From positions 124,001 through 188,000 of the forward strand of contig CAIYLG010000052.1 in assembly GCA_903927025.1 (NCBI GenBank): a DNA stretch of 64,000 nt, given 5' to 3'. Source of the stretch: an uncultured Armatimonadota bacterium. GTDB lineage: Bacteria; Armatimonadota; Fimbriimonadia; Fimbriimonadales; Fimbriimonadaceae. The position numbers and the translations under genes are program-made. The notes under the pieces are model-generated. The model worked only from the letters and a program-made list of their open reading frames with translations. It ran no database searches and was not told the origin of the DNA. Shown piece after piece: positions 1-64,000 of the stretch (within the stretch, counting starts at the first letter, position 1; the number at the start of each line of letters is the position of its first letter).

Positions 1-1467
1 TATCGAGAAGTTCACCCTGCGAAAGTCTTCGCCGGGCCAGTCCACATCTTTCACAAAGGCTGCCGCACTCCCAAAAAGCGGATACAGCTTTTTCGGGGCG
101 ATCAGGCTGTCCCACCACCAAGGCATCGCGGATCCCGAACTTCCGGTTGCAATGCTCATCCAAAGTGGGTCGTGAATTTGAAGCCCCGTTGGATCTTCCT
201 CGGTTCTGGGACCGCCGGCATCCGCGCCGATTTCTCCCACAAAGTGCGGCTTCCCCCACTCTGATTTGCGAGACTGCTGGTAGAGGACTCCACCCGCCAC
301 ATCGGGATTGTTATAGGAGTGGGTTTGAAAGAAGTCGAGCTGGGGGAGGAGGTCCAGGCTGCGATTTCCCATACTGTCGCCTTGGCTCGTTGTCACCAGG
401 TGGTGATACGGATCAGACGCCCTCAGAAAGTCGCCCATCCGTTGGTGCCAGTTCTGAACAACGTCGAGGGAGTAGTCTTCGGTCAAGTCGACCTCGTTCC
501 AGAATTCCCACGCCATTACGTTTGAATAGGCAGAGTATCTGGCGACGAGATAGCGAATCTTTGCCTTATAGAAACGCTCAATTTGGCTGTTAGTCCAGAA
601 ATCCGTCCATATCCGAATTGGACCACCGTTGTCTTTGTTTTGGGGCGCCTTGTCCCACGCTGGGTACCCGGTGTGAGCGCGAAGTGTGTTGTACGAGTCA
701 ATCGTCAACATAGCATTCATCCCGTTTGAGGCCGCAAGTTCCAGGATGTGATCGAGCTTCCATGCATTGCCCAGATCAAGTTGACCCATTCCTTTCCCAT
801 CTTCTGATTTGCCCGTCTGCTCGAGGCCGCAGGTAACCCAAGCCGGTCCAAGCCAGATCCGCAGATAGTTGGCGTTTACCTTTCCGTAGTCGGGAATCCA
901 TGAGTCATAGCTGAAGGTTCCGGGGTCATTGCCCCACGCCATGTTCACACCGAGTGGGAAGTAGGATGTGCCGTCTGTCCACTCAAAATACTGGTGACTC
1001 CTTGGACTTACTCTGACAAATCCATGGTGGGCGGATTCAGTCACGGTGAACGAAACAGGCTTTGACGAAATGGTGCCAGATCGATCGCGAACGGTAACGA
1101 TGACGCTATTTTCTCCCAGGGTGGAGGCGTTGACTCGAATTCGCCACTCAGGATCGCCTGATTTTGAGACAGCTTCCTTTCCGTCCTTGAGCGCGCGATC
1201 AAAGGCGCGATAGAAGAATCCCGGAACAGACACATGGGAGCCATCGGGCGCGGTGACTTCCGCATCGACCGCGACATCGGTGGGGTCGAACGGATTGTCG
1301 TAGGTCGCCGTGAGGTCGACTTTTAGTTCTTCAACATCATATCGACCAACCTTCGGTTTTACGACGACCACTTTCTGCACAGCGAGCGGGTCTCGCTTAA
1401 AGTACGGTGTGATTATTGGCTCGCCGAGCCCCTGCGCGGCGAGGGCGATGATGAGAAGACTAACGAT
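1..1467 (-). CDS. DUF5060 / cellulase-superfamily glycoside hydrolase, C-terminus beyond window
   Basis: The frame is open from position 1488 down to the window edge. It encodes a hydrophobic leader (IVSLLIIALAAQ), an Ig-like DUF5060-type domain (about residues 20-140, 'DLTATYDNPFDPTDV'), then a GH5-like barrel. WEFWNEVD should hold the acid/base Glu and FVGEIGAD the nucleophile Glu, so it is probably a secreted polysaccharide hydrolase. No ATG, GTG or TTG lies between the upstream in-frame stop (1489-1491) and the leader. The start given is an ATC at 1465-1467, seven bases after GGAG (1475-1478). A GTG at 1378-1380 would delete the signal peptide. A frameshift joining the ATG at 1514-1516 is the alternative. 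Family assignment is fairly sure, start uncertain. Confidence 0.75.
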   Translation of the reverse strand, partial: MVSLLIIALAAQGLGEPIITPYFKRDPLAVQKVVVVKPKVGRYDVEELKVDLTATYDNPFDPTDVAVDAEVTAPDGSHVSVPGFFYRAFDRALKDGKEAVSKSGDPEWRIRVNASTLGENSVIVTVRDRSGTISSKPVSFTVTESAHHGFVRVSPRSHQYFEWTDGTSYFPLGVNMAWGNDPGTFSYDSWIPDYGKVNANYLRIWLGPAWVTCGLEQTGKSEDGKGMGQLDLGNAWKLDHILELAASNGMNAMLTIDSYNTLRAHTGYPAWDKAPQNKDNGGPIRIWTDFWTNSQIERFYKAKIRYLVARYSAYSNVMAWEFWNEVDLTEDYSLDVVQNWHQRMGDFLRASDPYHHLVTTSQGDSMGNRSLDLLPQLDFFQTHSYNNPDVAGGVLYQQSRKSEWGKPHFVGEIGADAGGPRTEEDPTGLQIHDPLWMSIATGSSGSAMPWWWDSLIAPKKLYPLFGSAAAFVKDVDWPGEDFRRVNFSI

Positions 1468-1500
1468 AGCAGTGCTCCGACAGTTTGATCACAAACAATT

Positions 1501-1547
1501 GAGGGGCCGATGACATGGATTCACTCCAAACATCATCATAGCCCCTC
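1501..1547 (-). terminator. hairpin terminator after the phosphofructokinase
   Basis: Read on the minus strand, GAGGGGC (1541-1547) pairs with GCCCCTC (1501-1507), and an inner GATGA/TCATC pair extends the stem. It is followed by a weak T-rich stretch (AATTGTTTGT). It lies between the end of the phosphofructokinase and the leader of the glycosidase, so it probably ends the first transcript or forms a structured 5' leader for the second. Confidence 0.4.
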
Positions 1548-1576
1548 ATGAACCGGAACCGTTTTGAACCTGCAGC

Positions 1577-2737
1577 CTAGTAAAGGAACATTGGCTTGCC
1601 AAGCATGCCAGAAACCTTCGGTCGGTACTGCTCGCTGTCATAAAGTTGGTCCACAGCTACACGGCGCACGCCGCCAAGGATATCCGCAATCGGTACCACG
1701 CCGTAGCGACCATCGTGGAGAGCGGTCATGTAGCCGGAGTCTCCCTTGAGGATCATTTCGGTGGCCAAGTTTGCAAAGCTCATCGCGACCATTCGGTCTA
1801 GAGCATCAGGTTCGCCGCTTCGCATGAGGTAGCCGACCTGCTGGTAGATGATGTTCTGGCCCGTGTACTGCTTGACGAGCTCACCGGTAATCGAACCAAT
1901 GCCGCCCAATTTCTTGTGTCCGTAGGCATCCGCCTGGCCGGTCTCGATGATTTCTCCGCCAACCATGAGGGCACCCTCTGAAATGGTCATGATCGAGTAG
2001 TGGCTGGGGTTGTCCTTCTTGTCCTTCAGCAGATACTCGGAGAGCTTCTGGGGATCAAACGGGACTTCTGAGATGATTGCTCGGTCCACGCCCGACAGGT
2101 ATGCAGAAATCAGCGATGTCTCACCCGAGTTTCTGCCGAACAGCTCTACCACGCAGATGCGCTCGTGAGAACCAGTAGCAGTTCGGAGGGCGGTGATAAA
2201 GTTGACGCTGCGAGAGACTGCAGTGGAGAATCCGATGCAGTAGTCGGTGCCGAAAACGTCATTGTCCATCGTCTTCGGGATGGCAACGACAGGGAAGCCT
2301 TCTCGATCCAAACGGTGGGAATAGCTGAGCGTGTCATCTCCACCGATCGTTATGAGCCCATCAATACCTAGGGTACTGAGATTGGACAGCACGTGAGGCG
2401 TGAAATCAAGAATATCTGCCGATGGATCGACAGCTTTATTGACGCTGAGGAATTCGGGCTTCTTGGCCCTCGCGACCTTGCTTGGGTTGGTCCGCGAAGT
2501 ATGAAGGAACGTGCCGCCAAATCGGTCAATCGTTCTAGTGTTGATCCTGTCTAAAGGAAGGGTCCATTCCGTTACGGACTCAGGATCATCGGAGTTGAAG
2601 TTGAGAAGCCCGCCCCAACCTCGTCGAAGGCCCACGATCTCGTGGCCAGCTTCGGTAATGTGGTGAACGGCGGCTTTGATGCACGCGTTAAGACCAGGGA
2701 CATCTCCGCCCCCAGTAAGAATTCCAAATCGTTTCAC
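1577..2737 (-). CDS. 6-phosphofructokinase, probably pyrophosphate-dependent
   Basis: Phosphorylates fructose 6-phosphate at C1 in glycolysis. The N-terminus [16 protein letters not shown] is the nucleotide/PPi-binding loop. GGDDT (about 132-136) and PKTMDND (about 154-160) are the catalytic motifs. In ATP enzymes these positions usually read GGDGS and PGTIDND; Asp in the first and Lys in the second are the known markers of PPi-dependent enzymes, so PPi is the predicted phosphoryl donor. A GTG at 2737 is chosen because the protein then begins [10 protein letters not shown] as in the family; an ATG at 2767 would add ten residues. Length (386 aa) is normal for long bacterial PFKs. Confidence 0.9.
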
Positions 2738-2977
2738 TGCGTAAATGCTCCATGTTGCTCCGCTCATGTCGGAGCCAACTGACTTTGGCGACTGCGCTAC
2801 TGTGAGACTGAGAACTACGCTGTTCGACCCGCACAGGAAAAACCCGAGCAGATCGCCTCGTTTGTGATTCTATCCTGCAACGCCAACTGTGCGCCGCGTT
2901 TAAACATTGTGGTTTCGTAAAACTCTGGATTCTTAAGGTTCACGTACCGTTTTCTGCCATCCGCCATACTAGAGAAT

Positions 2978-4051
2978 ATGCTTCGGGCCAACGTCCACTT
3001 TGGCGAGGGCCTCTTTAAAGAGCTTGAAGGCTCTTGGAGAGATCTCGTGGCCCACAGTTCAACTTGCACGCCGTTTCAGACCTTCGAGTGGCACTCCACT
3101 TGGTGGCAAATGTACGGCGGCGGCAAGCAGCCAATGGCTATAGCGGTGTATGAGGGCCAAGACTTAGTGGGGCTATATCCCCTCACAAAGAGTCACGGCA
3201 TCTGGAGAACCGTAAGACCCATGGGAATGGGGCCCTCGGACTACCTGCACCCTTTGATTAGAAATGGCTATGAGGAACCTGCATCTGCTTGCCTCAACGA
3301 AGCAATCACGAATCTCAGTGGGGTGGATTTGATAGACCTCCACCAGATTCGGGAGACCAACCCCCTGGCATCATGTCTCGCGGCATCCCCGCTGGAACAG
3401 GCAACCTGTCTTGTTTTGGATCTTCCCGCAACCTACGAGGCGTACTTGGCCACTCTTGGGAAGAGCCTTCGGTACGACGTCCGGAAGCTGGACAAGTCCC
3501 TTTTTGCGACGGGAAGGGCCTCGATTGAACAGGTGTCACCGGACGATATCAGTGCGGGGATGGATATCCTTTTCGAGCAGCACCGGCTGCGATGGAGAAA
3601 GAGGGGCCTGCCTGGGGCCTTTTTGGGCAAAGGAATTGAGTTCCACAAGCGCTGGGCCGCCCAGGCTTCTCGCAACGGATGGCTGTGGCTCAGCGTTTTA
3701 AGGCTAGATGGCGAGCCGATAGGTGCGATCTACGCGATGAAGCTCGGGGAGACCGCCTTTTACTATCAAGCGGGGTTCGATCCTTCTAAGGGCTCCGTCT
3801 CGCCAGGTACTTTACTGGTGGCGCATACAATTCGCCGGGCGATTGAGGAAGGCGCTCGTCATTTTGATTTTATGAGAGGAGACGAGGGTTACAAACGGCG
3901 GTGGAAGCCACAGAACGCTTATCACAACTTAAGGTTCATCGCGCCAAGCGGGGGCGTTCTGGGTAACCTCGGATTGTCTTGGAATCGAGCCGCATCTTCT
4001 GTGGAAGGGCGTGTGAGGGCTCGCCTAGAGGGTAAGGGCCTCTTAGGTTGA
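2978..4051 (+). CDS. CelD/BcsL-type GNAT acetyltransferase (Acetyltransf_6)
   Basis: A 357-residue protein of the double-GNAT family annotated as BioF2-like or cellulose-biosynthesis CelD acetyltransferase. Diagnostic segments are FQTFEWHSTWWQMYG near residue 30, a basic central segment (SLRYDVRKLDK), and the C-terminal YYQAGFDPS and FDFMRGDEGYKRRW that end this family. These enzymes usually modify exopolysaccharide or envelope sugars; the substrate here is unknown. The family 2 glycosyltransferase starts 21 bases downstream on the same strand, so the two probably form an operon for a cell-surface glycan. Confidence 0.8.
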   Translation: MLRANVHFGEGLFKELEGSWRDLVAHSSTCTPFQTFEWHSTWWQMYGGGKQPMAIAVYEGQDLVGLYPLTKSHGIWRTVRPMGMGPSDYLHPLIRNGYEEPASACLNEAITNLSGVDLIDLHQIRETNPLASCLAASPLEQATCLVLDLPATYEAYLATLGKSLRYDVRKLDKSLFATGRASIEQVSPDDISAGMDILFEQHRLRWRKRGLPGAFLGKGIEFHKRWAAQASRNGWLWLSVLRLDGEPIGAIYAMKLGETAFYYQAGFDPSKGSVSPGTLLVAHTIRRAIEEGARHFDFMRGDEGYKRRWKPQNAYHNLRFIAPSGGVLGNLGLSWNRAASSVEGRVRARLEGKGLLG

Positions 4052-4072
4052 GAACGGGATTGATCTGATCGG

Positions 4073-4762
4073 ATGGCACAAGCGTCACCAAAAGAAGTAG
4101 CAGTCATCATCCCTGCGTATAACGAGGAGCAGCGAATTCTTCGCGTCCTGACTGCGGCCAAACAGTCTAAGCTGACCACGAAAATTATCGTCGTGGATGA
4201 TGGCAGCCAGGATAAGACGGCTGAGGTTGCCCGAACTGTCGAAGGCGTCCACGTGATTCAGCTCAAGAAAAACGTTGGAAAAGGCGGCGCTATGGTGAAG
4301 GGCGTCCAGGCAACCAGAGCCCAATATCTTGCCTTCATCGATGCAGATCTTGGTGGCCTCACTGGGCAGCATATCGACGATATCTTGAGGCCCCTTCTTT
4401 CTGGCCAGTGCGACATGTGCGTCGGCATCTTCCGAGGTGGCAAAGTTTGGAGCGACATGGCTCAGAGAGTGGCGCCCTATCTCAGCGGACAGCGTGCTCT
4501 CAAGCGTGACCTGTTTGAAGCCGTTCCATACATGTCAGACCTTCGCATGGGGGTTGAATGGGCTCTGACCAATGCCGCGGACAAGCGAAAATCAAAGGTT
4601 GTTCGCGTGCTCATTCGAGGGGTCAGCAACTGTGCAAAAGAGCAAAAGCTCGGTATTGTGAACGGCCTCAAGGCGCGTGGCATGATGTACAAAGAGATCA
4701 CCGAAGCAATGGTGAAAACTCGCCGTCGGCGTCCTCCCCGCCGCCCGCCGCGCCGCTGGTAG
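4073..4762 (+). CDS. family 2 glycosyltransferase
   Basis: A 229-residue GT-A fold transferase. VIIPAYNEEQR (11-21) is the start of the nucleotide-binding domain, VVDDGS (40-45) binds the nucleotide-sugar, and FIDADL (88-93) holds the DxD-like metal motif. It has no transmembrane helices and ends with a very basic, proline-rich tail (RRRRPPRRPPRRW), which could bind anionic phospholipid. The fold resembles dolichyl-phosphate mannosyl- or glucosyl-3-phosphoglycerate-type transferases, but donor and acceptor cannot be read from the sequence. Probably co-transcribed with the preceding acetyltransferase. Confidence 0.85.
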   Translation: MAQASPKEVAVIIPAYNEEQRILRVLTAAKQSKLTTKIIVVDDGSQDKTAEVARTVEGVHVIQLKKNVGKGGAMVKGVQATRAQYLAFIDADLGGLTGQHIDDILRPLLSGQCDMCVGIFRGGKVWSDMAQRVAPYLSGQRALKRDLFEAVPYMSDLRMGVEWALTNAADKRKSKVVRVLIRGVSNCAKEQKLGIVNGLKARGMMYKEITEAMVKTRRRRPPRRPPRRW

Positions 4763-4840
4763 ACCCATTCGTTTGGCGATCCCCTGGTAAACTTTTGCCC
4801 AGCCCGGTGGCAGGTGCCAATCGGGTGGGAAGCGTCAACG

Positions 4841-6382
4841 ATGCCGTCTACCAACTCAATCTCCGACCTAAATTCTCCCCAACTTCTTCAATCTTCCGTC
4901 CAAAACCCCGACGTCGAACAGCTGATCCGGGACTGCTTAAACGAAGATAGTTGCCGTTTGTCCGCTTCTGGCGCTGTTGTCGCCTATTCAGGCAAATACA
5001 CGGGCAGAACTCCGAAGGACAAATACGTCGTCACAGATCCTTCTGTTGAGCACAAGATTTGGTGGGGAAACAACAATCGTCTTTCCCGCGCTGACTTTGA
5101 CAAGTTGCGCAGTTCGCTTCTTCACTACGCTCAAGGAAGAAAGCTGTACGTCATCGACGCCTTCGCGGGTGCTGATCCCCGTTATCGCATTGCCGTGCGA
5201 TTCATCGTCGAACGCCCATATCACGCCCTCTTCATACGCCAGCTGCTCATTCGTCCAACTGCTGAGGAACTTATTGAGTTTTCTCCGGATTGGACCGTGC
5301 TCGATGTTGGAAAATTCAGCGTCGCTGCGGGCGGAGATGGGATGCGAGGCGATGCCGCAATTGCTCTGAGTTTCGAAGATCACCAAGTGCTTATCGCGGG
5401 CACCCAGTATGCCGGAGAGATGAAGAAATCCATCTTCACGGTTATGAATTTCCTTCTTCCTCAGCAGAGCGTGCTCAGCATGCACTGCTCGGCGAATATA
5501 GGACCGGCAGATGACACGGCGCTGTTCTTTGGTCTCAGCGGAACTGGCAAAACGACACTCTCAACCGATCCTTATCGCCGGCTCATTGGCGACGACGAAC
5601 ATGGATGGTCCGATGAAGGTGTCTTCAACATTGAGGGAGGGTGCTACGCAAAGTGCATTCGCCTGCGGGAAGATCGAGAGCGTGAGATCTGGAGGGCCAT
5701 TCGACATGGAGCGGTTCTTGAAAACGTGGTCCTGAATTCTGAGGGGATTCCTGACTTCGATGATGAGTCTTTGACCGAAAACACGCGGGCTGCCTATCCA
5801 ATTGACTTTATTGACAACGCCGTAGCTCCAAGCGTCGGCGGGCATCCAAAGAACATCGTTTTTCTCACCTGCGATGCCATGGGCGTTTTGCCGCCCATCT
5901 CGCGATTAACGCCTGAGCAGGCGATGATTCATTACCTAAGCGGCTACACCGCCAAAGTAGCAGGGACGGAAAGGGGAGTCGTTGAGCCCACCCTGACTTT
6001 CTCGACGTGCTTTGGCGCTCCATTCTTGCCGCTGCCTCCAAAAGTGTATGCGGAACTTCTCAAGGCCAAGATTCAGCAGCATGCAGTGCGCGTTTGGCTG
6101 CTCAATACAGGTTGGACAGGAGGCGCTTACGGCGTTGGCACCCGTATGGACCTCGCACATACCAGGTCGCTACTGAACGCCGCATTCAGCGGTCAACTGG
6201 ATGAAGTGGAATATTGCGAGGAGCCTGTGTTCGGTTTAAGTGTTCCATTGACTTGTCCAGGCGTTCCGAGTGAGCTGCTCCTACCGCGAGCAACTTGGCC
6301 CAATCCTGACGAATACGATCTTCAGGCCGCTGACCTCAAAAGGCGGTTCGATGAGAACTTTTCGCGCTTTTCAGAGAAATAG
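4841..6382 (+). CDS. pckA: phosphoenolpyruvate carboxykinase (ATP)
   Basis: Converts oxaloacetate and ATP to PEP, CO2 and ADP in the first step of gluconeogenesis. The substrate segment YSGKYTGRTPKDKYVV lies near residue 45, the P-loop GLSGTGKT at 231-238, and the metal-binding kinase-2 region DDEHGWSDEGVFNIEGG follows near 250; all are characteristic of the ATP-dependent family. The length (513 aa) is close to the usual 520-540. The in-frame ATG at 4814 would add nine residues without a better ribosome site. It stands alone between a glycosyltransferase and a GYF-domain gene. Confidence 0.95.
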   Translation: MPSTNSISDLNSPQLLQSSVQNPDVEQLIRDCLNEDSCRLSASGAVVAYSGKYTGRTPKDKYVVTDPSVEHKIWWGNNNRLSRADFDKLRSSLLHYAQGRKLYVIDAFAGADPRYRIAVRFIVERPYHALFIRQLLIRPTAEELIEFSPDWTVLDVGKFSVAAGGDGMRGDAAIALSFEDHQVLIAGTQYAGEMKKSIFTVMNFLLPQQSVLSMHCSANIGPADDTALFFGLSGTGKTTLSTDPYRRLIGDDEHGWSDEGVFNIEGGCYAKCIRLREDREREIWRAIRHGAVLENVVLNSEGIPDFDDESLTENTRAAYPIDFIDNAVAPSVGGHPKNIVFLTCDAMGVLPPISRLTPEQAMIHYLSGYTAKVAGTERGVVEPTLTFSTCFGAPFLPLPPKVYAELLKAKIQQHAVRVWLLNTGWTGGAYGVGTRMDLAHTRSLLNAAFSGQLDEVEYCEEPVFGLSVPLTCPGVPSELLLPRATWPNPDEYDLQAADLKRRFDENFSRFSEK

Positions 6383-6393
6383 GCATTCTCCAA

Positions 6394-6422
6394 TTGCACG
6401 AATCACCAGCATGCGTGATACT
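6394..6422 (+). promoter_or_regulatory. sigma70-type promoter of the first GYF gene, possibly leaderless
   Basis: TTGCAC (6394-6399), a 17-base spacer, and GATACT (6417-6422). The ATG at 6431 begins eight bases after the -10, so transcription would start on or just before the start codon, implying a leaderless mRNA. No Shine-Dalgarno precedes the ATG, which agrees with that. Confidence 0.45.
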
Positions 6423-6430
6423 CAGTAGCC

Positions 6431-6940
6431 ATGGGCTATTACGTGCTGGGAGACCAGGGGCAAAAATATGGGCCGGCTGACGTTGCTACGTTAAATATGT
6501 GGGTCGGCGAGGGCAGAGTGGTGCCGCACACGATGCTGGAAGATGAGGTCTCCGGGGGCCAGATCGCGGCCGCCTCAGTGCCTGGTCTGCAGTTTCAGGT
6601 GGTTGCTCCTCCACCAAACAACCCGTACTCTCAGCCTCCAATGGGACAGCCAATGGGGCAGCAGCAGCCCTATCAGGGATATCCGCGTGGGCCCATGATT
6701 TCGGCGGATGCTGGAGCGGGCGATTTCCGGACGTCGCTTATGTGTGCTGGTGGCTCGGTGCTCCTAACGCTTTTCTTCCCCATCGGAGGACTCATCTGCG
6801 CCGGATATGCGCTTCGGGCTGCCCAGCGGGCAAAAGCCTATGGCCACCCGAACGGAACTATTGCAGTTGTTGTCAGCGCCTGCGCAATGGGTCTATGGAT
6901 CGTTACGCGGCTGTTTCGATACCGGCACGGGTTCTTTTAG
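6431..6940 (+). CDS. GYF-domain membrane protein, copy 1
   Basis: 169 residues. The N-terminal GYF_2-type domain (YYVLGDQGQKYGPADVATL, residues 3-50) is a small peptide-binding module. A proline/glutamine-rich linker (75-110) and two hydrophobic segments (about 118-138 and 148-165, a DUF4190-like hairpin) follow. It should sit in the inner membrane with the GYF domain in the cytoplasm. The next gene encodes the same architecture with matching motifs, so the two arose by tandem duplication. The C-terminus ends abruptly after the second helix, unlike the paralogue. Function unknown. Confidence 0.8.
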   Translation: MGYYVLGDQGQKYGPADVATLNMWVGEGRVVPHTMLEDEVSGGQIAAASVPGLQFQVVAPPPNNPYSQPPMGQPMGQQQPYQGYPRGPMISADAGAGDFRTSLMCAGGSVLLTLFFPIGGLICAGYALRAAQRAKAYGHPNGTIAVVVSACAMGLWIVTRLFRYRHGFF

Positions 6941-6997
6941 CAAACATCTGGACTCGGAGGAACTCTTAATCCGGTCCAGATTTGCTATCCTAAGTCG

Positions 6998-7543
6998 GTG
7001 CGCTACTTCGTAATTGGTGATGACGGTCAAAAGTATGGGCCAGCCGACGTGCCGACCCTCCAGGCGTGGATTGCGGAAGGGCGACTCTTGCCTACGCAAC
7101 AGGTCGAAGAAGAGGGCTCTGGTGTCCGCAGTGCGGCTCGAGCCATTCCTGGTCTAACATTTCCGCTAGAGGCTCCTCAGCAGGCCCCACAAGGTCCCGG
7201 CGCGGCTCAGGGGTCTCCCTATGCTCAGCAACCGGGAGCAAACTACCAGGGTTATCCGCGACAAGGCGCCCCCTATGTGGGAGACAACGGCAGCAACGAC
7301 CTCACGAAGGCTTGGGTGTTCGGCGTCCTTGGTTTCTTCTGTTGCTTCCTATTTGGAATCGGTGGCATCGTCTATGCCAACAAAGCGAAGGAAAAGGGCC
7401 ACCCCAACGCACAGACCGCTCTCATCGTTTGTTCGGTCCTGTTGGCACTTAATATCGCCTACACCGCCTATAAGGTGGTCGCTGCTGTGAACATGGTTCA
7501 AAGCGGCAAAGTTCCAGGAATGGAACGTTCCATAACCAAGTAG
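6998..7543 (+). CDS. GYF-domain membrane protein, copy 2
   Basis: 181 residues, tandem paralogue of the preceding gene. It has the GYF_2-like YFVIGDDGQKYGPADVPTL, a Q/P/G-rich linker (70-105) and two membrane helices (about 112-133 and 145-165) joined by ANKAKEKGHPNAQTA, where copy 1 has AQRAKAYGHPNGTIA. The start is GTG at 6998; TATCCT, a possible -10, lies only six bases upstream, so this mRNA may also be leaderless. A strong terminator follows. Function unknown. Confidence 0.8.
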   Translation: MRYFVIGDDGQKYGPADVPTLQAWIAEGRLLPTQQVEEEGSGVRSAARAIPGLTFPLEAPQQAPQGPGAAQGSPYAQQPGANYQGYPRQGAPYVGDNGSNDLTKAWVFGVLGFFCCFLFGIGGIVYANKAKEKGHPNAQTALIVCSVLLALNIAYTAYKVVAAVNMVQSGKVPGMERSITK

Positions 7544-7570
7544 CGCTCTGCGCCGCTAACGGTTTGTGCT

Positions 7571-7608
7571 GCGTCCTCTTCCCTTGGGGTGAGAGGACGC
7601 TTTAGTTT
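7571..7608 (+). terminator. intrinsic terminator after the GYF pair
   Basis: GCGTCCTCT (7571-7579) and AGAGGACGC (7592-7600) form a perfect nine-base stem with a 12-base loop, followed by TTTAGTTT. Confidence 0.8.
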
Positions 7609-7632
7609 GGGTCTGTTCCGTAGGAATCGTTG

Positions 7633-8694
7633 ATGCACCTTTTCTCTCCCCTGCAGATGCGCGAAGTTGTTCTTCGAAATCGCATCGCCGTTTCCCCTAT
7701 GTGCATGTACTCAAGCACAGATGGCTTTGCCAATGAATGGCATTTAGTTCATCTCGGGAGCCGTGCCGTGGGTGGAGCGGGAATGGTGATGTTGGAGGCC
7801 TCCGCGGTGTTGCCAGAGGGGAGAATTTCACCTCAGGATCTTGGGATCTATAAGGATGAGCACATTCCCGGTCTCAAGCAGATCGCCTCTTTTATCAAAG
7901 CGAATGGTGCCGCTCCCGCAATACAGCTAGCGCACGCGGGCCGCAAGGCATCCATGAGTCGACCTTGGGAAGAGCACCGTGCTATTCCGGTAGAAGAGGG
8001 TGGTTGGAACCGTGTAGTGGGTCCTAGCCCGATTGCCTTTAACGAAACCTATCTAACGCCAGAGGAACTGACGGTCGCCGAGATTCTGAAGATATTCGAT
8101 GCATTTGTAGCGGCCGCCAAACGTGCCCTCGAAGCTGGTTTTGAAATCATTGAGCTTCACGGCGCCCATGGCTACCTCATCCACGAATTCCTTTCCCCAG
8201 TCAGCAATCGCCGGGAAGATGACTTTGGGGGCTCGTTTGAAAAGCGGACCCTGTTTTTGCGAATGCTTGTCGACCGTGTCAGAAAAGTTTGGCCCTCACA
8301 TCTGCCGTTGATGGTCCGGCTGAGCGCAACAGACTGGGTCGATCGCGGCTGGGATGTTGAGCGAACCGTCGAGCTCTCCAAAATGCTCAAGCCCCTTGGT
8401 GTCGACATGATCGACTGTTCCAGTGGCGGGAACGTCTCCGGTGCAAGTATCCCGGTGGGCCCAGGCTACCAGGTGCCTTTTGCCCATGCTGTGAAACATG
8501 CTGGAATTCCGACCGCCGCAGTTGGGCTGATTACGGAGCCATTACAGGCGGACAAGATCATCCGTCAGGGTCAAGCGGATGTCGTGATGCTTGCGCGGGA
8601 GCTGCTCCGGGATCCCTATTGGCCGCTTCACGCTGCCAAGGTGCTTGGAGTAGATGTTGAGTGGCCCGCGCAGTACGCACGAGCCAAGAAATAG
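7633..8694 (+). CDS. namA: NADH:flavin oxidoreductase, old yellow enzyme family (YqjM/NamA type)
   Basis: An FMN-dependent ene-reductase that uses NAD(P)H to reduce activated C=C bonds, and in this family nitro-compounds. SPMCMYS holds Cys24, matching the redox-tuning Cys26 of Bacillus YqjM. ELHGAHGYLIHEFLSP carries the two substrate-binding histidines typical of the thermophilic-like class. The C-terminal VMLARELLRDPYWP is the phosphate-binding end of the barrel. The ATG at 7633 follows a TTG that the frame would also allow. The gene stands alone and converges on the PP2C gene. Confidence 0.9.
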   Translation: MHLFSPLQMREVVLRNRIAVSPMCMYSSTDGFANEWHLVHLGSRAVGGAGMVMLEASAVLPEGRISPQDLGIYKDEHIPGLKQIASFIKANGAAPAIQLAHAGRKASMSRPWEEHRAIPVEEGGWNRVVGPSPIAFNETYLTPEELTVAEILKIFDAFVAAAKRALEAGFEIIELHGAHGYLIHEFLSPVSNRREDDFGGSFEKRTLFLRMLVDRVRKVWPSHLPLMVRLSATDWVDRGWDVERTVELSKMLKPLGVDMIDCSSGGNVSGASIPVGPGYQVPFAHAVKHAGIPTAAVGLITEPLQADKIIRQGQADVVMLARELLRDPYWPLHAAKVLGVDVEWPAQYARAKK

Positions 8695-8702
8695 GTCGCG
8701 GT

Positions 8703-9530
8703 CTACTCAGACACTGCGTCTACGCCGTCGATTCGCACAACCATTACCGTTGTGTTGTCGCTGCCTCCGCCTAAGAGGGCTTGGCCCACAAGCAGCCATG
8801 CCGCCTCTGCGGGCGCCTTCGTACGGAGAACCTCGGCAATCACATCGTCTGCGACGTGATTGATGAGACCGTCGCTGCATAGCAGGAAAGTGTCCCCCGG
8901 CTTGAGCTCATGGACGTCTACATCCGGCCGAACATCGCCTTCTGTGCCGATAGCACGAGTGAGAACGTGCTTATAAGGGTGGGTTTCAGCCTCTTCTGGC
9001 TTAATCATGCCTGCTCGGATTGCCTCGTCTACCCAGGTGTGATCGTGGGTCAACATGAGGAGCTCGCCTTGGCGCAGCCGATAAATGCGGCTGTCACCAA
9101 CTTGAACGGTATACGCTTGATCCTGAATCAGAATGAGTCCGCTGAGGGTGGTTCCCATTCCTTTGCGGCTTGGAATTGCGCGACCGACATCGACTACAAA
9201 CCGATTGGCGGCCTGAACGCCAGAGATCATCGCAGCGCTGGGATCTGTTGCCGGATGGTGGAGATAGACGTCGATAAACGTCTTGCATGCCAGTTCGCTT
9301 GCAATTTGACCAGCAGCGTGCCCGCCCATACCGTCGCAAACCAAATAGACCTGGCCGCGGCTGGCCAGTGTTGCTTCATCTTCAGAAATGAAGAATTCAA
9401 ATTTGTCTTCGTTATTTTCGCGGACTCGCCCGAGGTCGGTTTTTGCTGCTACCGTGGTTCGGGGGATAAAGCGCAGTTCAACGCTGGGAACCAGCTGTTC
9501 TGTTGTGTACTCGGCCGTAATTTCATCCAT
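8703..9530 (-). CDS. PP2C-family serine/threonine phosphatase
   Basis: A Mn/Mg-dependent phosphatase of the bacterial Stp/PrpC type, 275 aa. The metal-binding acidic residues appear in order: RENNEDKF (38-45), VCDGMGGHAAG (64-74), SDGLINH and the C-terminal GGSDNTTVMVV. There is no signal or membrane segment, so it is cytosolic. It lies 27 bases downstream of the FHA gene on the same strand. PP2C enzymes often counteract Hanks-type kinases whose phosphothreonine products are read by FHA domains; no kinase is encoded in this window. Confidence 0.93.
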   Translation of the reverse strand: MDEITAEYTTEQLVPSVELRFIPRTTVAAKTDLGRVRENNEDKFEFFISEDEATLASRGQVYLVCDGMGGHAAGQIASELACKTFIDVYLHHPATDPSAAMISGVQAANRFVVDVGRAIPSRKGMGTTLSGLILIQDQAYTVQVGDSRIYRLRQGELLMLTHDHTWVDEAIRAGMIKPEEAETHPYKHVLTRAIGTEGDVRPDVDVHELKPGDTFLLCSDGLINHVADDVIAEVLRTKAPAEAAWLLVGQALLGGGSDNTTVMVVRIDGVDAVSE

Positions 9531-9557
9531 ATCAATTCAGTGCTTCAAACTCTTCGC

Positions 9558-10472
9558 CTACACCGTGGGCTTGGGCGGAGTAATGCGAACCTGGAACTCC
9601 ATGCTTCCAAATCGGATTACATCCTCAGGGGTCACATTGGTTCGCATGTTGGGAACCAGCTTGGCGTCGTTGAGCATGGTGCCATTGCTGCTGCCGATGT
9701 CCGTCAAGAAGATGCCCTGGTCCGTGACTTCGATAAGGCCATGCTTACCGCTGATGTAAGGGTCTGCGATCTGCACATCATTGTCTGATTTTCTGCCAAA
9801 GGTGTTTATTCCGGCCCTCAACGGCAATTCTTTGCCCTCGCCAACCAAAGTTGCCGGAGCGACCTCCTTCTGAGGAGCGGCGGCAATCGCGGCGGTCTTG
9901 TTGGATCCAAAGACTTGGGTTGTATTGCCGCCCTTCGCACCAGGAAGACTGAGCTGGAGTTCAATCCCGCCAAAGCTAATTTTCTCACCGCCAACCAGGG
10001 GCTTCTTCTCGCCAGCGTTGATCCTGACGCCGTCGACCTTGGTGCCGTTGGTGCTGCCAAGATCCTCAAGCGCAAGCTTATCTCCGTCCAAAGTAATTTG
10101 GGCGTGACGTCGACTCGCGCGACCATCTGCCAGCATCACATCCCCTTCACGACCAATCACGGTGACGCCTGGGCGAAGTGGGTGCTCCCTCCCGCTTTGC
10201 TCCACCAGCATCGGAAGCTGAACGGCGGGAGCTCCAAAGGCATCTCCCGGCAGTGCACGATCAAAGATAAGTCCGCAATCGATGCAGAACATCACCCCTG
10301 CAGGATTAAATGTTTTGCAGACTGGGCACTGGATCGGCTTGATGGTCTGGGTCGCGTTCAGGGAAGGCGCGTTCCCCATAACGGTCTTATTGGGGTCCAG
10401 CATTGGAGCCACACCCATTCGAGTCTTATTGGGGTCGCCCGAAATGAGTTGGGTTTTGTTGACGTCGTTCAT
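9558..10472 (-). CDS. double FHA-domain protein with zinc ribbon and NKT repeats
   Basis: 304 residues. The N-terminus repeats a DPNKTxMG-like motif (threonines near 7, 17 and 30). A zinc ribbon follows (CPVC ... CIDC, cysteines near 49, 52, 63 and 66), then two FHA domains: residues 106-175 with GR, SRRH and STNGT, and 215-295 with GR, SGKH and SSNGT. FHA domains bind phosphothreonine peptides. The repeated NKT motifs also occur between the domains (NKTAAI), suggesting self-recognition after phosphorylation, as known for GarA-like proteins. An ATG at 10472 is preferred over the 25-residue-longer frame, whose extension is low-complexity. First gene of an operon with the PP2C phosphatase. Confidence 0.88.
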   Translation of the reverse strand: MNDVNKTQLISGDPNKTRMGVAPMLDPNKTVMGNAPSLNATQTIKPIQCPVCKTFNPAGVMFCIDCGLIFDRALPGDAFGAPAVQLPMLVEQSGREHPLRPGVTVIGREGDVMLADGRASRRHAQITLDGDKLALEDLGSTNGTKVDGVRINAGEKKPLVGGEKISFGGIELQLSLPGAKGGNTTQVFGSNKTAAIAAAPQKEVAPATLVGEGKELPLRAGINTFGRKSDNDVQIADPYISGKHGLIEVTDQGIFLTDIGSSNGTMLNDAKLVPNMRTNVTPEDVIRFGSMEFQVRITPPKPTV

Positions 10473-10590
10473 CGTTGTGGCACCTGATTGGACGGTTCGC
10501 CCTTCGCCTTTAGTTTGCACGGAATTGCGGCAACCTGGCGTGTGCACGTGCTGTTAGACTAACCACATTCCTCCATCTACCTATTCCAAA

Positions 10591-12759
10591 ATGAAGAAAA
10601 CGCTCGGCCTTGCCTTTCTCGTCACTTCGATCGCATGTTCTGCTTCAGCCCAGCGAACCCGTGGGGCAAATCCATTTGCTCCTCCGTCAGCATCGATTCA
10701 CTACGCCTTGGATCGAGAGTTTGACCTCAAGAATCTATCAGTTGACCTAAACGTCGACTACGCGCATCTGACCATTTCAGGCTACTGCGTGAATACCGTC
10801 GCGCCCTTGCGGGATGGCTTATCCACCATTCATCTCATGGCTGGTACCGACCTGAAGATCGCTGCTGTTTGGGTTGCAGGCAAGGAAGCTAAGTTCACTC
10901 ACGAGGGCAGAAGCCTCGCCATTACCTTGCCTGCGGAAGTGAAGAAGGGTGTCACCGTCGATGTGAAAGTGGAGTACAGCGCCATCAACACCAAAGCACA
11001 GCCATTTGGTGGAATCGGTGGCTGGGCATGGATAAAACCTACCGAGTCCAATCCTCAACATGTAGGCTTTTGGACCCAGGGAGAATCCGAATCCAACAGC
11101 AACTGGGTTCCGACCTGGGATTACCCCAACGACTTCACCACAACCCAGACGCGTGTGACGGTGCCTGCGGACTGGAATGTCGTGGGCAATGGAAATCTGA
11201 TCTCGGATCAGAAATCTCCCGATGGCAAGCGTCGAACCTTCGTATGGCGCATGACGTTGCCCCACGCCACCTACCTCCTTTCTCTATGCGGTGGACCCTT
11301 TGACATCAAGACGGATACCTGGGAAGGGGTCAAGCTGATGTATGTGGTCCCAAAGGGAGACGGCTGGCTGATTGACGGCTCCTTCGGGGACACCAAGGAC
11401 ATGCTTTCGTTCTATTCCAAGATCACTGGCGTGAAGTACGCATGGCCGAAATATGCCCAGGACGCCATGTACGGGTTTGGCGGCGGCATGGAGAACGTCA
11501 GCGCCACGACTCTTCAAGAAACGGCGCTAACGGAGCCTCGCGAAGGTTTCCGGCGAATGGCCAGCCTCAACTCCCATGAATTGGGACACCAATGGTTTGG
11601 CGATTTTGTGACATGCAAGGACTGGGGCCAGATCTGGCTGAATGAAAGCTTTGCCACGTTCATGCAGTTCATGTACTTCGAACACAGCCGAGGTAAGAAC
11701 GGCTACGACGAAGAGATTGAGTCGGCCATGCGGGAGTACTTCAACGAGGCACGTCAATACAAGCGTCCGATCATGACCCGGATGTATCCAAACGCAGATT
11801 CAATGTTCGATTCCCACACCTATCCGAAGGGCGGGGCCGTTATTCACACGCTAAGAAGACAACTGGGTGATGAGGCGTTCTGGGCCGGGATCAAGCTCTA
11901 CCTCACCACAAACGCGCACACGCCAGTCGAGAGTTGGCAACTCTGCAAGGCATTCACTGATGCTAGTGGCGTCAATTGTGAGCCGTTCTTCAAACAGTGG
12001 ATCTACTCCCCGGGACACCCTGTCCTGGATCCTCAGTGGACTTGGGATGAAGCGGCTAAAAAGGTCGTCGTCACCGTAAAGCAGACTCAGAACACGTCGG
12101 AAGGCACGCCAATCTACGATATTCCAGCCAAGGTGGGAATTCTTGTCAATGGGAAACTAACTCGCGTCTCGTTTCATATCACCGGCCTAACGAATGAGGC
12201 GAGTTTCAGCTCGGACGTGAAGCCAGACGCCGTCCTATTTGACCCTGACCATGATTTCCTGCGGGAAGTCCCCGAGAGTCACTGGTCCGCAACTGAACTC
12301 CCCGCAATCCTCAAATATGCCCCATGCTGCATCGACCGAGTTGCTGCGATGCGGAGTCTGCTCGCGGGAAGTCCTTCTGACGAGACGATCAAGATGGTTG
12401 CAGAGGTCCTAGCGGCCGATAATGAGCTTCAGCCCGCCTTCTCTAACATACGACCCCTAGCGGCTCTGAAGAAGCCCTACCTTCGTGCGTTCCTTGAGGC
12501 ACAGCTTGCGCATCCCAATTTTGATCGCCGCGCCGAGGCGGTCGCAGCGCTGGCAGACCTCCCAGCAGACCCTGGCACGACCCAGAAACTGCGCGCCCTC
12601 GTCACAGACAAGGACCCGATCTCAGTTGTACGCAATGCAATCCATGCACTTGCAAACTGGGACAAGAAGGCGAATCGGGATGTCTTCGAAAAAGCTCTCA
12701 AAATCCCATCTCATCGAGATGTGATCAAGAACGCTGCCAAGTCTGCGCTTGAAGATTGA
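10591..12759 (+). CDS. secreted M1-family metallo-aminopeptidase
   Basis: 722 residues. A signal peptide (MKKTLGLAFLVTSIACSASA) leads into the M1 beta-saddle domain. GGGMEN (about 298-303) is the family's substrate-recognition motif. HELGHQWFGD (329-338) with Glu352 in WLNESFATF gives the HExxH-18-E zinc site. The C-terminal 200 residues are helical and HEAT-like. It removes N-terminal residues from peptides, here in the periplasm or outside the cell. It stands alone; a stem-loop shared with the convergent yraN gene ends it. Confidence 0.93.
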   Translation: MKKTLGLAFLVTSIACSASAQRTRGANPFAPPSASIHYALDREFDLKNLSVDLNVDYAHLTISGYCVNTVAPLRDGLSTIHLMAGTDLKIAAVWVAGKEAKFTHEGRSLAITLPAEVKKGVTVDVKVEYSAINTKAQPFGGIGGWAWIKPTESNPQHVGFWTQGESESNSNWVPTWDYPNDFTTTQTRVTVPADWNVVGNGNLISDQKSPDGKRRTFVWRMTLPHATYLLSLCGGPFDIKTDTWEGVKLMYVVPKGDGWLIDGSFGDTKDMLSFYSKITGVKYAWPKYAQDAMYGFGGGMENVSATTLQETALTEPREGFRRMASLNSHELGHQWFGDFVTCKDWGQIWLNESFATFMQFMYFEHSRGKNGYDEEIESAMREYFNEARQYKRPIMTRMYPNADSMFDSHTYPKGGAVIHTLRRQLGDEAFWAGIKLYLTTNAHTPVESWQLCKAFTDASGVNCEPFFKQWIYSPGHPVLDPQWTWDEAAKKVVVTVKQTQNTSEGTPIYDIPAKVGILVNGKLTRVSFHITGLTNEASFSSDVKPDAVLFDPDHDFLREVPESHWSATELPAILKYAPCCIDRVAAMRSLLAGSPSDETIKMVAEVLAADNELQPAFSNIRPLAALKKPYLRAFLEAQLAHPNFDRRAEAVAALADLPADPGTTQKLRALVTDKDPISVVRNAIHALANWDKKANRDVFEKALKIPSHRDVIKNAAKSALED

Positions 12760-12774
12760 TCTAAGGCACTTACC

Positions 12775-12815
12775 GCATCACGTCGATCTACGGTTTCAAT
12801 AGGTCGACGTGATGC
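12775..12815. terminator. bidirectional terminator overlapping the 3' end of yraN
   Basis: GCATCACGTCGA (12775-12786) is perfectly inverted at 12804-12815. The right arm lies inside yraN, coding for its HHV residues, and the stop codon (12788-12790) lies in the loop. Suited to ending both convergent transcripts. Confidence 0.6.
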
Positions 12816-13132
12816 CTGAGTCCAGCGGAATCAATGGCGATGAGATCAAAACGATAAGATTCCGGTTGAATCTCCATGGCGAGCACATACAGGGCGGCGG
12901 CCTCAGTCAGAGCTGACATTTTCCCCTTCCCAACCGAGTCCTCTGGACGGTAGCCCGGTGCTCTTCGGAATTTGACCTCGACGAACACGAGTTGGTCCCC
13001 ATCTAGGGCAACAATATCGATCTCTCCTCGCCGAGTCTTATGGCGTCGAGTGACGATGGTGTATCCCTGGCCCACCAGATAGTCCGCCGCACGATCTTCC
13101 GCTCTTGCGCCTAATGCTCGAAGATCAGACAT
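12788..13132 (-). CDS. yraN: YraN family (UPF0102) endonuclease-fold protein
   Basis: 114 residues with the restriction-endonuclease-like core: E in GARAEDRAADYL, RRGEIDIVALDGDQLVFVEVK (E, D, ExK) and a C-terminal helix. The family commonly sits beside rnhB and is suspected of acting on nucleic acid, but its function is not established. The start at 13132 gives the usual MSDLRALGARAED beginning and overlaps the end of rnhB by 22 bases, so translation is probably coupled. A further upstream ATG (13183) would lie deep inside rnhB. Confidence 0.9.
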   Translation of the reverse strand: MSDLRALGARAEDRAADYLVGQGYTIVTRRHKTRRGEIDIVALDGDQLVFVEVKFRRAPGYRPEDSVGKGKMSALTEAAALYVLAMEIQPESYRFDLIAIDSAGLRHHVDLLKP

Positions 13133-13716
13133 CCCTGATCGCACTCCATAACCGGTCGAAAGCTCCGACGATGAATTGGACATGGCCCGTGGCGCTTCAA
13201 TGCCTCAAGGTGGTCCGGCGTGGGATAGCCGAAGTTGCGATCGAATCCGTATTGTGGGTAGATCTTGGCGGCTTCGGTCATGATTTGGTCCCTTTCCACT
13301 TTGGCCAAAATCGATGCCGCCGCGATGCAGGCGTAAATTCCGTCACCCTTCACCACAGCTTCAGAAGGGACCGTCAAGCCGGGTGGAATTCTGTTCCCAT
13401 CGATAAGGACGCGTTGAGGCATTGGCTCAAGGCGACCTACCGCGCGACTCATGGCGGCAAGGCTGGCCCAAAGAATGTTCAGGGTATCGATTTCTTCAGT
13501 CTCGGACAGCTCGATTGCATACTGAGCCGTCGCTTTAATGCGCTCGGAAAGAGTCCTTCGCATAGCGGGATCGAGTTTCTTCGAGTCGTTGATTCCAGTG
13601 ATGTCAAAGTCTATGGGCAGCACAACCGCCGCTGCTGCCACCGGTCCAGCCAGCGGGCCGCGCCCCGCTTCGTCGGCGCCAGCCACGCCTGGAAGATGCA
13701 GAAGCTGTTTCGCCAT
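13111..13716 (-). CDS. rnhB: ribonuclease HII
   Basis: Cuts the RNA strand of RNA-DNA hybrids and removes misincorporated ribonucleotides. GADEAGRGPLAGP (residues 13-25) carries the first two catalytic acids. VLIDGN, the KGD of VVKGDGIYACIAAASILAKV, and the C-terminal HRRSF are all standard type 2 RNase H motifs. Length 201 aa is normal. It begins 21 bases after the serine hydrolase gene and overlaps yraN, so it may be the distal part of the ABC-transporter operon. Confidence 0.96.
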   Translation of the reverse strand: MAKQLLHLPGVAGADEAGRGPLAGPVAAAAVVLPIDFDITGINDSKKLDPAMRRTLSERIKATAQYAIELSETEEIDTLNILWASLAAMSRAVGRLEPMPQRVLIDGNRIPPGLTVPSEAVVKGDGIYACIAAASILAKVERDQIMTEAAKIYPQYGFDRNFGYPTPDHLEALKRHGPCPIHRRSFRPVMECDQGCLIFEH

Positions 13717-13737
13717 GGTCGGTGTTTACCAGATCGG

Positions 13738-14574
13738 TCAGAGCGATTCGAGGCGACCCTCCAAAACCGCCCGATAGACGTGTTCTGAAATACGCGAAAT
13801 CCAATAAGGGCCCGTAGAGGCCTCATCGAGTCCACTTGTCAATACCGTGACCACGTACGGTGCTCTTCCAGCCGGAAACACGATGGCGGTGTCGTGGCAA
13901 ATTCCGCTTTGCCATCCGGTTTTATTTGCGCACGCGATTCCTTCCGGCAGGAGCACCGCGGGAATGCACCCTCGGTGCTCCTGCCGGAGAAGAATCTCCA
14001 CCATTTGCCTCGAAGCCTCGGCAGAGCAAGCGGTGCCCAGTGCGATCTTTGCCATGAGTCGTGTAAGGTCGCCGGCGCAAACGGTGTTGTTTAGTCCCAA
14101 CCGATAGGCTTTGCCGTCTTCGACGCCTCGAAGAACGTTTAAACCTGTGCAATCAAGGTTGCGCATGGTTTCAGTGATCTTTGAAGCACCTACCTTGTCC
14201 ACCAACAGATTTGTGGCTAAGTTGCTGCTTTGGGTGATCATCGGCTCTGCAAGCTCAATAAGGGTTATGTCCTCGCCGATACGTCCGTGCAGAGAGGGGC
14301 ATGAGTCATCTTCAACATCGATCGAGTAGGTACTGCCGTCCACGATGCTTCTGAATTCGTTTCGCACCTTCACAGAGTCGCTGAGGTTGAGAACGCCAGA
14401 TTCTGCCTGTCTAAATAGCTCGACGAGGACGCACACCTTCATCGTGCTGGCGGCGTGAAAACTGGCGTCAGGGTAGTGCTCCCAGAACTCACCGTTCTCA
14501 ATGTCCATAACTGAAATAGAAATCGCCGCGTCTTCGCGGTTCGGAAGTTCGTTCAGGAGCCTAGAAGCTGGCAT
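13738..14574 (-). CDS. class A beta-lactamase-like serine hydrolase
   Basis: 278 residues without a clear signal peptide. HAASTMKV gives the nucleophile SxxK motif. The SDN motif of true class A beta-lactamases reads SSN (TQSSNLATNLLV). ANKTGWQSG is the KTG motif. GVEDGKAYRLGLNNT replaces the omega-loop region, so the position of the deacylating Glu cannot be assigned. It is therefore probably a penicillin-binding-fold esterase or peptidase rather than a resistance enzyme. It starts one base after the MalG-type permease gene. The coding sequence contains a perfect 16-base inverted repeat (13943-13988). Confidence 0.85.
   Translation of the reverse strand: MPASRLLNELPNREDAAISISVMDIENGEFWEHYPDASFHAASTMKVCVLVELFRQAESGVLNLSDSVKVRNEFRSIVDGSTYSIDVEDDSCPSLHGRIGEDITLIELAEPMITQSSNLATNLLVDKVGASKITETMRNLDCTGLNVLRGVEDGKAYRLGLNNTVCAGDLTRLMAKIALGTACSAEASRQMVEILLRQEHRGCIPAVLLPEGIACANKTGWQSGICHDTAIVFPAGRAPYVVTVLTSGLDEASTGPYWISRISEHVYRAVLEGRLESL
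13943..13988. repeat. perfect 16-bp inverted repeat inside the serine hydrolase gene
   Basis: TCCGGCAGGAGCACCG at 13943-13958 is exactly inverted at 13973-13988 around a 14-base loop. It codes for the segment between the SSN and KTG motifs, including LLRQEHRG and AVLLPEG, and remains in frame. Confidence 0.9.
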
Positions 14575-14575
14575 C

Positions 14576-15418
14576 CTAGCCTTTCACAGACCCGAGGATG
14601 ATTCCCCTGATCAAGTGCTTTTGCCCAAACAGGAAGAGGAGAATCGGAGGCACCAAACTCATCAGACTGGCCGCCATCAACAAATTGGTCTCCCTCCCGT
14701 AGATGCTGTCGAAAACCATCATGCCGACCGGCAGGGTCCTCAAGCTTTCAGACTTGATGAGGATAAGCGGCCAGTAAAAGGAGCCATAGCTCCCTAAGAA
14801 GGTGAGGATGGCGAGGGCCATGAGGCCCGGTTTGGATAGCGGGAGCACAACGTCCAAGAAGATGGACCAGTGGCTGGCCCCATCCATTTCTGCCGCTTCA
14901 TCCAGAGCTCTAGGAATGCCGAGCATGTACTGACGCAAAAGAAAGGTTCCAAAGGCTCCGAAAGCCGATGGAATGATCAGTCCAGTGAACGAGTCCATTA
15001 GGTGGAACTGCACCATCAGTGTGTAGTTTGGAATCATCGTGACAACACCGGGGACCATCAGAGTGCCCAAATACAGTTTAAAAACAGAATCGCGGCCCTT
15101 CCAGTCGAGCCTGGCAAAGGCATAGGCACCCATAGCGCTGGTAAAGCAGGAAAGGAATGTCACCCAGGCTGCCACAAACACACTGTTCATGCAGTACCGC
15201 GCAAAAGGGACCTGTCGGAAGACTGCCGAGTAATTCTCGGGATGCCACGACTTGGGTAGTAGGGCGCCATTCTCAATTTCCTGGAGCGGCTTAAAGCTTG
15301 TGAAAAGCATCCATAGCAGAGGGATAACGGCCGAGGCAGCTAAGAAGCTGAGCAGGGCGATCGTCCCTGCATTTTTGAGAAGCGTCTGCCTAGATATATT
15401 CCGCAGCACGATTGCCAA
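14576..15418 (-). CDS. sugar ABC transporter permease, MalG type
   Basis: 280 residues with about six transmembrane helices. The cytoplasmic EAA loop reads DEAAEMDGASHWSIFLDVVLPLSKPG, the site that docks the ATPase, and the C-terminus QKHLIRGIILGSVKG is typical of MalG homologues. It overlaps the upstream permease gene by 29 bases. It forms the inner-membrane channel together with that permease. Confidence 0.95.
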   Translation of the reverse strand: MAIVLRNISRQTLLKNAGTIALLSFLAASAVIPLLWMLFTSFKPLQEIENGALLPKSWHPENYSAVFRQVPFARYCMNSVFVAAWVTFLSCFTSAMGAYAFARLDWKGRDSVFKLYLGTLMVPGVVTMIPNYTLMVQFHLMDSFTGLIIPSAFGAFGTFLLRQYMLGIPRALDEAAEMDGASHWSIFLDVVLPLSKPGLMALAILTFLGSYGSFYWPLILIKSESLRTLPVGMMVFDSIYGRETNLLMAASLMSLVPPILLFLFGQKHLIRGIILGSVKG

Positions 15419-16349
15419 ACCTCCAATTCGCCAACGTGGCTATGAGTACAAATCCGAACAATACCCACGCAACGGCAGAAGCGTAGCCGATGCGGTATTG
15501 CTCAAAAGCAAGGCTATAAATGAAGTAGGCCAAGGTTGTGGTCGTGCCTGCAGGTCCTCCAGAAGTCATGATCTTCGCCTGCTCAAATCCGCCCTGAAGG
15601 CCACCGATAATAGACATCACGAGAATGAAGAAGGTCGTCGGGGCCAAGTGGGGCCAGGTAATGCTGGTGAAGCACCGGGTGGAGCTAGCGCCATCAAGTT
15701 GAGCCGCTTCAATGAGTTCCTCTGGAACATTGGTGAGGGCTGCCAGATAGAGGAGCATGTTGTTGCCTCCGATGGCAGTCCACACCCCCATGAAGTTAAT
15801 CGCGTCACGCGCTCCTATGCCGAATTGGCTTCGATTTATGGAGGTTTTCTCCGGTTCGAGAGCCGCGAGATTTCGAGTGGACTGTAGCCATTGCGGCGCA
15901 TCCCAGTGGACGTGGAGCGCCGAAAAAAGATGACGGAGACCGTCGTTGACTGGACCGAAATCTGGGTTGTAAAGGGTTTTCCAGAGAATCAAGATGGCGA
16001 CTCCGCTGGCGAAGCTTGGGATGTAGAGGAGGGATCGAAACACTCCAATGCCACGGATCTTCCGCTTCAGAAGGATCGCCAGCCAGAGCGATCCGAAGAT
16101 CGCAAAAGGCATCCCCAACATCAAATACAGAGTGTTTCCCAAGAATAGCCAGAAGCGGCGATCCGCAAGGAGCGATGTAAAGTTGGCTGTGCCGACGAAC
16201 CGCATGGGAATTGTTCGCTGCAGGTTCCAGTTGGTAAAGCTTGCCCCAAGGGAAAACAGCAGAGGACCCGCCGTGAAAAGCAGAAAACCAAATAGGCTTG
16301 GGCCAAGAAAGAGTAGAGCCGTCCTGAAGTTGCGGCGCTGCCGCTTCAA
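15390..16349 (-). CDS. sugar ABC transporter permease, MalF type
   Basis: 319 residues, about six transmembrane helices, and the EAA loop LIEAAQLDGASSTRCFTSITWPHLAPT. A periplasmic loop of about 40 residues (around 150-190) is longer than in most relatives. It overlaps the binding-protein gene by four bases (ATGA), indicating translational coupling. No ATP-binding subunit is encoded nearby, so a shared MsmX-like ATPase from elsewhere must energise it. Confidence 0.95.
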   Translation of the reverse strand: MKRQRRNFRTALLFLGPSLFGFLLFTAGPLLFSLGASFTNWNLQRTIPMRFVGTANFTSLLADRRFWLFLGNTLYLMLGMPFAIFGSLWLAILLKRKIRGIGVFRSLLYIPSFASGVAILILWKTLYNPDFGPVNDGLRHLFSALHVHWDAPQWLQSTRNLAALEPEKTSINRSQFGIGARDAINFMGVWTAIGGNNMLLYLAALTNVPEELIEAAQLDGASSTRCFTSITWPHLAPTTFFILVMSIIGGLQGGFEQAKIMTSGGPAGTTTTLAYFIYSLAFEQYRIGYASAVAWVLFGFVLIATLANWRFGNRAAEYI

Positions 16350-17710
16350 TGCGGGACCTCTTGAAGAGCCCGGTTGTATCTGGCTCTTAACTGTGGGTCT
16401 TCGGTGATGGCTCTAGCGATTTCCCCGTTGATACTTGCGGCGGCGTCCTTCATGGCATCCGCTGGCGTCTTCTGCCCGGACTGCACCATATCCAGTTGAA
16501 CTTGGATCACCCCTGAGACCGTGCTCATGTCGATGAACGGACTGGTATCGTCTCCGACCCCTCGCTCGGTGATGTGCAGCCAGACTTCATTGTCTCTTTC
16601 CTTGGGGAACTTAGGATTAAATTGGAAACTCGGCTTGCGGTTGGCCCGGAGGAACGATGCCAGCCCATCCGCCTGATCATTGATCAGGTCTAGGTATGGG
16701 TCGGAGGCCATAAATCGCTGGAGTTCAAGGGCTTCAGCCATGTGCTTGGAGTTACGGTTCACCAACAGGCTTCTGCCGTAGCCGTGCGATCGGCGGAACA
16801 ATCCAAACGGAGACTCGAACACCCTGAGGTTGAGGTCCTTCGCCTTTCGGAGTTCACCGAGCCACCAACGTCCCCCAAGTGCCAACGCACCTCGTTTCGC
16901 GGCAAACAGCGAGATAAAGCCCGATCCAAAGCCTCCCTCCGTCGCCATTGAGGTCTGTTCGATTGGTGTTGGAGAGACGTGGTACTTGTGAACCAAGTCG
17001 AACATCAATTGCACTGCAGCAACGGCGTAAGGGCTGTCCACGGAACTGCGGGTGCCGTTCTCATTAAACACACGTGCTCCAAAGCCGCAGAAGAAGTGTC
17101 GCCAGTTCGACCAATCGAACAGGAAGCCGTACCGCCGGATTCGTCCATCCGTGTCCCGGAGCGTTAACCTTTGAGCAATGGGGATGAACTGGTCCCAAGT
17201 CCATCCTCCTGATGGCAGCACAATTCCCGCCGCCTTGAGCGCATCCTCGTCAGCCCAGATTCCATCCGCCGCGATGTTGGTCGGAATTCCATAAGTTCTG
17301 CCGTCATAGATGCTCGAGGCGAGTCCGCCCGAGAAGGTTTCAGTTTGAACGTCAATTCCGTCCTTCTTCAATTCATCCGTCACATCGAGGGCGATGCCGG
17401 ACTTTGCGAAGGCGGCAACTTGAAAGCAGTCCATCGCGTCGAACACATCTGGACCTACCCCTGCCATGGATTGAACAATGACCTTGTCTGGTCCGGCGTT
17501 CACAGGATCAATAACCACCTTGATGTTTGGGTGAAGCTTTTCGAATAGGCGAGCCTGCTGTTGACGCGCAGGGTTTTCGTCGCTCACCCAGATGAGCACG
17601 GTTTGGCCATCCGCCGATTGGGGCGGCTGAAGCAGCCAGACCGCTACGGATGCCGTGAGCAGAAGGGCGAACGATGCAAGAAGAAACTTCCGCACTGGGA
17701 TGCGGTTCAT
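16346..17710 (-). CDS. extracellular sugar-binding protein (family 1 SBP)
   Basis: 454 residues. An N-terminal hydrophobic segment (FLLASFALLLTASVAVWLL) follows a basic start; there is no lipobox, so it is a secreted or membrane-anchored binding protein. The mature start VLIWVSDENPARQQQARLFEKLHPNIKV is typical of sugar-binding SBPs, as is the conserved middle GGRWWLGELR. First gene of the importer operon and divergent from the GH42 beta-galactosidase, which suggests galactosides or another plant-derived oligosaccharide as cargo. Confidence 0.92.
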   Translation of the reverse strand: MNRIPVRKFLLASFALLLTASVAVWLLQPPQSADGQTVLIWVSDENPARQQQARLFEKLHPNIKVVIDPVNAGPDKVIVQSMAGVGPDVFDAMDCFQVAAFAKSGIALDVTDELKKDGIDVQTETFSGGLASSIYDGRTYGIPTNIAADGIWADEDALKAAGIVLPSGGWTWDQFIPIAQRLTLRDTDGRIRRYGFLFDWSNWRHFFCGFGARVFNENGTRSSVDSPYAVAAVQLMFDLVHKYHVSPTPIEQTSMATEGGFGSGFISLFAAKRGALALGGRWWLGELRKAKDLNLRVFESPFGLFRRSHGYGRSLLVNRNSKHMAEALELQRFMASDPYLDLINDQADGLASFLRANRKPSFQFNPKFPKERDNEVWLHITERGVGDDTSPFIDMSTVSGVIQVQLDMVQSGQKTPADAMKDAAASINGEIARAITEDPQLRARYNRALQEVPH

Positions 17711-17856
17711 GTTACTAGCGGAACCAACCGCTTGGGTAAGAGACTGCAGACTTCAGAATCAAATTTATCACCCACAAAATCAGACCAGCACCCGTGATTA
17801 CAGTTCAAAATGGGTGCAGCTCGACACACTCAGAATGTGCCTCTCGCAACTTAGTC

Positions 17857-19908
17857 ATGAACCCATTTGAACCCATCAATTCTCGGCATCCTGTTCTCTG
17901 GCATGGAGGGGACTACAACCCCGAACAGTGGCCGGCGACGGTCTGGACAGAAGATATGGAACTCATGGATCTGGCTCGATACCAGGTTGCCACGATCGGT
18001 GTGTTCTCATGGGTTTCCCTGGAGCCAGAAGAAGGGGTGTACACATTTGATTGGCTCGACCAGATCATGGATATGCTCCACGAATCGGGCAAATTCGCCG
18101 TGCTCGCCACGCCAAGTGCGGCTCCTCCAGCATGGATGAGCAAGAAGTATCCGGAGATCCTGAAAACTGGGCCAGACCGCGTTCGACGCCTTCACGGGAA
18201 CCGGGTCAACTATGATTGGTCGTCACCGATTTACAGACAAAAGGTCCAAGAGATGGCGGAGGTGTTGGCGAAGAGGTATGGCAGCCATCCCGCCCTTCTT
18301 ATGTGGCACGTCAGCAATGAATATGGGGGGGCATCCTATTCCGAATACAGTCGACTAGGATTCATTGAGTGGCTTAAGGCAAAGTACGAATACAGCCTCG
18401 ATCGCCTGAATGCCGCCTACTGGACTCGATTCTGGGGACACTGTTTCACCGACTGGGATCAGATTGAACTTCCTGGACAGCCTTATGGAGAGACCGCTAT
18501 TCACGGGCTCACGCTGGATTGGCACCGATTTCACACGGATGAGATCGTAAGTTTCTTCCTCCATGAGTCTCAGCCTTTCCGCACCTTGACCCCGAACATC
18601 CCGATTACAACAAATCTGATGGGTCTGTATGGTGGGCTGGATGCCAGGAAGATCGCTCCACACGTCGATGTGGTCGCATGGGATAGCTATCCCCAGTTCT
18701 CACAGGAACCCATGAACGAGCGTTCCTGGGCAAAGGTGGCCTTCACGCATGACCTCTACCGGAACTTGAAGGGCGGCAAGCCGTTCCTGTTGATGGAGTG
18801 CACGCCAAGCTCATCCAATTGGTATCCCACCATGAGTCTCAAGCCGCCCGGCATGCATCGCCTGGAGGGGATTCAGGCGGTCGCCCATGGTTCAGACAGC
18901 GTGATGTACTTCCAGTGGAGACAATCGCGCGGTAGCCAGGAGAAATTCCACGGTGCGGTTGTCAATCACGGTCGAACCGATAATTCTCGCGTCTTCAGGG
19001 AAGTAGCACAGGTCGGCTATGACCTAGAGCAGCTCAGTGGTGTGGTAGGTGGGGTGACCCGAGCCGAAGTTGGGCTAATTTACGATTGGGAGACTGACTG
19101 GGCGCTCAATGCCGCTTGCGGCCCTATTCAGCGGGACAAGGGCTACTTTGACACTTGCCTCAGCTACTACATGCCACTCTGGGATCATGGCGTCTCGGTT
19201 GATGTTGTCAGTTCGGAAGCGGACTTCTCCGGGTATCGATTGGTGATCGCTCCAATGCTGTACCTGCTAAAGCCGGGAGTCGCAGACAGCCTGAAACGCT
19301 TTGTTGACGGAGGCGGGACCCTTTTGGCCACCTACATGACGGGCTACACAGACGAGAATGACCTCATTTTTGAAGAGGGGTACCTGGGACCGCTTCAGGA
19401 ACTGTTTGGGATCACCGTAGAAGAAATCGACGCGCGATTTCCGTCTGAAAAGGCTGAGATTGTAGTCGGAGACAGCTTCTTGGGATTCGATGGAGTCTTC
19501 CAGGCGCATACCTTCTGCGAAAGAGTTCAGAGCACGACCGCCGAGGTTGTCGCTCAATATTCCGAGGTGTGGTACAGCGGCGAACCTGCCATAACGATCA
19601 ACAGAATCGGAGAAGGGAAAGCGATCTACCTCGCCTCCCGAAATGATGCCGAATTCACGGAATCGCTGATGTGGGCCCTAATCTCCCGGCTCGACCTCAA
19701 TTCGGTGGTTCCGTTCCAGCTTCCAGACGGTGTTACGGCTACGAAGCGTACAAGCGGAGCAGGAGAATTCGTGTTCGTCATGAACATGACCCAGCAGACG
19801 CACTGGGTTCCGATGCCGCAAGAGTACACCGAGGTGCTTACCGGTCAATCGGTTCAGGACACGTTGGAATTGGGCCCCTACGGAGTTGCGGTTCTCAAAC
19901 AAGCCTAA
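17857..19908 (+). CDS. GH42 beta-galactosidase
   Basis: Hydrolyses terminal beta-galactosides. The N-terminus HGGDYNPEQWP is the GH42 signature. WHVSNEYGG contains the acid/base Glu (about residue 155) and FLLMECTPS the nucleophile Glu (about 314). A trimerisation/glutaminase-like middle domain (LSGVVGGVTRAEVGLIYDWETDW) and a beta C-terminal domain follow. The ATG at 17857 is preferred to the GTG at 17794, which adds 21 residues with no homology-like content. There is no signal peptide, so it acts in the cytoplasm on imported sugars, in keeping with the divergent ABC importer. Confidence 0.95.
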   Translation: MNPFEPINSRHPVLWHGGDYNPEQWPATVWTEDMELMDLARYQVATIGVFSWVSLEPEEGVYTFDWLDQIMDMLHESGKFAVLATPSAAPPAWMSKKYPEILKTGPDRVRRLHGNRVNYDWSSPIYRQKVQEMAEVLAKRYGSHPALLMWHVSNEYGGASYSEYSRLGFIEWLKAKYEYSLDRLNAAYWTRFWGHCFTDWDQIELPGQPYGETAIHGLTLDWHRFHTDEIVSFFLHESQPFRTLTPNIPITTNLMGLYGGLDARKIAPHVDVVAWDSYPQFSQEPMNERSWAKVAFTHDLYRNLKGGKPFLLMECTPSSSNWYPTMSLKPPGMHRLEGIQAVAHGSDSVMYFQWRQSRGSQEKFHGAVVNHGRTDNSRVFREVAQVGYDLEQLSGVVGGVTRAEVGLIYDWETDWALNAACGPIQRDKGYFDTCLSYYMPLWDHGVSVDVVSSEADFSGYRLVIAPMLYLLKPGVADSLKRFVDGGGTLLATYMTGYTDENDLIFEEGYLGPLQELFGITVEEIDARFPSEKAEIVVGDSFLGFDGVFQAHTFCERVQSTTAEVVAQYSEVWYSGEPAITINRIGEGKAIYLASRNDAEFTESLMWALISRLDLNSVVPFQLPDGVTATKRTSGAGEFVFVMNMTQQTHWVPMPQEYTEVLTGQSVQDTLELGPYGVAVLKQA

Positions 19909-19914
19909 GGAAGG

Positions 19915-20301
19915 CTAGTTCATTGAGATTGCGTAGGTCAACGGCGTCCAAGATCCACAGTTGGTGCCAGCAGTGGAGGTTACTGTGGCGTTGAGGCCGG
20001 ACACTGTGATCGAGTAGCCAGTTGTCGTTCCGGTGCACGGGTTCAATGGCAGCGCACCGCCCATATCCGCAGCAAAGTCCGCCAGGGTGGAATCGTATGA
20101 TCCGGTTCGCACACCTTGAGCCTGTACAGAGATGGAGAGTGAGCGGGCATTGGCGTTAGCCGTGCCTTGGCGTGAGACGTTGACACTGCTGAGATAGGCT
20201 GGGAGTGCGATCGACGTCAGGATTCCCAGAATCAATACGACAACCAGCAATTCAATAAGCGTAAATCCCTTTCGAGACGTGGAGTGGACAGATGCTTTCA
20301 T
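19915..20301 (-). CDS. type IV pilin-like protein
   Basis: 128 residues. After a short basic leader, [28 protein letters not shown] is a class III prepilin signal: the peptidase cuts after Gly12 and Glu+5 is present. Unlike the two larger pseudopilins in this window it lacks an H-X9-DG C-terminus and looks like a PilA or GspG-type minor subunit, with two cysteines (NPC and TNC) that could form the C-terminal disulfide loop. It probably forms its own transcription unit. Confidence 0.88.
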   Translation of the reverse strand: MKASVHSTSRKGFTLIELLVVVLILGILTSIALPAYLSSVNVSRQGTANANARSLSISVQAQGVRTGSYDSTLADFAADMGGALPLNPCTGTTTGYSITVSGLNATVTSTAGTNCGSWTPLTYAISMN

Positions 20302-20347
20302 GGTGCACGCGTTGCTATGGAATCATTTTCGGCTGACCGAACGTGCT

Positions 20348-20377
20348 TTATAATCCCATAGTCGAGATTGCTGTGAA
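20348..20377 (-). promoter_or_regulatory. possible promoter of the pilin-like gene
   Basis: On the minus strand, TTCACA (20372-20377) and TTATAA (20348-20353) are separated by 18 bases, about 50 bases upstream of the pilin start. The same -35 hexamer TTCACA occurs before the LacI gene. Confidence 0.35.
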
Positions 20378-20412
20378 AGTAACCTCTTTACGGTACAGCC
20401 TTTCCGAACGAC

Positions 20413-21936
20413 CTAGCTTAGGTTCAAAAGCTCGCCTAGCCAAGGCTCGAAGCTTCTCCATTTGCCAACCGAGCCGGAGTAAATGGGTTGCCGAACTTGC
20501 CACATGCTGGGTGTTTTGACTACGGCGCGGTTGCTTTGGTGCTCCAGACAATGAGAATCCCATTCGAGGCCGCAGAACCGCACCACTCGCTCGACGGTCT
20601 CCGCATGATTGGACACCAATTCTTCGTAGCTCACCTGTAAGATCGACTCCTCTGGAATGACGGAGTGCCAGTGCTGCATCAGCCGCCGATAAGTCTGATA
20701 GGCAAAGGCGATGCTCGACAGGTCGTGAGCGAAATCAGGCGACTGCTCGTACGGCGTTGAGTAGATTGACAGGCAGTTGTCAATCGGATCTCGCGTCATG
20801 TGAACGATCTTCGCGTGTGGAAACAGCAGATGAATCCAGCCTAGTACCTGAAAGTTCTGGGGAGTCTTATCGGTGATCCGAGGCATTGACCCCGCCGCTT
20901 CGACCTGCATCTTGAGGAAGGATTCTTGAACGGGTGAAGCTCGTTCCAGATTTAGTGGCTGTGTTAGCCAGAACGGTCGCTCTCCCATGGCTCCAACCTC
21001 AGGGTGACTGCTGAGAATCTGGTCCATGAGAGTGGTCCCAGATCGCATCATTCCAACGATAAAGATAGGTTGCGCACTGGCAGAGCCGACCGAGCGATGC
21101 GATTGAAAGAAGTCTCGGGTGAATGTCTCGATGGTGCGGTTTATATCGGCCCGGTATTGCTCGTTCGCAAAGGGGCGCCCACCTAAACAGACCTTTCGGG
21201 CAACCTGATTTGCCGAGTTCCAAAATTCCATCGCTTGACGGAATTCCCCCAAATCCGAGCTTGCTTTACCCAGCGAGTAAAGCAGATACATCCGGTCTGA
21301 TTCTGCGAGGTTGGGGCTCTCAGAGGCGATCTGCATTTGAGAAACCAGATCCCCGTCCTCATCGGTGACCTTCCGTCCTTGGACTATGCCGTAGTAAGAA
21401 ACTGCCTGAAGGGGTTGGATCTGGATTGATCGGCGAAAGTGGTGTCGTGCGTCGTCAAACCTTCCAAGTGTTTGGAGGCGGTACCCCAGCATCGCATGGG
21501 CATCACTGAGGTTGGAATTCAGCTCGAGTGCAGAACGCAGCTGGACTTCTGCCTGTGACTCCTGTTGGATGCTCAAGTATGCCTGTGCGAGGATTACTCG
21601 CCATGATGCTTCATTGGGTCGCAGTTCAATGGCAGTCTGGAGCGCGGGAAGTGCCCTCGCTGGATCTCCGTGAGCAAGCAAAAGTTTCCCGAGCGCAAGG
21701 TTGGCCTCGGATGATTGCGGGTCAAGGTTGACGGCCTGTCTGTACGCCTGATACGCGTCAGAATCTGCCAGAAGAATTTCGAGGCATTGTCCCGCTATCA
21801 CAAGTGCCTCGGCAGCCTTTTGGGGGGCAGGGCGCAACGCCAAGGTGCGCTGACAAAGTTCTAGCCCTTTTCGGGATTCGCCAGCCGAAAGCGCATGACG
21901 CGCCTGATTCAGCAAACCTTCAAGGCTTGGTTTCAC
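20413..21936 (-). CDS. TPR-repeat sulfotransferase
   Basis: About 507 residues. The N-terminal half holds tandem TPR units (for example ALRPAPQKAAEALVIAGQCLEI, then ANLALGKLLLAHGDPARALPALQ). The C-terminal half is a PAPS-dependent sulfotransferase: FIVGMMRSGTTLMDQILSSHP is the 5'-phosphosulfate loop and HMTRDPIDNCLSIY the 3'-phosphate region. A GTG at 21936 is chosen because it overlaps the upstream CxxCH gene by only 17 bases; the ATG at 22026 would overlap by 107. Such enzymes may sulfate exported glycans or proteins; its position beside pseudopilin genes hints at secreted substrates. Confidence 0.85.
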   Translation of the reverse strand: MKPSLEGLLNQARHALSAGESRKGLELCQRTLALRPAPQKAAEALVIAGQCLEILLADSDAYQAYRQAVNLDPQSSEANLALGKLLLAHGDPARALPALQTAIELRPNEASWRVILAQAYLSIQQESQAEVQLRSALELNSNLSDAHAMLGYRLQTLGRFDDARHHFRRSIQIQPLQAVSYYGIVQGRKVTDEDGDLVSQMQIASESPNLAESDRMYLLYSLGKASSDLGEFRQAMEFWNSANQVARKVCLGGRPFANEQYRADINRTIETFTRDFFQSHRSVGSASAQPIFIVGMMRSGTTLMDQILSSHPEVGAMGERPFWLTQPLNLERASPVQESFLKMQVEAAGSMPRITDKTPQNFQVLGWIHLLFPHAKIVHMTRDPIDNCLSIYSTPYEQSPDFAHDLSSIAFAYQTYRRLMQHWHSVIPEESILQVSYEELVSNHAETVERVVRFCGLEWDSHCLEHQSNRAVVKTPSMWQVRQPIYSGSVGKWRSFEPWLGELLNLS

Positions 21937-22219
21937 GAGTACCGGAAACCTTCGATGTGTTTGCAGGACACGCGGATTTGGCAGTTTTGGCGGCATCGGT
22001 GAGGAATGAAGACCATCGGTTCGCATTCCCCGCTTTGTCCTGCATACGCAGAATCGTCTTGTCGTTCACGTGGCACCTTACACATTTGTACTCGGTGTAC
22101 ACCACGTCAGGCTTCTTTGTCTTGATTTCCGCGACCTGATTAGTGATCGCAAACGCACTAACTGCAACCAGGAAGACAATTCCCGCAGCGGTGCTGAATC
22201 GAACTCTCTTCCTGAGCAT
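21920..22219 (-). CDS. small exported protein with one CxxCH heme motif
   Basis: 99 residues. A hydrophobic N-terminal segment (AAGIVFLVAVSAFAI) exports or anchors the protein, then YTEYKCVRCHVNDKTILRM carries a single c-type heme-binding CVRCH. No axial methionine is certain (LRMQD is a candidate). GGGAG precedes the ATG, which lies four bases after the stop of the small lipoprotein gene, so the genes are co-transcribed. I do not recognise a named family; a monoheme cytochrome or redox-sensing protein is possible. Confidence 0.7.
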   Translation of the reverse strand: MLRKRVRFSTAAGIVFLVAVSAFAITNQVAEIKTKKPDVVYTEYKCVRCHVNDKTILRMQDKAGNANRWSSFLTDAAKTAKSACPANTSKVSGTRETKP

Positions 22220-22223
22220 TTGC

Positions 22224-22364
22224 CTAGTCTCCCTTCTTGGTCTTTTGGTCCGCCGCGCTGATGCCCTTATGGCGAGTTGATGCGGGAGCCGGGGTGGTAT
22301 CCCCCGCGCAGCCTACAAGAATAGCGCCGAGAATGACGAAGAGAATGATTTGAAATCGCTTCAT
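22224..22364 (-). CDS. 46-residue lipoprotein
   Basis: Begins MKRFQIILFVILGAIL and has the lipobox LVGC, followed by a short polar tail (AGDTTPAPASTRHKG, then lysine-rich). It sits directly downstream of the class III pseudopilin, separated by a hairpin. A small single-anchor protein occupies the same place after the other pseudopilin (46085-46360). A longer frame from 22559 runs into pseudopilin coding sequence and is not real. Confidence 0.75.
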   Translation of the reverse strand: MKRFQIILFVILGAILVGCAGDTTPAPASTRHKGISAADQKTKKGD

Positions 22365-22377
22365 GTAAATGAAAACT

Positions 22378-22406
22378 GGGTTGATGCCGCAAGGCGGCAT
22401 CAACCC
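22378..22406 (-). other. intercistronic hairpin between pseudopilin and lipoprotein
   Basis: GGGTTGATGCCGC and GCGGCATCAACCC form a perfect 13-base stem with an AAG loop (CTT on the transcript). It starts eight bases after the pseudopilin stop. On the transcribed strand AGTTTTCATTT follows, which is only weakly U-rich, so it may be a partial terminator or an mRNA-stabilising element. Confidence 0.8.
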
Positions 22407-22414
22407 GAGTTGGA

Positions 22415-23314
22415 TTAGTTGGGGAAGTAAGTGAACGCGGTGCCAACGTTCTGCTTGAACCAGTCTGGAAGCTGGGCGCATGTGGTTCCGTTGGGAACCG
22501 GGATGCTGTCCGTGTTGCCGTCGTTGCCCTGATTGAGCACATAGCCTGGATCGAAGCAATAGTCAGCAATCAGATTCAAGTTTGCAGGAACAGCGAACTC
22601 GCCGTTCTCTGGGTTGCCCTGCATATAGCCGCCCGTCCACTTAATTGCCTTGGCATGGCCGTCAGCAAAACCGGTCGGCCACTGGCCGCCATATCGGAGC
22701 TGGCTCTGCTTATTGCCGGTGAAGGTGCACAGCAGGAATGTAATGTCCATCGTGATTCTCGGCGTGTCATAGCTTGTACCGAAGGCGAACATATCGGCTG
22801 GAGCCTGGATGGACGTCATCGATCGGCCCGGAATGTAATGGTGCTGACCATCTGGGGTCAACTGCTGATCGGCGAGAAGACCGCCGCCTCGTCGCTGAAT
22901 CGGGCCCCAGTTGTATCCGTAGCCAGCGTAGTAGCAGTGAGGAATGTCGGTGTTGGAAGCTGGCGTGACGCCGTTGGTGCTCTGGTAGCCGTTCAAGCCG
23001 GCTTCAGTGCATCCGCCAACCTTATCGTTGCGCTCTGGATCCTTGAAAATGTCAACGTTCTTGGTGTAGGGATACAGCCAGTCGGAATAGTCGCCAGCGC
23101 CGAGCGACGGGGTGGTGTCGTCTGCATCTGCAACGTACATCTGCAGAGAAAGACCGATCTGCTTGACGTTGCTTAGAGATGTGGTCTTCTTGGCTGCTTC
23201 CTTCGCCTGAGCGAAGACTGGGAAAAGAATAGCGGCGAGAATTGCGATGATCGCAATAACCACGAGCAGCTCGATGAGCGTGAACGCATGGCGGACGCGT
23301 GTGGAATTTGTCAT
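22415..23314 (-). CDS. class III pseudopilin, DUF1559/H-X9-DG type
   Basis: 299 residues. A prepilin leader with [19 protein letters not shown] is followed by a pilin helix ([20 protein letters not shown]) and a globular domain rich in Trp, Tyr and Asn. Near the C-terminus [14 protein letters not shown] matches the H-X9-DG hallmark. GAGG lies seven bases before the ATG at 23314, which fixes the start; the longer frame is noise. Probably a surface or periplasmic fibre subunit exported by a type II/IV pilus-like machine. First gene of an operon running through the lipoprotein, CxxCH protein and TPR-sulfotransferase. Confidence 0.92.
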
Positions 23315-23535
23315 GTGAAACCTCAATAACCCAAAAAATTGAATGGCAGAACCTGTAAACAGGTAGCCCCGAACCCTCAGCACGGGACTCCCACATTGTC
23401 CTGTGGGGAACGTTAAGAGAACGGTAAGCCGATGTTATGGAATGGTTAAAGCTGGCAGTTGACGAACAATTGAGGGTGTCCAGCTAGTGAATTAGCTGGG
23501 CGTCACTTTGAATCAGAAAACGTATCCCAGCACAG

Positions 23536-23564
23536 TTGCGGGGATAGCCTGAAACCGCTATGAT
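23536..23564 (+). promoter_or_regulatory. promoter of the DinB-family gene, probably leaderless
   Basis: TTGCGG (23536-23541), exactly 17 bases, then TATGAT (23559-23564). The ATG at 23572 begins seven bases after the -10, so the message would start at or within two bases of the start codon. Confidence 0.5.
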
Positions 23565-23571
23565 CTGCGGG

Positions 23572-24036
23572 ATGGATATGGGAAACCAGTTAATCGAAAC
23601 GTGGCAGATCAATGATCGACTCAATCGCTATCTGCTTGCCGAAACCGGTGCTGATCGCCTTGGTGTCGCCTTGGCAAAGGGAAAATCGGTGGCGGATCAG
23701 TTTGCCCACATTCACAATGTGCGCCTCATGTGGATTAAGGCATCTGCGCCCGAATTGATGGAAGGCATGGAGAAGATAGAAAAGGGAGACGGCACGTTTG
23801 ACTTGCTCAATCAGCGTCTTGAGATATCAGGAGAAGCGATAGCTTCGCTCCTTCTGAAGTCGATCGAGGCCGGTGGGAAGGTTAAGAACTTCAAGCCCCA
23901 CGCGACAGCTTTTGTTGCCTACCTAGTTGCTCACGAGGCCAACCATCGGGGACAAATTGAGGTCGCACTGAGGCAGGCGGGCGTGCCACTTTCAGACAAA
24001 GCCGGCTACGGATTGTGGGAATGGGGCGTTCGATAA
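23572..24036 (+). CDS. DinB/YfiT-family protein
   Basis: 154 residues, a four-helix bundle of the DinB superfamily. The likely metal ligands are His in FAHIHNVR and the pair in AHEANHRGQ; this triad binds a divalent metal in DinB/YfiT proteins and supports thiol-dependent transferase activity in some of them. The ATG at 23572 is chosen because a good promoter overlaps the ATG at 23560. Substrate unknown; monocistronic. Confidence 0.85.
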   Translation: MDMGNQLIETWQINDRLNRYLLAETGADRLGVALAKGKSVADQFAHIHNVRLMWIKASAPELMEGMEKIEKGDGTFDLLNQRLEISGEAIASLLLKSIEAGGKVKNFKPHATAFVAYLVAHEANHRGQIEVALRQAGVPLSDKAGYGLWEWGVR

Positions 24037-24147
24037 CGGTTAGAGAACATTCAGGCTGTTCTCTGTGTCTTGTACACCCATAGGAGTGGCGACGCTGATT
24101 TTTCGCGTATTGCCATAATCGTGTTGCGCCATCCCTCCCACTTTGTT

Positions 24148-24987
24148 ATGACTACCGCCGTTTCAACCCGCAAAAGCGCTTCTGCTCACTTTTCAAAGCT
24201 CTGCGCACTGCTGATATTCATCCTAATGGCTGCTGTGAGCGAGGCGAAGCCCGCCTTTTTGGACGTATTTCTGTCCACTTACAAGCCAGACGGCGCCTCT
24301 GCGCTGGCATCAGCAAAGTGTGGAATATGCCACTCGTCGGTGCCCAAACGAAATCCGTATGGCAAAGAAGTCAAGAAGGCGCTCGATGCTTCTTCAGACG
24401 GAAAGATGACCTCGGAAATCCTACAACAAGTTGAGGGAATTGACTCCGATGGCGACGGATGGTCAAATGGAGACGAGATCAAGGCGGGATTTTTGCCGGG
24501 AGACCCTACGAGTCACCCAACGGGCGCGGCTCCCAAAGGCAGTGCGAAGCCATCTCAGGCGACCTCTCCAAAATCTGGAGATTCCACTTCGTCTTCGCTC
24601 ATTCCGACCCACGCCTTTCATCCGGTGGTTGTCCACTTCCCAATTGCACTGTTCATCTTTGCGGTGGTTCTGGAATTCTTCGGAATCCGCAAGCAGAATC
24701 CTGCTCTGACCACTGCCGCACTGTGGAACCTTGGCGGCGCGCTGACTTCGATGGCAATCGTCACGCCGACCGGAGTCGCAGCGTGGCTGCTCGGCCAGCA
24801 CAAGCTTGAAGGGGCGATGCTGATTCACCTGTGTCTAGCAGTGAGTTCTCTCATCCTGATGGCGGTGACCCTGACTTCGCGCAAAAAGTTAGGATCGGAT
24901 TCAAAGGTTTACTGGGCAATCCTGCTGGTCTCAGCTGTGGTCATTGGCCTCACCGGTCACTTTGGCGGACAGATGGTGTACGGCTAA
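24148..24987 (+). CDS. CxxCH + calcium-loop + DUF2231 membrane protein
   Basis: 279 residues. A signal or anchor segment (LCALLIFILMAAVSEA) precedes AKCGICHSSVPKRNPYGKEV, a c-type heme site. IDSDGDGWSNGDE is a thrombospondin-type-3-like calcium loop. After a Pro/Ser linker, HAFHPVVVHFPIALFIFAVV begins a four-helix DUF2231 domain, whose conserved histidines often accompany redox proteins. The ATG at 24148 gives a normal signal peptide. It looks like a membrane-anchored electron-transfer protein with its heme on the outer face. Its last bases overlap the convergent gene. Confidence 0.8.
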   Translation: MTTAVSTRKSASAHFSKLCALLIFILMAAVSEAKPAFLDVFLSTYKPDGASALASAKCGICHSSVPKRNPYGKEVKKALDASSDGKMTSEILQQVEGIDSDGDGWSNGDEIKAGFLPGDPTSHPTGAAPKGSAKPSQATSPKSGDSTSSSLIPTHAFHPVVVHFPIALFIFAVVLEFFGIRKQNPALTTAALWNLGGALTSMAIVTPTGVAAWLLGQHKLEGAMLIHLCLAVSSLILMAVTLTSRKKLGSDSKVYWAILLVSAVVIGLTGHFGGQMVYG

Positions 24988-25568
24988 CCTTTCTTTCGAT
25001 TCGCCACGGCACCCTGGATTGCGTGGGTCAGGGACTCAAAGATCACTTTTCCAAAGTCGCCAAGTCCAGGGGCTCCCTCGGTTCGAAGGACAATCACGCT
25101 GTCCTTCTGCCGGGCGACGATGCCATAGCAGTCATATTTGCCGCGGTGCCGCATGATCAGGACGCCGTTGGCGCCGGGTACCGACGCGACCTTCTGAAGA
25201 CCATCCGCGGTGAATCGCTTTTCGAAGTGGGCAAACGGGTCTTCGTGTGGTTGCAGGGTGTAGCAGACCACGTGCAGCTGGTGGAATTTGTCGAGCAGCG
25301 GTGCTAGGTCTTCAACCCGTAGGTCGATATCTCCCACGGAAGTCTTGACCGTGATTTTGTCCTGCGGAGGGGCAGTTGGGTCCGTCATATTGCCGCTAAG
25401 CAGATGCTTGATACTCCCCAGGAATTGCTTTCCTTCACCTTCCGCCTCAAAGTTGATCGATGCTTCCTTGGGGACGTCAATCGGTAGCCCGTGAGTCGTT
25501 TCCTGCCCTTTGGCCGAAACGAGCCCGGCCGAGACAAGCAGACAAGCGAAGGCAATGGAGCGAAACAT
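24984..25568 (-). CDS. secreted protein, possibly DUF4252-like
   Basis: 194 residues with a clear signal peptide (MFRSIAFACLLVSAGLVSAKGQ). The middle part VKTSVGDIDLRVEDLAPLLDKFHQLHVVCYTL resembles putative auto-transporter adhesin/DUF4252 proteins, but I am not certain. It follows the GMC oxidoreductase by 40 bases on the same strand and overlaps the convergent DUF2231 gene by four bases at the 3' end. Function unknown. Confidence 0.7.
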   Translation of the reverse strand: MFRSIAFACLLVSAGLVSAKGQETTHGLPIDVPKEASINFEAEGEGKQFLGSIKHLLSGNMTDPTAPPQDKITVKTSVGDIDLRVEDLAPLLDKFHQLHVVCYTLQPHEDPFAHFEKRFTADGLQKVASVPGANGVLIMRHRGKYDCYGIVARQKDSVIVLRTEGAPGLGDFGKVIFESLTHAIQGAVANRKKG

Positions 25569-25608
25569 CAACTTCAAGTACGGCAAACAACCCGAGAACG
25601 ATCCCGGC

Positions 25609-27153
25609 TTACAGGCGCGACAGAAGGTGGTCACCGACCCGGAGCGCGTTCGCCATGATCGTCAGGGCTGGATTCACCGCCGAACTTGAGACAAAGAAGC
25701 TGCCATCAACAACGTAAAGGTTGTCCAATTCGTGTGCCTTGCAGTTCACATCGAGCACTGACGTGCTCGGATCGGTTCCAAACCGGATGGTGCCGTTCTG
25801 ATGGGCGACTCCCGCAATCGGAATCTGCTTGCCTAGATAGATATCGTTATGAATCGTGTGATCTTCGATCCCAACGTGCTTGAGCAGCGACTTTAACTTC
25901 GCCTGAAGTCGCTCGTGCCCCTCAAGATTGTTGGGTGTGTAGGAGAGCTGGATGGAGCCATCTTGCCGCAATGTGACTCGGTTCTCTGGAAGCGGTAAGT
26001 CCTCTGAAGTTAACCAGAAGTCGATGGAGTGCTTGGCAAGGATGTCAAGTGCAAGATGGGGTGCAAGCTTGGGTGCGCCACTTTTAAGCACCTCGGCATC
26101 GGTCTTTCCAACCATCGAGATGTGACCTAAAGGGAAATCCCAATCATCGGAGCGGTGGTAGAAATCGTTCAGAGCGATCGTCTTTTGGAATACGGTTGGG
26201 TTTGGCGTCTTGGAGATCGCAAGAATCGTGGAGTTGTTGTGTGCCATGTAATGGCGTCCCACCATGTCGCTTCCATTGGCCAACCCGTTGGGATGCGCAT
26301 GGTTTGCCGATCTTAAGAGTAAGGCTGCAGAGTTGACTGCTCCACAGGAAACCACCACCACATCGGCTGAAAGGGTCATCTCCTCGGAATCGACCTTCAC
26401 CACTACTCCAGTCACAGATGTACCGCTGGGATTCGTTTCAAGCTGGCTGACGTAGGCGTTCCGCAAAAGCTCGACGTTAGGCTGGCTGAGAGCCGGGTCT
26501 ATCGCGCAGACTTGAGCGTCTGACTTGGCATCGAGCAAACACGGATATCCGTCGCATGAGTTGCACTTGATGCAGCGGCTTGCATGACGGTCCGTCTCGT
26601 TGAGCATCACACCGAGGGGAACGTGGAACGGCGTGTGCCCCAACTTCACCAGGTCATCGTGAAGTTCTTGAATGCGCGGCTCATGACTCACCGCTGGGTG
26701 TGGAAAGGGGGAATTCTCGGGGGGCTCGGTTGGGTCCTCACCTCGGTTGCCGTGGACGTGATACAGCTCTTCTGCCTGGAGGTAGTACGGGGCCATTTCG
26801 TCATAGGAAATTGGCCAGGCCGGAGAGATGCCGCCCGCGTGCTTGATCTCGCCAAAATCTTCCCGCCGAAAGCGGAAGAGGGCCGCGCCGTAGAACTTGG
26901 TGTTTCCGCCAACGTTGTAGTTGGTGCCGGGGTGAAACCCGTTGCCATCTTTGTCGAACCACTCATCCTTGGCGTGGTAGCGGTTCTCCAGGAACACGGA
27001 CTTCGAAAGCCAGTTCTCCTTCTCCCTCGGGACGTAGTCACCGCGCTCAATCAGGAGAATCTTCTTGCCCGACCCGGCAAGTCGGTGCAGCAGCGTCCCA
27101 CCTCCCGCTCCCGAGCCGATGATGATAACGTCGTAGTGAGTGTATTGGGGCAT
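25609..27153 (-). CDS. GMC-family FAD oxidoreductase
   Basis: 514 residues. YDVIIIGSGAGGGTLLHRLAGSGKK is the FAD-binding Rossmann motif. NYNVGGNTKFYGAALFRF is the family's second FAD contact. CIKCNSCDGYPC is a cysteine cluster seen in the gluconate/sorbitol dehydrogenase-like subgroup. The C-terminal VVDGSFFVSSSAVNPALTIMANALR holds the end of the FAD site. AAGGAAA precedes the ATG at 27153. No signal peptide is visible. It probably oxidises a sugar alcohol or related alcohol and passes electrons to a carrier; the adjacent CxxCH protein is one candidate. Confidence 0.9.
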   Translation of the reverse strand: MPQYTHYDVIIIGSGAGGGTLLHRLAGSGKKILLIERGDYVPREKENWLSKSVFLENRYHAKDEWFDKDGNGFHPGTNYNVGGNTKFYGAALFRFRREDFGEIKHAGGISPAWPISYDEMAPYYLQAEELYHVHGNRGEDPTEPPENSPFPHPAVSHEPRIQELHDDLVKLGHTPFHVPLGVMLNETDRHASRCIKCNSCDGYPCLLDAKSDAQVCAIDPALSQPNVELLRNAYVSQLETNPSGTSVTGVVVKVDSEEMTLSADVVVVSCGAVNSAALLLRSANHAHPNGLANGSDMVGRHYMAHNNSTILAISKTPNPTVFQKTIALNDFYHRSDDWDFPLGHISMVGKTDAEVLKSGAPKLAPHLALDILAKHSIDFWLTSEDLPLPENRVTLRQDGSIQLSYTPNNLEGHERLQAKLKSLLKHVGIEDHTIHNDIYLGKQIPIAGVAHQNGTIRFGTDPSTSVLDVNCKAHELDNLYVVDGSFFVSSSAVNPALTIMANALRVGDHLLSRL

Positions 27154-27227
27154 AGGGATTTCCTTAGCTACAGGATAGGGGAAATAGAGCCGTTTATGGA
27201 GGACCCGTTTGTCCCAAAACCTCCGGT

Positions 27228-27291
27228 CCCCTTCCTTTTGCACCTGCGAGAGGAAGGGCTAGGGATGGAGAGCCGGGCCGTTCAGGCCCGG
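27228..27291 (+). repeat. compound hairpin repeat, copy A
   Basis: CCCCTTCC (27228-27235) can pair with AGGAAGGG (27251-27258). It is followed by TAGGGATGGAGA and by a perfect hairpin CCGGGCC-GTTCA-GGCCCGG (27273-27291). The same architecture occurs twice at 56.4-56.5 kb. Intergenic, between the GMC oxidoreductase and the S10 peptidase. Confidence 0.8.
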
Positions 27292-27333
27292 TACATACCA
27301 GGGCCTTGTAGTTTGAGCCGCCTCCGATAAGTT

Positions 27334-27375
27334 TTCTAAGGTTGGTTGCCTGAATCAAGGCAACCAACCTTAGAA
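27334..27375 (-). terminator. strong hairpin after the S10 peptidase gene
   Basis: TTCTAAGGTTGGTTGCCT (27334-27351) and its exact inverse (27358-27375) form an 18-base perfect stem with a six-base loop, 11 bases past the stop of the minus-strand peptidase gene. No U-run follows, so termination may be imperfect. Confidence 0.6.
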
Positions 27376-27385
27376 CCAAGACAAC

Positions 27386-28975
27386 CTACTTCCCGGAGAG
27401 ACAGGCCGCTTCGAACTTCTTTACATCCTCGTGAAGCTTCTCTCTCGAGCTCTTTTCGATATACATCATGTGCCCAGCTGGGTAGTACTGGAACGAGACG
27501 TGTGATCGCGTCTCTGGGTCCAGGCCCATGTGGTTCACGGTGTAGATCGATGCCTCCAAGGGACAGGCGAGGTCGTAGTAGCCGCAACAGTAAAGCACTC
27601 GGAAGTGCTGATTGCGGGAGAGAACGTTTCGCAGATCGCTTGCCGTTTCCGCGTAGCTTCCTTCTGGTTCCGTCCACGGTCGAACGGCGCCGGAGTTGAG
27701 ATAGGGAATGTTGGATTTGATCGCGAGATCGGTTTCCAGATAGTCGTTGAGCGAGGAAGTGAAGGGTGCCGTTGTCGCATCGTCGCTTGGGTCGCCAGAC
27801 GTGCGCTCGCCAATCTTCAGCTCTTCCTTTCCGACCAGTCGGCCATCGTATCGACCGATGGCAAGACCCTCTTTACGGAGCAGTTCGCGGAAGAACTGTC
27901 GTTCTGTAACTCGAAGATTTGAGTCGAGAATGTACTGCTTGTTAATCCCGATTAGGTTGGACATTGCCGCCGCAATATTCTCTTTCTGCTTTGGCGTAAG
28001 GCTGTCTCCCTGGGCAAGCGCTCCTGCGTACGTGTGGTCGACAAACTCCTGGGCGGCGGCAACAACGGTCTTCACATCCTTGAACCCGGGAGCCAGCTTG
28101 TGGTGATACCAGGCGCAGGCGGCGAGGGAAGGGAAAAAGCCGATGTATGGATAGTCGTTGCCCCGCATTCCATCCAGCGTCATGAAGTTGCTGGTGCCGG
28201 AGATGCTGACAAACCCGTTGAGAGCGATTCCAGCCCGCCAGAGAGAGTTGCTGAGACCTGAGCCGCGAATGCCGCCGTAGCTTTCGCCGGCGACGAAGAG
28301 AGGCGAACTCCAGCGCTTGTGAATGGTCAGCCAGTTCTTCACGAAGTTGGTAAACGCCGCGATGTCAGGCTGAATGCCAAAGTATTTGGATGCCAAGTCC
28401 GGACGAGCGATTCGGCTGAATCCAGTTCCCGGTGCGTCCACAACCACCACGTCCGTAAAGTCCAGCCAGGTGTCCATGTTGTCTACGGCCTGGTAGGGCG
28501 GATTCGGCAGGGAGCCGTCATCGTTCATTGGGGCACGCTTCGGCCCTAAGGAGCCCATATGGAGCCAAAGGGTTGCGCTGCCAGGGCCACCGTTGAATGC
28601 GAAAGTCACCGGGCGGGTGTGGGTAGCTGCCTCGTCCTTGGTGTAGCTCACGCAGAACATTTGGCACTCTACTTCGCCAGTCTCGTTCTTTAGCGGAACC
28701 TGTGCCGCGTTGGCAGTGTAGCTGAGTGCTCCGGTTGGCAAGTTGATGGTGTGGTGCGTGACCGAAGGGGGGATGTCGATCATTGGTGCAGTGGCTGCAG
28801 CTGCCGCGGCCGGCGCGTCGGCTGGTCCTCCGGGCTGTCTCTGTCGAGTTCCCTGTTGTGCGCGTTGACCTTGTGCCCCCTGACCAGGAGCACCTTGCCC
28901 AGGAGCGCCCTGGGCGGGTCCCTGGGCGGCCAAGCCAAAGATGAGTGAAAGCGAAGCAGAAAGCAGGCTAACCAT
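27386..28975 (-). CDS. serine carboxypeptidase, peptidase family S10
   Basis: 529 residues. A signal peptide is followed by a long Gln/Gly/Ala/Pro-rich segment (about 20-60), likely a flexible tether. FAFNGGPGSATLWLHMGSLGPK is the S10 oxyanion region, VAGESYGG contains the nucleophile Ser, LYCCGYYDLACPL the Asp, and YPAGHMMYI the His. It removes C-terminal residues from peptides, probably outside the cytoplasm, and complements the secreted M1 aminopeptidase at 10.6 kb. The gene stands alone. Confidence 0.93.
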   Translation of the reverse strand: MVSLLSASLSLIFGLAAQGPAQGAPGQGAPGQGAQGQRAQQGTRQRQPGGPADAPAAAAAATAPMIDIPPSVTHHTINLPTGALSYTANAAQVPLKNETGEVECQMFCVSYTKDEAATHTRPVTFAFNGGPGSATLWLHMGSLGPKRAPMNDDGSLPNPPYQAVDNMDTWLDFTDVVVVDAPGTGFSRIARPDLASKYFGIQPDIAAFTNFVKNWLTIHKRWSSPLFVAGESYGGIRGSGLSNSLWRAGIALNGFVSISGTSNFMTLDGMRGNDYPYIGFFPSLAACAWYHHKLAPGFKDVKTVVAAAQEFVDHTYAGALAQGDSLTPKQKENIAAAMSNLIGINKQYILDSNLRVTERQFFRELLRKEGLAIGRYDGRLVGKEELKIGERTSGDPSDDATTAPFTSSLNDYLETDLAIKSNIPYLNSGAVRPWTEPEGSYAETASDLRNVLSRNQHFRVLYCCGYYDLACPLEASIYTVNHMGLDPETRSHVSFQYYPAGHMMYIEKSSREKLHEDVKKFEAACLSGK

Positions 28976-29091
28976 GCGAGCAACTATACACCCAAGGTTT
29001 TACCGGGGCCAGGTTGGTTAGAGGGTTCAAGGAATAGCCCGATCATTCGGCACAAGTTATCGCGTTTATCTGCGGTACGATCCTAGCCGAG

Positions 29092-30525
29092 ATGGAAGAC
29101 ATTTTCTCGGGCGAAGGTGCCTTGGGTCTCTTTTCCGCAGAGACAGAGATCGGCGATATACGCATTAATGGTGGCGTCAAAGTTGAGAATGGCCGCTACA
29201 CCGTCTGCGGCAGCGGTGTCAACATGTGGTTTCGGCAAGATGCCTTCCACTTCGTTTGGACTAAGGCAAGCGGAGATATCTCGCTCAGCGCTGATATCAC
29301 CTTCGTCGGGAACGGTGCCAACGCGCATCGCAAGGCATGCCTTATCATCCGCCAGTCGCTGGAATCCAATTCTGCCTATGCCGACGCCGCCCTTCACGGG
29401 GATGGTCTCGCCGCCCTGCAGTACCGAGATGAAGCCGGTTCCACAACCCATGACATCCACAGCAATATCTCATGGCCAACACGACTTCGGATTGAGAAGC
29501 GCGGCGCGTACGCAGTGATGTGGGTTTCAGACGCTGAAGGAAACATGGCTCCTGCCGGTGGCTCGGTTCGGGTGGAAATCGAGGACGAATTCTATGTTGG
29601 ACTCGCGGTTTGCTCTCATGAGGCGGATGTGCTGGAGACCGCGATCTTCGAGAATGTGGAGCTAATTTCGCTGGATCCTGTCGAAACACCGGTGCTCTAC
29701 AGCACCTTGGAAACGGTGTCCATCGCCTCAACGGACCGTGAAGTCGTCAAAGTGTTCAAGGGCCATATTGAAGCGCCGAACTGGACGAACGACGGTAAAA
29801 CACTCGTCTACAATAGCGGCGGCCTTCTCTACCAAATTCCAGCCGAGGGCGGCGAGCCAACTCAAATCGACACCGGCTTCGCGACACGCTGCAATAACGA
29901 TCATGGGCTCTCACCCGATGGTCACAGCATTGTCATCAGCGATCAATCCCAGGAAACGGGGCAATCCATCATTTACACACTCCCATTCGAAGGGGGGGCT
30001 CCGACTCGCATTACGGCCAACTTCCCGTCCTACTGGCATGGCTGGTCCCCAGACGGGCAGACTTTGGCGTACTGCGCCCAGCGGGACGGCAAGTGGGGAA
30101 TCTTTACGATTCCAGTGAGCGGTGGCGAGGAGACTCGCCTTACGACCGCACCAGGACTCGATGACGGCCCAGACTACTCGCCCGATGGCAAGTTCATCTA
30201 CTTCAACTCTGATAGGACCGGTCTGATGCAGATATGGAGAATCGCTCCTGACGGATCGGCGCTGGAGCAGATGACCTTTGATGATGCGGGCAACTGGTTT
30301 GCCCATATCTCTCCAGATGGCAACTGGATGGTGTTCCTCACTTACGACAAGTCGGTCAAGGGCCACCCAGCCAACCAGGATGTGATGCTGAGGCTAATGC
30401 GGCTAGGGGATAGGAATGTGACCGTTCTCGCCAAACTTTTTGGAGGGCAGGGGACCATCAACGTGCCTTCTTGGTCTCCAGATAGTCGGAATGTCGCTTT
30501 TGTCAGCTACCAATTGTTGCCTTAA
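29092..30525 (+). CDS. cytoplasmic TolB-like beta-propeller protein
   Basis: 477 residues with no signal peptide. Residues 1-200 form a LamG/DUF1349-like jellyroll ([24 protein letters not shown]). The rest consists of six PD40/WD40-like blades ([72 protein letters not shown]). Such fusions occur beside sugar-metabolism genes and may bind carbohydrates. A -10-like TACGAT (29076-29081) lies ten bases before the ATG, so the leader is very short. The Gfo/Idh gene follows after 18 bases, probably in the same operon. Confidence 0.85.
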
Positions 30526-30543
30526 GTCGTTAACATCTACTCG

Positions 30544-31533
30544 ATGCCTTCAAACGCAAAGCCGCGTCTAGCCATCGTAGGGGTGGGCGCCTACTATCAA
30601 ATGATCGGGTCTGGAATCCGGACCCAGTTCGAAGTCGTGCTCGCCGTAGATAAATCGGACTTTGAACACGTGCCCGGAGCGCTGCGAGCCTTAGTTGCGA
30701 GCGCCAAACCGGATGCAGTGATGATTTTGACTCCCAACCAGTTTCATGCCGAGCACATTGAAGAACTCGCTCCCCTGCGATTGCCGACGTTCGTCGAGAA
30801 GCCGTTGGTCACGAATGCGGAAGACCTTGCACGAGTCCGTTCCACGCTGGCAATCAACCCTGCGCTTTTCTGCTCAGACTTCTACATCGACGTTTGGGAT
30901 GCTCCCATGCTCCAGTGGCTGGGTCTGCCTGTGTTCAATTGTCTCGAGCCCCACCTTGAATACTCAGATGGACCGGTGATAGAAAAAGAGGCAATTGGAG
31001 GTCTTGTGAGCGTCGAAGCGGTGCTGTTGGAAGGAGTTGGGCCGGCCAGCAGCTTCAAGGGCCGAGAGTGGCTCTGGGACCCAACCCACGGCGGAGTCCT
31101 TTGGGATATGGGATACCACACCCTCGCGATGTGGTATCGGATGGTAGGTGAGAATCTCACCATCAAGTCCGTGGAGCGATTCACCGTTCCCGAAGCTCCC
31201 GAAGGATCTGCAGAAACGCTTGGCACGGTCGAGTTCACCAGCACGAGCGGCATCGCCTTCCGTATGCAGGTTGGCAAGTATGTCCCCCACGACGATATCC
31301 GACAGTTCACATTGACCGGCACAAAAGGCACCGTCTGTATGGACTTTGGTGAGCCGAGTCGCTTGACTTGGGACGGTGACAGTGAATCCCCTCTAGCCAC
31401 CCTCAACGGTCCGTGCCTAGACCACGCCGCCGCCGTATTTCGAGAGTACGTCGAGACAGGCCCATCGCTTCCATACGGCTTCGATATCGCGACAAAGTGC
31501 GTGAATACGATGCTACAGATTCGCAAGCGCTGA
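30544..31533 (+). CDS. Gfo/Idh/MocA-family oxidoreductase
   Basis: 329 residues. The Rossmann motif begins LAIVGVGAYYQM, and TFVEKPLV keeps the family's catalytic EKP lysine. GGVLWDMGYHTLAMW matches the C-terminal substrate domain, whose Asp/His residues (DMGYH) are conserved. It probably oxidises or epimerises a sugar or inositol with NAD(P). It follows the TolB-like gene closely. Confidence 0.9.
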   Translation: MPSNAKPRLAIVGVGAYYQMIGSGIRTQFEVVLAVDKSDFEHVPGALRALVASAKPDAVMILTPNQFHAEHIEELAPLRLPTFVEKPLVTNAEDLARVRSTLAINPALFCSDFYIDVWDAPMLQWLGLPVFNCLEPHLEYSDGPVIEKEAIGGLVSVEAVLLEGVGPASSFKGREWLWDPTHGGVLWDMGYHTLAMWYRMVGENLTIKSVERFTVPEAPEGSAETLGTVEFTSTSGIAFRMQVGKYVPHDDIRQFTLTGTKGTVCMDFGEPSRLTWDGDSESPLATLNGPCLDHAAAVFREYVETGPSLPYGFDIATKCVNTMLQIRKR

Positions 31534-31537
31534 GTGG

Positions 31538-32089
31538 CTAACTTCCTTTTTTCGTCGAATGATCATCCACCGGCCTCGGCCGGTAGGCGGGTTTGCCCAC
31601 CAATTCAATTCGCGTCCTTGCTGGCACCGAGATTTCTCCGACGAGAGTTGGGGACTCTTCGAACGAAAAGCCCAGCGACTCGAGGAGATGCTGCACCATC
31701 ACTACGACTCGCTTCGCGGGTGGGTTCTGGTCGCCGCGAATTGTGGGCACTGCAAATGCACTTCCGAACAGGGCGAGGGGGGCAAGCACGGCGGTGGCTC
31801 TTACTGCAAACTTGCGCAGATTTTTGACTTGATCCCGAATGGCTTTGGGACACTGGCTGGTGATGATAGTGCCGTCCGGCCGGACGTAATATCTTGTGCA
31901 GAGCTTGCCGTCGGTGTCCTGGATCAGCTTCGCGGCCTCAGCGCGCGTCATGCCCGAAAGGTTGTATACGTTCTTGGCGCACACGCTGCAGTGGCGCACT
32001 TCATCGCCTCCCTCCATGTCCTTCCACTTCATCGGGCAGGGGGATGCAATTCGGACGTCGTTGAGAACCCTGAGATCTTGTCTCCGCAT
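31538..32089 (-). CDS. uncharacterised CPxxW/CxxC/VYNLS-domain membrane protein
   Basis: 183 residues. The N-terminal segment IASPCPMKWKDMEGGDEVRH, then CSVC and KNVYNLSGMT, is a conserved but uncharacterised bacterial domain: CPxxWxxM, then RHCxxC, then VYNLS. The cysteines suggest metal binding. LCTRYYVRPDGTIITSQCP adds two more. One transmembrane helix (AVLAPLALFGSAFAV, about 110-130) is followed by a short extracytoplasmic tail. The ATG at 32089 is used because the preceding 32 residues of the frame look random. Converges on the Gfo/Idh gene. Confidence 0.75.
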   Translation of the reverse strand: MRRQDLRVLNDVRIASPCPMKWKDMEGGDEVRHCSVCAKNVYNLSGMTRAEAAKLIQDTDGKLCTRYYVRPDGTIITSQCPKAIRDQVKNLRKFAVRATAVLAPLALFGSAFAVPTIRGDQNPPAKRVVVMVQHLLESLGFSFEESPTLVGEISVPARTRIELVGKPAYRPRPVDDHSTKKGS

Positions 32090-32132
32090 GCCAAGTGAGT
32101 GGCAAGCAGAGACAAGACCGTTCAAACCATTT

Positions 32133-32924
32133 TCACTTCTTTTTTGGAAGGGCGCGGGTGGCCCCGGTAGACATTCCACCATCAATCAGCAGAGTCTGCC
32201 CGGTTATGTAGGCGCTTGCTTCGGAGGCGAGAAACACCACCGCGCCGGTGAGGTCGGTGGGACGGCCAGGGCGCTTCAGCGGGATTCGGTCGCACAAGTA
32301 GTCCAGCCACTCTTCGTCTTGGTACATCACCGCATTTTGCGCGGTTTTGAACCAGCCGGGAGCGAGGCAGTTCACCGTGATTCCATGCTGTCCCCAGTCG
32401 TCGGCAAGGCTCATGGTGAGCTGGCGAACGCCGCCTCGACTCGCCCCGTATGGCCCAAGCCCGGCGGAACCCGAGACGCTGGTGAGACTCCCAATATTGA
32501 CGATTCGGCCGTATCCCTGCTCAATCATGTGTCGGGCAATTGCCTGGGAGACAAAAAAGGTGCCGCGTAGGTTGGTGTCCAGAATGAGGTTCCAGTCATC
32601 CCAAGTGACGTCAAGCGCCGGCTTGCGCACGTTGCAGCCCGCGTTGTTCACCAGGATGTCGATCTTAGGCGCCAAACGAATTGCCTCGGAGGTCATCGCA
32701 TCAATCGAAGCCTTGTCGCGCACATCGCACGGCAGCGCGATACAGCTTCGGCCGAGCGCCTCCATTTCTGCCCGAAAGTCAGAAAGGGTGGCCGCGTCTC
32801 GTGCAGTGATGATCAGGTCCGCACCCGCTTCCGCGAGCGCTCTGGCGAAGACCTGTCCCAAACCACGGCTGCAACCGGTCACAAGCGCGGTTCTTCCACT
32901 GAGATCAAACTCGGCTAAGGACAA
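32133..32924 (-). CDS. short-chain dehydrogenase/reductase with Arg for catalytic Lys
   Basis: 263 residues, resembling gluconate 5-dehydrogenase or 2-deoxygluconate 3-dehydrogenase. TGCSRGLGQ is the NAD(P) loop, NNAG is intact and the catalytic Ser lies in NIGSLTSVSG. The YxxxK motif reads YGASR, replacing the catalytic Lys with Arg. The C-terminus GQTLLIDGGMSTG is standard. It overlaps the upstream alcohol dehydrogenase gene by 10 bases, so the two are co-translated, perhaps in a sugar-acid or polyol pathway. Confidence 0.9.
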   Translation of the reverse strand: MSLAEFDLSGRTALVTGCSRGLGQVFARALAEAGADLIITARDAATLSDFRAEMEALGRSCIALPCDVRDKASIDAMTSEAIRLAPKIDILVNNAGCNVRKPALDVTWDDWNLILDTNLRGTFFVSQAIARHMIEQGYGRIVNIGSLTSVSGSAGLGPYGASRGGVRQLTMSLADDWGQHGITVNCLAPGWFKTAQNAVMYQDEEWLDYLCDRIPLKRPGRPTDLTGAVVFLASEASAYITGQTLLIDGGMSTGATRALPKKK

Positions 32925-33910
32925 ACGATCACCTTCATCAGTTCCGGATCCTGCCGGTACAGCCGGTCGAAATACTCTTTGGTTTCCTCAAGCGTGATTC
33001 GCGCGGTGATCATCGGGTCCACGTTCACCTTGCCGCTTGCGATCAAGTCAATCGACTCTGGGTAATCGAGCTGAGATCCGCACGAGCCGAAGACGCTGAG
33101 TTCGCGCTGAACCACGACCTGAAGGGGAATCTTCACCTCGGGGGACATATTGCCGACCAGAGAAACCGTGCCGCCCTTGCGAACACTTCGAATGGCGATA
33201 TCAACGGTGGGGGTGATTCCTACTGCCTCGATTGCGCAGTCCAATTCCATGCCTGCGCTTGAAGTTGTGGTGGAATCGGCTCCGATCGTCTTCGCGAGCT
33301 CCAACTTCTTGGGATCAATGTCCACCGCGATGACTTCGCCGGCGCCTTTTGCTTTGAGAACCTGAACGATCAGGAAGCCAATCATGCCGACGCCGACGAC
33401 CGCAACGCGATCCCCCTGCTTCATATTCAGCAGGTTCACACCGTGGAGCGCCACCGAGACCGGCTCGACCATCGCGGCCTGCTCATAGGTCATGTTGTCA
33501 GGCAGTCGGTAAAGATTTCGGCTCGGCACCACGAGGTACTCGGCGAACGCGCCGTCTCGCTTGAATTCGTTGCAGGAGACACCCGGCACCTGGCGGTTGT
33601 CGCAGAGGTTGGTCTCTCCCCGGATGCAGTACGGACACTTGCCACAGTAGAACGTGGGGTCGAAGTTGACTCGGTCCCCTGGCGTCCAGCCTGTCACGTT
33701 CTTGCCGATCTCAGCGACTTCACCAGCGGATTCGTGCCCCATCACAATCGGAGGAAGGCGTCGGCCAGTGCTGCCGTCCATTCCATGCACATCGCTGCCG
33801 CAGATGCCAGTCGCCTTCACGCGCACCAGAACGTCATCGTCTCCGTAGGCGGGAACTGGCAGGTCCACCAGCTCAAACCGCCCGTACTCCACAAGCTGCA
33901 GGGCTTTCAT
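32915..33910 (-). CDS. zinc-dependent medium-chain alcohol/polyol dehydrogenase
   Basis: 331 residues. GICGSDVHG and GHESAGEV carry the catalytic zinc ligands, and CGKCPYCIRGETNLC is the four-cysteine structural zinc site. VAVVGVGMIGFLIVQVLKAKG is the Rossmann motif. Overall it resembles sorbitol or threonine dehydrogenases. It is the first gene of a pair with the SDR and is divergent from a Gfo/Idh oxidoreductase gene (33985). Confidence 0.93.
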   Translation of the reverse strand: MKALQLVEYGRFELVDLPVPAYGDDDVLVRVKATGICGSDVHGMDGSTGRRLPPIVMGHESAGEVAEIGKNVTGWTPGDRVNFDPTFYCGKCPYCIRGETNLCDNRQVPGVSCNEFKRDGAFAEYLVVPSRNLYRLPDNMTYEQAAMVEPVSVALHGVNLLNMKQGDRVAVVGVGMIGFLIVQVLKAKGAGEVIAVDIDPKKLELAKTIGADSTTTSSAGMELDCAIEAVGITPTVDIAIRSVRKGGTVSLVGNMSPEVKIPLQVVVQRELSVFGSCGSQLDYPESIDLIASGKVNVDPMITARITLEETKEYFDRLYRQDPELMKVIVCP

Positions 33911-33984
33911 TCTCGCAATGATGAACGAATTCTCCAGGTCGTAATGTCCCGAGCCCAGAGGAATGAGGCAAACTTCATGCCGTC

Positions 33985-35052
33985 ATGACTCGCTTTTCCA
34001 TTGTCGGCGGCGGTTGGCGCTCGGAGTTCTTCCTCCGAATCGTCCGGGAGCTTGGGGATCAGTTCGAGATTCCCGCGATGCTGGTGCGAAACCCAGAGCG
34101 TGCGGAAGTCATGCGCAAAGATTGGGGCGTCAAAACCGTCACCACCATCGACGAGATTCTCGCGGACCATCCGGATTTCGTGGTCACCTCGCTGTCATGG
34201 GACAGCAACCCCGTGCTCATGCGCGAGTTGGCTGAACGGGGAATGGCCGTGTTTTCAGAGACGCCTCCCGCGCCAAAGGTGAATGACCTGCTCGGATTGG
34301 TCGACCTCATCAAGGCGGGAGCAAAGCTCCAGGTTGCGGAACAGTACTTCCTCCACCCAGAGCACGCGGCCCGACTTTCTGTCATTGAATCCGGGGTCTT
34401 GGGCGACGTGTTCCAGGCCCAGGTGTCCGTCTGCCACGGCTACCACGGCATCAGTCTGCTTCGTCGCTTTCTTGGCCTGGGCTACGAGGCTCCCAGAATC
34501 TCGGCCTATCGAATGCCAGAAACGGTGACCGGTGGCCCCGACCGAAACGGTCGTCCACCAACCGAAGAGCGGACCGACACGATGACGCAGATGGTGGCCC
34601 ACCTCGACTTTGGCGATAGGCATGGCGTGTTCGACTTTGTTGGGTCGATGTACCACTCCTACATCCGCTCTCACCGAATCCTCATTCGAGGTCCCAAGGG
34701 CGAAATCAACTTTGACGATGTCCGCTATCTCAAGGACTTCCAAACGCCGATCGAGTACACCTTCCGCCGGGTTGAAGCCGGGCACACCGGGAACCTGGAC
34801 GGTCACTTCCTGCAAGGCATTCTCGCCGGTGAGCACTGGGCCTACCGCAACCCGTTCCCGTTCGCCCGCCTCATGGACGACGAAATCGCCATCGCCGCGA
34901 TGCTCAAAGGCATGGGCGAATACGTCCAAGGTGGCCCCGATGTCTACTCGCTCGCCGAGGCGTGTCAAGACCACTACCTCTCAATCCTGATGAATGAAGC
35001 CGCCGACTCCGGTCAGCCCATACAGGCTGAGATTCAGCCCTGGGCAAATTAG
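33985..35052 (+). CDS. Gfo/Idh/MocA-family oxidoreductase lacking the EKP lysine
   Basis: 355 residues. FSIVGGGWRSEFFLRIV is the dinucleotide loop. Where the family has EKP, this protein has FSETPPAPKVND, so the catalytic Lys is absent. The C-terminal domain (FLGLGYEAPRISAYRMPETVTGG) is otherwise complete and of normal length. It may be a non-catalytic or mechanistically different member. Divergent from the alcohol dehydrogenase/SDR pair, which may share its promoter region (33911-33984). Confidence 0.88.
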   Translation: MTRFSIVGGGWRSEFFLRIVRELGDQFEIPAMLVRNPERAEVMRKDWGVKTVTTIDEILADHPDFVVTSLSWDSNPVLMRELAERGMAVFSETPPAPKVNDLLGLVDLIKAGAKLQVAEQYFLHPEHAARLSVIESGVLGDVFQAQVSVCHGYHGISLLRRFLGLGYEAPRISAYRMPETVTGGPDRNGRPPTEERTDTMTQMVAHLDFGDRHGVFDFVGSMYHSYIRSHRILIRGPKGEINFDDVRYLKDFQTPIEYTFRRVEAGHTGNLDGHFLQGILAGEHWAYRNPFPFARLMDDEIAIAAMLKGMGEYVQGGPDVYSLAEACQDHYLSILMNEAADSGQPIQAEIQPWAN

Positions 35053-35062
35053 AAAACAGAGG

Positions 35063-35100
35063 CCCCTTCATCCCTTCGGAGCGGAAGGAAGGGGATTTTT
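35063..35100 (+). terminator. intrinsic terminator, related to the stem of the compound repeat
   Basis: CCCCTTC (from 35063) pairs with GGAAGGGG (ending 35094), with partial pairing inside, and is followed by ATTTTT. The sequence resembles the first stem of the compound repeats at 27.2 and 56.4 kb. Confidence 0.65.
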
Positions 35101-35923
35101 ACGTTAGGGGGAGGACGAGTGCGGGGGCGGGGACGATGTGGTTGTCGCTAATTGGGATGACGGCGGTGCCGACCGCGAAGTATTCGATCACGTGGCTGCC
35201 CCAGCCGTGGTTGCTTTCTTCGACCCTAGCTCCCACAATTCCGACTGCCTGCTCGGCCTCTGCTTCGGCCTGCATTCGGGATAGCGCCAGCTCACGAGCA
35301 TCGTAGAGGGCCTGGGTGAAGTTCTCCATCTCCGCGTTGCGACCGATGCGCTTGATGGCGGCGCCAAGGCCTTGGTGGGCGACGTGATAGACGCAGGTGC
35401 CCATCACGAGCGAGACAGGGCGGTATCCGGTCTTCAACAGCGTCCAGAAATCCTGGCCGGAGAGATCGGAGGTGAACGGGCGGTTATTTACGGTGCGGTA
35501 GTTGCCGCCAGCGGTGTGCTTGATCGCAGTGCCGATTGCCATAAACTCGGCGAGGTTCTCGCCCCACTGCTGTAGGGTCACCACGAGACGAACTCCGACG
35601 ATGCCATCGGCGCCGAGGACGTCTGCTTCTTCTTCCATTCGGGTCATGGCGAGTTCGCGGGCCTGATACATTGCCTGAGTCAGCACGTCCAGTTCTTGGT
35701 TCTGGAACATGTTCGCGATCTGAAGTCCCACGTGGTAGATCGAGCTGCCCATCACCAGTCCGAGCGGCTCAAAACCAGCTTCACGAACCAGCATGAACTC
35801 GTTAACGGAGAGGTCACTGGTGAAGAGCTTGGGGGTTTCGCCCTCACCTCGCATATCTTTGAGGCGGCGGATGGCGGCTTCGGGAAGACCTTGCTGTTGT
35901 CCTGGCAAATACGGGCTGTTCAT
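35099..35923 (-). CDS. tandem YbjQ (UPF0145)-domain protein, A
   Basis: 274 residues containing two YbjQ-like domains. Each starts FTSDLS and continues through a VMGS or VMGT strand, a helix with ARELAxxRMxxEA and a GIVGxR strand. Domain 1 spans about 30-140 and domain 2 about 148-262. YbjQ domains usually stand alone as about 100-residue pentamers, so the duplication is unusual. The old name 'heavy-metal-binding' has little experimental support. It starts four bases after the stop of the next YbjQ gene. Confidence 0.88.
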   Translation of the reverse strand: MNSPYLPGQQQGLPEAAIRRLKDMRGEGETPKLFTSDLSVNEFMLVREAGFEPLGLVMGSSIYHVGLQIANMFQNQELDVLTQAMYQARELAMTRMEEEADVLGADGIVGVRLVVTLQQWGENLAEFMAIGTAIKHTAGGNYRTVNNRPFTSDLSGQDFWTLLKTGYRPVSLVMGTCVYHVAHQGLGAAIKRIGRNAEMENFTQALYDARELALSRMQAEAEAEQAVGIVGARVEESNHGWGSHVIEYFAVGTAVIPISDNHIVPAPALVLPLT

Positions 35924-35927
35924 GGTG

Positions 35928-36854
35928 TTATCGATTTACGGATAGGTTTGTGGAAATCTCAATCGGTTCGCCGGTTGCGGCGGGATCGGGAGAAATCGCG
36001 GTGCCAAAAACCGTGCAGTGCATCACGAAGCCGCCCTGGTTCTGACTGCTCCCCTGCACTTGGGCAGACAGCACTTCAAAGTGGCTCTCATAGGTGACGC
36101 CTACCACGCCTCTAGCGCGGAGAAGGTGCGCCTCCTGTTCGAGGCGGCTCATGGCAATCTCTCGGGCGGTGTACATTCCCTGGCTCAGTGAGGCGAGTTC
36201 GCCGTTTGACCAGCTCAACATCAGGTTTTGGGAGCGCCAGTCTGGATACTGATACCAGGCGCACGTGCCGAAAACGAATCCGACGGGAGCCATCCCCATC
36301 TGACGCAGCTTCCAGTGGCTCTGTCCGCTCAGGTTGCTGACAAACGGCTCGACTCCGGGAGCGAGAGGAGGGGAATTCAGGCGACGGACGGCGGTGCCGA
36401 AGGCGATGTACTCGACCAACCCACTGGCCCCTTCGCTGTTCTTTCGGGTGAGCTGAACTCCCACCACTCCATCGGCACCCAGCAGTTTGGCTTCCTGTCG
36501 CAAACGGTTGAAGGCTAAATTTCTCGAATCGGTTTGGGCGGCGCTCATGACTGCCAGTTCGCCCGAGGCGTACAGCCAGGAGGACTGGGGCAGATACTGC
36601 CACCCAACTTGGAAGACACAGCTTCCCATCACTTGACCCAGGGGCTCAAAACCACATTCTCGGGTTAGCAGGAGCTCCTGAGGGCTAAGGTCGGAGGTGA
36701 AAAACGGACGGCCAGAAGCATTGCGCTTTGCCTGCTCGGTGAGACGATCCACCGCATTGAGGGGAAGTCCGCCAAGCGAAATACTCACGCGGCTGGCCTC
36801 TTCGCGTGCCTGCTTTTCTGGATCGGGTTTGGCACCGCTGCCAAAGAAGTTCAT
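35928..36854 (-). CDS. tandem YbjQ (UPF0145)-domain protein, B
   Basis: 308 residues with two more YbjQ-like domains: FFTSDLSPQELLLTRECGFEPLG ... GADGVVGVQL (about 48-160) and FVSNLSGQSHWKLRQMGMAPVG ... RARGVVGVTY (about 170-300). The N-terminal 45 residues are polar (GSGAKPDPEKQAREEA). It overlaps the upstream small gene by four bases (ATGA) and precedes YbjQ protein A, giving four YbjQ domains from two neighbouring genes. Confidence 0.88.
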   Translation of the reverse strand: MNFFGSGAKPDPEKQAREEASRVSISLGGLPLNAVDRLTEQAKRNASGRPFFTSDLSPQELLLTRECGFEPLGQVMGSCVFQVGWQYLPQSSWLYASGELAVMSAAQTDSRNLAFNRLRQEAKLLGADGVVGVQLTRKNSEGASGLVEYIAFGTAVRRLNSPPLAPGVEPFVSNLSGQSHWKLRQMGMAPVGFVFGTCAWYQYPDWRSQNLMLSWSNGELASLSQGMYTAREIAMSRLEQEAHLLRARGVVGVTYESHFEVLSAQVQGSSQNQGGFVMHCTVFGTAISPDPAATGEPIEISTNLSVNR

Positions 36855-37255
36855 TGCTGCAATCCTAAAGACCGCGCAAGGGCGTTGTGGGTTTCAGCAC
36901 TTGTTCGGGCATTTTCCTCAAGCACATCCCCAAGCTGCTGGAGGCATTCCGCCATCGAGATCGTTTCGGTCTTCAGTGCGATCCCTCTGACCATTCGCTT
37001 GCGGGATGCAACCAGCGAGCCGCTGCCGGGATCTTCGATCGCGAACACAAAGTCTCCGAGGGCGATTTCCACGGAAACCAAATGCTTGGCGCCGAACATC
37101 CCTTTCGTCCGTTTCTGGACGTTCCCAGGAAAGCTCCTCTCAAAAGTGTCGGCAAGGAGGGGGAGCAGCGAGCGCTGATCTGCCTGGTACTCCTTGGCAA
37201 GGGCGGCCGCTACGCCAAGCTTGACCCACTCCTGATCCTCAAACCCATCCGCCAT
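36851..37255 (-). CDS. uncharacterised 134-residue cytoplasmic protein
   Basis: No recognised family. It is soluble and predicted alpha/beta, with FGAKHLVSVEIALGDFVFAIED in the middle and a helical, possibly coiled C-terminus (MAECLQQLGDVLEENARTSAETHNALARSLGL). First gene of the YbjQ operon: its stop overlaps the start of YbjQ protein B by four bases, so the products are likely made together. Confidence 0.75.
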   Translation of the reverse strand: MADGFEDQEWVKLGVAAALAKEYQADQRSLLPLLADTFERSFPGNVQKRTKGMFGAKHLVSVEIALGDFVFAIEDPGSGSLVASRKRMVRGIALKTETISMAECLQQLGDVLEENARTSAETHNALARSLGLQQ

Positions 37256-37313
37256 AGAACCGAAGTTTAGCCGAAGGCACTATGGGATTGACGGACCAGA
37301 ACACTTCTCCAAA

Positions 37314-37850
37314 TTAGCCGACCGGTGTAGGCGGTTTCCAACTGAGGATTTCGGCAGGCTTGCGGCCTGGATTGGGCGGAAACTCCTTGGGGAAGCCAAT
37401 GATGATAGGAATCACGGCTTGGTAACCTTCTGGAATACCAACCAGCGCTTTAATCTCTGGGTCATTCAGCGCCTTCCAGGCAGAACCTACTGTGCAGGCG
37501 CCCACTCCGCGGTCCCTGGCCGATACCAGGAGATTTTCTGCAGCCAGACAGCAGTCCCACTCGGCGTGAGGGAGCCTGGAGTTCGCGCAGACGACCACGA
37601 GGGTTGTCGAGTTGTAGAAAATGCTTCCTTCGCTCTCATAGTCGCCAGTCCCAAGCTCATGGGCCCTTGCGTTGATCTGACTCAACACTTCCACGTCCTG
37701 AACGATTGAAAAGGCCCATGGCTGCGAGTTCATGGCGCTGGGGGCCTGGATAGCGGCGTCGATGAGGTGCCGAATCGTAGATTCGGGGACGACGTCGGGC
37801 GTAAAGTCCCTTACGGAACGTCGAGCGTAAATTGCTTCTGTGGCCTTCAT
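37314..37850 (-). CDS. nitroreductase-family FMN oxidoreductase
   Basis: 178 residues. IYARRSVRDFTPD and APSAMNSQPWAFSIV are the FMN-binding segments, AAENLLVSARDRGVGACTVG forms the dimer interface and IIIGFP is the C-terminal FMN contact. Uses NAD(P)H to reduce nitro- or quinone-type substrates; the natural substrate cannot be read from sequence. Stands alone, upstream of the YbjQ operon on the same strand with a 58-base gap. Confidence 0.92.
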   Translation of the reverse strand: MKATEAIYARRSVRDFTPDVVPESTIRHLIDAAIQAPSAMNSQPWAFSIVQDVEVLSQINARAHELGTGDYESEGSIFYNSTTLVVVCANSRLPHAEWDCCLAAENLLVSARDRGVGACTVGSAWKALNDPEIKALVGIPEGYQAVIPIIIGFPKEFPPNPGRKPAEILSWKPPTPVG

Positions 37851-38220
37851 ATTAGGCTGCTCCTTTGTGGTCGGGAATGAGAGTTGGGGGGGCGCTCTCC
37901 TGCTTTCCGGGTGCTGATTGTGAACCTGACCGGTCGCCGAGTCTTGCCACTGCCTTTACAACTTCGGCGGTTCCCCGAAGAAGCTCCTACAGACTCGGGA
38001 GAAGACCACATTCCCTCGATGGTCTCGCTAGGATCTATCCCGTGCTTTGAATGTTCCACGCGACGCCTACCCCCGCTAAAGATATTGCTACGGATGCAGA
38101 TATCGGGCAAGTCAACGGTTCCATGTCAGGAATAGTCAGGACACACGGAGGTCCCTCAGTTTGGTTAAGGGGCTTGGGCACAAGAAAGTCGCTGGGTAAC
38201 CTGCCGAAGTGCTAAACGCC
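37851..38220. other. 370-bp intergenic region between divergent genes
   Basis: Lies between the nitroreductase (minus) and the sigma factor (plus). Apart from a short hairpin CTTCGG/CCGAAG (37962-37980) I see no gene, tRNA, clear promoter or repeat. It presumably holds both promoters. Confidence 0.5.
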
Positions 38221-38754
38221 ATGGACGAAGATAGGCTTGAGCGCCTCGTCGCTCGGCACAAAGATTCCGTCTACCGTCAGATGGTGCGTGTTTGCGGCAA
38301 TCGCACAGACGCGGAAGACGCCCTCGCCGATGCCTTGGTCTCAGCCGTCAAAAGTGCGGGCGATTTGAGAGACCAAGAGGCCTTTCGGAAATGGCTCACG
38401 CTCATTGCCTCAAGAGCGTGTGCAAGAACCCGAATTCGAGATCGCTTTCATGCCGCCCTGTCCCTTTCTGAGATGGAGTCCATCGGATTTGAGGCGGGTT
38501 CCGATGCTGCCGATCCCCATTCGGAAGCGGTGAGGAAGGACCTGAAAGCCTGCGTTGCCGCCGCCATCGGCCAGTTGCCGACCACCTATCGAGATGTTTA
38601 TGTTCGCCGAGAAATCGATGAAGAGCGAGCGGAATCCGTCGCGGCAGATCTTGGACTTACGATTCCCGCACTCAAATCCAGACTGCACCGGGCAAGGCAG
38701 ATCGTCCGTCAGTCAATCGATACGGACATCTCCTGCCAAGCAATAAGCGACTAA
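38221..38754 (+). CDS. ECF-type RNA polymerase sigma factor
   Basis: 177 residues. Region 2 (ERLVARHKDSVYRQMVRVCGNRTDAEDALADAL ... FRKWLTLIASRAC) binds the -10 and core polymerase; region 4 (LPTTYRDVYVRREIDEERAESVAADLGLTIPALKSRLHRAR) is the -35-binding helix-turn-helix. The ATG at 38221 is preferred to the GTG four codons earlier. No anti-sigma gene follows: the next gene is convergent and overlaps by four bases. How this sigma factor is controlled is therefore unclear. Confidence 0.9.
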   Translation: MDEDRLERLVARHKDSVYRQMVRVCGNRTDAEDALADALVSAVKSAGDLRDQEAFRKWLTLIASRACARTRIRDRFHAALSLSEMESIGFEAGSDAADPHSEAVRKDLKACVAAAIGQLPTTYRDVYVRREIDEERAESVAADLGLTIPALKSRLHRARQIVRQSIDTDISCQAISD

Positions 38755-39227
38755 GAGAAAAAGGGGATGAAGCGCCAGCTTCGATCCATGTACTCCACGT
38801 ATTCGGGGAATCGCTGACGCATCCACCGCTCTTCTCGGGTGGCTTTGGCCCCAAAAAACGCCATCGTGGCGACGGTGAGGTACCCCTGTCCGAAGCTTGG
38901 GAACAGTGCATAGATGCCGATGGCGATCAGGATCAGTCCCGCATAAATCGGGTGTCTCACCATCGCGTAGATGCCAGAAGTCTGAAGCTCACTATTCGAC
39001 TTCGGCACTGGCATCGGGGAGAGGTTGCCTCCCAGCTGAAAGCACGCGACAAAGATCAGGATAAAGCCCAGAATCACGAGGATCGGCCCGAAATAGGGAA
39101 TCTGGTGTGCGGGGGAGGCAAAAGGCATGAAATGCCAAATGAGAACTGCCACGAGCAAAATGCCCTGCAAAATCACCCACACTCCTCCCTTCTTAAGGAA
39201 TCCGTCATCTTTGGCCGGTGTTTCCAT
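38751..39227 (-). CDS. isoprenylcysteine methyltransferase-family membrane protein
   Basis: 158 residues with about four transmembrane helices. The C-terminal GIYAMVRHPIYAGLILIAIG and REERWMRQRFPEYVEYMDR contain the RHP, E/R and Y motifs of the ICMT/PEMT-like S-adenosylmethionine methyltransferases. Bacterial members have unknown small or lipid substrates. Overlaps the sigma factor gene by four bases tail to tail. Confidence 0.88.
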   Translation of the reverse strand: METPAKDDGFLKKGGVWVILQGILLVAVLIWHFMPFASPAHQIPYFGPILVILGFILIFVACFQLGGNLSPMPVPKSNSELQTSGIYAMVRHPIYAGLILIAIGIYALFPSFGQGYLTVATMAFFGAKATREERWMRQRFPEYVEYMDRSWRFIPFFS

Positions 39228-39306
39228 AATATCCTTGCATTAAAGCTACACCATATTTTCGCTGCAGCCATGTCACAGATTTTCGGCTGAATCAGGTTGA
39301 GTCTTT

Positions 39307-39370
39307 AGGCCCCGTTCATACGTCAGTGCGAGGATTTGCGAGGTTGAATCCTTTCTTCCCGACGGGGCCT
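39307..39370 (+). promoter_or_regulatory. structured leader upstream of osmC
   Basis: AGGCCCCGT (39307-39315) pairs exactly with ACGGGGCCT (39362-39370), enclosing 46 bases in which AGGATT (39331-39336) pairs with AATCCT (39347-39352). It ends 41 bases before the osmC start. The T-runs expected of a plain terminator are absent. It could be a 5'-UTR regulatory structure; no known riboswitch class is recognised. Confidence 0.45.
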
Positions 39371-39411
39371 CTCCCATATCAAAGCCATCAGGTGTGGCAG
39401 AGAGGCAAACG

Positions 39412-39864
39412 ATGATTCAAGTTGAATGGAAAGGCGAGCGCACGATTGAAGCGATTCCTCCTAGTGGCAATCGCTTCGTGATGGACGCTTATCCCGAAGC
39501 GGGCGGCCACAATCAAGGCCCCACGCCGCTGGAGGCATTCGTCGCTGCAGGCGCAGCATGCTCGGCAATGGATGTGCTCCAAATATTGGAGAAGAAGCGC
39601 CAAACCGTGACTTCTTACAGAGTGGAAGTTGAGGGGGAGAGAGCCGACTCTGGCCCGTATCCGCGCCCGTTTACGAAGCTGGTCTACAGGCACATCCTGC
39701 AGGGTGAGAACCTTGATGAAAGTGCAGTGGAACAGGCGGTTAAGCTGAGCGACGAGAAGTACTGCACCGTGATTGCCACCCTTCGCGCCGCCCCCGAAGT
39801 CTCGTCGATCTTCGACATTAACGTTGGAAGTAAATGGGCCCACCCGATATCCAGATTGTGTTAA
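39412..39864 (+). CDS. OsmC-family peroxide-resistance protein
   Basis: 150 residues. VAAGAACSAMDVLQILEKKR holds the peroxidatic cysteine and LSDEKYCTVIATL the second conserved cysteine of OsmC/Ohr-fold proteins; GGHNQGPTPLEAFVAA is the characteristic first motif. It most resembles the YhfA/OsmC-like branch, so thiol-dependent reduction of organic hydroperoxides is likely but not certain. The ATG at 39412 has AGAGAGG seven bases upstream; an earlier GTG at 39394 does not. Confidence 0.9.
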   Translation: MIQVEWKGERTIEAIPPSGNRFVMDAYPEAGGHNQGPTPLEAFVAAGAACSAMDVLQILEKKRQTVTSYRVEVEGERADSGPYPRPFTKLVYRHILQGENLDESAVEQAVKLSDEKYCTVIATLRAAPEVSSIFDINVGSKWAHPISRLC

Positions 39865-39982
39865 AGCCATCAAGCTGTGCTCCCTAAACGGGCGATTTGA
39901 CGCGAAAAAGGAACCACAATCTTCCTAGGGCTTCTTAGCCATAGAGACAGGCTGCCAAAGATGGACGCCTGGGGAGAACGCT

Positions 39983-42232
39983 ATTTCGAATCTGAACACC
40001 GACGCGCTGGAGTATCACGAGCAGGGGAGACCGGGGAAGACCGAGGTCGTCCCGACGAAACCCTGCCTTACCGCGAGAGACCTTTCGCTGGCCTACTCGC
40101 CTGGAGTTGCCGCCCCGTGCCTGGCAATCGAAAAGGACCCCAGCCTTGCCTATCGCTATACCAACAAAGGCAACTTGGTCGCCGTCGTATCGAACGGAAC
40201 CGCCGTGCTTGGCCTGGGCGACATTGGCGCCTTGGCGGGTAAGCCAGTCATGGAAGGCAAGGGCGTTTTATTCAAGCGATTTGCTCAGGTCGACGTTTTC
40301 GACATCGAACTGAACACCAAGAGCACGGACGAAATCATCAAAGCCTGCCAGCTTTTGGAGCCGACTTTTGGCGGCATCAACCTTGAGGATATCAAGGCGC
40401 CGGATTGCTTTGTCATCGAGGAAGAACTCAAACGCACGATGACAATTCCCGTATTCCATGACGACCAGCATGGAACCGCAATCATCTCTGGGGCCGCCCT
40501 TATTAACGCGCTCCTGATCACAAATCGAGATGCAGCTTCGACGACGGTGGTTGTCAATGGTGCGGGTGCCTCTGCCCTAGCCTGCGCCAAATTTTACGAG
40601 ACTCTCGGTATCAAGTCGGAGAACATCACACTTGTCGACACCAAGGGCGTGGTGTACGCCGGTCGAACGGAGGGGATGAACAAGTACAAGCTCCACTTCG
40701 CCCGCGAAACCCATCTTCGAACCTTGGCAGAGGCACTCGTCGGTGCCGACGTGTTCCTGGGATGCTCTGTTGCAGACGTGATGACGCCGGAGATGCTGAA
40801 GACGATGGCGCCGAACCCGATCGTGTTTGCCCTCGCCAATCCCGATCCCGAAATCACCTACGAAGCCGCCAAGGCCGCTCGGCCCGACGCTATCGTCGCC
40901 ACCGGACGCAGCGACTACCCAAATCAGGTCAACAACGTCCTCGGCTTTCCATTCATCTTCCGGGGCGCGCTGGATGTCCGTGCCTCAGGCATTAATGAGG
41001 AGATGAAGCAGGCTGCCGCCCACGCGCTTGCCGCCCTTGCCCGAGAGCCAGTGCCCGATGAGGTAACCATGGCGTACGGCGGGGCTCATTTTGACTTTGG
41101 CCCTGACTACATCATTCCCAAGCCATTCGATCGTCGGCTGTTGAGGCACGTGTCCACCGCCGTCGCCAAGGCGGCCTGCGAGACCGGCGTTGCCCGTCAC
41201 TCGATCGAAGATTGGGATGCGTACGGCATCAGCCTCGATGCGATGACCAGCAAGGCCGAAGTCGTCATGCGGCGTATCCGATCGGGCGCGCGCAGCAGAG
41301 ACGCTCGAATAGTGTTCACCGAGGGTGAAAATCCCAAAGTCATCGACGCCTGCCGCACGATTGTTCAGGAAGGTGCGGGCCACCCGATCCTGCTGGGCAG
41401 GGAAGAGGTTATCGATCAGGCCGCGCAGAGATTTGGCATCAACAAATCGGACTATCAGGTCATCGACCCTGCGAAGTCTCCCGATATCGAAGAACTCACC
41501 GCAGAACTCGCACTCGTCGGTGCCAGAGACGGCATCACCGCCCCAAAGGCGCACCGGCTGATCCTCTCGCCGATGTACTACGGCATGATGCTTTTGCGGC
41601 TCGGACGTGCGGAAGCGATGATCACTGGGGCAGACGATGCCTATGGCGACACCATGCGCACGCTGCTCCCACTCACGGAGACGCTTCCTTCCATCCAGCG
41701 CGCGGCTGGGTTCCATGTGATCCTCATCGAGGGCCAGGTCTTCGTGATCGGGGACACCACCCTCACGATTGACCCAACCAGCGAGCAGCTTGCCGATATC
41801 GCCCGCCTCGGCGCGGATTTTGCTGCGGAGCTAGGATTGACTCCAAAGGTTGCCCTCCTCTCCTTCTCGAACTTTGGTGCAAGCAACCACCCAAGGGCCA
41901 AAAAGGTCAGGCGAGCGGCTGAAATCCTCAAGCGCACCAATCCGGAGTTGCTTTCGGATGGAGAAATGCATGGTGACGTGGCTGTGCTTCCCGAGTTTGC
42001 CCGGCTGAACTTCCCCCATAGCCGCATCCAGGGAGATGCCAACGTGCTGATCTGCCCAGATCTGGACTCGGCCAATATCTCGTACAAGCTGCTCGCCTCC
42101 ATTGGCCAGAAGTCGGAGTTCATCGGTCCCGTGCTGCGCGGTCTCAAGCAGGCCGTCAACATGGTTTCGTTCAACTCGACGGCACGGGAGATCGCAAACC
42201 TCGCCGCGTTCAGTGCGTTCAAGGCTCGGTAG
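39983..42232 (+). CDS. maeB: NADP-dependent malic enzyme with phosphotransacetylase-like domain
   Basis: 749 residues if translation starts at ATT (39983). Malic domain, then NAD-binding domain, then a C-terminal phosphate acetyltransferase-like regulatory domain, as in E. coli MaeB. It decarboxylates malate to pyruvate, making [18 protein letters not shown] and [35 protein letters not shown] are typical. The frame is open from 39929 but contains no ATG, GTG or TTG before the TTG at 40175, which is deep inside the conserved malic domain. ATT lies six bases after GGGGAG and gives an N-terminus as long as the family's ([12 protein letters not shown]). A frameshift from the ATG at 39961 is the alternative. 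Confidence 0.93.
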
Positions 42233-42237
42233 CCGCG

Positions 42238-43176
42238 GTGTATCCGTCCATCGAGCCAACCGCCTCAGGCATGCTGGAAGTTGGGGGCGGCCACCTCGTC
42301 TATTGGGAGGAGTGTGGCAACCCCAACGGCAAACCGGCGCTGGTGCTCCATGGTGGGCCCGGCTCCGGATGCTCGGTGAATCAAAGGCGCAACTTTGACC
42401 CTGCTAAGTATCGAATCGTGCTGATGGATCAGCGTGGCTGTGGGCGCAGCCGCCCGCTCGCAAGCGAACCAGACGCCGACCTTTCTGCTAACACCACCCA
42501 TCACCTCATCGCCGACATCGAGGCTATTCGGACAATGCTGGGGGTGGATCGATGGTTGATCTGGGGGGCCAGCTGGGGCTCTGTCCTCGCCTTGGTCTAT
42601 GCAGAGACTTACCCGGAGCGGGTCTCCGAACTTCTACTGATTTCGATGGGCACTGGGAGACGAATGGAGACGGACCTGATGACGTCCGGTTTCGCCAAGC
42701 TCCTTCCAGCCGCATGGGAGGATTTCAGCTTCTTCGCGACTCGGTCGTCCGACCCAGGCAACATCATCGACCAATACGCTGATCTTCTCTTTCACCCAGA
42801 CACGGAAGTTCGAGAAGAGGCGGCCAGTCGGTGGTGCGATTGGGAGACGGCAATCGTCCCGACCTCCCCAAGGAGCCCAAGGTTCGACATCCCCGAGTTC
42901 CGTCTCACTTTTGCCCGTCTGGTGACGCACTACTGGCGAAATGGCTCGTGGCTGAAAGAGGGACAGATTCTCGACAATGCTCATCGCCTAAAGGGAATCC
43001 CCGGAGTGATCCTCCAAGGCCGCCTCGACCTCTCGAACCTTAGCGGTAGCCCCTGGGAGCTCCTAGCCAAATGGCCCGAAGCCGAAATCGAATTCTTCGA
43101 CGCCGGCCACGGAGGCGACACCGCGATGTCCGCCCGCATAATCGAGGTCACCAAACGGTTTGCGAATTCCGGATGA
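42238..43176 (+). CDS. pip: proline iminopeptidase (alpha/beta hydrolase, S33)
   Basis: 312 residues. LVLHGGPGSGC is the oxyanion HGGPG motif, DQRGCGRSRP follows, GASWGS holds the nucleophile Ser, LQGRLDL the likely Asp region and FDAGHGG the His. It releases N-terminal proline from peptides and would complement the M1 and S10 peptidases elsewhere in the window. It starts with GTG five bases after the maeB stop, so the two are probably co-transcribed. A long terminator stem follows. Confidence 0.88.
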   Translation: MYPSIEPTASGMLEVGGGHLVYWEECGNPNGKPALVLHGGPGSGCSVNQRRNFDPAKYRIVLMDQRGCGRSRPLASEPDADLSANTTHHLIADIEAIRTMLGVDRWLIWGASWGSVLALVYAETYPERVSELLLISMGTGRRMETDLMTSGFAKLLPAAWEDFSFFATRSSDPGNIIDQYADLLFHPDTEVREEAASRWCDWETAIVPTSPRSPRFDIPEFRLTFARLVTHYWRNGSWLKEGQILDNAHRLKGIPGVILQGRLDLSNLSGSPWELLAKWPEAEIEFFDAGHGGDTAMSARIIEVTKRFANSG

Positions 43177-43184
43177 ACCACATT

Positions 43185-43237
43185 CGGTGCTTGAGCCTCA
43201 CTCCGCCCTTAACGGGTGGAGTGAGGCTCAAGCACCG
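43185..43237. terminator. bidirectional 24-bp stem terminator
   Basis: A 24-base stem (43185-43208 with 43214-43237) has a single G-T wobble and a five-base loop. The loop contains the stop codon of the minus-strand gene (43209-43211), and the right arm codes for its last residues. Serves convergent transcripts. Confidence 0.85.
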
Positions 43238-44072
43238 GAAACCGGGTGATTTTGTATCTGGGCGACTTAACGGACCCCTCACGACTCAGCAAAACGCACA
43301 GCTTGGGGTCGGCGAGGACAGCGTCGACGGTCGTTCGCTTCCCATCCACTGTCATCGCCCGGCTTATCAATCGGATGCCGTGGCTATAGTCGGCCCAGGT
43401 TGCGGAGTGGCCGGTGTAGAGGGGTTGTATCGGTTTGCCGTCGAGTGTGTGCCATCCATAAATGGCCACCTTTGTCGGCGAGTCCAGAGCATTCGTGATG
43501 ACAACGTCCTTCTTGTCTCCCGCCACGAGCTCACCGAGCGGACGGGCTGCGAGCAAGAGACCGCGCTGCTGGTCGACCAACTGGGTGTGCCTCCAAAACT
43601 CCGGCACTGTGACCATCTCTGGTGAAGGGGGAATGGGCTGCGGCGTCATCTTCAGCGACGCTGCATGGTAAATGGCATCCACCATCTTGGGCGTCGGCAA
43701 TCGGCAGCCAAGCCGATCAGCGATGCGCTGCGCAGTGAAGGGCGTGAGAGGTACGAAGAGGTGATCCGCGTCCGACCCCACTGCAAGATAGTCGGGAGCG
43801 ACATCCATCACCGCGGTCATAGCTTTTTCGTCGATCGTCTCGGTCACGGTGACGGGAACGAAGTGCCGGTAAAACGAGGGGACATTCCCGGAGAGAACCT
43901 CCTGCAGAATTCGCCTCTCACGAAGTTCTGGTGGCATAGGCGCCAGCAGCTTTGCAAGCTCTGCGCCTCCCAATGCGACCTTGGACCTGGACCTCAATTT
44001 CAACTCGGAGCCATTTCCAAACGCATTGCAGACAAGCACCGACGCGATAAGGAGCGTGAACACCCTTTTCAT
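43209..44072 (-). CDS. uncharacterised secreted protein
   Basis: 287 residues with a signal peptide (MKRVFTLLIASVLVCNAFG). No named family recognised. Conserved-looking segments include VPLTPFTAQRIADRLGCRLPTPKMVDAIY, IYGWHTLDGKPIQPLYTGHSATW and YSHGIRLISRAMTVDG, whose His, Asp and Tyr residues could form an active site. The longer frame from 44291 runs through the lacI operators and start and is rejected. Divergent from the LacI-type regulator, so the twin operators (44143-44180) might also affect it. Confidence 0.8.
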   Translation of the reverse strand: MKRVFTLLIASVLVCNAFGNGSELKLRSRSKVALGGAELAKLLAPMPPELRERRILQEVLSGNVPSFYRHFVPVTVTETIDEKAMTAVMDVAPDYLAVGSDADHLFVPLTPFTAQRIADRLGCRLPTPKMVDAIYHAASLKMTPQPIPPSPEMVTVPEFWRHTQLVDQQRGLLLAARPLGELVAGDKKDVVITNALDSPTKVAIYGWHTLDGKPIQPLYTGHSATWADYSHGIRLISRAMTVDGKRTTVDAVLADPKLCVLLSREGSVKSPRYKITRFPVLEPHSTR

Positions 44073-44114
44073 GGAATCTATTATCCGATGGTGGAAAGAA
44101 TTTTCAGGATTCTC

Positions 44115-44143
44115 TTCACAGTCACTCAATTCGGTGTTACAAT
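44115..44143 (+). promoter_or_regulatory. promoter of the LacI-type regulator gene
   Basis: TTCACA (44115-44120), exactly 17 bases, then TACAAT (44138-44143). Transcription should start near 44150, inside the first operator. Confidence 0.65.
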
Positions 44144-44160
44144 GCTCAAACGTTTGAGCA
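44143..44160. promoter_or_regulatory. LacI-family operator O1
   Basis: A perfect 18-base palindrome, TGCTCAAACGTTTGAGCA, with the central CG of LacI-family sites. It covers the end of the -10 and the predicted +1. Confidence 0.88.
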
Positions 44161-44164
44161 CCGT

Positions 44165-44180
44165 GCTCAAACGTTTGAGC
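44165..44180. promoter_or_regulatory. LacI-family operator O2
   Basis: A second exact copy of the 16-base core GCTCAAACGTTTGAGC, centred 21 bases from O1 (two helical turns) and ending seven bases before the regulator's ATG. Confidence 0.88.
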
Positions 44181-44187
44181 GATTTCG

Positions 44188-45261
44188 ATGTTGAAGTACG
44201 CAGACCGACAGGCTGAGAGAACAACGCTGCAAGAGGTGGCAACCCTGGCTGGGGTTTCTATCTCTACCGTGTCCTTGGTCCTTGCTGGCAAAGCCGGTCA
44301 CCGCAGAATCTCGGAAGACACCCATGCCCGAGTGAAGAAGGCGGCGGAAGAACTCAATTACGCTCCGAACCTGCTCACCCGATCTTTGCGCCGGGGCCGA
44401 ACCCACGTTCTCTCGTTCTACAGCGCCTTTCGCTATCGTGAGGAAGCGGACGTCTACATGGACACCCTCTCCTCCGCCATCGAAATGGCAGGTGGGGAAG
44501 CGGGCTACGACATCCTGGTTCACTGCAACTTCAACCGCAGTCCCAAAGAGATTTATCAGTTCCTAAACGGCGGCCTCGCCGACGGCCTCATCCTCTTCGC
44601 CCCTCAGGAAGACGACCCCCTCCTCACGATGCTGCGAAAATCAGCGCTGCCGGTGGTCATCCTCAATGGTCGCGATCCCGGCCGAATCTTTCCGTCTGTC
44701 GCGGATGAGGTTGAAGACGGAATGCGGCAAATCGCCTCTGCTCTACTGGCAGAGGGGCACACCCGAATTGCGGTTCTCACTGATGTCGCGGGCTTGGCTC
44801 GGGACTCTCATCGCCGGGTGGCGCTTCTGAGAAAGTATCTCAGGATCGGTGGAGTCGAAGTGCCCGATAAGTGGATTTGTGCTTCGGGCGAGGATGCCAC
44901 AGTCGTACTCGGCAAACTCATGGCCGAGCCTGAACCTCCGACCGCCATCTACTGTTGGCATGACCGACTCGCCTATGGCGTGCTCGCAACTTGCGACTCC
45001 CTAGGGATTCAGGTTCCCGAACAGCTTTCTATCGTTGGCTATGACGGTCTCCACTGGCCGTCCGCAACTCGGCATATTGCCGCGTCTGTGAATGTCAATC
45101 TTCCTACGCTCGCACGGATGGCCGTGCGGCTTCTCGACGACTATATCAACGGCTACGAGGGTCCGCTCCGAGAGGAGTGGGTCCCTGTTTCGTTTATGGC
45201 AGGGACCTCTTTGGGTCCGGCCGTGCCTTGCAATGGAGCAATTCATGAACTCAACTCATAA
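44188..45261 (+). CDS. LacI-family transcriptional regulator
   Basis: 357 residues. The N-terminal helix-turn-helix TTLQEVATLAGVSISTVSLVLAG and hinge YAPNLLTRSLRRGRT precede a periplasmic-binding-protein-like sugar-sensing domain ending in the typical AIYCWHDRLAYGVLATCDSLGIQVPEQLSIVGYDG. Twin operators lie between its promoter and start, so it almost surely represses itself. Its 3' end overlaps the pseudopilin start by 17 bases, so repressor and pseudopilin are made from one message. Downstream glycanase and lyase genes suggest that the inducer is a polysaccharide fragment. Confidence 0.95.
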   Translation: MLKYADRQAERTTLQEVATLAGVSISTVSLVLAGKAGHRRISEDTHARVKKAAEELNYAPNLLTRSLRRGRTHVLSFYSAFRYREEADVYMDTLSSAIEMAGGEAGYDILVHCNFNRSPKEIYQFLNGGLADGLILFAPQEDDPLLTMLRKSALPVVILNGRDPGRIFPSVADEVEDGMRQIASALLAEGHTRIAVLTDVAGLARDSHRRVALLRKYLRIGGVEVPDKWICASGEDATVVLGKLMAEPEPPTAIYCWHDRLAYGVLATCDSLGIQVPEQLSIVGYDGLHWPSATRHIAASVNVNLPTLARMAVRLLDDYINGYEGPLREEWVPVSFMAGTSLGPAVPCNGAIHELNS

Positions 45262-46033
45262 ATCCAAAGCCTTTACGCTCATTGAGCTCTTGGTAGTTAT
45301 CGCCATCATCGCCATTCTCGCTGCTATTCTATTCCCCGTGTTTGCCCAGGCAAAGATGGCTGCAAAGAAGACAGTCGACCTTTCAAACGTCAAGCAGCTT
45401 GCCTTGGGCGTTGCCATGTACGGCAACGACTACGACGACACCTATCCCTTCTGCTGGGGTTGGAACTCAGAGTGGAAGCCCTGGCATCAGCAGGTGAATC
45501 CATACATTAAGAACGTTTCCATTTGGCTCTCTCCGGTTGACAACTGGGGCCGAGGCAATGAGGGCAACGACGCAACCTGTAACCCAGGCAAGCCAGTACG
45601 TGGCGTCACGTACAGCATGAACTACACCTGGCCAGCATTTGGCAGCTCCAACGGCACTTGGTGGGGTCAAGGTTCGCCTCAGTGCGACATGTCGCCAACC
45701 TGCGATGACGGCGGAGCCAGCCAGACGGCCGTTCCAGCAGTCGCCAGCACGATTCTCATCGCGCCAAGACCCAACTGGTACCACCAGTACTGCGAAGGAT
45801 GGGCTACTGAGGAGTTCTTCAACTATGGAGAATTCAACATGGTCGGCGGTGGCGCTACCATGTTCAACAACGGCGCCAACTACGGCCTGTGCGATGGACA
45901 TGCGAAGTTCATGTTCAAGAGCGCAACGCTGAAAGCACAGGGATCGCAGTCGGGTTCGACCGCTCCCAGCTACTGGCCAAACGATCCAGTCAACTGGCCA
46001 TGGCCAGTCGGCATGTGGGACAAGCGACAATAG
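45245..46033 (+). CDS. class III pseudopilin, DUF1559/H-X9-DG type
   Basis: 262 residues. The prepilin segment [19 protein letters not shown] and the following VFAQAKMAAKKTVDLSNVKQ are nearly identical to the pseudopilin at 22415-23314. The globular part is rich in Trp, Asn and Gly, and ANYGLCDGHAKFM is the C-terminal H-X9-DG region. GGAG lies six bases before the ATG at 45245, inside the end of the LacI gene. Probably a surface fibre or substrate-binding subunit co-regulated with the glycan-degrading enzymes downstream. Confidence 0.93.
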   Translation: MNSTHKSKAFTLIELLVVIAIIAILAAILFPVFAQAKMAAKKTVDLSNVKQLALGVAMYGNDYDDTYPFCWGWNSEWKPWHQQVNPYIKNVSIWLSPVDNWGRGNEGNDATCNPGKPVRGVTYSMNYTWPAFGSSNGTWWGQGSPQCDMSPTCDDGGASQTAVPAVASTILIAPRPNWYHQYCEGWATEEFFNYGEFNMVGGGATMFNNGANYGLCDGHAKFMFKSATLKAQGSQSGSTAPSYWPNDPVNWPWPVGMWDKRQ

Positions 46034-46042
46034 TCGCATCGC

Positions 46043-46068
46043 GCGGCAGGGGGCTAACCCCCTGCCGC
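46043..46068 (+). other. intercistronic hairpin between pseudopilin and small protein
   Basis: GCGGCAGGGGG and CCCCCTGCCGC form a perfect 11-base stem with a CTAA loop, starting nine bases after the pseudopilin stop, the same place as the hairpin in the other pseudopilin locus. No U-run follows. Confidence 0.85.
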
Positions 46069-46084
46069 CAGCAATTTCAAAGCT

Positions 46085-46360
46085 ATGAAAGCTCAAGTTA
46101 AGACTCCAATCGTCGTTGTGATCGTCGTCGTCGTTCTCGGCGCCGTCATCTTCTTCGGCATGAAGCAGGTCGGCAACGCTGGCGGATTGGATCATGGTCA
46201 GATCCAGTACACACCCGGCACTCCCCCGTGGAAAGAGACTGATCCCAACAAGAAGGGACCTGGCGGTCTTGGTTCTCGCAACGCTTCGACCCAGGCGCCT
46301 GGCGCGCCAGGAGCAGGCGCTCCCGTTGGGCCAGCCAATGTGGACAACACACCGCACTAG
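46085..46360 (+). CDS. small single-helix membrane protein
   Basis: 91 residues: a short basic start, one transmembrane helix (VVVIVVVVLGAVIFFGM, about 9-25) and an outward Gly/Pro/Asn-rich tail (PWKETDPNKKGPGGLG, then repeats of APGAPGAGAP). No known domain. It follows the pseudopilin and its hairpin exactly as the 46-residue lipoprotein does in the other locus, so it is probably an accessory or assembly protein for that pilin. Confidence 0.75.
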   Translation: MKAQVKTPIVVVIVVVVLGAVIFFGMKQVGNAGGLDHGQIQYTPGTPPWKETDPNKKGPGGLGSRNASTQAPGAPGAGAPVGPANVDNTPH

Positions 46361-46381
46361 CGGCTGTCTCAACTCAAGCAG

Positions 46382-48199
46382 ATGATTCCACTGTCCGCCA
46401 TGATTCTCATGACGGCGGTGTCCACGCCGCTCTCTGTGAGCGTGGATCCCGCCGTCCAGTACCAAACCTGGGAGGGATTTGGGACCTCGCTTGCCTGGTG
46501 GGCAAACATCGTGGGGTCGTACCCCGAGCCCCTGCGCACGACCTTGGTGGACAAGGCGATTGGGGGACTCCAACTCAGTGTCCTTCGGTACAACATCGGA
46601 GGCGGCGAAGCGCCCGGTCTCAACTTCATGGAGGCCCGCGCCAAAGTTCCTGGCTACCTTTCTTCGAATGGGCAGTACGACTGGACCGCCGACCCGGGGC
46701 AGCGCTGGGTTCTTCAGCGAGGCATCAAGGACGGAGCCAATACGTTTGAGGCGTTCTCAAACTCTCCTCCCTACTTCATGACGAACAGTGGCTCCGTCAC
46801 CGGCGCATCTGGTGGAGGCGACAACCTCAACCCAAACCGCGTTCAAGACTTTGCCAACTATTTGGCTACCGTCGTCAAGCATTTCAAGCAGTCTTGGGGC
46901 GTCTCCTTTGCTTCTCTTGAGTCTCTAAATGAACCCGCCGCAAGCTGGTGGACCTATGGGAACCGTCAGGAAGGCTGTCATATCAGCCCGGGGGCGACAC
47001 AGTCTGGACTCATCGTGGCCACCGCAAAGGCACTACATGCACAGGGACTGAGGACGGCGGTGAGCGCATCTGATGAGAACTCCAACGATGTTGCAGTGTC
47101 CTCATGGGACGCGCTGACAACCGAGGCGAAAACCTCAATCTCTCGGCTCAACACCCACTGCTATTCTGGGTCCTCGCAGCATTGGGTGAACCATCGTGCG
47201 ACACGAGACACCAAGCGAATCTGGATGAGCGAGTACGGCGACGGCGATGCGTCTGGCCTAACGATGGCGCACCAAATCGTCACGGATTTGCGAGTGATGA
47301 TGCCAACTGCTTGGGTTTACTGGCAGGCGATCGACAATGGTGGCGGCTGGGGCTGCATCGACATGGACCTCAACAACCATGCTCAGACCTACACCGTCAA
47401 TCCCAAATACTACGCCCTCGCCCAATTCTCCAATTTCATTCACCCTGGAGCCAGATTCTTATCCGTTACGGATCCAAACACGGTCTGCACCATCAGTGGA
47501 TCTCAGGTCGTGCTGGTCACGGTGAGCGATATCGCTCAAACGGTGACGTACGACTTGAGTCGATTTACTCAGGTTGGTAGTTCGGCGTCGGTTTACCAAA
47601 CTTCGCCTGGCGTTAATATGGCCAACGTTGGACCTGTCTCCTTGAGTAAAGGGGTTGCCTCCGTCTCCGTCCCCGCCCACTCGGTCACCACGCTCGTCCT
47701 CAATGGATGCAGTTACCTTGGCAAGAGCTTGTCTGGCTTTCAAACGCTAACTTCGGAAAAGTCGGGCAACCTGCTCGATGTCCCAGGTGGAACCTGGACC
47801 GAGGGGCAGGAACTCACCACCAACCCGGCAAACAATGCATACAGCCAGCAGTGGCGCGTAGAAGGGGACCTCGCCGGGTGGTACCGACTCTGCAACCGCA
47901 ATTCCGGACTGTACGCCGCCCTTTGGGATTCGGCCGCCAACAACTTTCCCATCCTCCAGTGGGAAAACAACGGCGACACGACCCTACCTTGGCTGCTCAC
48001 CCCGCTGACTGACGGCTCGTTTGAGCTGAACGCCTATCGGTACCCGTCCCAGTGCCTCACCGAGAATCCAACCCGTGGAAACGGATGGCCGGACGTTTCC
48101 CTCTACGGCTGGTACTCCGGTGCCGAACAGCACTGGCAACTGAAGCACGCCGCCCCCCTCTACCCGCCCCTCGGCCCCGGACGCGTCCCCGGCCTTTAG
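46382..48199 (+). CDS. GH30-like endo-glycanase with C-terminal ricin-type lectin domain
   Basis: 605 residues. A short hydrophobic leader is followed by a GH30-type domain resembling endo-beta-1,6-galactanases: YQTWEGFGTSLAWWANIVG starts the barrel, LESLNEPAASWW holds the acid/base Glu and RIWMSEYGDGD the nucleophile Glu. A beta-sandwich (about 360-440) and a ricin-type trefoil (about 450-595, SQQWRVEGD ... EQHWQL) follow; the latter binds sugars. Probably secreted to cut galactan-like side chains. Third downstream gene of the LacI operon. The weak n-region of the leader is odd. Confidence 0.88.
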   Translation: MIPLSAMILMTAVSTPLSVSVDPAVQYQTWEGFGTSLAWWANIVGSYPEPLRTTLVDKAIGGLQLSVLRYNIGGGEAPGLNFMEARAKVPGYLSSNGQYDWTADPGQRWVLQRGIKDGANTFEAFSNSPPYFMTNSGSVTGASGGGDNLNPNRVQDFANYLATVVKHFKQSWGVSFASLESLNEPAASWWTYGNRQEGCHISPGATQSGLIVATAKALHAQGLRTAVSASDENSNDVAVSSWDALTTEAKTSISRLNTHCYSGSSQHWVNHRATRDTKRIWMSEYGDGDASGLTMAHQIVTDLRVMMPTAWVYWQAIDNGGGWGCIDMDLNNHAQTYTVNPKYYALAQFSNFIHPGARFLSVTDPNTVCTISGSQVVLVTVSDIAQTVTYDLSRFTQVGSSASVYQTSPGVNMANVGPVSLSKGVASVSVPAHSVTTLVLNGCSYLGKSLSGFQTLTSEKSGNLLDVPGGTWTEGQELTTNPANNAYSQQWRVEGDLAGWYRLCNRNSGLYAALWDSAANNFPILQWENNGDTTLPWLLTPLTDGSFELNAYRYPSQCLTENPTRGNGWPDVSLYGWYSGAEQHWQLKHAAPLYPPLGPGRVPGL

Positions 48200-48572
48200 G
48201 CATAGCCCGTCCGGGGAGTGCGGGATTCATCACGCTTGCGGTCTGGATTTTCAATCCAGGTCCTCTTTGCCATGAACCCTCTGCCTTGACCGCATATTCG
48301 GAGGCCAAGATTGACGTGCCGATCGAGCCCCACGCCAAAGGACCCATTCTTGGTTCGTCACGGTTTTGTCACGCTGTTTGCGACGGTCGCCTGCGATAAC
48401 TCATCAAGCGTGCAGCATTAAGGCTGGACGGAAAGGAGATATTGCTTTGGAACACAAAAGGACGCGAACTGCAGAATTGGGACTATTGGGGGATCATGGA
48501 CATCTACCTCTCCAGGATGTCGGTACGATGCCAATCGTGCAGTTGAAGTCAAATCGATCAAGCGGGTTTTCA
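48200..48572 (+). other. 373-bp region between glycanase and lyase genes
   Basis: Contains a small hairpin CTGGATT/AATCCAG (48243-48259), perhaps a weak terminator, and an excellent Shine-Dalgarno AAGGAG (48433-48438) eight bases before a TTG (48447) that is in frame with the downstream lyase. No other gene or repeat is seen. Confidence 0.45.
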
Positions 48573-51083
48573 ATGGTGAAGCGTGCGATGACGGTTGCCG
48601 CCGCCGCAGCGGTAGTGGCGTCTCATGCCTCGGCTCAAACCGTTCCCTACCCAGTAACGACCCACCCGCGATTGTGGGTAACCCAAAAGAACCTACCCAA
48701 GCTCCAGACCTGGGCGGTGTCCACAAACCCGATCTATCAGAAGGGAATGCTGCCGTTGCTCAAGCAGGCGGTCAACATCTACGAGACTCAGTTTTTCCCA
48801 GGCGGGAACGCAAATCCAAACTATCCTGACCTTGGAGACACCCAGGGATATACCGGACAGCTCTCAGAAGAAGTCGGCTTCGTCCTCGCCTTCAACTCGC
48901 TGATCGACCCCTCGGCTGCGAACCGCATCAAGTACGCAAAGTACGCAAGAAATCTGTTGATGCATGTGATGAATATCGCGAAGCTCGGACCCTTGGCCAA
49001 CGCGCCATTCCGAGATCCGGCGTTTCCTATCTACAACAGAGGCGACTTTGCCGGACATCAGTTTGCGTTGATTACCGACTGGATCTACAACGCCAAGGAC
49101 GCAAGCAACGCCCCGATTCTCACCGCAGCCGACAAGCTCACGATTCGAAAGGTCTTCATGATCTGGGCGAACGAGTGCATCAACGCCTCCACCACTGGCG
49201 GAGACCATCCTGAACCGATTGGGGCGATGAACAATCTGTCCCTCATCAATAACGGAAAGGCCGCCTACCGAATGGCGTCCAACAACTACTACCTGGGTCA
49301 CGAGCGCAACCTGACCATGTATGCGCTGAGTATTGACCCGACCGATGACCCCGTCATCAATGCATCCAAGCCTCCGGCTCAGCTTGGAAACACCCTTCGC
49401 AGCTACATCCTTGATGCAACCGGCGCGTGGCTCTATCAGACCTACGCGATGATGGGTGATCCTGCAACGGTGAAGACCGACTACAGCTTGGCAAGTTCCA
49501 CCGGGTTCGGCCTGGCAAGCGGTGGTCTCCCTCCCGAAGGAATGCTTTACGGAGAGTCCTACGCGACCCTTCTCCAGCAGCTCCTGGCGCTTCAGACAGC
49601 CGGTTTCAATGATCCAAAGCTTTCTGGCCCCCAGATCAAACTGATTGGTGCGCCGGTATGGGATCGATTTGTCACCGGATTCATGTCATCCATGACGCCG
49701 ATCGCCCAGACCAACTCCTCCGCGACCTACCTTGGGCCCATCTTCCTGCTCGCCGCATACGGAGATGTGCTCCGCAACTACGTCCCACCGGAATTCATTC
49801 AGCCGTTTGCGACGCTTAGCTTGCTCGAGAGAGAGAACGGAAAGACGACGCACCTCAGCGCCGACTCCTGGTTCGTCAACAACGCCGTGCAGGGCGATAT
49901 CATCACCAACGTCAGCAATCCGTGGACTTGGGGAACGGCACAGTCAATTCTCGCCTATATGCTGCTCGATCCATCGCTGGCTGCCGCGCCAGACCCAAGG
50001 CCGAGCTTCCCGCTGAACTGGTACGACGCCCAATCCGGCCGAGTGATGGCCCGCGACTCTTGGACGAAGAGCGCGACTTGGTTTGACTACCGCGCGAGTT
50101 GGGAATCCATCAATCACCAGCAGGGTGATGCCGGAGAATTCGAGTTCTTCCGCAACGGAGAGTGGCTCACCAAAGAGATGAGCAACTATGACAACAACCT
50201 CGTTGGGTTCACGCCGTACTACCTCAACTCTCTCTGTCTCAAGAACTGGTGCTCGGCAGGAACGCCCTCGCTGAGCTGGGATGAGACTGGCATCTGGGCA
50301 AACGGAGGGCAGTGGATGTGGGGTGCCAACGCTGGAGATCCTACGACTCAGCACACGTTCGGTACCGGCTACTCATACGCCACCAGTAACCTGACACCGC
50401 TGTACAATCGGCCAAACCAGTGGACGCCTGCACAAAACTGTGCGGACATCACTCAGGCCAACCGATCCATCATCTGGCTCAACAAGGACTACATCGTGGT
50501 GTACGACCGAGCGACATCCAAGCACACCGGCTTGTTCAAGACCTTCAATCTGAGCTTGGCCAACGCGCCGAAAATCTCGGGCAACGCAACGACGGAAACG
50601 ATGTCCAGCGGTCAAAAAATGTTCGTCCAAACCCTGTTGCCATCCAACGCGACCATCACCCAGAGAAAGGCTTCCGGGGACCTGAACCCGCACTCTGACT
50701 TCGACACAATGAACTACGTGATGACCGTTCAGGATGCGTCGAAACCAGCGGACACTCGGTTCCTCCACGTCCTCCAGGGAAGCGACTCAAGCGGGCAGAT
50801 GGTGAAGGCCACGCTGTTGAAGAACACCACCGGTGTCGGCTTCGACGGTGCATCCTTTGGAACCAACGCGGTGTTCTTCATCCACACGCTGAACGCATCG
50901 ATTGGAACCACGAACTTCCTCGTACCAACCGCAACAACGACCCTGGCAATCGCAGGTTTGGCGCCCAACACGGCGTTCTCGCTGAAGGTCACCACCGGGG
51001 CCGCCGGAAAGACGATCACGCTGACCCAAGGCGGCACTGGATTTACCTCTGATGCTGCCGGGCTGATCAAGACGGGCATCTAA
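48573..51083 (+). CDS. secreted heparinase II/III-like polysaccharide lyase
   Basis: 836 residues. A signal peptide (VKRAMTVAAAAAVVASHASAQT) is followed by an alpha/alpha toroid (HPRLWVTQKNLPKLQ, then GDHPEPIGAMNNLSLINNGKAAYRM) and a beta-sheet domain with INHQQGDAGEFEFFRNGEW, the heparinase II/III fold's active-site strand region. It probably cleaves an acidic polysaccharide by beta-elimination. The ATG at 48573 gives a normal signal peptide; a TTG at 48447 with a much better ribosome site would add 42 residues. A strong terminator follows. Confidence 0.82.
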   Translation: MVKRAMTVAAAAAVVASHASAQTVPYPVTTHPRLWVTQKNLPKLQTWAVSTNPIYQKGMLPLLKQAVNIYETQFFPGGNANPNYPDLGDTQGYTGQLSEEVGFVLAFNSLIDPSAANRIKYAKYARNLLMHVMNIAKLGPLANAPFRDPAFPIYNRGDFAGHQFALITDWIYNAKDASNAPILTAADKLTIRKVFMIWANECINASTTGGDHPEPIGAMNNLSLINNGKAAYRMASNNYYLGHERNLTMYALSIDPTDDPVINASKPPAQLGNTLRSYILDATGAWLYQTYAMMGDPATVKTDYSLASSTGFGLASGGLPPEGMLYGESYATLLQQLLALQTAGFNDPKLSGPQIKLIGAPVWDRFVTGFMSSMTPIAQTNSSATYLGPIFLLAAYGDVLRNYVPPEFIQPFATLSLLERENGKTTHLSADSWFVNNAVQGDIITNVSNPWTWGTAQSILAYMLLDPSLAAAPDPRPSFPLNWYDAQSGRVMARDSWTKSATWFDYRASWESINHQQGDAGEFEFFRNGEWLTKEMSNYDNNLVGFTPYYLNSLCLKNWCSAGTPSLSWDETGIWANGGQWMWGANAGDPTTQHTFGTGYSYATSNLTPLYNRPNQWTPAQNCADITQANRSIIWLNKDYIVVYDRATSKHTGLFKTFNLSLANAPKISGNATTETMSSGQKMFVQTLLPSNATITQRKASGDLNPHSDFDTMNYVMTVQDASKPADTRFLHVLQGSDSSGQMVKATLLKNTTGVGFDGASFGTNAVFFIHTLNASIGTTNFLVPTATTTLAIAGLAPNTAFSLKVTTGAAGKTITLTQGGTGFTSDAAGLIKTGI

Positions 51084-51102
51084 GCCGGTCGGATCAGTGA
51101 TG

Positions 51103-51146
51103 AAATGGGTCCGCAGAGGAAGACTCTGCGGACCCATTTTTTGTTT
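51103..51146 (+). terminator. intrinsic terminator
   Basis: AAATGGGTCCGCAGAG (51103-51118) and its exact inverse (51124-51139) form a 16-base stem with a five-base loop, followed by a T-rich tail. Its AT-rich ends could serve both convergent genes. Confidence 0.9.
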
Positions 51147-52217
51147 TTAGACCTCGGCGGCCGTATTCGAAGTCGGTACATCCGGCAAAAACTGGTAGGT
51201 GGGGTCGGCGCTCTGCCGCTTTAGGATCTCACTGATCTGCAGCCAAGTCTGAATGAGTCCATTTGAAGTGGGAGGAAGCTCCCGCTCGATGAGCTTGTGG
51301 AGTCGGCGCAGGTTGTAGCAGGGAACTCCCGCGAACATGTGATGCTCGGTGTGGTAGTTCATATCCCAGTACAGAAACCGAAGGATCGGATTCAGCTCAA
51401 ACGTCCGGCAGCAAACTCTGAAGTCGGGATACTCATCCACCAGACCAATGTGCTGGGTAGCGTTGCACATAAACTGGAGCCCGCTGCCAAAGAACCTTCC
51501 CAGGCTGACTGCAACTGCGACCGGCCAGTATCCAGCTGCGATACTGACCACCGCGATTGCGGCGTGCCCAGCCAGAACAATTCCCGACCACTGATGGAAG
51601 GAGCGGCGGAGTTCTGGCTTCTTCACCGTAAAGAGATACTTGTCCCACTCGCCGCCAAGATGGCCACGGGCGGCACGAATCGTGCCGGGAATCAGCCACT
51701 TCAGCCCATTGAGGTCGACAATTCCAAACTTGAGAATCATCTTAAGTGTCGCCTGCTGAGGGAGAACGACCTCCAGATCATCGGGTGGGTGGAGGGTGAA
51801 GCGATGATGCTCGGAGTGGCTTGCCCAAAAACCGATGTGGTTGTACCAGCCCAGAAAGCTGAAGATGTGCAGAAAGAATCGGTTTAGCCAGCGTGTCTTG
51901 AAAACCGAATCGTGAACCAGCTCATGAAAGCCGTTGATTAGGAAAGCGCAGCATGCCCCGTGAACAAAGAGCGCGGGTATCGCGAGCCATGAATGCGCGA
52001 GCGCCAGCCGCACGAAGAGCGTGCCTGTGGCAATCAGTGTCCCTAGGTACCCAAGCGTTTGGCCAAATGCCTTGAGATCGCTTTTGCGATTCAGGTCGGC
52101 AAGAACTTCCCGACCCAGTTTGGGTCTATACCACCGAATCGCAGTGCCGAGTTCGCGATCGGGCTTCTCAAGGGTTGTCCCTTCTGTAAGGTGTGGCTGC
52201 AACGGTGCATCCCGCAT
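51147..52217 (-). CDS. membrane fatty acid desaturase/hydroxylase
   Basis: 356 residues. The three histidine clusters of the di-iron membrane desaturases are present: HELVHD, HSEHHRF and YHTEHHMF. About four transmembrane helices lie between them. The enzyme introduces a double bond or hydroxyl into an acyl chain or related lipid; the substrate is unknown. Divergent from the giant propeller gene and convergent with the lyase. Confidence 0.9.
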   Translation of the reverse strand: MRDAPLQPHLTEGTTLEKPDRELGTAIRWYRPKLGREVLADLNRKSDLKAFGQTLGYLGTLIATGTLFVRLALAHSWLAIPALFVHGACCAFLINGFHELVHDSVFKTRWLNRFFLHIFSFLGWYNHIGFWASHSEHHRFTLHPPDDLEVVLPQQATLKMILKFGIVDLNGLKWLIPGTIRAARGHLGGEWDKYLFTVKKPELRRSFHQWSGIVLAGHAAIAVVSIAAGYWPVAVAVSLGRFFGSGLQFMCNATQHIGLVDEYPDFRVCCRTFELNPILRFLYWDMNYHTEHHMFAGVPCYNLRRLHKLIERELPPTSNGLIQTWLQISEILKRQSADPTYQFLPDVPTSNTAAEV

Positions 52218-52418
52218 GTGCCAAAGCCTACAGCCATGCCCGCCCCATTGAGCCCTGGACCGACAAAAGCCGTGAATTTTTCGAGGCTTTTTGGGTGCGC
52301 CGAAGTTTAGCGTCCCCTGAAAACAAATAGCTCCATCGTCTGCTGGGCCTCGTTCGTCTTATCCGCGTTGAGCCTGTAAATGCCGGAACCTACCGGTTGC
52401 ACAGGTTCTGAGGGTTCT

Positions 52419-55400
52419 ATGACATTGAGCTGTATTACACGAGTTTCCGCGCTCCGGGCCTGGATGCTCTGCATCTTGTCTGGCATTTTGATCGCCAGTG
52501 GGTTTGGCCAGGCTGTATCTGGGATATCCATCTCTCCGGCAATCATCAGTGGTGGGGCATCGGCAAAGGGGACAGTTACCCTGACCAAGGCCGCTCCTAC
52601 CGGTGGCTTCACGGTGACGTTGGGAACCAGCCAACCCTTTTTGGCAGCTCCAGCCACGGTTTCCGTGAGCGCCGGTTCCAAGACGGTTCACTTCGAAGTC
52701 TCCACCGATGCCATTAGCAAGACGCAAACGGCAAAGATGACGGCTTCGGGTGGAGGAACGACGAAGTCAGTCACGGTTACCGTCACGGCAGCTCCGCTGT
52801 ATCTCGTCACAGTTTTCCCTCAGGCAGTGGCCGGCGGAAGTGTGACGATTGGTACCGTGAGCTTGGATGGCATTGCCCCGCCCTCAGGCACCGCCGTTCA
52901 GCTTCTTACGAACTCTCCTCTCGCTTCCGTCCCAAGCTCTGTCACAGTCCCTTCGGGTTACTCGTTCACCACATTCCTGGTGTCAACGTCAGCGACAACT
53001 TCTTCGGCTAGGGTCGTCATTACCGCCAAACTTGGACGAACCCTCAAATATGCCGGCCTTCTTATCACCCCGAGCGGACTCGGCGACTTTACGATCTACC
53101 CCGGCTCAGTTGCAGGTGGAGGTACCGCGGTTGGGACCGTAAGTTTAACCGGTTCAGCGCCAGCAGGCGGATACAAGATTGGCATCAACAGCAGCAAGCC
53201 AAGTGTGGCCTCGGTTCCAAGCTCAGTGACGGTTCCAGCAGGCGCGAACTTTGCAACCTTCAACATCACGACGAGCGCGGTGAATCCATCCACCTCCGTG
53301 ATCATCTCGGTATCTGCAAACGGGATAGGCTTGTCCCAGCCGCTGAAGGTTCTCTACATCAATTTGGGCTTCCTGTCCGTGAGCCCAACCTCTGTGGTGG
53401 GTGGCAGCACTTCCACCGGCACCGTTAGCCTAGGCGGTACCGCTCCCGCCCAGGGATACACGGTTGCGCTTTCTAGCAACTTGCCAGGAGTTACGGTGCC
53501 AGCATCGGTCTGGATCGCTGGCGGCGGCACGTCGGCATCCTTCGTGGTTTCCACGAGCCCGGTTCCTGTGAACACGGTCACAACGATTACGGCGGCTGCT
53601 GCGGGCGGATACACAACCGCGAACCTATCGATTAACGCTGCCAGCGTTAGCGGCCTTACATTCAATCAGTCACAGGTTATCGGCGGCGGTTCGGTTACCG
53701 GAACACTTGGTCTCAGCAACCCTGCCCCGGCAGGATTCTCGGTTCAGCTAAGCAGCTCGGATCCCTCGGTGTGGGTGCCGACCAGCGTCACGTTTACAGC
53801 CGGATCAACGACCGCAAACTTCACCGCTATCTCCGTTCCAGTTGCAGTCAATACGCCGGTATCGATCTATGCGACATCGAACAACCAGACTACTTCGGCC
53901 TCGCTCACGGTAGATGCCCCCGGCCTATCGCTCGTCACATTCAATCCAAACTCAGTCATCGCAGGAGTCTCCTCGTACGGAACTGTGAGCCTTACCGGAC
54001 CCGCACCTGCTGGCTTTGTTGTCCAGCTCACCTCGAACAGCCCCGCGCTGATCGTTCCGTCTTCGATCACCTTTACCCAGGGCGCTACCTTCGCAACGTT
54101 CCTGGCTCAGACCGGTCCGATTGCGATCAATCAGACCGATATGGTGACGGCGACTGTGAACGGTGGAACCGCTTCCGGTGCGCTGAACATCGTCACTGGA
54201 CTCAGCAACGGTCAGGGACTTGATCTGACTTCTCCATGGGCACGGTTCCACGGCGATGCCCAGAACAGCGGCCAGACCGAAAACGGGCTTGCCTCGACGG
54301 ACTGGTCTTCAGCGGTTGGATCCAAGATTGAATCCTCACCCGCAGTTGGCCTCGATGGCACGCTCTACTTTGGCGCCGACAACGGAATCATCTACGCCGT
54401 GAACCCGCTGACCGGCGGAATCCTCTGGCAGGTCAAGACAGGTGCTCGAGTGGTTGCCTCTCCGGTCCTTAGCGGAAAGGGGGCCCTGTTCGTTGGCTCT
54501 GCCGACTCCTGCATGTACGCCATTCGGATCACCGATGGAACCATCCTTTGGAAGGTGAAGACGGGAGCACCGATCACCTCCAGCGCGGCTGTCGGAGCGG
54601 ACGGAAACATCTACTTTGGATCTTGGGACCACTATGTGTATGCCCTGAGCCAGAACTCTGGAGCGCTTGTCTGGACGGTGAAGACCTACGGTCCGGTGGA
54701 GTCTTCCCCGAACCTCAGCGTCGATGGCACCCTGTACATTGGCAGCGACGACTTCAATATGTATGCCATCGATACCGTGAAGGCCACGGTGAAGTGGAGC
54801 TTTGCCACTGATGGCTACGTGGCTTCCTCACCCGCCCTCGCAAACGGGTTGGCCTACTTCGGCTCGGACGGTGGCGACTTGTACGCCGTCAACGCCCTGA
54901 ACGGTCAGCTAGTCTGGTTCCTTCCAACCGGCTGGTCCGTATATTCCTCGCCGGCGGTTGATCAGGCGGGCAACGTCTACGTGGGAAGCGAAGACGGCAA
55001 GCTCTACGCTGTCAATGGTGCGAATGGATCGCTGCTGTGGTCCTACACAACCGGAGACGCCATTGAGAGCTCACCGGCAGTAGATCGATCGGGCAACGTC
55101 TACGTCGGCTCATGCGACGGCAACCTGTACGAACTCTCCACCGCAACCGGCCAGGTGGAGTACAAATTCACTGAAGGGTTCGAGTTCCTCTCGTCTCCGA
55201 TCATCGCGGGCACGTCAACGGTGGTGGTTGGAACCGCCGATGGCAAACTGATCCACAAGAATCTGTCTCAGGTCGCTGTCTCCGGATGGGGCAAATTCCA
55301 CGGCAACGCGCAGAACACCGGCCAGTCCGCTGGATCAGGTGCCACTGGCATTCAGCAATGGGCGGCGTCCAACGTTGGCGGAACCTCTTCGCCGACAATT

Positions 55401-56348
55401 GGCGCAGATGGAACGGTCTACTCTACGTATCTGAACAACCTCTACTCGGTGAACTATCACACCGGCGCCACCAACTGGATCTACCAGGCAACCGCGGCAT
55501 GGACGAACTCCTCGCCTGCAGTCGGTACCGATGGCACGCTCTACATCGGCTCCTCCGATGGAGGACTCTATGCGATCAGCGGCCGAACCGGGACCCTAAA
55601 CTGGAAGTTTGCAACCGGCTCCGCAATCGTCTCATCGCCAGTGGTTGCCGCAGATGGCACTGTCTACGTGGGATCGAACGACGGCAACTTCTACGCCGTC
55701 AACGGTATCGATGGAACGCAGAAGTGGAAGGCAGTGACCGGCGGCCCGGTCCAGTCATCTCCTGCGCTGTACGGTGGCATGGTTTACGTTGGCTCAGACG
55801 ACAACAAGGTCTATGCCTTCAACAGCCAAACCGGAAGCACCGTCTTCACTTTCCCCACCGGCAACAAGGTGAAGGGTTCGCCAGCCATGGGTCCTGACGG
55901 AACGCTCTATGTTGGATCAACGGACACCAACCTCTATGCGGTGAACAGCGTGACGGGCGCTCTGATCTGGACCTATGGCACCGGCAACCAGATCGTTTCA
56001 TGCCCGGCCGTCAGCACGGATGGAACGGTCTATGTTTCCTCAACCGACGGCTTCCTTTACTCGATCAACGGCAAGACAGGTGTTCAGAACTGGTACTACA
56101 ACACCGGCACTGCCATCACGGCATCCCCTGTTCTCGGTGCAGATGGCACCGTCTACTTCGGGTTTGCCTACTCCTTCGCTCAAGCGAATAACTTCTTCGC
56201 CCTGAGCTCCGCCGGAAAGTTCCTCTGGAGTCTCAACGTCCCTGGCGCTTCGATGTCGCCCGCCATTGCGGCTGACGGCACGATCTACGTTGGCTCCGTC
56301 CTGACTGCAGGCGGTTCCACCGTAGGCTCGCTCTTAGCCATCCATTAG
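52419..56348 (+). CDS. giant secreted Ig-repeat / double PQQ-propeller protein
   Basis: 1309 residues. After a signal peptide (LRAWMLCILSGILIASGFGQA) come six Ig-like repeats of about 90 residues, each with the pattern V-x-GG ... GTVxL ... AP ... VPSSVTV ... ATF. Two beta-propellers of eight PQQ-type blades each follow (for example ESSPAVGLDGTLYFG). Each propeller is introduced by a similar segment, ARFHGDAQNSGQ and GKFHGNAQNTGQ, so the propeller unit was duplicated. No cofactor-binding residues of PQQ dehydrogenases are evident, so it is probably a surface adhesion or scaffold protein. GAGGG precedes the ATG at 52419. Confidence 0.9.
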   Translation: MTLSCITRVSALRAWMLCILSGILIASGFGQAVSGISISPAIISGGASAKGTVTLTKAAPTGGFTVTLGTSQPFLAAPATVSVSAGSKTVHFEVSTDAISKTQTAKMTASGGGTTKSVTVTVTAAPLYLVTVFPQAVAGGSVTIGTVSLDGIAPPSGTAVQLLTNSPLASVPSSVTVPSGYSFTTFLVSTSATTSSARVVITAKLGRTLKYAGLLITPSGLGDFTIYPGSVAGGGTAVGTVSLTGSAPAGGYKIGINSSKPSVASVPSSVTVPAGANFATFNITTSAVNPSTSVIISVSANGIGLSQPLKVLYINLGFLSVSPTSVVGGSTSTGTVSLGGTAPAQGYTVALSSNLPGVTVPASVWIAGGGTSASFVVSTSPVPVNTVTTITAAAAGGYTTANLSINAASVSGLTFNQSQVIGGGSVTGTLGLSNPAPAGFSVQLSSSDPSVWVPTSVTFTAGSTTANFTAISVPVAVNTPVSIYATSNNQTTSASLTVDAPGLSLVTFNPNSVIAGVSSYGTVSLTGPAPAGFVVQLTSNSPALIVPSSITFTQGATFATFLAQTGPIAINQTDMVTATVNGGTASGALNIVTGLSNGQGLDLTSPWARFHGDAQNSGQTENGLASTDWSSAVGSKIESSPAVGLDGTLYFGADNGIIYAVNPLTGGILWQVKTGARVVASPVLSGKGALFVGSADSCMYAIRITDGTILWKVKTGAPITSSAAVGADGNIYFGSWDHYVYALSQNSGALVWTVKTYGPVESSPNLSVDGTLYIGSDDFNMYAIDTVKATVKWSFATDGYVASSPALANGLAYFGSDGGDLYAVNALNGQLVWFLPTGWSVYSSPAVDQAGNVYVGSEDGKLYAVNGANGSLLWSYTTGDAIESSPAVDRSGNVYVGSCDGNLYELSTATGQVEYKFTEGFEFLSSPIIAGTSTVVVGTADGKLIHKNLSQVAVSGWGKFHGNAQNTGQSAGSGATGIQQWAASNVGGTSSPTIGADGTVYSTYLNNLYSVNYHTGATNWIYQATAAWTNSSPAVGTDGTLYIGSSDGGLYAISGRTGTLNWKFATGSAIVSSPVVAADGTVYVGSNDGNFYAVNGIDGTQKWKAVTGGPVQSSPALYGGMVYVGSDDNKVYAFNSQTGSTVFTFPTGNKVKGSPAMGPDGTLYVGSTDTNLYAVNSVTGALIWTYGTGNQIVSCPAVSTDGTVYVSSTDGFLYSINGKTGVQNWYYNTGTAITASPVLGADGTVYFGFAYSFAQANNFFALSSAGKFLWSLNVPGASMSPAIAADGTIYVGSVLTAGGSTVGSLLAIH

Positions 56349-56366
56349 GAATCTGCAACTAAATAT

Positions 56367-56430
56367 CCCCTTCCGTTCGCTCGCCGAGAGGAAGGGTTAG
56401 GGATGGAGACCCGGGCCGTTCAGGCCCGGG
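56367..56430 (+). repeat. compound hairpin repeat, copy B
   Basis: CCCCTTCC pairs with AGGAAGGG, then TTAGGGATGGAGA, then hairpin CCCGGGCC-GTTCA-GGCCCGGG (56410-56430). Almost identical to copy A at 27228-27291. Confidence 0.85.
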
Positions 56431-56478
56431 AGCATGCCAAGGCTTTGGAGGACGAGCGCGCGCGAGTGGTCGTGGGCC

Positions 56479-56538
56479 CCGGCGCTGGACGCGCCGGCTC
56501 TCCATCCCCCGCCTTCCTCCCGGCAAGCGGAAGGAAGG
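56479..56538 (-). repeat. compound hairpin repeat, copy C, inverted
   Basis: Read on the minus strand: a CCTTCC ... GGAAGG stem, GGGATGGAGA, then hairpin CCGGCGC-GTCCA-GCGCCGG (56479-56497). Same order as copies A and B, but both arms of the hairpin have changed together. A further hairpin CCCGGATT-GTTCA-ATTCCGGG (56542-56562) adjoins it. Confidence 0.8.
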
Positions 56539-56567
56539 AGCCCCGGATTGTTCAATTCCGGGACACA

Positions 56568-57395
56568 ATGGAGGGCATGCCCGAACCTGAGTCGTCGAAG
56601 CTGTCGATCGAGCCGATCGGCTACGTGCGCACGTTTCGGCGATTCAAATTCGATGCCCCCAATCAGCCTGATGCGGAAGACCAGGAGGTCAACAGCATTG
56701 AGCTTTTGCCCGGAAAGCAGTTTGAGCTTGCCCTCCAGGACCTTGATGGTTTTGATCGAATATGGGTGGTTTCCTGGTTCCACCGCAACACTGCCTGGCG
56801 CCCGAGAGTGCTCCCGCCCCGCGGACCAGCCAAGCGAAGAGGCGTGTTTGCCACCCGGTCTCCCCATCGTCCAGCTCCGATTGGACTCACCTGCACACCG
56901 CTTTTGGCGGTGAATGGCCTCACCCTGGAAGTCGGCCCGTTGGATCTCGTGGATGGCACCCCCGTCCTCGACATCAAGCCTTATCTGAGAACCGTCGACT
57001 GTTTTCCGAGGAGTTCGCTGGGGTGGGTGGAAGAGATTGTTGCGGCGGAGGCGGCCCCTCCGAGTTTCGATCTACGCATCTTGCCGTTGGCAAAGATGCA
57101 GCTGGAATGGCTGAAGACGAACTGGGAAATCAACTTCACCGAGCGTGCCTATGAAATCCTTCGCCGGGATCCGTCGCCTCACCGTACCCGACGAATCCTC
57201 AAGCTGGAAGACAACCGCTTCCGCCTCGCTTGCGGGGCGTGGAGGCTCTACTTCCACCTTGAAGGCGAAGTCGTGGTTATTGAGGAGATTGCCAAAGGCT
57301 ACGCCAATGAGACGCTACTTGCCCCAGGCAAAGAGAAGATCCTCGACCGAGCCGCCCAACTCGCGTTCGCAGAGCAGTTTCCATTGGTGAGCTAG
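56568..57395 (+). CDS. trmO: tRNA N6-methyladenosine methyltransferase, TsaA-like
   Basis: 275 residues. IEPIGYVRTFRRFKFDAPNQP starts the TrmO/YaeB beta-barrel. FDRIWVVSWFHRN, RRGVFATRSPHRPAPIGLT and VDGTPVLDIKPYLRTVD are its SAM- and tRNA-binding motifs. TrmO methylates t6A37 of certain tRNAs. The C-terminal 100 residues (LRRDPSPHRTRRILK) match the shorter domain of the family. The upstream part of the frame is repeat DNA, so the ATG at 56568 (or 56577) is the start. Confidence 0.9.
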   Translation: MEGMPEPESSKLSIEPIGYVRTFRRFKFDAPNQPDAEDQEVNSIELLPGKQFELALQDLDGFDRIWVVSWFHRNTAWRPRVLPPRGPAKRRGVFATRSPHRPAPIGLTCTPLLAVNGLTLEVGPLDLVDGTPVLDIKPYLRTVDCFPRSSLGWVEEIVAAEAAPPSFDLRILPLAKMQLEWLKTNWEINFTERAYEILRRDPSPHRTRRILKLEDNRFRLACGAWRLYFHLEGEVVVIEEIAKGYANETLLAPGKEKILDRAAQLAFAEQFPLVS

Positions 57396-58046
57396 TTAAA
57401 ACCGCTGACCGCGGATGCGGTCGATGCTGAACGCGGCTGTATCAGCGATAGCCATCACCGCCATCGTGCCTGCCTGCACTGGGTCCGATACCACAAAGTC
57501 GGCCGCGGCAGGAACGCTGCCGGCCATGGCGAGAGAAACGACAGGAATGCCGCTGTGCTCCCTGAGTTCTCTAACCGCATTGGAGATGTCTCCGCCCATC
57601 AGACTTCCGGCCAGCACGACGATCTTGACGCGAGGAAGGCGCCCAACCGCACGAACCGCCTCTGCGATCCGAGACTCCCCAACCAAAGGGATCGTGTCCA
57701 CGCTGATCCGTTCGCCTCGGAGGTTGTGTCGGTCTGCTTCCGAAACTGCCCCTAAAACCACCTGAGCAACTTGAGCGCCTCCGCCGATCACGATGACGCG
57801 CTTGCCGAAGATCGATTTCGCTGAATCGGTTTGGACCACTCGCGTGACCTGGGGGATTTCCGCAAGTTCGTCGAGAAGAGAACTTCGGTCGACGGTGCCC
57901 GCGATTTCTAAGTGAATTTCGGTTTGAACTCCTGGCAGGAGGTGCAGGCCCTCAATGTTTCCATTCGCCTCGGCTACACAGGTCGTGATGTCGCGCATCA
58001 GCCCAGGCCGATCTTCTGCGAAAACGCTGATGCCAACGGTGTCCAT
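57396..58046 (-). CDS. ACT-domain protein with DUF5612-like domain
   Basis: 216 residues. The first 70 form an ACT domain (VGISVFAEDRPGLMRDITTCVAEANGNI), a small-molecule sensor usually for amino acids. The rest begins GKRVIVIGGGAQVAQVVLGAVSEADRHN with a Rossmann-like glycine motif and continues ISVDTIPLVGESRIAEAVRAVGRLP, matching the ACT-DUF5612 proteins best known from methanogenic archaea. Function unknown. Abuts trmO tail to tail. Confidence 0.82.
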   Translation of the reverse strand: MDTVGISVFAEDRPGLMRDITTCVAEANGNIEGLHLLPGVQTEIHLEIAGTVDRSSLLDELAEIPQVTRVVQTDSAKSIFGKRVIVIGGGAQVAQVVLGAVSEADRHNLRGERISVDTIPLVGESRIAEAVRAVGRLPRVKIVVLAGSLMGGDISNAVRELREHSGIPVVSLAMAGSVPAAADFVVSDPVQAGTMAVMAIADTAAFSIDRIRGQRF

Positions 58047-58057
58047 CTAGAAATACT

Positions 58058-58089
58058 ACTCGGGCCGGGCATTGCTGCCCGGCCCGAGT
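58058..58089 (-). terminator. terminator after the TlpA gene
   Basis: ACTCGGGCCGGGC (58058-58070) and its exact inverse (58077-58089) form a 13-base stem with a six-base loop. On the minus strand the stem is followed by AGTATTT. Confidence 0.8.
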
Positions 58090-58112
58090 GGAGGATCTTG
58101 GAATCGAAAGCC

Positions 58113-59417
58113 TTAAAGCTTGATGCCAGCCTTCTTGAGCGTATCTTCCAGTCGGGTGTCGCCATCGTCGTATCCAACGATGCTGTCCACGACGTTGCCA
58201 TCTTTGTCGATGACGTAGGTGGTCGGAATTCCCGTCACGCCAAACAGCTTGGCCGCGATGTTGTTGTTGCCTCGGCCGGCTGGGTCAAAGGCAAACTGGA
58301 ACGTGTACTTGTCCTGGTTCTTGGGGACCCATTCCTTGTACGCGTCTTTCTCATCCCAAACGCAGATGCCCAGTACAACCACGTCCTGGTTTTTGACCAG
58401 TTGGTTGACCTTTTCAATATGCGGCATCGACTTCTGGCACGGTCCGCACCAGGTAGCCCAGAAGTCTAAGATAACGACCTTGCCCTTATAGTCGGCGAGG
58501 TGAAGGTCTCCACCGCCCCACTTCTCGGCCACAAATGCCGGAGCGGCGGTGCCCTTCTTGAGCATCGGGGCAGGAGGAGCAGCGGCTTTCGCAGCAACGG
58601 CTACTTTCTTGGTGGTTGGCACCAACGTGATATTGAAGCCGTTCGGGGAGATCTTTGCCTCGTAGTTCTTCTCACCCAATTTGAAAGGTCCACGTGCGTC
58701 CGCCATTTCGTAGCGGCCGTTGTCTGCAAGGTCCACAAACAGCCAAACCGGTCGGCCCTTGGTGGGGTCAGTTGGGTTGTCGGTGGTCTTGTTATAGATG
58801 CCGTCAGCGTCATTCTCAACCAGACGCATATTGTGCGTCTTGCCGTCGACTGTGATGCGACCTTCTCTCGAAGTCTCGCGGTAGGTGATGAGGCTCGGGA
58901 GATCGAGGAATCGGTAAAGGCCCAGCGTGTACTCGGAACTACCCGTCTCTTTGGTGGCAGTGCCGTACGAGGCTCGGAGGGTGACGTCCATGACGCCGTA
59001 CATCACGCGTCCCTTCGTTCGCTTCGTGCTCCAGGCTCCGTCACCGTCATCAGTGAGGTCGCCGTTGTTGTTCTTGTCGATGTAAATCTTGGCATCGGCA
59101 TTGGCTGGCTCATCGAGGGCAAAAGCAAAATTGCCCTTTGGACCATTGCCGAGGTGGATCACGCCGTACTTTGGCTTGGCTCGGTACGTTGGCTCCTTGG
59201 TGACGTTGGCTGGCTTTTCGTCCGTGAGCTTGATCTGAACAGGGAAGTAGCCAATCCGAGCTTTGACTGCGCCCTTAGGATCAAGCGTGAGTGCACTCGT
59301 AGACTGGGCCGTAGCCGTTCCAGCAACGGCTACAGCAGTGCCTGCAAGGAGTAGTGTTCGGGCCAGCGCGTGAGGCGACTTTAACCGAAGTGGGTTCATA
59401 GCATGGGATAAGTTCAT
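58113..59417 (-). CDS. secreted TlpA-type thioredoxin with N-terminal calcium-loop domain
   Basis: 434 residues. After a signal peptide (ALARTLLLAGTAVAVAGTATA) comes a beta-rich domain of about 230 residues with IYIDKNNNGDLTDDGDG, a likely calcium loop. The C-terminal TlpA/ResA thioredoxin domain (about 290-434) has FWATWCGPCQKSMP with the CGPC redox pair, and VTGIPTTYVID with the cis-proline. It should reduce or oxidise thiols outside the cytoplasm, for instance in cytochrome c maturation. GGAG lies six bases before the ATG at 59417. Confidence 0.9.
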   Translation of the reverse strand: MNLSHAMNPLRLKSPHALARTLLLAGTAVAVAGTATAQSTSALTLDPKGAVKARIGYFPVQIKLTDEKPANVTKEPTYRAKPKYGVIHLGNGPKGNFAFALDEPANADAKIYIDKNNNGDLTDDGDGAWSTKRTKGRVMYGVMDVTLRASYGTATKETGSSEYTLGLYRFLDLPSLITYRETSREGRITVDGKTHNMRLVENDADGIYNKTTDNPTDPTKGRPVWLFVDLADNGRYEMADARGPFKLGEKNYEAKISPNGFNITLVPTTKKVAVAAKAAAPPAPMLKKGTAAPAFVAEKWGGGDLHLADYKGKVVILDFWATWCGPCQKSMPHIEKVNQLVKNQDVVVLGICVWDEKDAYKEWVPKNQDKYTFQFAFDPAGRGNNNIAAKLFGVTGIPTTYVIDKDGNVVDSIVGYDDGDTRLEDTLKKAGIKL

Positions 59418-59479
59418 CGACAGCTCCAAGGGGTCATTTTAGCGCGATTGTGTCCACCTTGGCGAATGCAGTGCGCTGG

Positions 59480-60736
59480 TCACCCAATTCCAACCTGCGC
59501 GGCTTCCCGGATCGCGTCGGCAAAGCGGTCAACTTCGTCCGAAGTGGTGTAGATCTGGGGACTGACACGGATTCCCTGGAACTGTGGATTCTCGATCGGT
59601 GCCACCACGATTCGATGCTCCGACTCAAGCCATTCGGCTAAGTGGGGGCCCTTAATTCCTTCGACTTCCACACTGCAGACTGACCCCGAATGACCGTCTT
59701 TAAGGTTGGTATGGAACCGAACCTTGGCCAGCTCAGAAACCTGGTTGGACCACCGAGACTTCAAATAGTGAAGGCGAGCGGCCTTTCGCTCAATCCCGAT
59801 CATCTCATGAAAGTCCAGCGCCTCCGCAATCGCGTTGTGGACGGCGGCTTGGTGCGTGCCAATCTCCTCGAACTTTCGAATGTCTCCGTACTGTGAAACC
59901 TCGTTGGGCATCAAAGCCCAAAGTGGCTCGATCAGATGCTTTTTGACAAAGAGCATCCCGGTGCCCACGGGCGCCATCAGCCACTTGTGAAGGGAAGTTC
60001 CGTAGTAGTCGCACCCGATTTCGTTAAGTGAGAAATCGAAGTGCGCCACCGCGTGTGCCCCATCCACGACCACCGGGATGCCGCGTGACGCACCCAGTGC
60101 GCAAATCTTCTTGATCGGGAAAATCTCGCCGGTCATAAAAGAGACGTGAGAGGCAAGGATCATGCGAGTGCGGGAGGTGATTCCCTTCTCGATCGCTTCG
60201 ACCACTTCCTCAGAGGTCTGGGGAGCTAGCGGAACGTCAACTCGAACCATCTTGATCCCATCTCGCTTCTCTCGCTGGAGGATCGTGTTGATCATCCGCG
60301 GGTAGTCCTGGCTCGTGGTCAGCAGCTCGTCGCCAGGCGACATGGGCAATCCTTGAAGGCAGGTAATCAGGGATTCGCTTGCGTTTCGCGTGATGGCAAC
60401 TTCTTCTGGGTCGGTATCCAGCAGTTTCGCCAATCGAGTCCGGACCTTCTCGATGACGGGGTCAAGGGTGCGCCACATGTAGATGCTTGGACCCTGATTG
60501 GCGTAGTCAATTTGGCGCTTAAGGCTTTCGGCAACGACCCTCGGAGATGGTGAACACCCGCCGTTGTTAAGGTTGATGAGGCCTGGGTGAAGCGAAAAGG
60601 CAGCCCGAATCTCCGTCCAGAACTCTTCGTCCCGCGCCGCAAGAAACGGATCGGTATCCAGCATAGAGGCGTGGAGCTCCATCACGTCCAATGAGGAGTC
60701 TTTGAAAGCAGCGAAGGCTGGAAGCTGAACTGGCAT
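59480..60736 (-). CDS. class V PLP-dependent aminotransferase
   Basis: 418 residues of the isopenicillin-N-epimerase/cysteine-desulfurase-like branch. LINLNNGGCSPSPRVV starts the fold, TRNASESLITCLQG binds the PLP phosphate, VVDGAHAVAHFDF holds the PLP-contacting Asp and GTSLHKWLMAP the Schiff-base Lys. The extended N-terminus (residues 1-40) is somewhat longer than usual. Substrate unknown; stands alone. Confidence 0.92.
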   Translation of the reverse strand: MPVQLPAFAAFKDSSLDVMELHASMLDTDPFLAARDEEFWTEIRAAFSLHPGLINLNNGGCSPSPRVVAESLKRQIDYANQGPSIYMWRTLDPVIEKVRTRLAKLLDTDPEEVAITRNASESLITCLQGLPMSPGDELLTTSQDYPRMINTILQREKRDGIKMVRVDVPLAPQTSEEVVEAIEKGITSRTRMILASHVSFMTGEIFPIKKICALGASRGIPVVVDGAHAVAHFDFSLNEIGCDYYGTSLHKWLMAPVGTGMLFVKKHLIEPLWALMPNEVSQYGDIRKFEEIGTHQAAVHNAIAEALDFHEMIGIERKAARLHYLKSRWSNQVSELAKVRFHTNLKDGHSGSVCSVEVEGIKGPHLAEWLESEHRIVVAPIENPQFQGIRVSPQIYTTSDEVDRFADAIREAAQVGIG

Positions 60737-60842
60737 TAAGGATGGAGACGAATCGATGGGCCATCCTGAAGCCGATTATTGTCAGCGGCCCAGACATCAC
60801 GATCCAAGCGCTGCTTAGTGGGCTCTTTAGCAGGAATTGCTA

Positions 60843-60854
60843 AGTAAATTTACT
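60843..60854. promoter_or_regulatory. AT-rich palindrome upstream of the NERD-GTPase operon
   Basis: AGTAAATTTACT is a perfect 12-base palindrome in a locally AT-rich stretch between two divergent genes, about 80 bases before the GTPase start. Possible operator; no cognate regulator is identified. Confidence 0.35.
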
Positions 60855-60933
60855 GTGACATTAATCTTGTACAAGCGCTTTGAACGGCAACGTCAACTAG
60901 CCAGACAAGAGATTGACGTATATTAGGAACGCA

Positions 60934-63174
60934 GTGCCATCACATACCACCTTCCCCCCCTCCTTCAGAGCTGAAGCGGAACTTTGGAACGATCTTCTCA
61001 AGCTCGACGACGGCTCTCTGCATCTGTGGTACGGGGTAGCACTGGGTTGGGGAATTGAGGCTCAGATCCTCTTGCTGGATTCTCAAGAGGGTGCCTTCTG
61101 CATCGAAGCCAAGTGTCTTCCGCTGAGCCAGATTCGGTTCTTGGATCTTCAGTCGATCGCTCGTGCCGATGGCGTGGCAAGTGTGGCCCCGTTTGGCCAG
61201 GCGATTGAAGTCACACAGTATTTAGCCTCTGTTCTCGACAAGACCTGGGATGATCGACCTGACATTGTTCCTGTCGCGGCATTCCCGTTGATCAGCCGCT
61301 CGGAGTGGAACACCAGGTTTTGCGATGAACCGATCGGAGAGTACGGTGCGAGGTGTCTCCTAATGGAAGATCTCGCAGATCTGGAAACGCTGCGAATGCG
61401 CCTCAAAGAGATCGCAGAAAAGCCAATTAACGGCCGTACCCGAAGTCGAAAATTTAAAGGTCTGGCTGATGGGGTCTTCTCGACGATGGACACAACTCTT
61501 GTCGGGCGAACGCGGCCGATGGTGGACCCGGCCGACAACTCGGAACCAGATGTACTTTCGCTGCTAGACGAAACGATTAAGGTCGTCAAGGGACCCGGTG
61601 CCGCCTACCATTCTGCTGGCCTCGACTCGCTCGTGCTCTGGAAAACAGCGCTCTCTCATGTGAACGAACGACTTAGGATCAGCGTCGTCGGGGAGTTCAA
61701 GTCAGGCAAATCCTCGCTTATCAACGCTATCCTCGGCTGCGACGCCTGCTACGTTGACGAATTTGAGGCAACCACGATCAACGCGACATACAGGTCGGGT
61801 CCTGCGGAGAAAGTAGAAGTTCTCAACCAGCAGAACATTGAAGAGACGTGGACCCTTCAGGAGTTCTTGGAGCGATGCGCAAACCGTGACCTTGGTGATG
61901 TCCGCCAGGTCGTCGTCACTTTGCCCACAAAGCTCCCATTCGATCTTGTCGACAGTCCTGGATTGGGCACTCGAACTGAGGGGCATGCCGCTGAAGCGGA
62001 AATGGAAATCCGTCGAACCGATCTCCTCCTTTGGACGGTCGACTCGAACGACCCAGGAAGTGCCCGTGAAGGCGCCTTTATTCAGCGAGCCCGAGAGGTG
62101 GGACTGCCCCTCATTGTGCTCCTAACGAAATGCGATCAGCTCGCACCAGACGAAGTCGCAGCGTTAGTGGAATATGTATCCAACGAGACCGGCATCCCTA
62201 AACACGATGTGCTGCCCGTCTCCGCGTACGACCACGCCGCCGGTAAGTCTAAAGAGATTGATCATTTGGTTCAGCGCCTCAACAGTGCGGCACATCAAAA
62301 AGTCGAATTTCAGGCGGATGCCTACGAAGCAAAGCTTCGGGAAGCGATAGACGGGAGCATTTCCACCCTGCGGTTCCTTGTCGAGATCAATGCGCCCAAC
62401 GCACGGTATCTCGCCGCGGAGCGTGGCTATCTCGAAACCAGCGCCCTGGGGATCGGGACTGCCGCGAAGCGAGAGTGGATTCGCGCCCTGCGTGAGGAGT
62501 GCGCCCAAGTCGCCCATTCGATCGCAAGCAAATCGATTGAAGACGCCGACGTTGTGGAACTTATGCTTCGCAAAGCACTTCCCCCAGCTGTGAACCGAGC
62601 GACGACCAATTTCATGCAGACCCTCAGGAAACTCGTGCGTGACGAGTGGCGAAATGCTTTGGAGCAGCGGTGCCGGGACCTAGAGGCACGCCTCACCGAG
62701 TTGACTATCACGCGTCCGGATGCAAAGGCTGACCTCGATTTCCTTCGCGATGAGGCTGAGGCATTCCGCATTCGCGCAGAGGTCGTATTTGCCGAAACGG
62801 ATCCAGCCCCAATCGACAACCGACTCTTGATTGTTGGACTCGGTGCCGCTGCCTCCGTGATCACCGTTTCAATTCTTCCGATCGCCGTTGCTGGCGTCGT
62901 CGCCGCAGTTGCTGTGCGTCAGAAGAAAGGGCTCACCGGAAGCGGAGCCGATTCTGTGATCGCCGCCCACATCGAGGAGGCGCTGATCGCCGGATTCGAA
63001 AAGGTTGCCGACCAATTCGAAAGAGCCATTGAGCGAATCGTCATTGAGGTTGCTCAACGATCTCTGATCACGCTCGTCAACCGGCGCGGCGGACCGGATT
63101 ATCAAACCATACAGGTGATCGAAAGGCGAGGATGCCAGCTAATGGATGACCTCGTCTCCGTCCGACGATGCTGA
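60934..63174 (+). CDS. NERD-domain dynamin-like GTPase
   Basis: 746 residues. Residues 10-120 resemble the nuclease-related NERD domain (WGIEAQILLLDSQEGAFCIEAK, with the conserved acidic residue and ExK). A dynamin-type GTPase follows: GEFKSGKSS (P-loop, about 253-261), LVDSPGLGTRTEG (G3) and LTKCD (G4). Long helices lead to a glycine/alanine-rich hydrophobic pair (LLIVGLGAAASVITVSILPI and VAGVVAAVAV, about 630-661), like the membrane paddle of bacterial dynamins. The GTG at 60934 has AGGA five bases upstream; the TTG at 60913 is weaker. The next GTPase overlaps its end, so they form an operon. Membrane-acting stress or defence protein is an inference. Confidence 0.82.
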   Translation: MPSHTTFPPSFRAEAELWNDLLKLDDGSLHLWYGVALGWGIEAQILLLDSQEGAFCIEAKCLPLSQIRFLDLQSIARADGVASVAPFGQAIEVTQYLASVLDKTWDDRPDIVPVAAFPLISRSEWNTRFCDEPIGEYGARCLLMEDLADLETLRMRLKEIAEKPINGRTRSRKFKGLADGVFSTMDTTLVGRTRPMVDPADNSEPDVLSLLDETIKVVKGPGAAYHSAGLDSLVLWKTALSHVNERLRISVVGEFKSGKSSLINAILGCDACYVDEFEATTINATYRSGPAEKVEVLNQQNIEETWTLQEFLERCANRDLGDVRQVVVTLPTKLPFDLVDSPGLGTRTEGHAAEAEMEIRRTDLLLWTVDSNDPGSAREGAFIQRAREVGLPLIVLLTKCDQLAPDEVAALVEYVSNETGIPKHDVLPVSAYDHAAGKSKEIDHLVQRLNSAAHQKVEFQADAYEAKLREAIDGSISTLRFLVEINAPNARYLAAERGYLETSALGIGTAAKREWIRALREECAQVAHSIASKSIEDADVVELMLRKALPPAVNRATTNFMQTLRKLVRDEWRNALEQRCRDLEARLTELTITRPDAKADLDFLRDEAEAFRIRAEVVFAETDPAPIDNRLLIVGLGAAASVITVSILPIAVAGVVAAVAVRQKKGLTGSGADSVIAAHIEEALIAGFEKVADQFERAIERIVIEVAQRSLITLVNRRGGPDYQTIQVIERRGCQLMDDLVSVRRC

Positions 63175-64000
63175 CCGAGAGTCCACTAAGACGGGTCGTT
63201 TCCACTTTCGATCTCAGAGAGCATGCCGACCGGTTAGATGACCGAGAACGCGATGCGTCTCTTGGCCTAATTGTGATGGTCATAGGGGCTGGCAATTTTG
63301 GCAAGTCCAGCCTTATCAACGCGCTGTGCGGACGGGAGGTCGCACCCGTTTCCGTGATTCCTAAGACGTTTAAAATCGACGTCTTTTCCTACGGCAGAGC
63401 CGGAACAGCACTTGTCCGAAGGGTTGGTGAGGCCCGTCCCAACGAGATGACGACGGAGCATGCCCGGCTCGTCGAGTCGGAGGCGGAGCGGCAGTTCAGC
63501 GACCGCAATCAGGTGCGCCTCGCCGAAATCATCTGGCGATATGAGAACCTCAACCTGCCGAGAGGCATTTCCCTCGTGGACACGCCAGGCATCTCCCAGG
63601 CCATCGGAAGTGGGGCGAAAGGTATTTCGCTCACAACAGTTCTGGGAAGCACATTTGAGGTGGATGAAGTTTGGGCTCGGTGGTTTCACCGCGCAGACCT
63701 TGTGCTGTGGGCGTTTTGTGCGAACAAGATGGAAGATGCCGACACGCAAAGTGCCCTTGAATCTGCACTGAAGCTCTTTGATAAGCCAATCCTTCCTATC
63801 GCCACAAAAGCTGACCTGATTCCCCAGGAGCGGTGGCCCGAAATTCACGAGCGGTTCAATGCCGTGTACGGCCCCATCCTAGGCGAGAGACAGGCTGGTG
63901 AGCTGCAGCTGACCGTGTGTGGAGGGAAGCGCCCAGAACTGTCAGGGACAGGAATCAAGGAACTGCGAGACACCCTGCTTAAAGTCGGCTCAGAAGCAAT
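63168..64000 (+). CDS. second dynamin-like/Era-like GTPase, C-terminus beyond window
   Basis: At least 277 residues. GAGNFGKSSLINALCG is the P-loop, a threonine in PKTFKID could be G2, LVDTPGISQAIG is G3 and ATKADLIP is G4. The ATG at 63168 overlaps the stop of the NERD-GTPase gene, indicating coupled translation. Between G1 and G3 it has an insertion of about 70 residues (TTEHARLVESEAERQFSDRN), and after G3 another (EVDEVWARWFHRADLVLWAFC). Pairing of two different GTPases is typical of heteromeric bacterial dynamin systems. Confidence 0.8.
   Translation, partial: MLTESPLRRVVSTFDLREHADRLDDRERDASLGLIVMVIGAGNFGKSSLINALCGREVAPVSVIPKTFKIDVFSYGRAGTALVRRVGEARPNEMTTEHARLVESEAERQFSDRNQVRLAEIIWRYENLNLPRGISLVDTPGISQAIGSGAKGISLTTVLGSTFEVDEVWARWFHRADLVLWAFCANKMEDADTQSALESALKLFDKPILPIATKADLIPQERWPEIHERFNAVYGPILGERQAGELQLTVCGGKRPELSGTGIKELRDTLLKVGSEA

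Follow-up and report, generated by a model that had tools for sequence, protein, structure and literature searches.

On sequence grounds, it was established that two overlapping genes in the window (the whole 64,000-nucleotide stretch of DNA that was analysed, G000:C52:124001-188000, from an uncultured Armatimonadota bacterium with an assembly of 5.25 Mb and 98.4% completeness) encode two intact dynamin-type GTPases, A and B, which belong to separate clades and are inherited together, the first of them carrying an N-terminal NERD-type domain. The reading favoured on balance is that A and B work at the membrane as a heterotypic pair of dynamins, in which the NERD domain of A would now serve for binding or sensing rather than for cutting. 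For the fusion of NERD to a dynamin no earlier description was found among the open-access papers searched, in which the four that contain both words are unrelated by title; the pairing of dynamins is itself known. Since the contig was read past the window edge, gene B was covered in full, and the relevant features are as follows (positions are those of the window).

60843 to 60854, no strand: palindrome AGTAAATTTACT in the upstream gap, at chance level.
60934 to 63174, plus strand: gene A, the NERD-dynamin fusion, 746 amino acids from GTG (open reading frame, Dynamin_N match, ortholog in genome G028).
60934 to 61428, plus strand: NERD-type PD-(D/E)xK-like domain of A, about residues 1-165 (leave-out profile).
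61063 to 61065, plus strand: glutamine codon CAG at the catalytic aspartate position of NERD (nine-row NERD alignment).
61105 to 61113, plus strand: retained E-x-K of the window NERD (E65/K67, numbered from TTG; nine-row alignment).
61666 to 62238, plus strand: dynamin-type G domain of A (Pfam; G1 GEFKSGKSS, G3 DSPG, G4 TKCD).
62818 to 62922, plus strand: hydrophobic paddle-like segment of A, residues 629-663 (Kyte-Doolittle peak 2.53).
63168 to 63174, plus strand: 7-nucleotide overlap of A stop and B start (sequence).
63168 to 64000, plus strand: first 277 codons of gene B, the second dynamin-like GTPase (open reading frame, Dynamin_N match, ortholog at 57% identity).
About 65340 to 65474 in window-equivalent numbering, plus strand: putative C-terminal transmembrane hairpin of B, hydrophobic segments at residues 725-769 (hydropathy).

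The operon-like layout proposed in a preliminary description of this DNA, with two genes on the same strand and the start of B overlapping the stop of A, was upheld by the 7-nucleotide overlap, which recurs in the ortholog of the same-genus relative G028 (L012:10828-10834) and is consistent with translational coupling. Read beyond 64 kb, gene B runs from the ATG at 63168 to C52:189672 (window-equivalent 65672; L002:3168-5672), giving a complete protein of 834 amino acids with the predicted hairpin at its C-terminus. The start of A was listed by the open reading frame program as the TTG at 60913 (753 amino acids); the GTG at 60934 is preferred because homologs start at its position (MPSHT, MPAHT, MPLYG) and because it is preceded by AGGA, a Shine-Dalgarno-like sequence.

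The pair is flanked on its 5' side by a divergent class-V aminotransferase gene and on its 3' side by a same-strand UvrA-like gene. Its GC content is that of the surroundings, with a somewhat lower GC3 (0.61 vs 0.67), and self-matches, sought as flanking repeats or an insertion boundary, were confined to the interior of the two genes. A scan for sigma-70-type promoters found none, and terminator-like sites did not exceed shuffle level. The AT-rich 12-bp palindrome AGTAAATTTACT reported upstream does exist, at a frequency expected by chance: perfect 12-bp palindromes number 19 in the window against about 16 expected (4^-6 per position), and the 200 bases that precede the G028 ortholog contain none, so the candidate was rejected as a regulatory site. 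Elsewhere in the window, positions 52380-56348 encode a 1322-residue repeat protein with, in appearance, Ig-like and PQQ-like repeats, and similar repeat open reading frames occur in G028 and G029.

That A is a dynamin-like GTPase bearing a hydrophobic paddle was borne out by a Pfam Dynamin_N match (E 5e-12) and by the segment at residues 629-663, and the G1, G3 and G4 motifs are all intact. An AlphaFold model of A, based on a three-row alignment and with a mean pLDDT of 55.5 (the G domain usable, the NERD region at about 24-43), placed long helices at residues 467-725, after the G domain, as a helical neck or trunk. Matches to solved structures cover residues 205-753, which is to say not NERD, and comprise a Foldseek match to BDLP over G domain and trunk (E 1.1e-15) and VIA-align Z scores of 17-21 to mitofusin/Fzo1, BDLP, IniA and Cj-DLP, with a maximum of 21.1 for Fzo1. 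Identity between A and its G028 ortholog is 58-59% over the whole protein, 46.7% in NERD and 65% in the G domain, and is highest of any block of A, at 87.5%, across the paddle (residues 626-665). From hydropathy alone, the paddle is predicted to be the membrane-active tip.

Gene B had been described as a different GTPase, a claim that stands insofar as B is a distinct second GTPase and needs amending in that B, too, is dynamin-like (Dynamin_N, E 4e-13), with intact G motifs (GAGNFGKSS, DTPG and TKAD). The AlphaFold model of the B ortholog, with a mean pLDDT of 37.6, was unusable for reading the fold. A VIT-domain protein (PF08487, E 7.9e-16) is encoded directly 3' of B in G028 (L012:13415-15277). 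The B homolog of G001 (L014:10327-13093) lies in two open reading frames of 511 and 400 codons, either a natural split, reminiscent of LeoB/LeoC, or a frameshift.

Among known systems, LeoA/LeoBC of E. coli ('Eleos'; PMC4159319) resembles A and B in its tandem dynamin-like proteins, hydrophobic paddle and predicted membrane anchor on one partner; no NERD module is described for it there, and LeoBC, which is split, precedes LeoA, whereas here A comes first and is followed by an intact B with the C-terminal anchor. PADLOC profiles of these proteins gave low scores, 30.1 bits (LeoBC) and 29.9 bits (LeoA) with A and 20.9 bits (LeoA) with B. Cj-DLP1 and Cj-DLP2 of Campylobacter (PMC6104087; 5owv/5oxf) likewise constitute a side-by-side heterotypic dynamin pair, which aligns with A over 483-499 residues (Z 17.6, identity 12-13%) but for which a NERD domain has not been reported. 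Nostoc BDLP1, mycobacterial IniA and mitofusin/Fzo1 share with A a dynamin-like G domain, helical trunk and membrane-active tip, and differ from it in having no NERD. The combination had been called uncommon; this applies to the NERD fusion, which is unusual, and to that feature only, since paired bacterial dynamins are common (PMC6104087).

The N-terminal domain of window A is left unnamed by Pfam, NCBIfam and PADLOC profiles, and Pfam NERD (PF08378) gave no match to it either with the full-length protein at E<=1 or with the N-terminus alone at E<=10; scores for the corresponding N-termini were 17.8 bits in the G028 ortholog and 38.6 bits in a divergent G028 paralog, against a cut-off of 22.1. 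A leave-out profile was built from the N-termini of the more divergent (type II) A' proteins and of NERD-helicases, with the window copy and its ortholog excluded, and matched the N-terminus of window A at E = 2.5e-25 (best of 20,000 shuffles, 0.09). The NERD assignment in the preliminary description is thus right by descent. The predicted order of elements in this region, of low confidence in the AlphaFold model, is helix-strand-strand-strand-helix-strand.

The nuclease-like character attributed to the domain at the same time is probably not to be taken literally for the window copy, in which the catalytic aspartate has been lost to glutamine. Alignment of nine NERD domains placed the aspartate in eight, the window copy alone having glutamine; its catalytic set of E, D and E-x-K (and Q) is consequently incomplete, with E, E-x-K and Q retained in an intact reading frame. 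Because of this replacement, DNA cutting by the window NERD is judged unlikely from its residues, and it could be a decaying domain without function. The G028 ortholog retains the aspartate and has leucine at the motif glutamine. The full catalytic motif is retained in the NERD of divergent relatives, and the intact domain of the type II proteins may still cut.

The same N-terminal NERD subtype is found in NERD-helicases (PADLOC C3a187, 'NERD+UvrD'; a NERD-DEAD/DEAH helicase of Pimelobacter plasmids), where it is joined to a helicase instead of a dynamin and where aspartate and E-x-K are intact in the four aligned. The A N-terminal profile matches NERD-helicases in G123, G124, G125 and G007, and the NERD of the G028 paralog is 37% identical to that of the Pimelobacter plasmid protein. 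In G007 (L030:1203-6344), as judged by eye, a Cas9-like open reading frame of 1041 residues, close to the NERD-helicase gene, is followed by two smaller cas-like frames and a repeat array.

The genome survey confirmed the expected co-occurrence of A with the second GTPase: B was present in 4 of 291 genomes of the phylum (G000, the window genome, with G028, G001 and G233) and A adjoined it in all four, in the order A-B in the first two and B-A in the others. Within the genus, the pair was found in 2 of 20 genomes. NERD is present on the type I A proteins of G000 and G028 and missing from those of G001 and G233, which are still paired with B. G028, G142, G138 and G084 carry a type II pair, A' and B' accompanied by a small coiled-coil-like protein, and G074 carries A' with B'; NERD is present on the A' of G028, and in G146 an N-terminal NERD fragment lies behind B', cut by the contig end. 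In a G-domain tree, read solely for groupings within types because of long branches converging where A and B divide, A and B formed separate clades (support 99/97), the window and G028 proteins grouped together among both A and B, and NERD-bearing proteins fell within both the type I and the type II A groups. NERD accordingly behaves, in these comparisons, as an optional module, since it is found on two of the four type I pairs and recurs on divergent type II proteins, and it was probably gained or lost more than once.

Several observations were made on the surroundings and ends of these relatives. In G146, the NERD N-terminus (L026:1-808) and an A' body (L066:1805-4117) both run up to a contig edge; no overlap in sequence was found between the two, which may be parts of a single gene broken there. 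The A' body is followed by a gene for a radical SAM protein and by a kinase fragment. The C-terminal region of the A' proteins (about 170-200 residues, e.g. L013:7207-7800) is alike among them by eye, and the one copy searched had no Pfam match at E<=0.05. Genes for VWA, PP2C and kinase proteins stand just before the dynamin pair in G138 (L068:1589-6895), resembling the TerY-P triad, and PP2C and kinase genes just before that of G233 (L065:237-2009). Beside the type II NERD-dynamin pair of G028:C153 (L013:930-4238) lie an AAA ATPase (AAA_22) and a transposase of the Mu type (Mu-transpos_C, rve), together with a third frame that looks like a tyrosine recombinase, genes which may represent a transposon carrying the pair.

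A scan of genome contigs with two short patterns brought up two Armatimonadetes pairs, one lone GTPase from a deltaproteobacterium and a match of 32 residues in a HydF-like protein, and nothing else. Three scans of viral contigs found no relatives. Phage records gave no match to A and one to the paralog, in the G domain only, and plasmids gave partial matches to A, none extending to the NERD region.

In the favoured reading of a heterotypic membrane pair, B would be anchored in the inner membrane and would recruit A, pairing occurring through the GTP-bound G domains, and A would insert its paddle into the membrane. Should phage, toxic compounds or another agent damage the envelope, the A-B assembly would then tether, seal or remodel the membrane. 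The non-cutting NERD would bind nucleic acid or a partner, and so might connect the remodelling machinery with DNA located at the membrane, or else gate its assembly. Counted in favour of this reading is also that DynA of B. subtilis delays phage lysis (PMC8844932).

That the pair is instead an anti-phage system of the Eleos or dynamin kind is possible rather than probable. NERD would then be a nucleic-acid effector or sensor, and the GTPase assembly that infection triggers at the membrane would be linked with attacking phage DNA or detecting it. Eleos has been described as a dynamin-like defence system (PMC11811056), and NERD (PF08378) is among the domains given for two kinds of defence system, Mokosh type I and Nhi-like (PMC10952713), which share it with A; that paper mentions no dynamin, and by comparison no helicase gene lies directly beside the window pair. 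The weak LeoA/LeoBC profile matches given above point the same way, as do a patchy distribution and the gene order 3' of uvrA, which is common to the close relatives G029 and G026, both of which lack the pair at that place. In G028 the pair occupies another genomic location. Support also comes from pairs in relatives that adjoin PP2C and kinase, or VWA, PP2C and kinase, a TerY-P-like set of which the triad is associated with restriction systems (PMC11090510), and from the type II NERD pair, which has Mu-type transposase and AAA genes next to it. However, the window pair does not lie within a defence island. Its near neighbours are non-defence genes, the ten flanking proteins including no defence gene beyond shared-superfamily matches (the aminotransferase to SspA/DndA, the UvrA-like protein to Mad3), and the TerY-P-like set (VWA, PP2C, Ser/Thr kinase) is not beside the pair, which adjoins the aminotransferase and UvrA-like genes. 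Relatives were also absent from the viral contigs and matches to A from the phage records, and a nuclease effector is unlikely in the window copy, its NERD aspartate being lost. A defence role of the window pair remains plausible.

Rather unlikely is a function in general membrane maintenance, with A and B as a stress-response pair like B. subtilis DynA or IniA and with NERD as a leftover protein-binding fold having no nucleic-acid role. The lower conservation of NERD relative to the G domain, its lost catalytic residue, the lost motif glutamine of an ortholog that retains the aspartate, and the continued pairing with B of A relatives without NERD would all fit such a role. Against it, occurrence in four genomes of the phylum and two of the genus is too sporadic for housekeeping, and NERD persists on two divergent A types, in the window with its frame, E and E-x-K intact. 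A decaying or chance assembly of unrelated GTPase genes, to which the lost aspartate and the rarity of the pair might point, is scarcely credible, being contradicted by an A-B adjacency that is kept in each of the four B-bearing genomes, by the same overlap and partners at a different genomic place in G028, by intact frames and GTPase motifs, and by A and B trees that each group the same two genomes.

A broader proposal, distinctly unlikely at present, is that of a class of dynamin pairs in which NERD would couple nucleic-acid sensing or cleavage to GTP-driven remodelling, sometimes under control of a TerY-P-like kinase and phosphatase, the window copy having traded cutting for binding. Bacterial dynamins and NERD domains have each separately been tied to phage defence and, if the fusion operates as one machine, it would provide a direct link between nucleic-acid recognition and bacterial membrane remodelling, for which the NERD-bearing, NERD-degenerate and NERD-less relatives constitute a natural comparison set for the contribution of the module.
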